Source: a virus. From it: a stretch of 28,622 nucleotides of DNA. Below the pieces are notes generated by a model. The model saw nothing but the letters and a program-made list of their open reading frames with translations. It had not been told where the DNA came from and ran no database searches. The stretch is taken from IMG/VR virus record IMGVR_UViG_3300020391_000016, positions 1 to 28,622 of that record; one strand, written 5' to 3'. Positions 1 through 28,622 of the stretch are shown here, in pieces; within the stretch, counting starts at the first letter, position 1, and every line of letters starts with the position of its first letter. The translations under genes were made by a program, and so were the position numbers.

Positions 1-1211
1 ATACCTAATTTTGTTAAACCTTTATCAGCGACTTTAGATATACCTCTAAATAATTGTGGTATACCTGTTCTCTCACTAGCTAAAACTTTTGTCATACCAG
101 TAAGTGCAGGGTCAACCACATTAGATAGTATTACACCAGAGCCTGTGGATAAAGTTTTTACAGAAGGACCTACTAATTTAAGTGCACCTAAAAATGCTGT
201 GCCCTCTGTACCAAATTTTAATTTGTTTCTTAATACAGCAGCTGCATATTCTTGAGGATTTGTAATACCTTCTAAACTTTCAAGTTTAGTGTTAGCTAAA
301 GCTCTTTCTAAAAAATTACCACTCTCATCTCCAAATATTTCTCCAACAGATTTTTGTCCTGTGGCAGATACAGTTGTATCAGCTGCAAATGCAGGCAATA
401 CCCAATAACCACCATACTTTGCAAGATTAACTCCGTAGTTAGCTGCTTTGTTTGTGGCTGCAACAGCCGCAGCTTTTTGTGCAAGTTTTGTTTTAGCTAC
501 ATTACCAAATAATTTTTTTGCTATCTTCTGTGCAACAGCAAACCCTGTACCATATTGTGTTAGTAGTGAGGTAAATTTTGCAACACCACCTGCATCTTCA
601 CCATAGATATCGTCAAGAGACATTTCAGGTAGAGCTTTTTGCACATTGTCTAATGTTTCTGTATCAAGATATAGATCTGATAATGCAGATATTGTTTCTG
701 CTGTACCTCTTACTGCTGTGTATAGACCTTGACCCGGACCGATAACTGCCTGAGTAAGTTTAGACTCCATAACTTTCTGTCGTGCCTTATCACCAGCCTC
801 GTCTTTTCTGTATAAAGCATCGTATGAACCCTTACCTAAAAAATTAAAATCTGCAAATCTACCAAGATCTTTTTTGTCTGCTATGTCTGTAAAATTTTTA
901 CTGTCTTTAAAATATTCTGAGTAACCTTCTTTCTTATATTCATCTAAAAATTGTATTACAGGTGTAGGATCGTTTCTAAATATATTTAAATATCTATCTA
1001 CATCAGCTTGCACTTCACCTGGTAATTCTAATACAAAATCACTGTAAGCATCATCTAATACTGCAGAAGGTTTGTTAGCGTCCTCTCTTGCTTCGATACC
1101 TGGTCCGTATATTCCTACTGCTAGTTTCTCTAAAAATGTTCTATCTAATGGATCTTTGTCCAAAGCTCCTTGTAAGAAAGGTCGTATCTGTGGTTTTTTA
1201 CTCTCGTCCAT
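1..1211 (-). CDS. Large virion-associated protein, N-terminal part (runs off left edge)
   Basis: An open frame of 403 codons runs from an ATG at 1211 off the left edge with no stop, so the gene is longer than what is seen. The start has a strong Shine-Dalgarno (AGGAGG) just upstream and the protein begins MDESKKPQIR. The N-terminal 150 residues are charged and the rest is Ala/Lys/Gly/Thr-rich, with a mildly hydrophobic stretch around residues 265-275 (YWVLPAFAA). No enzymatic motif was recognised. It is the last gene of a chain of virion genes after the nozzle, where podoviruses usually place internal or ejected virion proteins. That role is inferred from position and size only. It could instead be the start of a lytic transglycosylase or another large particle-associated protein whose signature lies off the edge. 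Confidence 0.6.
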   Translation of the reverse strand, partial: MDESKKPQIRPFLQGALDKDPLDRTFLEKLAVGIYGPGIEAREDANKPSAVLDDAYSDFVLELPGEVQADVDRYLNIFRNDPTPVIQFLDEYKKEGYSEYFKDSKNFTDIADKKDLGRFADFNFLGKGSYDALYRKDEAGDKARQKVMESKLTQAVIGPGQGLYTAVRGTAETISALSDLYLDTETLDNVQKALPEMSLDDIYGEDAGGVAKFTSLLTQYGTGFAVAQKIAKKLFGNVAKTKLAQKAAAVAATNKAANYGVNLAKYGGYWVLPAFAADTTVSATGQKSVGEIFGDESGNFLERALANTKLESLEGITNPQEYAAAVLRNKLKFGTEGTAFLGALKLVGPSVKTLSTGSGVILSNVVDPALTGMTKVLASERTGIPQLFRGISKVADKGLTKLG

Positions 1212-1219
1212 TGGCCTCC

Positions 1220-2278
1220 TTATACGGTAGACACATCAATGTTCATTGAGACACCATACTTCTGGTTAAATGATGATACGTCTTCTTGATTTTTAATACT
1301 TGCAAAGTCTGCAAAAGCTTCTTTATTATATGCAATTAATTTTACAACATCGTCTGGTATTTCTTGTGGTAATCTAGCTCTTAACATAGCATATGCGTCG
1401 TTGCCTTGACCTTGTGTTTCCATAGCCATATCTTTTCTTTCAACAGCCATAGGGTTTGCCATTGGTTGTTCACCCATTTCAGGTGTACCCATAGCTCTGT
1501 TGACTCTACCACCCTCTGCAAAATTTACATTTAAAAATTGATTTGTTAAAAATTCTACTTGTGCTTCATATTTATCACCTTTAAGTGGTAGATCACCTTC
1601 GCTTATACGTTCTTTGTTTTGTCTTTCAATTTCTAACACAGCTAATTGTCTAGCTTTACTAGGACTTAAATCTCCTAAAATTGTCCTTAAGTCAAAATAT
1701 TGTTGTTTAACACCAGCTGGCATTTTATCTACAGAACCATACTCTGTTAATAATTCTCTTGAATCTTCTCCAGCTTTTAATTTTAATTGTGTTGCGGTTT
1801 GAACTAATGCTCTTTGTTCATCTATATCTAATTTTTTAACGGCCATCTGACCTTTTATAAATTTATCTAAACCTTTGCCTTGTAATTCTTTTTCTCTAAG
1901 GTCTACTTTTTTAAGACCTGTTAGACCACTTATAGCTTGTTGAGTTGTCATTGGGTCTTGAAAGAAATCTACAACACCTTTTAATCCACCTCTTTCTATG
2001 TTTGGTAATACGTTTGTTGCAAGATTACCAAGAGTTTGTAATTTAACAATATCTCTTAAATCTTGTAAACCTTGCATAGATTTATCATAGCCAGCTGTTT
2101 GTAATCCGATTAAATCTCTTAAATCCATACCTTTAAGTTCATCTACAGTTTTGTTAGTTCCAAACGCACCATTAGAATAATTTACTCTTTCATCTAAACC
2201 TGATGTAATACCTGTGCCTTGCGAGGCAGCTTTGCCTCCCATCTTAAACATAGGTCTTTGCATAACTTTATAATTCAT
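1220..2278 (-). CDS. Putative internal virion protein with GG-module
   Basis: A 352-residue protein of unknown function. It has a Met/Gly-rich start (MFKMGGKAA near residues 10-18), then a long, probably helical, Lys/Glu/Leu/Gln-rich region (about 45-250). A short element FAEGGRVNRAMGTPE follows at 253-267, with a Met-rich linker and a small acidic C-terminal domain. The GG element recurs in the protein of 3237-4547. The gene starts two bases after the stop of the gene at 2281-3237, so the two are probably translationally coupled. Its place among post-nozzle genes suggests a virion or ejected protein. That is inference from context; no catalytic motif was found. Confidence 0.6.
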   Translation of the reverse strand: MNYKVMQRPMFKMGGKAASQGTGITSGLDERVNYSNGAFGTNKTVDELKGMDLRDLIGLQTAGYDKSMQGLQDLRDIVKLQTLGNLATNVLPNIERGGLKGVVDFFQDPMTTQQAISGLTGLKKVDLREKELQGKGLDKFIKGQMAVKKLDIDEQRALVQTATQLKLKAGEDSRELLTEYGSVDKMPAGVKQQYFDLRTILGDLSPSKARQLAVLEIERQNKERISEGDLPLKGDKYEAQVEFLTNQFLNVNFAEGGRVNRAMGTPEMGEQPMANPMAVERKDMAMETQGQGNDAYAMLRARLPQEIPDDVVKLIAYNKEAFADFASIKNQEDVSSFNQKYGVSMNIDVSTV

Positions 2279-2280
2279 AT

Positions 2281-3237
2281 CTATCCAAATAGTTTACCTA
2301 AACTAAATGCTCCTATTCCTGCTTGTAGTGCTCCTGCTAGTGGACTTTGTTGAGGTGCTGCCGGTCCAGTCATAGTTTGCACTGATCCAAGTCCTCCACC
2401 TACTCCTGTTAATCCCTGACCAAATCTTGCAAGTCTTTCAATCGGTTCAAATGCTGCCATTCTATTTGCACCTTGTTGTGCGTCCTGCACAGCTTGTCTG
2501 TAAGCTAGATCACCTTGTCCTAAACCTTGTGCCATACCTATTGCACCAGCTGCTAGTTGTGGTTGTGTTGTTGCAAAACCAAGTTGTTGATTAGCAAGTC
2601 CTGATTGTAATCCTGCTAATTGTCCTTGTTGTGCAAATGCTTGTGCAGCTAGTTGGTTAGCCTGTGTGAATCCTGCTTGATTTAATTGTGCTTGTAATAA
2701 CGCTCTGTCCATATCAGATTTTCTATCATACTCTGCAAGTTGAACACCTGTTCTACCAGCACCTAACGCACCTAATTTAGCAGCAGTATCACTAATACCT
2801 TGTCTTCTAGCCTGTGCTTGTTCATCAAACTGTGCGAGTGTAGCATCTCTAACTGCTGCTTGATACGGTGATTCAAAAGCTTGAAATGCAGTGGGACCTG
2901 TTCTAGTAGCTGCTGCCTGAATCATTGGTGATACACCACCTAAAGTTGTTTGTGCATCTGTTAAAAATGGTTGAAATCCTGCAACACCTGTACCTTGAAC
3001 ACCCGATACTGCTCCTGTTGTAGGATCAAATTGTAATGTGCCAAGACCAGCCTGTGTTGCTGCTTGTTGTTGTGCTTGTTGTTGTAATGCTCCAAGTCCA
3101 ACCACTGATGGCGCAAACTTAGATGTATCTAGTGCTTGACCAGCTTGTGCAGTAGCACCTTCTAAAAATCTTTCTATGCCAGGTCTTAAATATTCTGGCG
3201 CTTGTGTTATGGTTGTTTGTGTAACTTGTTCAGCCAT
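2281..3237 (-). CDS. Ala/Gln-rich putative ejection (internal virion) protein
   Basis: A 318-residue protein dominated by Ala, Gln, Gly and Leu. After a short N-terminal segment (PEYLRPGIERFLEGA) comes a long predicted amphipathic helical region, about residues 40-260, rich in AQAQ-type runs. A central segment around 120-175 is more polar (FESPYQAAVRDATLAQFDEQ), and the Gly/Ala-rich tail ends FSLGKLFG. This composition resembles the DNA-ejection or internal core proteins of short-tailed phages, but no family signature confirms it. Its ATG overlaps the TAA of the upstream gene in a TAATG junction at 3237, which indicates translational coupling. It is clearly coding on the basis of sustained bias and context; the role is inferred. 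Confidence 0.65.
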   Translation of the reverse strand: MAEQVTQTTITQAPEYLRPGIERFLEGATAQAGQALDTSKFAPSVVGLGALQQQAQQQAATQAGLGTLQFDPTTGAVSGVQGTGVAGFQPFLTDAQTTLGGVSPMIQAAATRTGPTAFQAFESPYQAAVRDATLAQFDEQAQARRQGISDTAAKLGALGAGRTGVQLAEYDRKSDMDRALLQAQLNQAGFTQANQLAAQAFAQQGQLAGLQSGLANQQLGFATTQPQLAAGAIGMAQGLGQGDLAYRQAVQDAQQGANRMAAFEPIERLARFGQGLTGVGGGLGSVQTMTGPAAPQQSPLAGALQAGIGAFSLGKLFG

Positions 3238-4547
3238 TATGCAGTCATTCCTTTCGCTTCAGGTTTTGCTTCTAGTTGTTTCATTGCTTGATACATTTTT
3301 TTAGCACCTTGGTTAACACTACCACCACCCGCTGCTCTCACAGCATCGGCAGTAAATACAAATTCGTTTTTGCTTAATCTAGCAGGCACGTCATCGGCTT
3401 TTTCTTTTGCACCGTATGGCATGAAGCCTCCTGTATACCTCATATCCGCCTCGATTGGAAGCCCTCCTAGACCACTTTCTTCAGCCGTAGGCTTTGTTCC
3501 AAGAGCCAAGTTTGCTCGGCCACCTTCTTTTGCCATCATAATACCTTCTCTGTCTTTAGATGCTAATCCTCTAAAATAATCTTCTAACATATCCATGTAT
3601 TCTTGGGTTCCTCTTTTTTCTATCATTTCAGGAAAGACTCTTTCAAATTCTTCCATGTAATCTTTTAAATCAAACTCAGCCATTTTCATATCACCTAATG
3701 GTTTAATTGGTTTTGGTCCAAAAGGATTTATTGGTTTTGTTGGATCTTCTGGTAATACTGGTTTGTCATCATCACTACCTTTTGCATAATTAGTTCTCAT
3801 TATGCCACCATCTGCTGAATTTAATCTAAATCGTTCTGGTACGTCAAATATTCCTTGTGGTAATGATGAAAATAATTGATAACCTCTGTCATAATCATCA
3901 GAGTTTCCTGTAGCTTGTGCTAATGCCGTCCCTGCTTCTTCTGGTGTTTTTGAATTTTGTATTAATGATAATACTCCAACACCTAAACCAGCTACTTTAG
4001 CTGGACTAAATGTGCCTTTGTCTCCTTCTAATAATAAACTACCTAATTTACTCTGATCTCTAAAATCTCTAAATTGGTCTACAATTCCTTTGTCTCCACC
4101 AAATTGAAACATTTTACCACCTGATCCTAATATACCCTCTGTTGCTTCTGACATACCAGGAAAATCACCTAAAGGAACTGATTTTTTACCAACTAAAACC
4201 TCACCGATACTTTTACCGCCTGTAAAAGGTGCGTTTATAGCACCAAGTCTTTGACCTACGGTTTGACCAGTGCTAGTTTCTATTTTTCCAATAGTGGGTG
4301 CAAGAGTCAACGCTAGATCTATAGGACTAATTCTACCCGTCTGTTTTGCTGTACCTAATAGGTATGCTGCCTCTCTATATCCTGCTGGCAAGAAAGGTGC
4401 AGCGACTCTCATAATACCTGCTACCTCTTTTGGTACTATTTTCTTAGCTACCTTTGTAAAAGGTTTGGTGACTTTACCTACAGCTTTTTTAACAAAACTG
4501 CCGAGTCCGTATAGTTGTCTGGGTTGTTGCATTCTAGATATGGCCAT
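3237..4547 (-). CDS. Virion-associated protein with GG-modules and NEFVFTADAV tail
   Basis: A 436-residue protein of unknown function. The N-terminus is basic (VKKAVGKVTKPFTKVAKKIV, about residues 19-38), followed by a hydrophobic helical stretch. The middle is Gly/Asp-rich. Two GG elements, SADGGIMRTNYAKG (244-257) and MAKEGGRANLALGTK (338-352), resemble the element in the gene at 1220-2278. A conserved-looking C-terminal segment at 385-409 contains DDVPARLSKNEFVFTADAV. From memory, similar 'D-x-PA-x-L-x-x-x-E-F-V' tails occur in unrelated marine phage structural proteins. The gene lies in a run of TAATG-coupled virion genes, and its role in the particle is inferred from that position. Confidence 0.6.
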   Translation of the reverse strand: MAISRMQQPRQLYGLGSFVKKAVGKVTKPFTKVAKKIVPKEVAGIMRVAAPFLPAGYREAAYLLGTAKQTGRISPIDLALTLAPTIGKIETSTGQTVGQRLGAINAPFTGGKSIGEVLVGKKSVPLGDFPGMSEATEGILGSGGKMFQFGGDKGIVDQFRDFRDQSKLGSLLLEGDKGTFSPAKVAGLGVGVLSLIQNSKTPEEAGTALAQATGNSDDYDRGYQLFSSLPQGIFDVPERFRLNSADGGIMRTNYAKGSDDDKPVLPEDPTKPINPFGPKPIKPLGDMKMAEFDLKDYMEEFERVFPEMIEKRGTQEYMDMLEDYFRGLASKDREGIMMAKEGGRANLALGTKPTAEESGLGGLPIEADMRYTGGFMPYGAKEKADDVPARLSKNEFVFTADAVRAAGGGSVNQGAKKMYQAMKQLEAKPEAKGMTA

Positions 4548-4556
4548 CGTACTATC

Positions 4557-4727
4557 TTATTTTGTTTTGCTTAAAAAATCAAGGCTAGGCATCACCACAG
4601 TAACATCTCTTCTAATATCATCAGGAGATATACCTTTTGCTTTCCACTCAGAATCGTCCTTATATTCCTCGCCTGTTTTCTTATTACTTATCTTTTCTAT
4701 TATTTTTTGTGGTTTTAGTTCTAACAT
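4557..4727 (-). CDS. Small hypothetical protein, 56 aa
   Basis: A short frame of 56 codons beginning MLELKPQKIIEKISNKK and ending in TAA at 4557. It exactly fills the gap between its neighbours: its ATG overlaps the upstream gene's TAA in a TAATG junction at 4727, the same coupling used by the adjacent genes. The protein is charged, with a basic N-terminal half and an acidic middle (EEYKDDSEWKAK). No function was recognised. The precise junction and lack of any other frame here argue that it is real. Confidence 0.6.
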   Translation of the reverse strand: MLELKPQKIIEKISNKKTGEEYKDDSEWKAKGISPDDIRRDVTVVMPSLDFLSKTK

Positions 4728-5068
4728 TATGTTGTTACCTCTCTTGGCTGTATTTCTAATATAGAGGCTATAACGTGCAGCTCGTTCGCGTCAGCAGCCT
4801 GTACTTTTAATGCTTCACCCTCCTCCATTACAAGAGGTTGAGTTAAAAGTTCTGTTGTTGCTTTAGATGCTATAGTTTTATCTTTAAATAAATTAAATAT
4901 AGCATCACTAGCATTTACTAAAGTTATGGTTATCGTGCTCCCTGATCCGGCGTCCTCGGATACTAACAATGATTTAACTACAGCTGTTTTTGCTGTTGGC
5001 ACGGTATATAATGTGGTTAGATCTGTTGTAGTTAAATCTACTTTTTTATTTATAAAACTATTAGCCAT
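4727..5068 (-). CDS. Small beta-rich virion protein
   Basis: A 113-residue protein beginning MANSFINKKVDLTTTDLTTL. The Thr/Val/Ile-rich pattern suggests a single beta-sandwich domain, with alternating strands such as KTAVVKSLLV and STITITLVNA and an acidic turn (PLVMEEGEALKVQA). Small proteins of this kind occur in marine phage virion clusters and may decorate the head or tail. No specific role can be assigned. Both ends are TAATG junctions with the neighbouring small genes (5068 and 4727), so it belongs to a co-translated set. Confidence 0.6.
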   Translation of the reverse strand: MANSFINKKVDLTTTDLTTLYTVPTAKTAVVKSLLVSEDAGSGSTITITLVNASDAIFNLFKDKTIASKATTELLTQPLVMEEGEALKVQAADANELHVIASILEIQPREVTT

Positions 5069-5232
5069 TAATTTAAAAAGAAGTTTTGAGCTTCTACCTC
5101 GTCTTTTAATTCTTGTTGATATGTAGTATTTAATTTTTCTACTATGCCATCTAAGTCTCTAGCTTGAGCTTCTGCTACGGTATAATCATACTCTAGTGCC
5201 GGTCTGGTTATAATCTGTACTATTTTTGCCAT
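5068..5232 (-). CDS. Small hypothetical protein, 54 aa
   Basis: A short frame of 54 codons beginning MAKIVQIITRPALEYDYTVA and ending FFLN-stop at 5068. It fills the space between 4727-5068 and 5232-6347 exactly, with a TAATG junction at each end. The sequence is acidic and probably helical in its second half. No function was recognised. Its reality rests on the two coupled junctions and the absence of any other explanation for the interval. Confidence 0.6.
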   Translation of the reverse strand: MAKIVQIITRPALEYDYTVAEAQARDLDGIVEKLNTTYQQELKDEVEAQNFFLN

Positions 5233-6347
5233 TAGAAACTACCCATATCTTTAGCTGTACCACTACCACCCATAAAGTCTTTATCTTGTCCAAAACTAGA
5301 TTGATAACCACCTCTTCCAGCAGCTCTATTTTCTTGAGCCATACGTCTTGTAGCATTTACTCTAGCTTGTTCTTCTTTTCTTTTTAATTCTTCCAACTGT
5401 TTTCTTCTTTCAATTAATTTCTTAGATAATTCTAGACCTTTAACTTTTTTCTTTTGTTCTGTTTTTAATATAGTTGCAAGTCTCTTATCTATTGCTGTTG
5501 TCAAACCTTGATTGCCAAACATAGACACTGGATTGTACCCTTTCATAATACCACTTTGAATACGACCTATACTATCTAATCCAGTTTCGTTTTCATAAAA
5601 ATCTTTTAATAATTTTTGTTCTGGAGTTAATTGCATTTTACCTAGTGCACTACCAATAAAACTACCCACAGGTCCACCAATTACACTACCTATTCCTCTG
5701 AGCATTAAATCCTTACCAGAGCCAAACATGTTTACTCCCTTGTCTTTTACATTTGTTAACAAATTTGCTAAATCAAAACGTGGTTTAGATGTCTGTGAAA
5801 ATTCATCTATCATTGCTGCTGTGTTAAGTCCTGCATCATCCAAAGCTAATGAACCTATTCTATTTAATTCTTTTCTATTTTTTCTGTCCTCTATTATAGC
5901 TTCTATATCATCTAATTCAGGTGCATAAGCTGGACTAATAATAGCGTCACCAATTGTTTTTGCAAAACTTTTACCATAATCTGTTAATTTATCTCCTAGT
6001 CCTAAAGTTGCTCCATATGTTCTGCCTAACAAACTATCAATTGGATTTTCTGCAGCAATTGATTTACCTATGTCTGCAAACGTAGGTGCATTTGGAACTA
6101 CATCATAATCTAAAATTCCTGTATCTGGTTCAAAACCTTCAAACGCTCTTCCTATTCCTTGAATAGTATCATAAGGCAAACTCATAGTTGCAGCTAAAGC
6201 AGGAGCATAAGGATTAAAAGGTTGGTTTTTAACAAGATCTCTAGTTGCATCAATATTATAACTCATTTGATTAGGAGTATTAGTCTTTATATTTTCAAAA
6301 TTTCCTATAGGAAATGCTTTTGATGCTATTGTATCTAATATACTCAT
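5232..6347 (-). CDS. Putative virion protein, 371 aa
   Basis: A protein of unknown function. The N-terminal half is Pro/Asp/Ala-rich with turn-forming segments. The middle (about 195-245) has Gly-rich hydrophobic runs (MLRGIGSVIGGPVGSFIGSA) that could be membrane-active or buried. The C-terminal part (about 290-345) is strongly basic and helical, with KKKVKGLELSKKLIERRKQL-type sequence likely to form a coiled coil. A Gly/Ser tail follows. A Gly-rich hydrophobic segment joined to a charged coiled coil fits a particle-internal or ejected protein, but this is inference. TAATG junctions couple it to both neighbours. Confidence 0.6.
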   Translation of the reverse strand: MSILDTIASKAFPIGNFENIKTNTPNQMSYNIDATRDLVKNQPFNPYAPALAATMSLPYDTIQGIGRAFEGFEPDTGILDYDVVPNAPTFADIGKSIAAENPIDSLLGRTYGATLGLGDKLTDYGKSFAKTIGDAIISPAYAPELDDIEAIIEDRKNRKELNRIGSLALDDAGLNTAAMIDEFSQTSKPRFDLANLLTNVKDKGVNMFGSGKDLMLRGIGSVIGGPVGSFIGSALGKMQLTPEQKLLKDFYENETGLDSIGRIQSGIMKGYNPVSMFGNQGLTTAIDKRLATILKTEQKKKVKGLELSKKLIERRKQLEELKRKEEQARVNATRRMAQENRAAGRGGYQSSFGQDKDFMGGSGTAKDMGSF

Positions 6348-8533
6348 TATCGTCTACCGTCCGGTTGTATATCTAACCTAAAAGTTCCTAGTTTCCAACT
6401 CTGATCAACTGCTGTATTTTCTATTTTTAATGAAATTGCTCTAGCTCTTGCTCGTGTATCAACTTTAGTCGTAGATGAAGTAATATCAAATGGTCCAAGA
6501 GGTGAACTTGCTTGTGTGCTGTTTGGATAATTTTTTAATTGTAACGTAACCCTAGTTGTTCCTGTTTGTGATATAAAGTCTGGTATAAATCTTCTTATCT
6601 TCATCAAGAATTCTCCGTCCCCTCTAAGATCTGCTATGCCGGTTGATTGACCACCTAGCCCTCTTCTTTGACTTATATCAAAATCTCCAGAAGATATGTT
6701 TGATAACACTGCTGTTATAGTTCCATTTTTATTTTGATCTGTTCCTGTTTCATGTTCATAATATGCAGTTCTACCTTCTGTGTTACCTACAACGTCAAAA
6801 GATGAATCATTACCTGCAGTGTATTCTAATGCATGTGGTGTTCCAAAAACTGCAGAGTCTCTCCACATGGTTCTGGATAATGTTCCTACTGTCCATACTG
6901 GTCTAGCTCTTGATGAGTCAAAATAATTATAAGCAACCATTTTATTAACTACATCTGATGTAGAAGAAGGATAAAACCACATTATTTCTCCAAACAAATT
7001 ATTTAAACCAGCAGACACCATTTGATTACCTGATGCTAGGTTTATGTCATCGTAAACGTGATCTTCTACTAAACAGGGTAGTGATTCTAGTTTACCACCA
7101 TATCTAAAAAATCCATTCTCAGACATCCAATATGCAGCACCATCAACCTCTACACATGCATTCTGTCCAACAAGACCGCAGTTAGTTCCTACTTGTGAAA
7201 AAGCAAAAGTAAATGGTTGACCAACAAAACGTTGTGTAAACAAAGAAGTGTCAGTCCAAATATAAATTGCATCACGACCTCTTATCGCTCCTCTGATCTG
7301 TGATCCGTCGGCCAGTCTCTGTGTACCAGCGGTATTGGTTGCTGTGGGTGTATATGTGTTTATATCCTCTTGGTCAGAGAATCTTATAAACATATCATCT
7401 TGTGTAGCTGTATTTCCAATAGTTGTTTCTGTTCCAAAGAATACTAAGTGACGATCTGGTGTTGATACAACCATGTGTCTAGATGCAGTTGGTGCACCAG
7501 ATATAATAGATGCTCTAGTTTCTGTAGCATTACCTAAACTAGAATCCCAAGAAAAAACAGGACCATCATGAATTAAACAAATGGCTTTGTCACCAAAATT
7601 ATCTAATGACCACATACCTGGGTCTAAAGCTAAACCTTCTTGTGTTTGTTCATTCCACGCACTATAATCTGTACCATTTGTAACAGTAGCCCCATCGCTG
7701 TGAGACGCAGCAGAGGTTCCTCTAGCACCTCGTGTTACACCTGTTAAGGTGTTGCCACTTATACCTGTGTACTGTATCATTTCTGTTCCAATTAAAACGA
7801 AGCTAGTTCCTGTAGATGGAAACTGCACAGCGCTTGTTAAAACTATGGTCGTTGTGCTTGCATCTATAGCTCCATTTAAAGTAGTTGTGACAGCTCCTGT
7901 ATCCTCACCTCCATAAGAACCTAAACCCCAACCATAACCTTTTTCTTGAACAGGTGTGCCTACTGGATAGTAATGTTGCACTCTAATACCACCTGATGTT
8001 GTTGCACCAGATCCTGTTTCATTAGACGACATTGTAATTGTTAAAGTTGTTCCTGTCGGAACAGAGGTTACCATAAATTTTTTATCGTTAAAATCAGAAG
8101 CTCCAAAATTAGAATCTGTTATAGTTGTAAAGTTGTCTAATAAAATTATATCATTAGGGGATATACCATGAGCCGTTGAAAAAGTTAACGTTACTGTTGG
8201 TGATCCGTTGGTCGTGCTAAACGCACTGGTAAGCGTTGTCGTTGTTTTAATAGGGTGTATGTCATAAAATACGTTACCAGAAAAAGCGTACAGTATTCTG
8301 TTAGTGCCAATAATCGCATATCTTCTACCTGCCGTATTTACAAAATGATGTAAACCTCTACCGGCACCTGTCAATTCATTAGAATTAAGCGCCCCTAGCT
8401 GATTCCAGCCACCTATTTTTTCAGGTATACCATATCTAAATCTAACATTATCACAATCGGTCCATTGTCCCTCTGCTCCAGTTTCTGTGATTTGTTTATT
8501 AATTCCAGGTTGAAACCCTATTTTTTGTAGCAT
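6347..8533 (-). CDS. Putative tail nozzle / DNA-stabilisation protein (P22 gp10 / T7 gp12-like)
   Basis: A 728-residue protein beginning MLQKIGFQPGINKQITETGA, with an early segment VRFRYGIPEKIGGWNQL. Residues about 380-500 carry a blade-like pattern: IRFSDQEDINTYTP, then a short charged segment, DAIYIWTDTSLFTQRFVG, a Cys/Gly stretch and YWMSENGFFRYGG. This resembles the beta-propeller packaged-DNA stabilisation proteins of P22-like phages (gp10) and the T7 gp12 nozzle. Two small beta modules appear inserted at about 106-182 (TNGSPTVTL...AHGISPND) and 216-290 (ending TLTGVTRGARGTSAASHSDG). The nozzle closes the tail and contacts fibres, which suits a gene lying between the fibre and internal-protein genes. 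The fold call rests on remembered patterns, so confidence is moderate. Confidence 0.55.
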   Translation of the reverse strand: MLQKIGFQPGINKQITETGAEGQWTDCDNVRFRYGIPEKIGGWNQLGALNSNELTGAGRGLHHFVNTAGRRYAIIGTNRILYAFSGNVFYDIHPIKTTTTLTSAFSTTNGSPTVTLTFSTAHGISPNDIILLDNFTTITDSNFGASDFNDKKFMVTSVPTGTTLTITMSSNETGSGATTSGGIRVQHYYPVGTPVQEKGYGWGLGSYGGEDTGAVTTTLNGAIDASTTTIVLTSAVQFPSTGTSFVLIGTEMIQYTGISGNTLTGVTRGARGTSAASHSDGATVTNGTDYSAWNEQTQEGLALDPGMWSLDNFGDKAICLIHDGPVFSWDSSLGNATETRASIISGAPTASRHMVVSTPDRHLVFFGTETTIGNTATQDDMFIRFSDQEDINTYTPTATNTAGTQRLADGSQIRGAIRGRDAIYIWTDTSLFTQRFVGQPFTFAFSQVGTNCGLVGQNACVEVDGAAYWMSENGFFRYGGKLESLPCLVEDHVYDDINLASGNQMVSAGLNNLFGEIMWFYPSSTSDVVNKMVAYNYFDSSRARPVWTVGTLSRTMWRDSAVFGTPHALEYTAGNDSSFDVVGNTEGRTAYYEHETGTDQNKNGTITAVLSNISSGDFDISQRRGLGGQSTGIADLRGDGEFLMKIRRFIPDFISQTGTTRVTLQLKNYPNSTQASSPLGPFDITSSTTKVDTRARARAISLKIENTAVDQSWKLGTFRLDIQPDGRR

Positions 8534-8549
8534 AATAACCCATTATATA

Positions 8550-9170
8550 CTATAATTTACTCCAATCCAACTTTAAAGGAGCGCCTAGAAAAGGCCTTCC
8601 ATCAAACATATACTTGTCTCCATAAGGTCCGTCAAGATCATTATAATGTAAAAAAGCTTGGCAACACTCTTCTCCTTTAAAAGGGGTTCTCCAATGAACT
8701 ATTTCCATACCACGATAAACTGCTAGGTCACCTTTTTTTAAAAGTATCTTAACTTTCTTTTTTTTATTATGAACATCTTGAACATATATTTCCCAAGGAT
8801 CGCCACCTAAAGCCACCGTAACAGAAATCTCACAAGCTTTTCTATCTATATGTTTACGAAGATCATTTCCTGTTTTGTATACTCTACCATAAGAATATGT
8901 TGGCACTAGTCTAAGTTTAGTTGCTTTTTCTATTATAGGCCTTGTTTTATCTAAAAACATATCTAACCCAATTGAGCCATACAAAGCATACGTATCTACT
9001 TGTGGGTCTGTTCGCACCCCTAGATTATTTAAATTACCAAAAAATTCTTTGTCGCTTTTTACATACTGAAAATATTGTTTTTTAAACAATAAATAATTAT
9101 ATAAAAATTCACACATTTCTGAAGAAACAGCTTTTCTAACAATAATATATTTATTTTTTTTAAACGTCAT
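8550..9170 (-). CDS. 2-oxoglutarate/Fe(II)-dependent oxygenase (prolyl-hydroxylase-like)
   Basis: A 206-residue protein with a single jelly-roll oxygenase domain. Visible motifs are H107-I-D109 (in RKHIDRKACEISVTV), the distal histidine H159 (in GMEIVHWRTPFKG), and a basic residue after it (R161 or K165) that could bind 2-oxoglutarate. These would place Fe(II) and the co-substrate. The family hydroxylates or otherwise oxidises proteins or small molecules; the substrate here cannot be read. It is the last gene of the enzyme island, overlapping the preceding halogenase by 11 bases (ATGACGTTTAA). Its middle and C-terminal parts align with the ligand-less protein at 13237-13926, so the two are probably related. 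The domain call is fairly firm. Confidence 0.75.
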   Translation of the reverse strand: MTFKKNKYIIVRKAVSSEMCEFLYNYLLFKKQYFQYVKSDKEFFGNLNNLGVRTDPQVDTYALYGSIGLDMFLDKTRPIIEKATKLRLVPTYSYGRVYKTGNDLRKHIDRKACEISVTVALGGDPWEIYVQDVHNKKKKVKILLKKGDLAVYRGMEIVHWRTPFKGEECCQAFLHYNDLDGPYGDKYMFDGRPFLGAPLKLDWSKL

Positions 9171-10695
9171 ATATGTGTTTTTTTAAAAATTTATATAAAC
9201 TAAGTTCATCTTTAACAACAAAATCCCATTTTACTTTTCTATTAGTTAAATGATCTGATATACCTTTCCAAGTTTTTTTCCATTTGTCCATATCATTATC
9301 TAAGTTACCTTTAACTAATGAAACAATATTTGTAGGAGCCCAATTCATTCCAGCAGCGATTGAGTGTATTCCTCCTTGTAAACCAACAAAACGATACTGC
9401 TCATTTTTATCTATAGCATAGTTTAAAAATCCTGCGTGGCCTTCATACAACAAATTAATTACTTTATCTGACCACTGTTTGTTAAAATTTGCTTTCCAAT
9501 AATTTGTATCTTGCCTGTGTGATAAAGCATAGTGCATAGCTACAAAATCTGCAAACCCATAAAAAATAGTTTTACAGGCGTTTGTGTACACATCTTTGTC
9601 CCATTGAGATACTGGTCCTCGATCCAATGTTCTAACTAAATGATGTAAAAATTCATGAACTGAAAATAAACCATTACTTTCTAACGGTTCGATAAAACCT
9701 GCCGATAGACCAATAGCACAAACATTTTTAACCCACAGTCTATTATGAATTCCAACTCTCATTTTAATTTTTCTAAAATCTAATTCTTTTGTTTTTAAAT
9801 GCTTTTGAAATTGTTTTAGTGCTGTATCATCATCTACAAATTTACTAGAATAAACGTAGCCACTTCCAATTCTGCTCCACAAAGGTATTCTCCACACCCA
9901 ACCATTTTCAATAGCTGTACAATTAGTATAGCCTACTAATTCTTCTTCTTTGTTTTTATAAGGGATACGTGTTGCCCAAGCAGAATCATTTGGTAAAAGA
10001 TTAGTCATGTCATTAAATTTTTCTTTTAAAGTTTTATCTAAAAGTAATGATTTAAATCCAGTGCAATCAATAAATAAATCAGCCTTGTATTTTTTATTTA
10101 AACTTTTAATACCATCATCATCTTGTTCAATAGTATTAATATCTTCTTTAATATGTTTGACTCCTTTAGGTATGCATGCATTATCTCTTAACCAAATACC
10201 AAATTTAGTTGCATCAAAATGAAATGCGGTGTGTTTATGAAACTCAAATGATAGATCATTTTTTTCATTTAAAAAACATTTGTTTTGATTAACTAAAGAC
10301 ATTTGAGAGTAGGTACAATCAGCAAAATCAGAAGATGGAGTTTTAGGATATAACATTTTTTTAAACCACCAATCATTTAATAAAGATTGATTTCCATCAA
10401 CTACAGGATCTCCAAACGGATAATGAAATGCCTCACCTTTTTTATAAAAATCTGTAAACTTAATACTTAATTTATAAGATGCATCACACGCTTTCATAAA
10501 CTCTGAATCTTTAATACCAACCATAGCTTGCCATCCTCTTATGGCACCTAGTGTGCTTTCACCAACACCCACTGTAGAAATAGTTGGACTTTCTATAAGA
10601 GATATATCTTTTTTAGGAAAAAATTTTATAAGGGTGGTTGCGGTCATCCAACCAGCAGATCCTCCACCGACAATTATAATTTTTTTAATAGCCAT
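9160..10695 (-). CDS. Flavin-dependent halogenase (tryptophan halogenase family), catalytic residues intact
   Basis: A 511-residue protein of normal length for flavin-dependent halogenases such as PrnA. It has the FAD-binding GGGSAGW at 10-16 and TVGVGESTLG near 41-50. A lysine at 75 (DASYKLSIKF) aligns with the catalytic Lys79 of PrnA. DLFIDCTGF lies near 207, the family signature WVWRIP at 266-271, and FIEPLESNG at 334-342, where E339 and S340 match Glu346 and Ser347 of PrnA. In the family, FADH2 and O2 generate hypohalous acid, which the lysine relays to an aromatic or other substrate. No flavin reductase is present, so reduced flavin would come from the host. Marine viral halogenases are known (VirX1 of cyanophage Syn10). 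Substrate and halide are not readable. It overlaps both neighbours by 11 bases. Confidence 0.88.
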   Translation of the reverse strand: MAIKKIIIVGGGSAGWMTATTLIKFFPKKDISLIESPTISTVGVGESTLGAIRGWQAMVGIKDSEFMKACDASYKLSIKFTDFYKKGEAFHYPFGDPVVDGNQSLLNDWWFKKMLYPKTPSSDFADCTYSQMSLVNQNKCFLNEKNDLSFEFHKHTAFHFDATKFGIWLRDNACIPKGVKHIKEDINTIEQDDDGIKSLNKKYKADLFIDCTGFKSLLLDKTLKEKFNDMTNLLPNDSAWATRIPYKNKEEELVGYTNCTAIENGWVWRIPLWSRIGSGYVYSSKFVDDDTALKQFQKHLKTKELDFRKIKMRVGIHNRLWVKNVCAIGLSAGFIEPLESNGLFSVHEFLHHLVRTLDRGPVSQWDKDVYTNACKTIFYGFADFVAMHYALSHRQDTNYWKANFNKQWSDKVINLLYEGHAGFLNYAIDKNEQYRFVGLQGGIHSIAAGMNWAPTNIVSLVKGNLDNDMDKWKKTWKGISDHLTNRKVKWDFVVKDELSLYKFLKKHIYDV

Positions 10696-12103
10696 TATGA
10701 ATCCTGTCTAAATATCCTTTTATAGTTATAGCATCTTTGGTTTCTGTCTTAATTTGATTTAAATATTTTACACGCATTTGTTTATGAAGTGAAGCAGAAT
10801 ATAAAGAAATTTCTTTAGCTATATTTTTACGATTAAAATGATTAATGCCCTCTAAAACATATATGTGATTAATCTCATGAAAATTTAAATAACGACTTTG
10901 AAAATCTTGAGTAATAGGTAATCTTCTTTTCCAAGTATTTAATTTTTCTTGGAAATCATCAGAAAAAGTTATTCTTTCATTTTTCCAAAACGAAGTATTT
11001 TTACCTTTTGCTAAATAATGAAGAGCTACAAAGTTACGAATATTCCAACTTGTAATCTGCCAATGTTTATTAAAAGTATCAATTTCTTTTTCTGTATAAT
11101 TACTTATATAATTACAAAAACAAAACGTTTGTTGAACAGATGCCCCTATCGCACTAGCCCCAAGTGGTTCTGCAAACAAAGCACTCAAACCTATAGCCAT
11201 GCAATTTTTTATCCATGGTTTTTCTAAATAGCCATCATTAAACTTAATAAATTTTTCTATCTTAATAGGATGACCCAATAGTTTTTCTACCTCTTGTTGT
11301 GCTTTTTCTCTGGTAATATAATTCGAATTATATATGTAACCGTTACCGGATCTATTATAAGTTGGTATTCTCCAAAGCCAACCAGCGTTCATGGCTTGTG
11401 CCAAGGTCCATGGATTATAATTATTTTCATCGTTTGTATTAAAAGCCATTCCTTCATTCATAAGAAGGTTAAAAGGTTTCCATTTACTACCTAGTTTAGA
11501 TATTAAAAGTTTTTTAAATCCAGTGCAGTCAAAATAAAAATCTGCTTTGTATGTTTTTTTAAGTCCTTTTAAAGATTCAATCTTATCGGTATGGACAACA
11601 TCAACAATTTCATCATCTATTACTTTAATATTTCGTTCTTTACATTTCTTAATTAAGAATTGATTTAATTTGTAAGTATTAAAATGATATAAATTACAAC
11701 GAACATTTTTACTCATTAAATTCTTTTTAAGAAAAGGAGACATAATCTCGTTAAAAGAAATCTTATTAGCAATGCAATAAGCATAAAAAAGATCATACTG
11801 CCCCATGGTAAAACGATGGTCATTGTCTACAAAATGTAAATATGGTTTAGGAGTCCAGTCTCTAAACATAATTCCAAATTTAAATGTTGCATCTGCTTCC
11901 CTAATTAAATCTTCAGGTTTAATATTACAAACAGACATGAACTCACTCCAATGTTCTGAAGTTCCCTCTCCCACACCAACGATTCCAAGACGGTCAGATT
12001 TAATAATTTTTATATCTATTTTTTCAAAACGCGCTCTTAATATTAAAGCTGCAGCTAATCCAGATGTTCCTCCTCCTGCAATAATTATTTTTTTTACGTT
12101 CAT
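10685..12103 (-). CDS. Tryptophan-halogenase-family flavoprotein with altered active-site motif
   Basis: A 472-residue protein of the same family as its downstream neighbour, but divergent. It keeps GGGTSGL (10-16), IVGVGEGTSE (41-50), K75 (DATFKFGIMF), FDCTGF (191-196) and WLWRIP (242-247). At the position of PrnA Glu346-Ser347 it reads FAEPLGASAIG (310-320), so Gly315 and Ala316 replace Glu and Ser. The FAD fold and catalytic lysine are therefore kept, but the acid proposed to orient the lysine or hypohalous acid is missing. It may halogenate by a variant mechanism, act on a different substrate, oxidise without halogenating, or be a non-catalytic partner. The frame is full length with no decay. 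It overlaps the next gene by 11 bases (ATGGCTATTAA) and sits 2 bases after the preceding oxygenase gene. Confidence 0.8.
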   Translation of the reverse strand: MNVKKIIIAGGGTSGLAAALILRARFEKIDIKIIKSDRLGIVGVGEGTSEHWSEFMSVCNIKPEDLIREADATFKFGIMFRDWTPKPYLHFVDNDHRFTMGQYDLFYAYCIANKISFNEIMSPFLKKNLMSKNVRCNLYHFNTYKLNQFLIKKCKERNIKVIDDEIVDVVHTDKIESLKGLKKTYKADFYFDCTGFKKLLISKLGSKWKPFNLLMNEGMAFNTNDENNYNPWTLAQAMNAGWLWRIPTYNRSGNGYIYNSNYITREKAQQEVEKLLGHPIKIEKFIKFNDGYLEKPWIKNCMAIGLSALFAEPLGASAIGASVQQTFCFCNYISNYTEKEIDTFNKHWQITSWNIRNFVALHYLAKGKNTSFWKNERITFSDDFQEKLNTWKRRLPITQDFQSRYLNFHEINHIYVLEGINHFNRKNIAKEISLYSASLHKQMRVKYLNQIKTETKDAITIKGYLDRIHNGY

Positions 12104-12105
12104 AT

Positions 12106-12618
12106 TTAATGTTTAAACACAGAATTAAATGCTATTACAGTTTTTCTATTATTAGCGACAGGCTTTGACCTATGCACTAAAAAACCTGGAAAGGTTATTA
12201 CCTGACCTTCTTTAGCTTTATATTCTATAATTTTCTTTTCTCCTGATTTAATTTCTGTTTTTTCTTTAGCACTATTTAATTCTAAAAAATAAACATTGGT
12301 GTAATTACTATACTCATGATTATGCCACTCATGAAAAGAAAATTCAGTATATTGTTGAAACCAAGCATTAGCTATTTCCCACTTTGACGCTTCAAAATAT
12401 TTCATTTGTTTATCCATAATAGGAGTTATTACATTCTTATAAAAATAATCTAAGTATTCTCTTTTAAAATCTGATGGTATATTCCAATCTGTTTTAGATA
12501 CCGAACTAAAAGATTTATTGGGCATTTTTTTTATTAAATTTAATAATTTCTTTTTGTGTTTTTTATGATTAGGAACATCACAAATAAACATAGCACAAGG
12601 AATTGTTTTTATCTCCAT
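12106..12618 (-). CDS. Putative 2OG-Fe(II) oxygenase (2OG-FeII_Oxy_5-like)
   Basis: Probably 170 residues. An in-frame ATG exists at 12636, but the ATG at 12618 (MEIKTIPCAMF) is preceded at good distance by AGGAG, so it is preferred. The C-terminal half has the jelly-roll pattern of the PF13759-type family: FHEWHNHEYSNYTNVYFLEL gives H99-N-H101, a distal histidine is at 149 (GFLVHRSKPV), and an arginine at 158 (NNRKTVIAFN) suits 2-oxoglutarate binding. The family often shows H-x-H rather than H-x-D at the first site, and so does this protein. Reaction and substrate are unknown. The gene overlaps the upstream oxygenase by 10 bases and ends 2 bases before the second halogenase, within the enzyme operon. 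Confidence 0.7.
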   Translation of the reverse strand: MEIKTIPCAMFICDVPNHKKHKKKLLNLIKKMPNKSFSSVSKTDWNIPSDFKREYLDYFYKNVITPIMDKQMKYFEASKWEIANAWFQQYTEFSFHEWHNHEYSNYTNVYFLELNSAKEKTEIKSGEKKIIEYKAKEGQVITFPGFLVHRSKPVANNRKTVIAFNSVFKH

Positions 12619-13247
12619 GGCTCTCCTAAGTGCCACATTGGCATACTATATCTAGTGCCTTTGGTAACAGGTCTAACTCTGTGTTTAACAAAAGAGGGAA
12701 ACACAATAAGAGATCCTTTTGTATTAATTTCAGTAATAATTCTTTTTCCCTCAGAACCACCATTACTAAAATCCATTTCAAACTCTCCCCCTTCAAAATC
12801 TTTTCCTGGTTGAGACAACAATAAAACAGAACTTAATTTTCTAATTTTACCCGCAAAATCTTTTCCTGCGTTACTTTTATAAGGTTCTGCCCAACTGTCC
12901 ATATGCCAATCATAAAACTGTCCTTTTTTATATTCAGTAAATTGAGCATTTTCATTCCAATCCCATTGAAAATTCCAACCAGCATTATGGTTTGCTGCTG
13001 TAATCGCAGGGTTAATAGTTTCATATATCCATTTTTCTTGTAACCAATTAACTTTTGAATTTCTTTGTTTTTTTAATTGCATCAGTTCTTTCTTGGATAA
13101 CGGATTTTTTTTTAGATTCCTGTTAAAACCTTGGTTCCCAGTTATTGCAGTGTGTTTTTTATTTTTATTTCCTAGTTTTAAAATTTTATCAATAAAAGAT
13201 TTAGGAAATGGATTTTTAAAATACCAATAAAAATTTTTAAGATTCAT
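12609..13247 (-). CDS. Prolyl-4-hydroxylase-type 2OG-Fe(II) oxygenase
   Basis: A 212-residue protein with a complete oxygenase active site. YKKGQFYDWHMDSWAEPY gives H115-M-D117, LIVFPSFVKHRVRPV gives H189, and KGTRYSMPMWHLGEPW gives R199 for the 2-oxoglutarate carboxylate. The LSSVLLLSQPGKDFEGGEFE segment (138-157) is the classical strand-turn of the P4H/PKHD class (2OG-FeII_Oxy_3). Such enzymes hydroxylate side chains of proteins, often proline or lysine, or small molecules. The target here is unknown. The gene lies inside the enzyme operon, overlapping the upstream degenerate homologue by 11 bases (ATGAATCTTAA). Of the oxygenases here, this is the most canonical. Confidence 0.85.
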   Translation of the reverse strand: MNLKNFYWYFKNPFPKSFIDKILKLGNKNKKHTAITGNQGFNRNLKKNPLSKKELMQLKKQRNSKVNWLQEKWIYETINPAITAANHNAGWNFQWDWNENAQFTEYKKGQFYDWHMDSWAEPYKSNAGKDFAGKIRKLSSVLLLSQPGKDFEGGEFEMDFSNGGSEGKRIITEINTKGSLIVFPSFVKHRVRPVTKGTRYSMPMWHLGEPWR

Positions 13248-13926
13248 ATTTTTTTAATTTTTCTTTTAAATCATTAATCTCTTGATTTAATGCAACATGT
13301 TTTTTAGTTGCCATATTTAATTGATGATGAATATGTTCGTACGTATTGTTTTTATGATTTACTGTAAAATTTTTTTTTAACTTTTGATGAAGCATATTAG
13401 TTAAAGGATCTAAATGTAAACCTTCATATGCATACGGCCGACAAATTGGACAATTACAAACATAATGTGCTTCAAATTCTAAATACGGTTTAGGTCCCTT
13501 ATAAGGTTCTCTCCACATTTCATAACCACTACCATCATAAATAAAAGCTTCATTACATTTTAATTCTTGTTCATAAGTTTCATTAGTGCGGACATCTCTA
13601 AAATAAGTTGTCCAATTATTTTCTTCAAATAAATTTACTAACACAGTTATATCATGTTTTATGGGTTGCAAGTGTTTAGTAACTTTAGCATCTGGCATAT
13701 AAGAATTTAAACTAGAATAATGAGGCATTATAAATCTATCATAATTTTCTTTAACAACATTTAATCTTTTTGTTGCAAGGTACTGACTAACTAAAGTTTG
13801 CTTCCACATTTTTTTAAGATTAGTAGGGTATTGATCTCTTGGCACTCTTGCTTGTAAAAAATCAATATGACGTATTAATCCTGAGGCGTCATTAGGTTCA
13901 AAAAAATTTTTAACTTTTTCTATCAT
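13237..13926 (-). CDS. Oxygenase-fold homologue lacking iron ligands, with Cys cluster
   Basis: A 229-residue protein whose middle aligns with the oxygenase at 8550-9170. VTKHLQPIKHDITVLVNL matches RKHIDRKACEISVTVAL, NNWTTYFRDV matches DPWEIYVQDV, and YEMWREPYKG matches EIVHWRTPFKG. At the metal sites H-x-D has become H85-L-Q87, and the distal histidine is M137, so Fe(II) is unlikely to bind in the usual way. K143 is retained. Added features are C157-N-C159-P-I-C162, a possible metal site, and a Lys/Glu/Asn-rich helical C-terminus (about 195-229). It may be a structural or substrate-binding partner of the active enzymes. The intact frame and operon coupling (4-base ATGA and 11-base overlaps) argue against decay. 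Confidence 0.6.
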   Translation of the reverse strand: MIEKVKNFFEPNDASGLIRHIDFLQARVPRDQYPTNLKKMWKQTLVSQYLATKRLNVVKENYDRFIMPHYSSLNSYMPDAKVTKHLQPIKHDITVLVNLFEENNWTTYFRDVRTNETYEQELKCNEAFIYDGSGYEMWREPYKGPKPYLEFEAHYVCNCPICRPYAYEGLHLDPLTNMLHQKLKKNFTVNHKNNTYEHIHHQLNMATKKHVALNQEINDLKEKLKKYES

Positions 13927-14540
13927 TGTAAAGATTTTGTTATTACATCCATGTTTCCTGAAATGCTAACTCTAGTACATTTTGTAGTAAAAGGATAGAC
14001 TTGATGTTTTAAGTAAGAAGGGAACATTAACATTAGATTATTTTCAGGGATAAATTCTGCTTGAGTTATTCCTCTTCGAATATCCACGTCACCATATGAA
14101 AATAAAATACAACCAGGACCTGCACAATTAGTTTGTTTTATTCTTTTTTTAATTTCATTTTTTAATTTTGTTGGCACATCACAATAAATAACAAAAGAAT
14201 AATCTCCGGAATGTATATGTTGTGGGTTATATTCATTTTGTTGTTGATAATTAATCCACAAGTTTAATGGTTTCCATTCTACACAATTTATTTGCCAATG
14301 TTTTTTTTGAGCATGAAAATAACTTTCAAAGTAAGGTGTTAATTTTTTCCAAATTATTTTAGCTGTTTTTTTATCAAATAAAAATTCTTTTTTTATTTGT
14401 CCGGCTAAATGAGCTCTAAAACTAAATTTTTGTTCTTTTCCTTTTTCTAAAATATATTTAGAAAGGTTTGAATTGATTTTACTTGTCCATAAAAAAGGTC
14501 CAAAATATTTAAAATAGTATTGTATCTCTACATCTTTCAT
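13923..14540 (-). CDS. Putative 2OG-Fe(II) oxygenase (2OG-FeII_Oxy_5-like)
   Basis: A 205-residue protein and first gene of the minus-strand enzyme operon. The N-terminal part is helical and basic. The jelly-roll motifs are NLWINYQQQNEYNPQHIHSG (H108-I-H110), LMFPSYLKHQVYPF (H179) and TRVSISGN (R190), matching the PF13759-type family with an H-x-H first site. Substrate and reaction are unknown. No Shine-Dalgarno is visible before the ATG, and a TTGACA/TATATG promoter lies only about 11-40 bases upstream, so its transcript may have almost no leader. The 4-base overlap (ATGA) couples it to the next gene. It is divergent from the plus-strand oxygenase at 14581, which belongs to the same family. 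Confidence 0.72.
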   Translation of the reverse strand: MKDVEIQYYFKYFGPFLWTSKINSNLSKYILEKGKEQKFSFRAHLAGQIKKEFLFDKKTAKIIWKKLTPYFESYFHAQKKHWQINCVEWKPLNLWINYQQQNEYNPQHIHSGDYSFVIYCDVPTKLKNEIKKRIKQTNCAGPGCILFSYGDVDIRRGITQAEFIPENNLMLMFPSYLKHQVYPFTTKCTRVSISGNMDVITKSLQ

Positions 14541-14550
14541 GCTAGAAATT

Positions 14551-14579
14551 CATATAAAATAAAATAATAAAAATGTCAA
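14551..14579 (-). promoter_or_regulatory. Sigma-70-like promoter for the enzyme operon
   Basis: On the minus strand a perfect -35 box TTGACA (14579-14574) is followed by a 17-base A/T spacer and a TATATG -10 box (14556-14551). Transcription would start about 4-8 bases before the ATG at 14540, which itself has no Shine-Dalgarno, so a near-leaderless mRNA is expected. The site lies in the only divergent gap of the window and would give the oxygenase/halogenase operon its own host-type promoter. The interval is very A+T-rich, so the -10 alone is weak evidence; the exact -35 and ideal spacing carry the call. Confidence 0.5.
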
Positions 14580-14580
14580 T

Positions 14581-15102
14581 ATGAAAGAATACTTATTTAC
14601 CATTCCTTATTGGAGTTTTGATTTAAGTCAAGATTGGAAAAAAAACAAATTAATTTTAAAAAGATTAATTAAAAAATATCCATACAGCCGAAGCACGTGT
14701 TTTTATTCTAATAAAGATAAAACGGATGAAATTTTTAACAACACTCTGTTATCTTTAATTAAAAAACCTCTAGAACAGGTTAGCAAAGAAATTAATCAGT
14801 CCCTTGTATTACGTAAAGCTTGGTCCTGTTATTACAAAAAAGGCGATTCGATAATTGTTCACAAACACAGTAATGAAGGTTTGAGTGGTATTTTATATTT
14901 AAACTATAATGAGAAAAAAAATTCAAAAACTATTTATCAACAACCCTTTCAAAGTTTTTGGAATGATCAAAGTTTTTTTATTGTCCCTCCTGTCAAAGAA
15001 GGAACATTAGTTATAGTCCCTAGTTTTATTGAACATTTTACTCTACCTGAAAAAACAGATAAAATTAAAGAAATAATTAGTTTTGATTTAAAACTTAATT
15101 AG
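14581..15102 (+). CDS. Plus-strand putative 2OG-Fe(II) oxygenase (2OG-FeII_Oxy_5-like)
   Basis: A 173-residue protein and the only gene on the plus strand here. The motifs DSIIVHKHSNEGLSGILYL (H94-K-H96) and LVIVPSFIEHFTLPEK (H152) are those of the PF13759-type family, and LSGILYL is the typical strand after the first site. Where the family usually has an arginine for 2-oxoglutarate, this protein has KIKEIISFDL, so a lysine (K163) may substitute. It starts 40 bases from the divergent operon and has no visible Shine-Dalgarno. Its last 8 bases overlap the convergent minus-strand gene at 15095. Late read-through from the fibre genes would make antisense RNA over it. The family call is fairly good; catalytic competence is less sure. 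Confidence 0.68.
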   Translation: MKEYLFTIPYWSFDLSQDWKKNKLILKRLIKKYPYSRSTCFYSNKDKTDEIFNNTLLSLIKKPLEQVSKEINQSLVLRKAWSCYYKKGDSIIVHKHSNEGLSGILYLNYNEKKNSKTIYQQPFQSFWNDQSFFIVPPVKEGTLVIVPSFIEHFTLPEKTDKIKEIISFDLKLN

Positions 15103-15508
15103 CGTCCCAAGAAGATGTATTTGGATTCCAAACTAAATCTACAGAATACCATTCTAAATTAGATTCATCCCAAAATATTGGAGGAGATTCTCCATCTATT
15201 TCTGGCGGATTTTGACTAGGGTAAGCAACAGGTGCTTCCCATTGCCAAGTTGAAGTATTCAGAGTCCATGACTCATATGGTTTAGCATCTATAAAAACAT
15301 TATTTGTTGGATCCCACGTAGATCCAATCTGTGCTGCATTCGCTTTAAAACTTCCATCTTTGCTGTATTCAATCCATTGTTCTGCAGGCCATTTTTGAGA
15401 TTGTTGTAAAAAGTTTTGACCCTCTGCTTCTGTAGGGGCATCTTCATCTGAAACTACTACAACGTTTAATACGATATTGTCATTTCCTAATTGTGCAAAA
15501 TATTTCAT
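15095..15508 (-). CDS. Trp-rich fibre-associated phage protein
   Basis: A 137-residue protein beginning MKYFAQLGNDNIVLNVVVV. From memory, this start and the later pattern (YESWTLNTSTWQWEAPV near residues 78-92) are widespread in proteins encoded beside tail-fibre genes of marine phages. Ten tryptophans occur in 137 residues, several in W-D/N-x-x-x-x-x-W turns, and the C-terminal half is Pro/Asp-rich. It may be a fibre tip, chaperone or small receptor-binding component. It is the last gene of the fibre block and ends convergently against the plus-strand oxygenase with an 8-base overlap. Coding status is strong; function is inferred from neighbours. Confidence 0.6.
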   Translation of the reverse strand: MKYFAQLGNDNIVLNVVVVSDEDAPTEAEGQNFLQQSQKWPAEQWIEYSKDGSFKANAAQIGSTWDPTNNVFIDAKPYESWTLNTSTWQWEAPVAYPSQNPPEIDGESPPIFWDESNLEWYSVDLVWNPNTSSWDAN

Positions 15509-15513
15509 AATAA

Positions 15514-16380
15514 TTATTGGAATTTGTATCTAATGATTACAACACCAGGTCCTCCAGTTGATCCTCCGCCGCCACCGCCGCCGCCAAGGTTAGTTCCGCC
15601 ATCTACTCCAGGTACAGCAGGTACAGGTCTTCCGTCTCCTCCGCCTCCAGATCCGCCAGTTCCACCACCGCCGGTTCCGCCGCCACCGCCGCCACCAGCG
15701 TAATTTACACCTGATCCAGTAATGCTGCTTGGTGCTCCAGCACCACCAGCACCATGATTAGGTGAACCAGCACCACCAGCACCACCACCACCGCCTGAGC
15801 CGTGAGGAGGGTGAGGGTGACCATTGCCACCAGGGTTTCCTTGAGAGGGACTTACAGGAGGTGTATTACCTGCTCCTCCAGTAGAACCACTAGTAAAATA
15901 TCCTGCACCACCGCCAGATCCACCTACGTTTCCAGCTCTTGGTCCGTTAGATACTCCGCCGCCACCGCCGGTGCTTGTAATAGTTGAAAAAACTGAGTCA
16001 CCACCTTTATTAGAATTAGTATTTCCTCCGCCATCTGGTCCAGTTCCACCAGCTCCAATGGTAACAGTAATATCACCATCTGCAACTGTAAGGGCATCAG
16101 TAGCTGCTAAAGGGTCGCCTGGATAATTTGTTCTCATTCCGCCAGCTCCGCCGCCAGCTCCATGAGGAGCATCGCTTCCACCGCCTCCACCAACTACCAG
16201 ATATCTTACCTTATCGCCATCTGTTGAGTCTGTTCCTGTTGTTACTGTAAAAGTTCCTGAGGAATTAAAAGTATGTATCTTATCATTACCTGAAGTTGTT
16301 ACCGTACCACCGGTTGCCTCCATAAATTCAGGTCTGCCACCTCCTGCTCCGAAACCTAATATTCTATATCCAAAAGACAT
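15514..16380 (-). CDS. Polyglycine-sandwich tail-fibre tip / adhesin-like protein
   Basis: A 288-residue protein. The N-terminal 65 residues are beta-rich (GGTVTTSGNDKIHTFNSSGT), followed by YLVVGGGGGSDAPHGAGGGA and about 200 residues made mostly of Gly-rich runs separated by short Ser/Thr/Asn/Pro/His loops. It ends GGPGVVIIRYKFQ. This layout resembles the polyglycine domain of receptor-binding adhesins such as gp38 of T4-like phage S16, where Gly helices carry variable recognition loops. A host-recognition role is therefore likely, but it is inferred from composition. A His/Pro loop (NGHPHPPHGSG) near residue 190 is unusual. The DNA is locally GC-rich from GGN codons, unlike its surroundings. 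The start follows AAGGAAT at usable distance. Confidence 0.65.
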   Translation of the reverse strand: MSFGYRILGFGAGGGRPEFMEATGGTVTTSGNDKIHTFNSSGTFTVTTGTDSTDGDKVRYLVVGGGGGSDAPHGAGGGAGGMRTNYPGDPLAATDALTVADGDITVTIGAGGTGPDGGGNTNSNKGGDSVFSTITSTGGGGGVSNGPRAGNVGGSGGGAGYFTSGSTGGAGNTPPVSPSQGNPGGNGHPHPPHGSGGGGGAGGAGSPNHGAGGAGAPSSITGSGVNYAGGGGGGGTGGGGTGGSGGGGDGRPVPAVPGVDGGTNLGGGGGGGGSTGGPGVVIIRYKFQ

Positions 16381-16392
16381 ATTTTATATTCC

Positions 16393-17607
16393 TTATGCGT
16401 CGTTAGCAGCATCTGTAGTGAAAAATATTTTTACTCCTAGTAATTTAGCATCTGCTGTTAAAGAGTCCTCAGATACATCTCTAGCTATTTGAAAAAACAC
16501 TTGTTCATCTGTGCTAGGGGACCCAGCTATAGTAACTGCTCCACTTTCTGCTGTAACGTCTAAATCGTTTGCTGTACCACTGTGTGCTTTTGCTGTAGGT
16601 GCAACTGCTGTTCCAAAAGCAGTATTGCAAGAATCATTATCTGCTATAGCAACACCAGATAAAGCCCAAGACACAGTTCCTGTGTTTGTTGAGTCAGCTG
16701 TAAAAAATGCTTGAAAAGTTATTGTGCCTTCGTTCCAAGATTTTGGAAAAGCAATAGCAAATTGACCATTCTCATCAGAGTCTTTGTCAAAATCTAAAGT
16801 TTTAATCTCAGGTCCATTCGATAATTCTACTTGACCAGCTTCTGCTCCGTTAGTAGTGTTAGGATACATAGCAACCGCTGGGACCCAAATAGTCTCTTTT
16901 CCTGCAACTTTGACTGCCGCTGATCCTGTTTTAAGAGCTCCTGTTCCTTTAGGATTAATATTTATATCAACATTAGTTTCTCCTGTTGCTGATAAAATTG
17001 GACCGTTTCCAGTTGCTGCGTTAGCTAAAGTAAATTCATTAACTGCCGAGCTTGTTGCAGTAAGATTAAGTAATTCATTTCCGTTTGTATCTGAAATTTT
17101 TGTTCCTATTGCGGGACTAGTTAAAGTTTTATTTGTTAAAGTTTGTGTTCCAGTTGTTGTAACATCTCCATCTCCAAAAGCTAAAGTTATGATATCCGGA
17201 TTAGTTCCATCGTTAGCTGATGCAAAAACTAATTGGTCACCTTTGTCTGTAGCTGAAAAAGTAAATGAATCTCCTGACCCAGTTATATATTTAAATTGTA
17301 CTGTGTAAGCTCCAGAACTAGAATTTCTTAAAATATAAAAAGTTTGAACATCTAAAGGTATTGTAACAACTGCATTACCACTTAATGATCCGGTAAACTC
17401 TATCATTCTGTGAGATAAAACTGCACCAGTCGATCCATCTGAAACAGATAAATCAACTGTTCCACCACTTGTTAATGCTTGTTGTGTAAATCCACCAGAA
17501 ATTTGTTCTATAATTTGTAAATTAGTATTAGTCTTCGTCCCCCATGTACCGGCGTTTTCACCAGTTGCCTGAAGTTCTACCCCTAAAGGTGTAAATGTTG
17601 ATGCCAT
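16393..17607 (-). CDS. Putative tail-fibre protein
   Basis: A 404-residue beta-rich protein beginning MASTFTPLGVELQATGENAG, with GTWGTKTNTNLQII shortly after. Residues about 150-167 carry TTTGTQTLTNKTLTSPAIGT, a segment very common in phage tail fibres, followed by a repeat-like ISDTNGNELLNL region. The C-terminal 160 residues form a separate Thr/Ala/Asp-rich beta domain that could be the exposed tip. It lies between the repeat protein and the polyglycine protein, so the three probably build one fibre or spike assembly. A good AGGAGATAAA ribosome-binding site precedes the ATG. The fibre call is by motif and position; the receptor is unknown. Confidence 0.68.
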   Translation of the reverse strand: MASTFTPLGVELQATGENAGTWGTKTNTNLQIIEQISGGFTQQALTSGGTVDLSVSDGSTGAVLSHRMIEFTGSLSGNAVVTIPLDVQTFYILRNSSSGAYTVQFKYITGSGDSFTFSATDKGDQLVFASANDGTNPDIITLAFGDGDVTTTGTQTLTNKTLTSPAIGTKISDTNGNELLNLTATSSAVNEFTLANAATGNGPILSATGETNVDININPKGTGALKTGSAAVKVAGKETIWVPAVAMYPNTTNGAEAGQVELSNGPEIKTLDFDKDSDENGQFAIAFPKSWNEGTITFQAFFTADSTNTGTVSWALSGVAIADNDSCNTAFGTAVAPTAKAHSGTANDLDVTAESGAVTIAGSPSTDEQVFFQIARDVSEDSLTADAKLLGVKIFFTTDAANDA

Positions 17608-17622
17608 AATTTTTATCTCCTA

Positions 17623-18822
17623 TTACGCTGCTACGTCTGTATAACTTGTATTAGAACCTGTGTCAATAGCTTGATATGCTTGAATTCCAAAGCCTGAAGC
17701 TGTTCCAAATCCAGCTACAGAAACAGTTGCAGATTGACCTGTTAAACCCATTACATCTGCAGGTGCAATTGATCCAACAGAAGATGTAAATGAAACTCCT
17801 GTTAATCCCATTACATCAGCAGGTAAAATTGATCCAACAGATGAAGTTGTAGATTGACCCGTTAAATCTATAACAGGACTTGATCCAATAGCAATACTAC
17901 CAACGTTAAAAGATGCTGATACTCCTGTTAATCCCATCACATCAGAAGGGGATAAAGAACCAACACTTGAAGTAGAAGCTTGACCAGTTAATCCAACAAT
18001 TTCTTGTGTAGGATCTAAACTTCCTACAGATACAGTCGCTGAAACTCCTGTTAAAGAAAATTCTGCATTACTAATTATTGTAGGAGAACCAACACTACCT
18101 GTTGCCGATACTCCTGTTAATCCCATTACATCAGCAGGATTTAAAGTAAACATACCCCAACCGTTATCTCCCCAAGATGCATTACCCCAACCATTAGCAC
18201 CTGAGTTTGACGTAATTGCATCAGGAGCAGTTAGTTCTACCGTAAAACTTGATTCACCCCAAGACTCTGCATTCCAAGTATCTCTACCCCAACCTTGTTC
18301 AGGAAAAGGAATTAAATCTCCAACAGAGGAGGTTATTGATTGACCAGTTAGAAATACCGTTTCATCACTAAGTTCACCCCACTCACCATCGTTCCATGCT
18401 TTTGCACCCCAACCCGTTGTAAAAGCTTCACTTATTCCCCATAAATTTGCACCCCAAGTTCCTGCTCCCCAAAAATCAACATTAGGTGTGTTTGCTTGTC
18501 CACCCATGGCAGGATGACTAGAACAATAATAATATAAAGTTGGTGCATCAGCAGCTACCTCTATTTGTGTGTAAGCTCCAGATGATCCTGGAGTTCCGTT
18601 GGTAGTTACATTAGTGGTATACTCACTTCCTCCGGAGTGTGTACCGTCAGATGTTGTAGAAAGTCTTAAAGGATGTGTGCTATTTGATGAATCAGATTGA
18701 TCAAATCTAAAAGTTGCACCTTCAACTAATTCTAAGGTAGCTTGTTGTACACCGTCAATAAAATATTTATTTCCGGAACCGGTGCTTACCACCGTTACTG
18801 TAAAGGTTCTAGTAACGGACAT
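17623..18822 (-). CDS. Virion fibre protein with cupredoxin-like domain, Trp triplets and 20-residue repeats
   Basis: A 399-residue, three-part protein. Residues 1-110 look like a cupredoxin: GNKYFIDGVQQATLELVEG, then FDQSDSSNSTHPLRLST with H50, and LYYYCSSHPAMGG with C100, H103 and M106, a full His/Cys/His/Met set for type-1 copper. Residues 118-223 contain four Trp triplets with exact five-residue spacing: W118/123/128, W138/143/148, W178/183/188 and W212/217/222, mostly followed by Gly. Residues about 158-370 contain eight repeats around LTGVSATxSVGS. Such repeats suit a long, surface-exposed virion fibre. Whether copper binds is untested, and some marine phage proteins may use this fold purely structurally. 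A Shine-Dalgarno (AAAGGAG) precedes the ATG. Confidence 0.65.
   Translation of the reverse strand: MSVTRTFTVTVVSTGSGNKYFIDGVQQATLELVEGATFRFDQSDSSNSTHPLRLSTTSDGTHSGGSEYTTNVTTNGTPGSSGAYTQIEVAADAPTLYYYCSSHPAMGGQANTPNVDFWGAGTWGANLWGISEAFTTGWGAKAWNDGEWGELSDETVFLTGQSITSSVGDLIPFPEQGWGRDTWNAESWGESSFTVELTAPDAITSNSGANGWGNASWGDNGWGMFTLNPADVMGLTGVSATGSVGSPTIISNAEFSLTGVSATVSVGSLDPTQEIVGLTGQASTSSVGSLSPSDVMGLTGVSASFNVGSIAIGSSPVIDLTGQSTTSSVGSILPADVMGLTGVSFTSSVGSIAPADVMGLTGQSATVSVAGFGTASGFGIQAYQAIDTGSNTSYTDVAA
17713..18351 (-). repeat. Eight tandem copies of a ~20-residue LTG..SVGS unit
   Basis: Within the fibre protein, LTG(V/Q)S-type units begin at residues 158, 235, 257, 278, 298, 320, 340 and 360. The first is separated from the rest by a Trp-rich stretch. 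At DNA level the copies remain similar, for example repeated CCTGTTAATCCCAT blocks, which suggests recent duplication and a possibility of copy-number change by recombination. Confidence 0.75.
18154..18471 (-). repeat. Four W-x4-W-x4-W-G triplets
   Basis: Residues 118-223 of the fibre protein contain twelve tryptophans in four groups of three, each spaced exactly five residues apart. Glycine follows the outer tryptophans. The groups are 10, 30 and 24 residues apart, so the first two are adjacent and the others are set between LTG repeats. Confidence 0.75.
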
Positions 18823-18836
18823 ACCGCGTTACTCCT

Positions 18837-19268
18837 TTACGCTAATCTTATGATCGCGTTGCTTGCGTCTGGTGTAGGAAATTGAATTGTAAAAGTTCCG
18901 GATGTTACAGTTTTATCGCCACCAAATGCTACAACCACACATGCAGGATCTCCTGAAGCTGAATCGTTGTATATTAAACAACCGTTTGCAGTAAAACTTG
19001 CACTTGTATAACTAACATCAGTAAAATCACAAACTGCTGTTGTGCTGTCAGCAACCGGATCGCTACTTGTAAGTGTTGCGCCTGCAGCTGTGTACCCTGT
19101 TCCGGATATTTCGTTAGAAGTTGAATATGCTGTTGTGGAAGCTCCTAAAGATGCTGAACTTGTATAAAGAGCTATTTTAAAAGTGTTTCCACCTGATGCG
19201 CTAAAATTATGAACTCCTTTTAAAAGTTCAACTTTAAAACTTGTGCAAACTGCCGATGTTATTGCCAT
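18837..19268 (-). CDS. Putative virion (fibre-associated) protein, 143 aa
   Basis: A beta-rich 143-residue protein with segments FKIALYTSSASLGASTTAYS (about 30-49) and NEISGTGYTAAGATL. From memory these are widespread in marine phage structural clusters. The Ser/Thr/Ala-rich composition and regular strand pattern suggest one compact beta-sandwich. Four cysteines (residues 8, 80, 96, 109) are notable for a phage structural protein. A strong AGGAGATAAA ribosome-binding site precedes the ATG, almost the same as that of the fibre gene at 16393-17607. It lies between head-tail adaptor and fibre genes, so a tail role is likely; the exact position in the particle is unknown. Confidence 0.6.
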   Translation of the reverse strand: MAITSAVCTSFKVELLKGVHNFSASGGNTFKIALYTSSASLGASTTAYSTSNEISGTGYTAAGATLTSSDPVADSTTAVCDFTDVSYTSASFTANGCLIYNDSASGDPACVVVAFGGDKTVTSGTFTIQFPTPDASNAIIRLA

Positions 19269-19281
19269 AATTTATCTCCTA

Positions 19282-19986
19282 TTAAGGTGAAGTTGATTCG
19301 ATTTTAAATCTGACGGTTCCATCAGTATAATCATCTCGTCTTCTTCGACCAGTTTGCTCAATTGCAAACTTCTGTACCTCTTGTTTATATTTATTTTCAT
19401 ATAATGTCAACATATCTATCGGACCTTTTAAGAAACTATATGCCTCCGACAGACAGCAATATAATAGGCCATTAGGAAAGTTAAGACTTATATAATTAGT
19501 ATCATTGTTCTCTAATAAAGCTGGGGCTGCATTAAAATGAACCCTAAATTTGTAAGTTGTATCAGGGACAGGAGCAAACATCATTCTACCAGATGTAGTA
19601 TCAGACTCTCCTGTACCACCACCAAACATAGCATAATATTTTGGTTGACCTCTTTTTGCTGATTCTGTTGATGATATATATTCTTGTAAGTAAGTGACAT
19701 CTTTTTTTTCTAACCAGACATTGGGTCCAGTTATAGCTGAAGTAGAGTCATAAACCTGTATACCTCTAATAAAAACAGCACCTGCTGGAGCATTAATTGT
19801 TTCTTGACCAGTAACTAAATTACCTGATTGTTGTTTTCTATCTGCATCTATAGGAACATCTCTAAATATTCTATATTGTGCATTTAGTATTATGTTCTCT
19901 AAAACAGAGTCTGACAAAACAGTAGAGTCTGTTTCAGTGTAACTTCTTATTTGTGTTTTTAATCCTGATGCACTTAATCCTGCCAT
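19282..19986 (-). CDS. Putative head-tail adaptor-type protein
   Basis: A 234-residue protein that starts helical (LSASGLKTQIRSYTETDSTV) and has a beta-rich middle with MMFAPVPDTTYKFRVHFNAA. It then returns to helices (LLYCCLSEAYSFLKGP, then IDMLTLYENKYKQEVQKFA) and ends with a basic RRRRDDY tail. The helix/beta/helix order with a late 'ENKYKQEV' helix is typical of adaptor or head-completion proteins of marine short-tailed phages. The identification is by pattern and position only. A TAATG junction with the upstream gene at 19986 couples it to the other connector genes. Confidence 0.55.
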   Translation of the reverse strand: MAGLSASGLKTQIRSYTETDSTVLSDSVLENIILNAQYRIFRDVPIDADRKQQSGNLVTGQETINAPAGAVFIRGIQVYDSTSAITGPNVWLEKKDVTYLQEYISSTESAKRGQPKYYAMFGGGTGESDTTSGRMMFAPVPDTTYKFRVHFNAAPALLENNDTNYISLNFPNGLLYCCLSEAYSFLKGPIDMLTLYENKYKQEVQKFAIEQTGRRRRDDYTDGTVRFKIESTSP

Positions 19987-20480
19987 TATGCTGTTACGGT
20001 GACTGGCCCTGCTGAAGCTATGTCACCTCCTCCTTTTAATGTTTCTGAAGCTGTAACTCCAGAATTAAACGTATAAGTATTATCACTAACTTTAGTAATT
20101 GTATACCCTCCAGATGCATTAATTGTTGCTGCTGGTAAATTAGCAACGTTTGAAGCGTCTCTAAATCTAACAGTGTCACTTGTTGATCTACCATGATCTG
20201 GTTCTTTAACTGTTACAGTTGTTGACCCATTTGTAATAGTAAAAGGATTTGAAGGTAAAAGATTAGGCACAGCCGTTTCTGTTCTATCAACCCTAACATT
20301 TCTTATTGCTATTCCATCAGCACTGGATGGTCTAGGTTCTAATTGTGGTTGTTTAGGTTCAAATTCAGATACGTGCACGATAGATCCATTCCATTCTCTA
20401 ACCATTTCTCTATATGGAAACTCTAAACCAGATCTATCTGATATTGCTTTTGCATATTTTCCTGTTGCGTATTTTGGCAT
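19986..20480 (-). CDS. Conserved-type virion protein with small beta module
   Basis: A 164-residue protein. Its N-terminal 50 residues (GKYAKAISDRSGLEFPYREM, then VREWNGSIVHVSEFEPKQPQ) look like a conserved peptide seen beside adaptor genes in pelagic phages. Residues about 80-155 form a small beta module (TITNGSTTVTV...DHGRSTSD...GGYTITKVSDNTYTF). That module resembles the insertion at residues 106-182 of the nozzle protein at 6347-8533. The function is unknown; it may bridge connector and tail. TAATG junctions bind it to both neighbours. Confidence 0.6.
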   Translation of the reverse strand: MPKYATGKYAKAISDRSGLEFPYREMVREWNGSIVHVSEFEPKQPQLEPRPSSADGIAIRNVRVDRTETAVPNLLPSNPFTITNGSTTVTVKEPDHGRSTSDTVRFRDASNVANLPAATINASGGYTITKVSDNTYTFNSGVTASETLKGGGDIASAGPVTVTA

Positions 20481-21229
20481 TATGCTCCTGGGTAATAAAC
20501 TTTTGGTGTAATATAAGTGCTAGATGCTGAGCCATCTTCAGATAAAGCTCTAGCTAATTCGTCTTCATAAAATAATTTCATAGCTTGTAATCTTTCAGGT
20601 GCATATTTTTGTGCTAAATAATATGCAAGTCCTGCTGTCATACAAGGCACAAATCTAAATGGCACGTCTGTTGCATTTGTATAATCTCCTGCATCTTGAA
20701 TTCTTTTTATGTAATAGAAATGCATATCTTTAGATGCATTTGTTGAATCGGGTGTTGGATACACTTGAATGCTAACATGATCTATAAATCTTTGTACAAA
20801 GTATTGATTGGGTGTGCCTTTTGAAAGTTTATTTGAAAAACCTGCATAAGTGGATCTATCCACTTTTGTCATTGGCGAGTCTGATTGTGTAGTTTGAGTT
20901 CTATTAGATCTTAATTGTGCTTCAAGAACATCGGAAATACCATAAATACCATTTGGATTTGATGTTGCACTTGTGCCATCAGAACTAGCTCTAAAAAATT
21001 TGTACTCTGCTTGTCCTTCAATTAAATCTAAATCAAGTTCACCTATTTCCCAATAGTGAATACCTCTATTGCCCCATTCTTGAAATAAAATATTAAGAGA
21101 TCTTCTTGCAGATTTAAGTTGATAACCTGCAACATTTCTTAAGCCTATACGTTCAAAAGCATCCTCTATTATCTCATCAATAGCAAAAGTTTTATCAAAC
21201 GTTGTTGTTCCAGAGGTAGTATTAGCCAT
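20480..21229 (-). CDS. Putative head-tail adaptor (P22 gp4 / T7 gp11-like)
   Basis: A 249-residue protein. The N-terminal helices IDEIIEDAFERIGL and LKSARRSLNILFQEWGNRGI (about residues 17-76) are the typical start of gp4/gp11-type adaptors, which bind below the portal and begin the tail. A beta region follows (VSIQVYPTPDS), then a C-terminal helical hairpin (MTAGLAYYLAQKYA and ERLQAMKLFYEDELARALSE). The gene precedes the other connector genes and follows the capsid region, as expected. Assignment rests on helix pattern and order, not on a search. The TAATG junction at 20480 links it to the next gene. Confidence 0.6.
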   Translation of the reverse strand: MANTTSGTTTFDKTFAIDEIIEDAFERIGLRNVAGYQLKSARRSLNILFQEWGNRGIHYWEIGELDLDLIEGQAEYKFFRASSDGTSATSNPNGIYGISDVLEAQLRSNRTQTTQSDSPMTKVDRSTYAGFSNKLSKGTPNQYFVQRFIDHVSIQVYPTPDSTNASKDMHFYYIKRIQDAGDYTNATDVPFRFVPCMTAGLAYYLAQKYAPERLQAMKLFYEDELARALSEDGSASSTYITPKVYYPGA

Positions 21230-21237
21230 TTAAACTC

Positions 21238-21534
21238 CTAGCCAGTGTAACCAATAGTAACAGATGTAGTATTTGTTATTGTAGCATGTAAAGTTGTTTC
21301 AAATCTAATACCATTTCCAGGCATGTAAATATCTAAACCTTCTGTGCCAAAATCAGCTTCAAACACTTTATCTCCACTGCCATCACTACTGTTTCTTAAA
21401 ATTAGTTTAGAACTAGCCACTCCTTCACACTGAATGTAAGTAACTCTACATGGACCCATGTTAGTAGATCCACCAGAAATAGTTTTTACCTGTCCTGTAC
21501 TAGTTATTGTAGTAAACTTCTGATCTGAACTCAT
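21238..21534 (-). CDS. Small beta-rich virion protein, 98 aa
   Basis: A 98-residue beta-rich protein with KFTTITSTGQVKTISGG at the start, KLILRNSSDGSGDKVFEADF in the middle and YMPGNGIRFETTLHATITNT near the end. It resembles in general pattern the small protein at 4727-5068, which could reflect a shared small sandwich fold used for decoration. There is no direct evidence of location. It follows the UUCG hairpin at 21559-21574 and has a clear AAGGAG ribosome-binding site, so it may be translated independently of the gene before it. Confidence 0.55.
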   Translation of the reverse strand: MSSDQKFTTITSTGQVKTISGGSTNMGPCRVTYIQCEGVASSKLILRNSSDGSGDKVFEADFGTEGLDIYMPGNGIRFETTLHATITNTTSVTIGYTG

Positions 21535-21558
21535 ATTTTTCTCCTTAAAATTTAAGCA

Positions 21559-21574
21559 TGGGGCCGAAGCCCCA
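21559..21574 (-). terminator. GC-rich hairpin with UUCG loop
   Basis: On the minus strand TGGGGC-TTCG-GCCCCA forms a perfect 6-bp stem closed by a C(UUCG)G tetraloop, an exceptionally stable RNA hairpin. It sits just after the stop of the virion gene at 21589-22131 and before the ribosome-binding site of the next gene. No clear U-tract follows, so it may be an mRNA 3'-end stabiliser or partial terminator rather than a full intrinsic terminator. Confidence 0.6.
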
Positions 21575-21588
21575 CACTAAATTAATTA

Positions 21589-22131
21589 TTAACTTACGGC
21601 TGCACTAAAAGGTGTAGCTGCATCACCAGTGCCACCAGTGTTCACTTGAACACCCCATCTATTTGCACCGATTGCTTTGCAAGTTATGATTGTTCCAGCT
21701 AGTCCACCTGTTGTACTACCGTTTAAAGTAATAGTATCAGATGCTGCCGCAGTCATAAAACCTTCAGCATTGTCGTTTGTATCCGTATCAACGATGATTG
21801 CATTACCAGTCATCGTGTCATTAGCGTTAGCAACTTGTAAAATAAAGTCACCAGTTTTAGTTGTTCCAATGTATATCTCAAAAGAAGCACCTAAATTGTT
21901 CGCTGAGTTTGGATCGTTACCTGGTCCTGCAACACCTGAATCAGATGATGAGTTAATCGCAGGTAAAGTCAAAGTAGCTGCACCAGCAACATTGTGGTAC
22001 AACATTCTACCAGCATGTGAATCAACAGTTAAAGAAGTTGCACCGGCTGCAATTGATACAGAGTTTCCAGTTCCAACACCTTGAAAACCATTAATAGATT
22101 TTACTGGTCCTTGAAATGTAGTTTTTGCCAT
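21589..22131 (-). CDS. Putative virion structural (decoration-type) protein
   Basis: A 180-residue beta-rich protein beginning MAKTTFQGPVKSINGFQGVG. Segments ATSLTVDSHAGRMLYHNVAG, GDFILQVANANDTMTG and NRWGVQVNTGGTGDAATPFS are typical of small capsid-surface proteins of pelagic phages, as I remember them. Very low Lys/Arg content and high Thr/Ala/Gly suit an exposed, abundant protein. It has the strongest ribosome-binding site in the region (AGGAGGATATAATT then ATG), is preceded by the longest gap in the window with a stem-loop, and is followed by a UUCG hairpin. This setting suggests high, separately tuned expression. A head-fibre or decoration role is inferred. Confidence 0.55.
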   Translation of the reverse strand: MAKTTFQGPVKSINGFQGVGTGNSVSIAAGATSLTVDSHAGRMLYHNVAGAATLTLPAINSSSDSGVAGPGNDPNSANNLGASFEIYIGTTKTGDFILQVANANDTMTGNAIIVDTDTNDNAEGFMTAAASDTITLNGSTTGGLAGTIITCKAIGANRWGVQVNTGGTGDAATPFSAAVS

Positions 22132-22153
22132 AATTATATCCTCCTAGTTTTCC

Positions 22154-22194
22154 GAATACTGTCTCTAGGCCGTCGACTATACGCGTCAGTATTC
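22154..22194 (-). promoter_or_regulatory. Stem-loop in leader of virion gene
   Basis: GAATACTG and CAGTATTC form a perfect 8-bp inverted repeat around a 25-base loop. It lies just upstream of the AGGAGG ribosome-binding site of the gene at 21589-22131. The rest of the 22132-22292 interval is A+T-rich and shows no gene; it may contain a late promoter, but no confident consensus was found. The stem may regulate translation or protect the transcript 5' end. Confidence 0.4.
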
Positions 22195-22292
22195 TAATTA
22201 ATTGTATAGTAATAAAACTATATACTACATTTTAGTAGAGCGCAAGAGAGCCTGTGATGTGAATTAAATTTATTCAACGATGTAGCTTTTTA

Positions 22293-22520
22293 CTAAGTAG
22301 CTACTGAAACTTGAGGAGCCGCATCATCTATTTTATTTTGTGCATTAGCTTTTTCTGCTTCTGCAAGTTTGATCTGGCTAATTACTTCTCTGACTTTTCT
22401 GTCAATCTTAACCATATCGAGAGTATATTTACCCTCTTTCAGATGCTCCTGCTCCCATTGAAGATCTAGTCCCTTCTTCTTTGTGTAAAGGGTCTCCAGT
22501 TGTTGCATTATCGCCTCCAT
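22293..22520 (-). CDS. Small coiled-coil protein, 75 aa
   Basis: A charged, helical 75-residue protein (METLYT-like start, then KKGLDLQWEQEHLKEGKY and VREVISQIKLAEAEKANAQN). Heptad-like spacing suggests a coiled coil. The start at 22520 has AGGAGG at ideal distance. A second in-frame ATG at 22508 also has GGAGG in front, so either could be used. Its first 92 bases overlap the end of the gene at 22429-22710 in another frame. It follows the capsid gene, so a minor head or assembly role is possible. Function unknown. Confidence 0.55.
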   Translation of the reverse strand: MEAIMQQLETLYTKKKGLDLQWEQEHLKEGKYTLDMVKIDRKVREVISQIKLAEAEKANAQNKIDDAAPQVSVAT

Positions 22521-22710
22521 TTATAACCTCCTCATAGGTTATTCTGTTTACCCTTGGATCATGCATTTCTCCAAGAGACTCCCATTTTATATCAGATTTT
22601 CCCAATCTGTCAATGATAGCATTTTCTATATCTATGGGACCGTCTAAAGACTCAATAATAAAATCTGTTTTTAGTTGATATGCGAATATTTGTACTCTGA
22701 ATTTTTTCAT
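22429..22710 (-). CDS. Small hypothetical protein, 93 aa
   Basis: A 93-residue protein with a compact-looking alpha/beta N-terminal part (MKKFRVQIFAYQLKTDFIIE, then DIENAIIDRLGKSDIKWESL). A disordered Gly/Ser/Asn tail from about residue 65 (GGDNATTGDPLHKEEGTRSS) coincides with the overlap with the next gene. The tail's amino-acid make-up differs from the rest, as expected of sequence constrained by another frame. It starts shortly after the capsid terminator-like hairpin. Its ribosome-binding site is weak (GGTGAG). No function was recognised. Confidence 0.5.
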   Translation of the reverse strand: MKKFRVQIFAYQLKTDFIIESLDGPIDIENAIIDRLGKSDIKWESLGEMHDPRVNRITYEEVINGGDNATTGDPLHKEEGTRSSMGAGASERG

Positions 22711-22730
22711 TTTCTCACCGTTAATGATAA

Positions 22731-22756
22731 ATGGGGCCGTTTTTAGGCGGCCCCAT
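22731..22756 (-). terminator. Hairpin terminator after the major capsid gene
   Basis: A perfect 9-bp inverted repeat, ATGGGGCCG and CGGCCCCAT separated by 8 bases, lies 13 bases beyond the capsid gene stop. It is GC-rich in an A+T-rich genome. The downstream minus-strand bases TTTATCATT are only a weak U-tract, so partial termination or mRNA stabilisation is likely. Confidence 0.65.
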
Positions 22757-22768
22757 AAAATTTAATTA

Positions 22769-23680
22769 TTACGCACCTTCAACGCCGAAGATACCTCTAG
22801 GGTCAGATACACCAAATGAGTATCTTTCTCTAGCTTTGTATCTTACGTTTCCAGTATCGAAGTCACCTTCCATTGCAGTTGTTAATGGAGCTCTTGTGAA
22901 CATTTTCATTCCGTTTGGAATGTCTGTGATGATATAGAACGCGTCAGTATCAGTTAGGTAATTGTTCACTCTATAACCTTGAGGAACCATACCCATAGAT
23001 ACGATTGCATTAATATCATTGTCAGCTGTTCCAGTTCTACCTTGAGATTTCATCAATCTCTCAGCTGTAAACTGAAGCTCAGAAGGAATGATCATTTTCA
23101 CTCCTCTTGCTGCAACTCTTAGACCTCTCTCGTCAGTCATCGCTGCAATGTCAATCATTGACTGCTCTAATGACGTTTCGTTAAGATCCGCCTGCGTAGA
23201 CAAAGTATTTTTAAAAGTACCTGCTATCGTAGGGTGAGAGGCGTTAAACAAGCTAACACCGTCGCCTGAATCAAAGTTATCCGTTGAAGGAAGACCTTGA
23301 ATTAAAGGCTCTACAGCTTTTACTTGTTTTGCATTGCTCATAGATCTTGCTAAAGCTTTTGTATATCTAGAAGCTAATCTATCGTAGAGGTTGTCTTCGA
23401 TAGCTTCTTCTGTAATAGCAAATGCTAAAGCTACTGTCTCGTGAGAGTATCTAGCAGTGAAAGTTTCTTGTGCATCATCAAATGATACTCCAGCACCTTC
23501 ACCTTTTACTTGTGCGTTACCGAATCCTGATAACATAACTTCCTCTTCGAAAGCTCTGTCAGAAGACTCGTTAGTATAAATCTCAGCATGCTGATTTTCA
23601 TACCTTTTATATTCCAGGCCAAATAAAGCATTTAAACCTGGCTCTAGTTCTTTAACTAGTTGTGATCGTGATATCGCCAT
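22769..23680 (-). CDS. Major capsid protein (HK97-fold, Mu gpT-like)
   Basis: A 303-residue protein beginning MAISRSQLVKELEPGLNALF. The following YKRYENQHAEIYTNESSDRA and the middle VKMIIPSELQFTAERLMKSQ match the Mu gpT-like type of HK97-fold capsid protein. The strand near the C-terminus (FYIITDIPNGMKMFTR) and the terminal VSDPRGIFGVEG are also characteristic of marine phage capsids as I recall them. It assembles the procapsid around the scaffold. Its position right after scaffold, a head-region gene and a putative decoration gene, and before a strong hairpin, is the standard head-gene order. A GGAGAATAG ribosome-binding site precedes the ATG. No protease gene was seen in the window. Confidence 0.85.
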   Translation of the reverse strand: MAISRSQLVKELEPGLNALFGLEYKRYENQHAEIYTNESSDRAFEEEVMLSGFGNAQVKGEGAGVSFDDAQETFTARYSHETVALAFAITEEAIEDNLYDRLASRYTKALARSMSNAKQVKAVEPLIQGLPSTDNFDSGDGVSLFNASHPTIAGTFKNTLSTQADLNETSLEQSMIDIAAMTDERGLRVAARGVKMIIPSELQFTAERLMKSQGRTGTADNDINAIVSMGMVPQGYRVNNYLTDTDAFYIITDIPNGMKMFTRAPLTTAMEGDFDTGNVRYKARERYSFGVSDPRGIFGVEGA

Positions 23681-23692
23681 GATCTATTCTCC

Positions 23693-24310
23693 TTATATTC
23701 CCGTAGCCAATGATCCAACAGTGTATTGGTGTAAATTCACCTTTACTACTAATGAACAGTTAGCTGCCGTTTGGTCTTGGTTTTCAGGGTCTTCAGCTAC
23801 TCTAACTACTCTCAATTGTTTAGCAGTTGTTGCTCCAGTTGAGATTCCTAGTTGAACAGATGATTTTCCTGTTGTTGTACTACCTGCTGCAGCAGTTGTT
23901 GCATAAGTTAAACCAATTTTTGATTTTCTTAGCGCCAACGTACCACCTAAAGTAGCGTCTGATGCAATGATGTATTCTTGAAAAGGGTCATCATTAACAA
24001 ACGCAGTGACGTCTTCGCTATTCGCTGGAGTTGTCGCTGCTGGGTAGAAGTTACTAAAAGTTGGTTTTAGTGTTGTAGCATCTGTAAATGTTACACCATT
24101 TAAAACACCAACCATAGTAGTTCCTGCCGCTGCAGTTACAATGTATCCACCAGTAGAAGTATTTAAGTCAACTACTACCGGTTCTCCATTGAATATAGCG
24201 TTAGTTTCACCAGCGTCGATATCGTACTTAGATTGACCTTGAATAGAAGGCGTGTTGCCTGCTCTCATAGCCGCTTTAAGTCCGAAACCCTGGCTGTTTC
24301 TATTTGCCAT
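23693..24310 (-). CDS. Putative capsid decoration protein
   Basis: A 205-residue, Thr/Ala/Val-rich protein with few charged residues. It begins MANRNSQGFGLKAAMRAGNT. Strand-like segments include GEPVVVDLNTSTGGYIVTAA and GTTMVGVLNGVTFTD, and a second beta region near 160-200 contains KQLRVVRVAEDPE. A gene directly upstream of the capsid gene with this make-up is often a head decoration or stabilising protein. No sequence signature proves it. It has a good AAGGAGACAACACT leader and follows a UUCG hairpin, which could separate its expression from scaffold. Confidence 0.6.
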   Translation of the reverse strand: MANRNSQGFGLKAAMRAGNTPSIQGQSKYDIDAGETNAIFNGEPVVVDLNTSTGGYIVTAAAGTTMVGVLNGVTFTDATTLKPTFSNFYPAATTPANSEDVTAFVNDDPFQEYIIASDATLGGTLALRKSKIGLTYATTAAAGSTTTGKSSVQLGISTGATTAKQLRVVRVAEDPENQDQTAANCSLVVKVNLHQYTVGSLATGI

Positions 24311-24326
24311 AGTGTTGTCTCCTTAT

Positions 24327-24353
24327 GTACCTGCCCCGAAGGGCCTCCAGTAC
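24327..24353 (-). terminator. Imperfect hairpin with UUCG loop
   Basis: Between two head genes, the minus strand carries GCCC-TTCG-GGGC inside longer imperfect arms (GTAC at both ends). The tetraloop matches that of the hairpin at 21559-21574. It has no U-tract. It may adjust the amount of scaffold-side versus capsid-side mRNA. Confidence 0.5.
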
Positions 24354-24381
24354 GAGTTGTTAATCGATGATATTTAAAATT

Positions 24382-24843
24382 TTACTTTTTCGTACCACCG
24401 AAGGTTACACGAGATTGCCTTTCAACATTGATAGGCATTCTACTATCTTGCTCCTTCATTAGATCGTTTTCTACGGCTTCGCTTCGATCTTTATGACGAT
24501 TAGTCATATAGTCTTGTCTTTGCTTCGCAATCTCTTCGGGTACCTTCGCAAGTAGAAGGCCACCAACCCCAATCACTCCCTTGTATTTACCTTCATCAAG
24601 TACAGGATAGTCAGATGCATTTTCAACTTCTTCAGCTCTTACAAGTTCATAACCTTCTCTAATTCGTCCAGTTACGTTCTTTGTATCTTGAAAGCCAACA
24701 GTCTCTGCTCTTATCCATCTATACCTGAATCCATCAGGTGCAGGGGGTGCATCTAGAGAAGATGGGGGAACCCACACTTTAGGTCTCTCTGACTTTGTTC
24801 GTGTCTGGTTCGCACGAGAAGTTTTTGTATTATCTTTTTCCAT
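24382..24843 (-). CDS. Conserved-type head-region protein of unknown function
   Basis: Probably 153 residues. The open frame reaches back to 24900, but the ATG at 24843 (MEKDNTKTSRANQT) is preceded by AGGAGCGTAAC and follows the scaffold stop directly, so this start is chosen. After a basic, disordered N-terminus it has KVWVPPSSLDAPPAPDGFRY and then RWIRAETVGFQDTKNVTGRI. The middle has GVIGVGGLLLAKVPEEIAKQ, and the C-terminal part is a charged helix. From memory this kind of protein is commonly found between scaffold and capsid genes in pelagic phages. It may help head assembly; there is no direct functional motif. Confidence 0.65.
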   Translation of the reverse strand: MEKDNTKTSRANQTRTKSERPKVWVPPSSLDAPPAPDGFRYRWIRAETVGFQDTKNVTGRIREGYELVRAEEVENASDYPVLDEGKYKGVIGVGGLLLAKVPEEIAKQRQDYMTNRHKDRSEAVENDLMKEQDSRMPINVERQSRVTFGGTKK

Positions 24844-24844
24844 G

Positions 24845-25867
24845 TTACGCTCCTTCCGTGAGTTTAATTTGTTTTGCGTACTCTTCGAGTGGCACTCCAA
24901 GTTTTTTAGCTATTGCTACCTGAGAGGAAGTGAGTCTCACAGTTTGCTTTCCTTGTCTTACAGCTGATCGTTTGACAGAAGCAACATTTTGCGTCGGTTT
25001 CGACGTTTGTGTTTCCTTTGTATCAAATTTATGCGGAAATTCAACCCTAATTCTTTTGTCAACTTCTGCATAATACTCATCTGTTTGAGGATCAAAACCT
25101 TCCCTTTCAACTAAATCTTTGTGGATTTCAAAGGCTGTAAACGTCATGGCTCTATCTTTACCAAACCATGAATTGTTACTTGCCCAGTCTTCCGCTTTAG
25201 GATCTGGTGTAGGTAAGCTTTGAGGTGTGCTTTCTGGAAGAGTGTTTGCGTCAGATAATTTAGGCGCAGACACTTCTTTAGTTGTTGTTTGTTGCTCTTT
25301 TAAAGCATTGAGTCTAGCTTCATCAATTGATAAAGCAGCGATTTTTTTCTGTGCTTCAATTTGAGCAGCAGCATCAGAATTTTCTATTGCTATTGCTAAT
25401 TGTTTTTGCGCAGAGTCCAAACCATCTTTAACTCTATTTTCAAACTGCTTAACATAATCTTCGTTTACTTTTGAAAATTTTGTTTCAGTAGTTTTTCTTT
25501 TTTCTTCGATAGCTTTTGCATAATCTAAAGCAGCTTTTTCTCTTCGTTCTGCTTCTCGCATTTTACGAGTAAGTTTTGCAATACGAGATTGCACTCCTTT
25601 ACTGTATTCTTCAAGCTTATCGTCTTCTTTGCCCTCTTTCTTTTCTACCTCACCACCTTCTTCTAACTTTGTTTCTCGTTCATTTTCAAATGTTTTATCT
25701 GTTTCTTTTTCTGTTTCTTTTTCCGTTGTTTTTTCTTCAACCTGGATATCAGCGATACCACCAGTCTCTTCTTGTTTTTCCTCTGGTAAATTTACATCCA
25801 CGTCAGGACCTGACGTATCTATATCTACTTGAGGGTCGTCTTTTTTTATTTTATTTTCTTCTGGCAT
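24845..25867 (-). CDS. Putative capsid scaffold protein
   Basis: A 340-residue, highly charged protein. Residues 1-85 are acidic and disordered (Glu/Asp/Lys/Thr repeats such as EKTTEKETEKETDK). Residues about 88-195 are a long Lys/Glu/Ala-rich helix likely to form a coiled coil. Residues about 225-280 form a small domain (DWASNNSWFGKDRAMTFTAF and RIRVEFPHKF). The basic C-terminus ends RLTSSQVAIAKKLGVPLEEY, a helix that could bind the capsid protein. This composition and the location before the capsid gene match scaffolding proteins of T7-like phages. The role is inferred but strongly supported by layout. Confidence 0.72.
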   Translation of the reverse strand: MPEENKIKKDDPQVDIDTSGPDVDVNLPEEKQEETGGIADIQVEEKTTEKETEKETDKTFENERETKLEEGGEVEKKEGKEDDKLEEYSKGVQSRIAKLTRKMREAERREKAALDYAKAIEEKRKTTETKFSKVNEDYVKQFENRVKDGLDSAQKQLAIAIENSDAAAQIEAQKKIAALSIDEARLNALKEQQTTTKEVSAPKLSDANTLPESTPQSLPTPDPKAEDWASNNSWFGKDRAMTFTAFEIHKDLVEREGFDPQTDEYYAEVDKRIRVEFPHKFDTKETQTSKPTQNVASVKRSAVRQGKQTVRLTSSQVAIAKKLGVPLEEYAKQIKLTEGA

Positions 25868-25886
25868 AGTTTACTCCTTCCTATGT

Positions 25887-26291
25887 TTAGAACTCATGCA
25901 AGATGTCCTCTGGACTATCAATTGTTGCTAACACTTCATCGTCGTTTAGCAGACGCATTTCCCCACCATCTATTTTGATTCGGCTGCCTGCATAACGAGC
26001 AAACATAACCCAATCTTTTTCTTTGCACCATGGACCTTCTGGATATCTCTCCTTATCCTTATAACATTGTGGGCCCATAGCCATAACTAAACCAACTTGA
26101 GAAGCGACTTGTTGTTTCTCTAATGTAGTTTCAGCTAATACTAATCCACCTTTAGTTTTTTCTTTCATCTTAAAAGGTAAAACTAAAAGTCTCCAACCAG
26201 TTGGTTGTGGTAATTTTGGTTCTTTTTCTGTAGGTTTTACACCAACAAGATCATTGTTTGGTGTTAATATCGATGACTGTTCCTTTTTCAT
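25887..26291 (-). CDS. Phage GroES-like co-chaperonin
   Basis: A 134-residue protein. After a 29-residue extension, the GroES domain runs from about 30 to 125. PTGWRLLVLPFKMKEKTKGG and LVLAETTLEKQ resemble the first strand and mobile loop (about 43-58), then GLVMAMGPQCYKDK, the charged turn EKDWVMFARYAGSRIKIDGG and LNDDEVLATI. The mobile loop binds the host GroEL rim. Phage co-chaperonins such as T4 gp31 help fold the capsid protein. Placement directly before scaffold and capsid genes supports that role. The N- and C-terminal extensions and insert around 78-90 make it longer than bacterial GroES (about 97). It overlaps the preceding gene by 41 bases and has a good AAGGAG ribosome-binding site. 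Confidence 0.8.
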   Translation of the reverse strand: MKKEQSSILTPNNDLVGVKPTEKEPKLPQPTGWRLLVLPFKMKEKTKGGLVLAETTLEKQQVASQVGLVMAMGPQCYKDKERYPEGPWCKEKDWVMFARYAGSRIKIDGGEMRLLNDDEVLATIDSPEDILHEF

Positions 26292-26478
26292 TTCGCTCCT
26301 TATCTTCCAGCAGGTTAGAGAGTTCCTGTTTTGTGGCTTCTAAGCCGTTAATTTGTCCTATTATATACTTATAATTTTCCATACTGTCAATACTTCCTGA
26401 TGTTACTGTTACAGATAAAGCTTGAAGTCTAGTATTTATAAATTTAATTAGACGATTTATTACGTTTTCTAATTGCAT
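26251..26478 (-). CDS. Small helical protein, 75 aa
   Basis: A small helical protein of unknown function. The frame could begin at 26505, but the ATG at 26478 (MQLENVINRLIKFINTRLQA) has AAAGGA nearby and is preferred, giving 75 residues. Segments VTVTSGSIDSMENYKYIIGQ and LEATKQELSNLLEDKERNEK give a helix-turn-helix-like layout, probably a short coiled coil. From memory, similar small proteins accompany head genes in marine phages. It overlaps the gene before by about 35 bases and the co-chaperonin gene by 41 bases. Confidence 0.6.
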   Translation of the reverse strand: MQLENVINRLIKFINTRLQALSVTVTSGSIDSMENYKYIIGQINGLEATKQELSNLLEDKERNEKGTVIDINTKQ

Positions 26479-26728
26479 CTTTTCCTTTCTTAGCGATAGA
26501 CGCAACTTGACTTTTACCCATAACTTTAGCTCGTTGTTCCATCACAGTTAATATTTGTATTTTTCTTGCAAACGGTTTGTTAACACGTTTAACTTTTGCA
26601 ACAGTTGCTCTCGCATCTGCAGGTGTTGCAAATTTTATTCCGACCGTATCTTTAGGATTTTCATCCGTATACAATCTTCTTCCTGAACCTTTAGGCTTTT
26701 TTCCCGTTCCTTTTTTTGGATCCGCCAT
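26444..26728 (-). CDS. Small basic protein, 94 aa
   Basis: A 94-residue, Lys/Arg-rich protein: MADPKKGTGKKPKGSGRRLY, then TDENPKDTVGIKFATPADAR and a helical ARKIQILTVMEQRAKVMGK near 54-72, with a basic tail. It is one of seven adjacent small basic proteins in this region. The sequence looks like a DUF-type family seen in marine phages, but I cannot name it with certainty. It may bind DNA, RNA or the acidic scaffold. A good AAGGAG ribosome-binding site is present, and its start lies inside the preceding small gene. Confidence 0.65.
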   Translation of the reverse strand: MADPKKGTGKKPKGSGRRLYTDENPKDTVGIKFATPADARATVAKVKRVNKPFARKIQILTVMEQRAKVMGKSQVASIAKKGKDAIRKRNKSSN

Positions 26729-26825
26729 TGATAACTCCTTTTAGTGTTTTAGCTTGCGCAGCATGTGTTTTTGATGCTTTTTGCAAACCCTTCATTACTT
26801 TTTTAATTTTTTGTTTTTTTAACAC
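26691..26825 (-). CDS. Very small basic protein, 44 aa, GTG start
   Basis: A 44-codon frame that is easily missed. The preferred start is GTG at 26825, with AGGAG six bases upstream; an in-frame ATG two codons earlier would sit directly on the Shine-Dalgarno. The protein reads LKKQKIKKVMKGLQKASKTH and then AAQAKTLKGVI, followed by a basic tail. From memory, a similar 'KGL-K-A-S-K-x-H-A' peptide occurs in other marine phages. It overlaps the upstream gene by 7 bases and the next by 38. Function unknown; probably nucleic-acid or scaffold binding given its charge. Confidence 0.55.
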   Translation of the reverse strand: MLKKQKIKKVMKGLQKASKTHAAQAKTLKGVINGGSKKRNGKKA

Positions 26826-27109
26826 TTCCATCTCCTTCTAGCCTGACGAAGACGTGAGTTAGGATCCTTTGCTGCTTTAGGAAATTTTTTCATTTGTCCT
26901 AGTGATCTTGCGCAGAATGATTTTCTACGTTTGGCAGCTTTTGATCCTGGCTTCACTTTTCCAGTCACGGCTGTTTTTAATTTAGAGCCGGGATTTAATC
27001 TTCGGTATGCTTTGACACCGGCTCGTGTCATACCTGCTCCAGACTTTGTAGATCTGAAATTTTTTTTATTCCTAGCTGGCATGGTGCCTTTAGAATAATC
27101 TTTTCTCAT
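26819..27109 (-). CDS. Small basic protein, 96 aa (DUF6321-like)
   Basis: A 96-residue basic protein with GMTRAGVKAYRRLNPGSKLK (26-45), KPGSKAAKRRKSFCARSLGQ (53-72) and KAAKDPNSRLRQARRRWKC at the end. This pattern, including the Cys in the SFCARS motif and the terminal RRRWxC, matches a domain of unknown function I recall as DUF6321, found widely in marine phages. Two cysteines (66 and 96) are probably conserved. The first ATG is coupled to the preceding stop; an ATG at residue 10 is also possible. High charge suggests nucleic-acid binding, but its role is unproven. Confidence 0.7.
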   Translation of the reverse strand: MRKDYSKGTMPARNKKNFRSTKSGAGMTRAGVKAYRRLNPGSKLKTAVTGKVKPGSKAAKRRKSFCARSLGQMKKFPKAAKDPNSRLRQARRRWKC

Positions 27110-27414
27110 TAAATCATTCCCATTCTTTGTCGTTTCATCATAAAACCACCACCCATAGCTTTTTTTCTTTTTGCAAATGTTGAGACGTTTGTTGGTTTAC
27201 CACCAACACCTTGAGCTTTACTTCTTTTTCTTGCAACAGCAGAACGCTTTTGCGAGTCTGTCATTTGGGCTGCTTTTGCAGCAGGAACGCATTTGGGGTA
27301 TTTTCTTTTTGATCCACTTGCAGATTTTCTTCCACATGGTTTATGACCTCCACCTTTTTTCTTTGAACCAATGTCTACCCATTTTTGGTCAAACCATTTC
27401 TTTAGACCAGCCAT
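27109..27414 (-). CDS. Small basic protein, 101 aa, with CGR and CVPAAKA motifs
   Basis: A 101-residue basic protein. LKKWFDQKWVDIGSKKKGGG (4-23), KPCGRKSASGSKRKYPKCVP (25-44) and AAKAAQMTDSQKRSAVARKR (45-64) form a recognisable marine-virus family; I recall DUF5872 as its name but am not certain. C27 and C42 flank a basic turn and could bind metal. The C-terminus (KKAMGGGFMMKRQRMG) carries the Met/Gly-Gly element also seen in the next-but-one gene. It couples to the gene after it through TAATG at 27109. Function unknown. Confidence 0.65.
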   Translation of the reverse strand: MAGLKKWFDQKWVDIGSKKKGGGHKPCGRKSASGSKRKYPKCVPAAKAAQMTDSQKRSAVARKRSKAQGVGGKPTNVSTFAKRKKAMGGGFMMKRQRMGMI

Positions 27415-27418
27415 GACA

Positions 27419-27742
27419 TTAAGAATTCTTTCCGATAGCTTCCCTGTTCATTCCTCTTTTAGCTATCTTACAAACAGAACCACCCATTCTTAAACCTTGT
27501 CTTTTTAATTTTGCAGTAGCTTCAGTTAAACCACCACCCATCATCATTGGTTTAGTTGGTTTTATAGAACCACCCATAGCTTTTTTAGGTTTAGGTCCTT
27601 TAAAATCTTTTCTCTTTACACCAGAAGGATCTTTAATTTTTCCTGCACAAATTTTAGAAGCATAAGCGTTAGCATATGCTGACGGGTATACTGCGAATTT
27701 TCTTTTCGCTGCGGCTTTACCTCTAGGACATAATTTAGTCAT
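27419..27742 (-). CDS. Small basic protein, 107 aa
   Basis: A 107-residue basic protein. The start MTKLCPRGKAAAKRKFAVYP and following SAYANAYASKICAGK form a conserved-looking domain (1-40) with cysteines at 5 and 32. After this come a basic linker and a Met/Gly-rich tail with KKAMGGS (53-59), MMMGGG and LRMGGSVCK. The first domain recurs in marine phages in my recollection, again with unknown function. The Met/Gly-Gly elements are shared with its neighbours on both sides. The preceding small gene ends directly before its ATG (TAA-ATG). Confidence 0.65.
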   Translation of the reverse strand: MTKLCPRGKAAAKRKFAVYPSAYANAYASKICAGKIKDPSGVKRKDFKGPKPKKAMGGSIKPTKPMMMGGGLTEATAKLKRQGLRMGGSVCKIAKRGMNREAIGKNS

Positions 27743-27877
27743 TTACTTTTTCCTTACTGTTTGTTTTGCTCTTGCAAAGTTAGCTGCAGTTGGTGCACCT
27801 TTAGCACCTTTTTTACGCATTTTGCCACCACGTTTTCTTTTAGCGTGAATGTTTGCGTATAAACCTGGACGAGCCAT
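27743..27877 (-). CDS. Very small basic protein, 44 aa
   Basis: A 44-codon frame beginning MARPGLYANIHAKRKRGGKM and ending ARAKQTVRKK-stop at 27743. It exactly fills the interval between two genes: it starts in a TAATG junction at 27877 and its TAA touches the next ATG. The 'RPGLYANIHAKRKR' start and 'GAPTAANFARA' middle are familiar from marine phages. Its function is unknown. The high Arg/Lys content and position fit the cluster of basic proteins. Confidence 0.65.
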   Translation of the reverse strand: MARPGLYANIHAKRKRGGKMRKKGAKGAPTAANFARAKQTVRKK

Positions 27878-28131
27878 TATTTAACTTTGCCACCTTTTTT
27901 CATAAATCCCATTTTGTTTCTAACTTGAGGTGGTAATTTAGCTAGACCTGGATTTTTTTTAGCATCAACTTTTTTTAAATTTTTTTTAGGCTTAAAAGTT
28001 TTTTCTATTTTTTTGACGTCTCCACCTTTTTTCATCATAGGTTTTTGCATCATCATTCCTCCACCCATTTTACCAGCTCTACCGCCGGACTTGAATGCAG
28101 GGACTTGTTTGTTAAATCTTTTGTTTGGCAT
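27877..28131 (-). CDS. Small basic Met/Gly-Gly protein, 84 aa
   Basis: An 84-residue, very basic protein: MPNKRFNKQVPAFKSGGRAG, then KMGGGMMMQKPMMKKGGDVK and a Lys-rich middle. PGLAKLPPQVRNKMGFMKKG lies near the C-terminus. It contains four GG elements (SGGR, MGGG, KKGGD, KKGGK). The composition suggests a disordered polypeptide that could bind nucleic acid or an acidic partner such as the scaffold N-terminus; this is speculation. It is coupled at both ends by TAATG, being first in the chain of small basic genes after the holin-like gene. Confidence 0.6.
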   Translation of the reverse strand: MPNKRFNKQVPAFKSGGRAGKMGGGMMMQKPMMKKGGDVKKIEKTFKPKKNLKKVDAKKNPGLAKLPPQVRNKMGFMKKGGKVK

Positions 28132-28517
28132 TATTTTTTTCCTCCGTTTCTAAATATTTGTGTACCCTTTATACCAAAAATACTACCAACTACAAGGATC
28201 CATAACGACGAAAACCAGGTCGGCAGTGCTGCAAAGTGCTCAAAGAAAATTTTTACTTTATCCAACGCTACAGGATCGTCGCTGAAGACACCCCAAGCGA
28301 GCACAATGATGGGCGCCGAGAGGATTAATAAAACGAATTCGTCCTTGTAGTCGTTTTGCCTAGCCTCTAAAAGTTTTCCCTGGTAAGCTTCCTCACCTCG
28401 AGCTTGTCGTTCCGCATGCAATAGCTGTGCGTCTGACATAGCGACTTTTGCCCTCTGCTTGTTAGCGTAAATTTTACTTCCAGCAGAAACGGCTAGTTTA
28501 ATTGCCGATAACCACAT
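28131..28517 (-). CDS. Putative holin-like membrane protein
   Basis: A 128-residue protein with a soluble, charged N-terminal half (about 15-60, KQRAKVAMSDAQLLHAERQA) and two predicted transmembrane helices: FVLLILSAPIIVLAWGVF (61-78) and about 99-117 (WFSSLWILVVGSIFG). A short basic tail, FRNGGKK, follows. From memory, similar proteins with the segment KDEFVLLILS are common in marine phages and often suggested as holins. The two-helix layout and position near late genes fit, but no lysin is seen nearby and the direction of the long N-terminal domain is unknown. It is coupled at its end to the next gene by TAATG. Confidence 0.55.
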   Translation of the reverse strand: MWLSAIKLAVSAGSKIYANKQRAKVAMSDAQLLHAERQARGEEAYQGKLLEARQNDYKDEFVLLILSAPIIVLAWGVFSDDPVALDKVKIFFEHFAALPTWFSSLWILVVGSIFGIKGTQIFRNGGKK

Positions 28518-28519
28518 AA

Positions 28520-28622
28520 TTAGTACGCTTTAGAGTTTCTTTTCTTCTCTGCTAACATTCTTTTCTGACCGCCAACTGGCATTTCAGGCTTTCCTGTAGC
28601 AATATAGTTAAAAGCTTTGTCA
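28520..28622 (-). CDS. C-terminal end of a gene running off the right edge
   Basis: An open frame of 33 codons enters from the right edge and ends in TAA at 28520. It reads DKAFNYIATGKPEMPVGGQK and then RMLAEKKRNSKAY. The stop lies two bases before the start of the holin-like gene, as expected of a preceding gene in the same operon. Too little is visible to identify it; the PVGGQKR segment resembles the basic GG elements of nearby genes. In comparable genomes, portal or other head genes lie further in this direction. Confidence 0.5.
   Translation of the reverse strand, partial: DKAFNYIATGKPEMPVGGQKRMLAEKKRNSKAY

Follow-up and report, generated by a model that had tools for sequence, protein, structure and literature searches.

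Between the adhesin and nozzle genes of a marine viral sequence lies a real, conserved cassette of enzymes from known families. We tentatively read this island as a modular protein-tailoring cassette of the receptor-binding (adhesin) module, in which the enzymes may modify proteins of the phage's own adhesin module. Its notable features are the link to the adhesin and two altered paralogues, HAL2 and oxD. Both 2OG oxygenases and halogenases have a wide distribution among marine phages, where they are mostly classed as metabolic cargo without a known substrate. A link of these enzymes to one virion-protein module across podo- and myoviruses offers a concrete and testable substrate hypothesis which, if true, would mean that a phage runs the halogenation or hydroxylation of its own virion proteins. 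Comparison of sequences shows to which families the enzymes belong, that they are syntenic, co-inherited and under purifying selection, and that they are linked to Gly-rich adhesin genes in both podo- and myoviruses. No earlier proposal that such enzymes serve Gly-rich adhesins was found in a literature search, outside which subscription papers mostly lay.

Gene layout and source phage

The DNA analysed, called the window here, is a virus record of 28.6 kb. All genes of its adhesin-nozzle interval lie on the minus strand, oxF excepted. The order of transcription is fibA, fibB, the Gly-rich protein gene, chap, oxF (opposite strand), oxE, oxD, oxC, oxB, HAL2, HAL1, oxA and the nozzle-like gene, given here by coordinate:

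6347..8533, minus: nozzle-like virion protein (phrog_3287, 1.8e-95); downstream slot boundary
8550..9170, minus: oxA, phrog_2954 'ferrochelatase' family (5e-47); 2OG-Fe(II) oxygenase fold
9160..10695, minus: HAL1, flavin-dependent halogenase homologue (PF04820, 2.5e-109; VirX1, 1.3e-103 in a PDB search)
10685..12103, minus: HAL2, halogenase-family protein (PF04820, 8e-78)
12106..12636, minus: oxB, PF13759 oxygenase; HNH...H, Lys at the 2OG position
12609..13247, minus: oxC, PF13640 2OG-Fe(II) oxygenase (3e-14); HMD...H...R
13237..13926, minus: oxD, degenerate oxA-like oxygenase-fold protein (phrog_2954, 2e-10); conserved in its clade
13923..14540, minus: oxE, PF13759/TIGR02466 oxygenase; HIH...H...RxS
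14581..15102, plus (opposite strand): oxF, PF13759/TIGR02466 oxygenase; HKH...H...K
15095..15508, minus: chap, small Trp-rich protein (phrog_7759) between adhesin and enzymes
15514..16380, minus: Gly-rich adhesin-like protein (Gly_rich_2; PF21722, 1.8e-18)
16393..17607, minus: fibB, fibre-like protein (phrog_31104, 6e-51); order conserved in relatives
17623..18822, minus: fibA, tail fibre protein (phrog_30742, 7e-26)

The initial annotation had described an island at 8550-15102 of two halogenase-family genes, five oxygenase genes and one degenerate gene, placed between fibre genes and the nozzle gene. All eight ORFs are intact and their profiles agree with that description (two PF04820 homologues, five 2OG-oxygenase-family genes and a degenerate oxygenase). 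HAL1, HAL2 and oxC are assigned to their families strongly, and oxB, oxE and oxF clearly. The position is likewise borne out by the PF21722 adhesin and fibre-like genes upstream and the nozzle-like gene downstream; relatives of the last are annotated as 'stabilization protein' or 'tail tube B'. Also as reported there, no flavin reductase was present among the scanned ORFs. The oxB start is most likely an ATG near 12618, leaving an overlap of about 10 nt, rather than the GTG at 12636. Rfam and tRNA scans of the window were both empty, and promoter and terminator scans gave no excess of promoters.

By the nozzle-like protein the closest isolates are 023Pt_psg01, HTVC027P and HTVC023P (40-48% identity), and gene order is similar in the fragment. 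Judged by nozzle identity and gene order, the source phage is most likely a marine podovirus, an HTVC023P-type relative of SAR11 phages.

Active-site motifs and altered paralogues

Five proteins had been credited with 2OG-Fe(II) motifs; their family matches hold, but within the island the canonical HxD...H is found in oxA and oxC only. oxC has the complete triad and 2OG-binding residue (H115xD117, H189 and R199), and its nearest solved structures are PiuC/PKHD hydroxylases. oxB, oxE and oxF match PF13759 (1e-6 to 2e-12) and carry HxH...H with a downstream R/K, as does the TIGR02466/PF13759 group in which we place them; the oxB assignment is by Pfam only, and TIGR02466 scores are under that model's cut-off. 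Both HxH histidines are about 99% conserved across the oxE cluster (104 sequences), hence HxH is a feature of the family and decay is excluded. A sequence comparison of oxE with the PDB gave no useful match.

oxA has no Pfam match. Its AlphaFold2 model, for which 28 slot homologues were aligned, is a double-stranded beta-helix with a mean pLDDT of 94. The best 50 solved matches found by Foldseek are 2OG oxygenases; a Pseudomonas prolyl hydroxylase heads the list, PHD2 and PiuC are among them, and the closest folds, P4H:EF-Tu and PHD2 for example, are hydroxylases that act on proteins. The metal triad H107, D109 (HxD) and H159 is invariant in the slot homologues. Gln171, also invariant, occupies the place about 10-12 residues past the distal His where the 2OG-binding Arg/Lys normally sits. 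oxA thus has an oxygenase fold, all three metal ligands and possibly an unusual cosubstrate site. Ferrochelatase, the PHROG and GenBank label of oxA, is absent from those best 50 matches, and we suggest correction of the 'ferrochelatase' annotations that lie behind published metabolic interpretations.

oxD is a distant oxA homologue, the beta-helix core of which was modelled with confidence, although the alignment contained oxA sequences and the fold is therefore not fully independent evidence. HLQ replaces HxD and the distal His is substituted, so that the metal triad is lost. Its dN/dS values are 0.15-0.40. The simplest reading of oxD is that of a partner without catalytic activity.

HAL1 retains all the motifs of a flavin-dependent halogenase: GGGSAGW (GxGxxG), SYKLSIKF with the catalytic Lys, WVWRIP, and FIEPLESNG with the catalytic Glu. 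It is thus predicted to halogenate. Its alignment with VirX1 spans 400 residues, the two proteins are 44% identical, and the halide-site Thr of VirX1 is Asn in HAL1, as in other phage HAL1 relatives. The annotation of two halogenase-family genes stands insofar as both match PF04820, but HAL2 lacks the catalytic Glu. HAL2 keeps the Lys and WLWRIP; the stretch that reads EPLESTG in characterised enzymes is FAEPLGASA (Glu to Gly, Ser to Ala and Gly to Ala), which departs from Fx.Px.Sx.G. In a survey of 114 relatives the Ser was absent from every HAL2-type protein, and all three substitutions were found in 10 of 10 members of the window HAL2's own clade. Because Glu and Ser are lost, we do not file HAL2 as a halogenase; its dN/dS of 0.04-0.21 indicates that the protein is nevertheless in use. 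A single GTDB scan with HAL1, bearing on a cellular origin, returned two contigs, both phage-like and both with nozzle and island.

Nearly all comparisons of the eight enzyme genes gave dN/dS values of 0.04-0.4. By this measure all eight are under purifying selection and are real genes; intact ORFs together with dN/dS rule out pseudogenes.

Inheritance of the cassette and its link to adhesin type

Relatives were collected by their nozzle gene, so that enzyme content was not selected for, and the slot was defined as the fibB-to-nozzle interval (54 complete slots). The initial annotation had considered the density of enzymes unusual. This was not upheld: at least two oxygenase genes occupy 51 of the 54 slots and at least six occupy 16 (median 4, range 0-10), which puts the window's six oxygenase-family genes in the upper part of the ordinary range. 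Synechococcus phage S-SCSM1 has 24 genes of the same 2OG families (PMC9602691). The oxC family is the most conserved slot enzyme (51/54), followed by oxA (42), chap (36) and halogenase (8). No tandem halogenase pair occurs in the 54 slots; the pair is present in the window's own clade and in L031 and L048. Four of the window's close relatives with the pair lack exactly oxB, and in these HAL2 has the same start/stop overlap, now with oxC. Overlaps of this kind had been taken to imply a joint function; they are common throughout such cassettes and are hence weak evidence for one.

Co-divergence was tested on 46 non-redundant slots by partial Mantel correlation given nozzle, with permutation. Distances for nozzle and fibB go together (0.75), but neither is related to those for oxC or oxA (about 0). 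Between oxC and oxA themselves there is a correlation (partial Mantel r=0.52, p=0.001), and divergence of chap tracks both oxC (0.37) and oxA (0.33), each with p=0.001. Simple distance does not explain this, as oxA sits between chap and nozzle yet follows chap. The oxC-oxA core, chap included, is thus passed on as a unit. Scattered, individual carriage in related phages, named earlier as grounds for doubting a joint system, was not seen: the genes co-occur at one conserved site.

Enzyme content also follows adhesin type. Of the 51 slots with oxygenases, 46 also hold a Gly-rich ORF. The three slots devoid of oxygenases (L148, L157 and L164) have no such ORF and carry LamG-like proteins, a label based on sequence reading and a relative's annotation rather than a profile match. 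In a second set, gathered with the HTVC023P nozzle and counted from the table, an oxE gene follows a conserved Gly-rich protein, about 310 residues long, in 45 of 51 instances, and at six Gly-rich slots the adjacent oxygenase is absent. LamG-type L228, L231, L233 and L255 keep the Gly-rich/oxE pair and have no oxC/oxA island in the visible stretch. The Fisher p-values (0.002 and 0.003) are descriptive only, because the slots are related and independence is overstated. Divergence of the Gly-rich protein was not significantly correlated with that of oxC (p=0.09) or oxA over the 46 slots, perhaps owing to poor low-complexity alignments. The Gly-rich adhesin is the constant partner by presence and chap the partner by co-divergence. 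The Trp content of chap was not clearly changed by the presence of a halogenase (5.3% vs 4.8%).

The main rival to adhesin tailoring is that the fibre-neck/nozzle interval is simply permissive for insertion, the enzymes having separate functions and being linked by position, which we judge improbable while granting it real weight. Slot content is hypervariable, hyperplastic regions are known in T4-like cyanophages (PMC2984593), and the cassette is a mosaic, as indicated by the exact oxB loss and by HAL2 of relative L003, which has a dS of 0.32 vs 0.04-0.05 for neighbouring genes. Yet that content is strongly restricted to oxygenases and other group-tailoring enzymes, the oxC-oxA-chap core is retained and co-varies when the backbone does not, and the oxC/oxA island is missing from LamG-type slots. 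The fibre-neck region is variable in cyanophages, so the linkage to the adhesin may be positional (PMC2984593). Also counting against adhesin tailoring are the uncorrelated Gly-rich divergence, the six second-set slots and the phages HTVC027P, S-B64 and P-SSM2 described below.

Candidate substrates and known systems

The comparative data favour adhesin-module proteins as the candidate substrate. Several observations favour a protein substrate: the enzymes travel with genes of the adhesin module; genes for biosynthesis of a small-molecule scaffold are absent from the window and the slots; and for oxA and oxC the closest folds and sequences belong to hydroxylases, protein hydroxylases included. 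As precedent, QhpG, a flavoenzyme weakly related to HAL1 and HAL2, dihydroxylates a Trp residue within a protein (PMC7876137), and the active site of VirX1 is large and open (PMC8407142).

In an adhesin-tailoring cassette chap, oxC and oxA would form the core, with further oxygenases, halogenases and, in relatives, carbamoyl- or sulfotransferases as optional extras. The enzymes would be made late alongside the structural genes, and their targets in the infected cell would be the newly made Gly-rich adhesin, the Trp-rich chap protein or both. The 2OG enzymes would oxygenate exposed side chains, and HAL1 would halogenate them, drawing on host reduced flavin and seawater halide; such changes could alter adhesin folding or receptor binding. 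Given its missing Glu and altered halide site, HAL2 more likely hydroxylates, helps HAL1 or binds substrate. The passage on the virion proteome of S-SCSM1 names no oxygenase among the identified non-structural virion proteins, making action inside the cell likelier than packaging; 13 of that phage's virion proteins are of unknown function (PMC9602691). More doubtful is the generalization that marine phages diversify their own Gly-rich receptor-binding adhesins with variable sets of 2OG oxygenases and halogenases, in which case this would be what VirX1 and its tandem partner naturally do.

The enzymes might instead modify the host surface, changing envelope components or receptors late in infection and thereby limiting superinfection or the loss of progeny on debris. 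This seems unlikely. Linkage to adhesin genes would suit it, as would the carbamoyl- and sulfotransferases of some sibling slots and the halogenase that phage S-SSM7 carries among sugar-nucleotide genes, but glycan-biosynthesis genes are missing from most slots, the window's included, and protein hydroxylases are among the closest relatives of oxA and oxC. Reprogramming of host metabolism, the oxygenases depleting 2-oxoglutarate or providing succinate, we consider a poor candidate. It has been proposed for cyanophages by Sullivan et al., who suggested 2OG drawdown or DNA repair (PMC3037559), and again for S-SCSM1, where the accessible part of the paper proposes host reprogramming rather than an adhesin link (PMC9602691). 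It leaves unexplained the many divergent paralogues per cassette, the halogenases, the adhesin linkage and the purifying selection on degenerate oxD and HAL2. Very improbable is the making of a halogenated or oxidised small molecule as a signal or a weapon against competitors: PrnA and RebH provide family precedent, and VirX1 halogenates many small aromatics in vitro (PMC8407142), but the scaffold genes are lacking. Least probable of all is TET/AlkB-like nucleic-acid modification. Several 2OG families have such substrates, oxA is weakly Tet-like by profile (E 0.02) and the nearest folds of oxD are AlkB homologues, but prolyl hydroxylases are the best oxA structural matches, a fold match alone is unspecific and the island's neighbours are structural rather than replication genes.

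Among isolates, the island adjoins Gly-rich proteins in Sf-CH11, S-SM1, S-RSM4, Mosig, HTVC008M, HTVC033P and 023Pt_psg01, several with a chap-like neighbour. The same layout recurs in unrelated myoviruses, the first five of these together with Syn10 (the VirX1 phage), S-WAM1, P-TIM40, S-RIM44 and P-RSM6. Viral halogenases had been described as single genes; S-WAM1 does have one, but P-TIM40, S-RIM44 and P-RSM6 carry tandem pairs adjoining Gly-rich ORFs, as does Syn10. Counter-examples are S-B64 and P-SSM2, where halogenases are distant from Gly-rich ORFs, and HTVC027P, which has three oxygenases and no Gly-rich neighbour.

HAL1 and HAL2 resemble the flavoenzymes QhpG, LodB and GoxB, which act on a protein Trp residue; the similarity is weak, the matches falling far below curated cut-offs, and the genomic setting differs. 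HTVC023P and 023Pt_psg01 share the window's slot order (Gly-rich adhesin, chap, oxygenases, oxC, oxA and, further on, nozzle) but have no halogenase there. HTVC023P has a second Gly-rich/oxE pair in addition to the slot pair, so that the Gly-rich/oxygenase pairing occurs twice in this genome. Wittmers et al. (2022) noted that 2OG and 'ferrochelatase' genes lie together in phages of the HTVC023P type; their text treats oxA as a ferrochelatase and does not mention halogenases (PMC9599517). The VirX1 locus of Syn10 is likewise among the closest known systems, with tandem PF04820 genes, a run of PF13759/PF13640-type oxygenases plus oxA, and adjacent Gly-rich ORFs. CPUG_00131 ('hypothetical protein'), whose first residues match those of VirX1 in the PDB alignment, and CPUG_00132 stand in tandem there, followed by oxE, ox29, oxE, oxE, oxC, ox10, ox6 and oxA. 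Unlike the window, Syn10 is a myovirus with a larger island, its Gly-rich neighbours are several short ORFs (three alongside), and both of its halogenases keep EPLES[NT]G where the window HAL2 has EPLGASA.

Gene order and exchange in the cassette

Genes of the cassette (window 8550-13926) frequently overlap at their junctions, by either 11 nt (ATG...TAA) or 4 nt, and the enzyme-enzyme junctions of relatives had -11 spacing in 62 of 428 cases and -4 spacing in 114. The whole oxygenase block is reversed relative to the late genes in L116, L135, L144, L147 and HTVC027P (L257:10295-11956), and its inversion as one block suggests an independently transcribed unit. When the window was compared with relative L003, the halogenase-family gene HAL2 (10685-12103, minus strand) gave a dS of 0.32 versus 0.04-0.05 for flanking genes on both sides, so individual genes have been exchanged inside the cassette. 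The phage-like contigs L266 and L267, binned as Maricaulis and Dehalococcoidia genomes, carry both island and nozzle gene.

Further enzymes and a candidate substrate

Among the 54 complete fibB-to-nozzle slots, carbamoyltransferases lay alongside oxygenases in six and sulfotransferases in three.

L052:4920-6389, L152:7693-8499: carbamoyltransferase/sulfotransferase examples in oxygenase-bearing slots
L081:4881-5381, L108:7340-7897: phrog_274, 2OG-oxygenase-like
L036:7292-7783: phrog_2297, 2OG-oxygenase-like
L045:10160-10825: phrog_1644, DUF6445 match

Members of phrog_274 and phrog_2297, labelled 'DNA endonuclease V/DNA endonuclease' in PHROG, look like 2OG oxygenases; L081:4881-5381 has a weak PF13640 match plus the HxD...H...R pattern. 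The 'denV' labels in cyanophages may be partly erroneous. The phrog_1644 'minor coat protein', which weakly matches 2OG oxygenase profiles, is possibly another mislabelled oxygenase.

The small protein chap (window 15095-15508, minus strand) is a candidate substrate. It is rich in Trp (about 5%), with several Trp residues retained in 80-97% of homologues (n=75).

The VirX1 locus

In cyanophage Syn10 (HQ634191), the VirX1 gene is CPUG_00131 (L258:19514-21106), labelled 'hypothetical protein' in that record; upstream lies CPUG_00132, a second halogenase with the full motif set.
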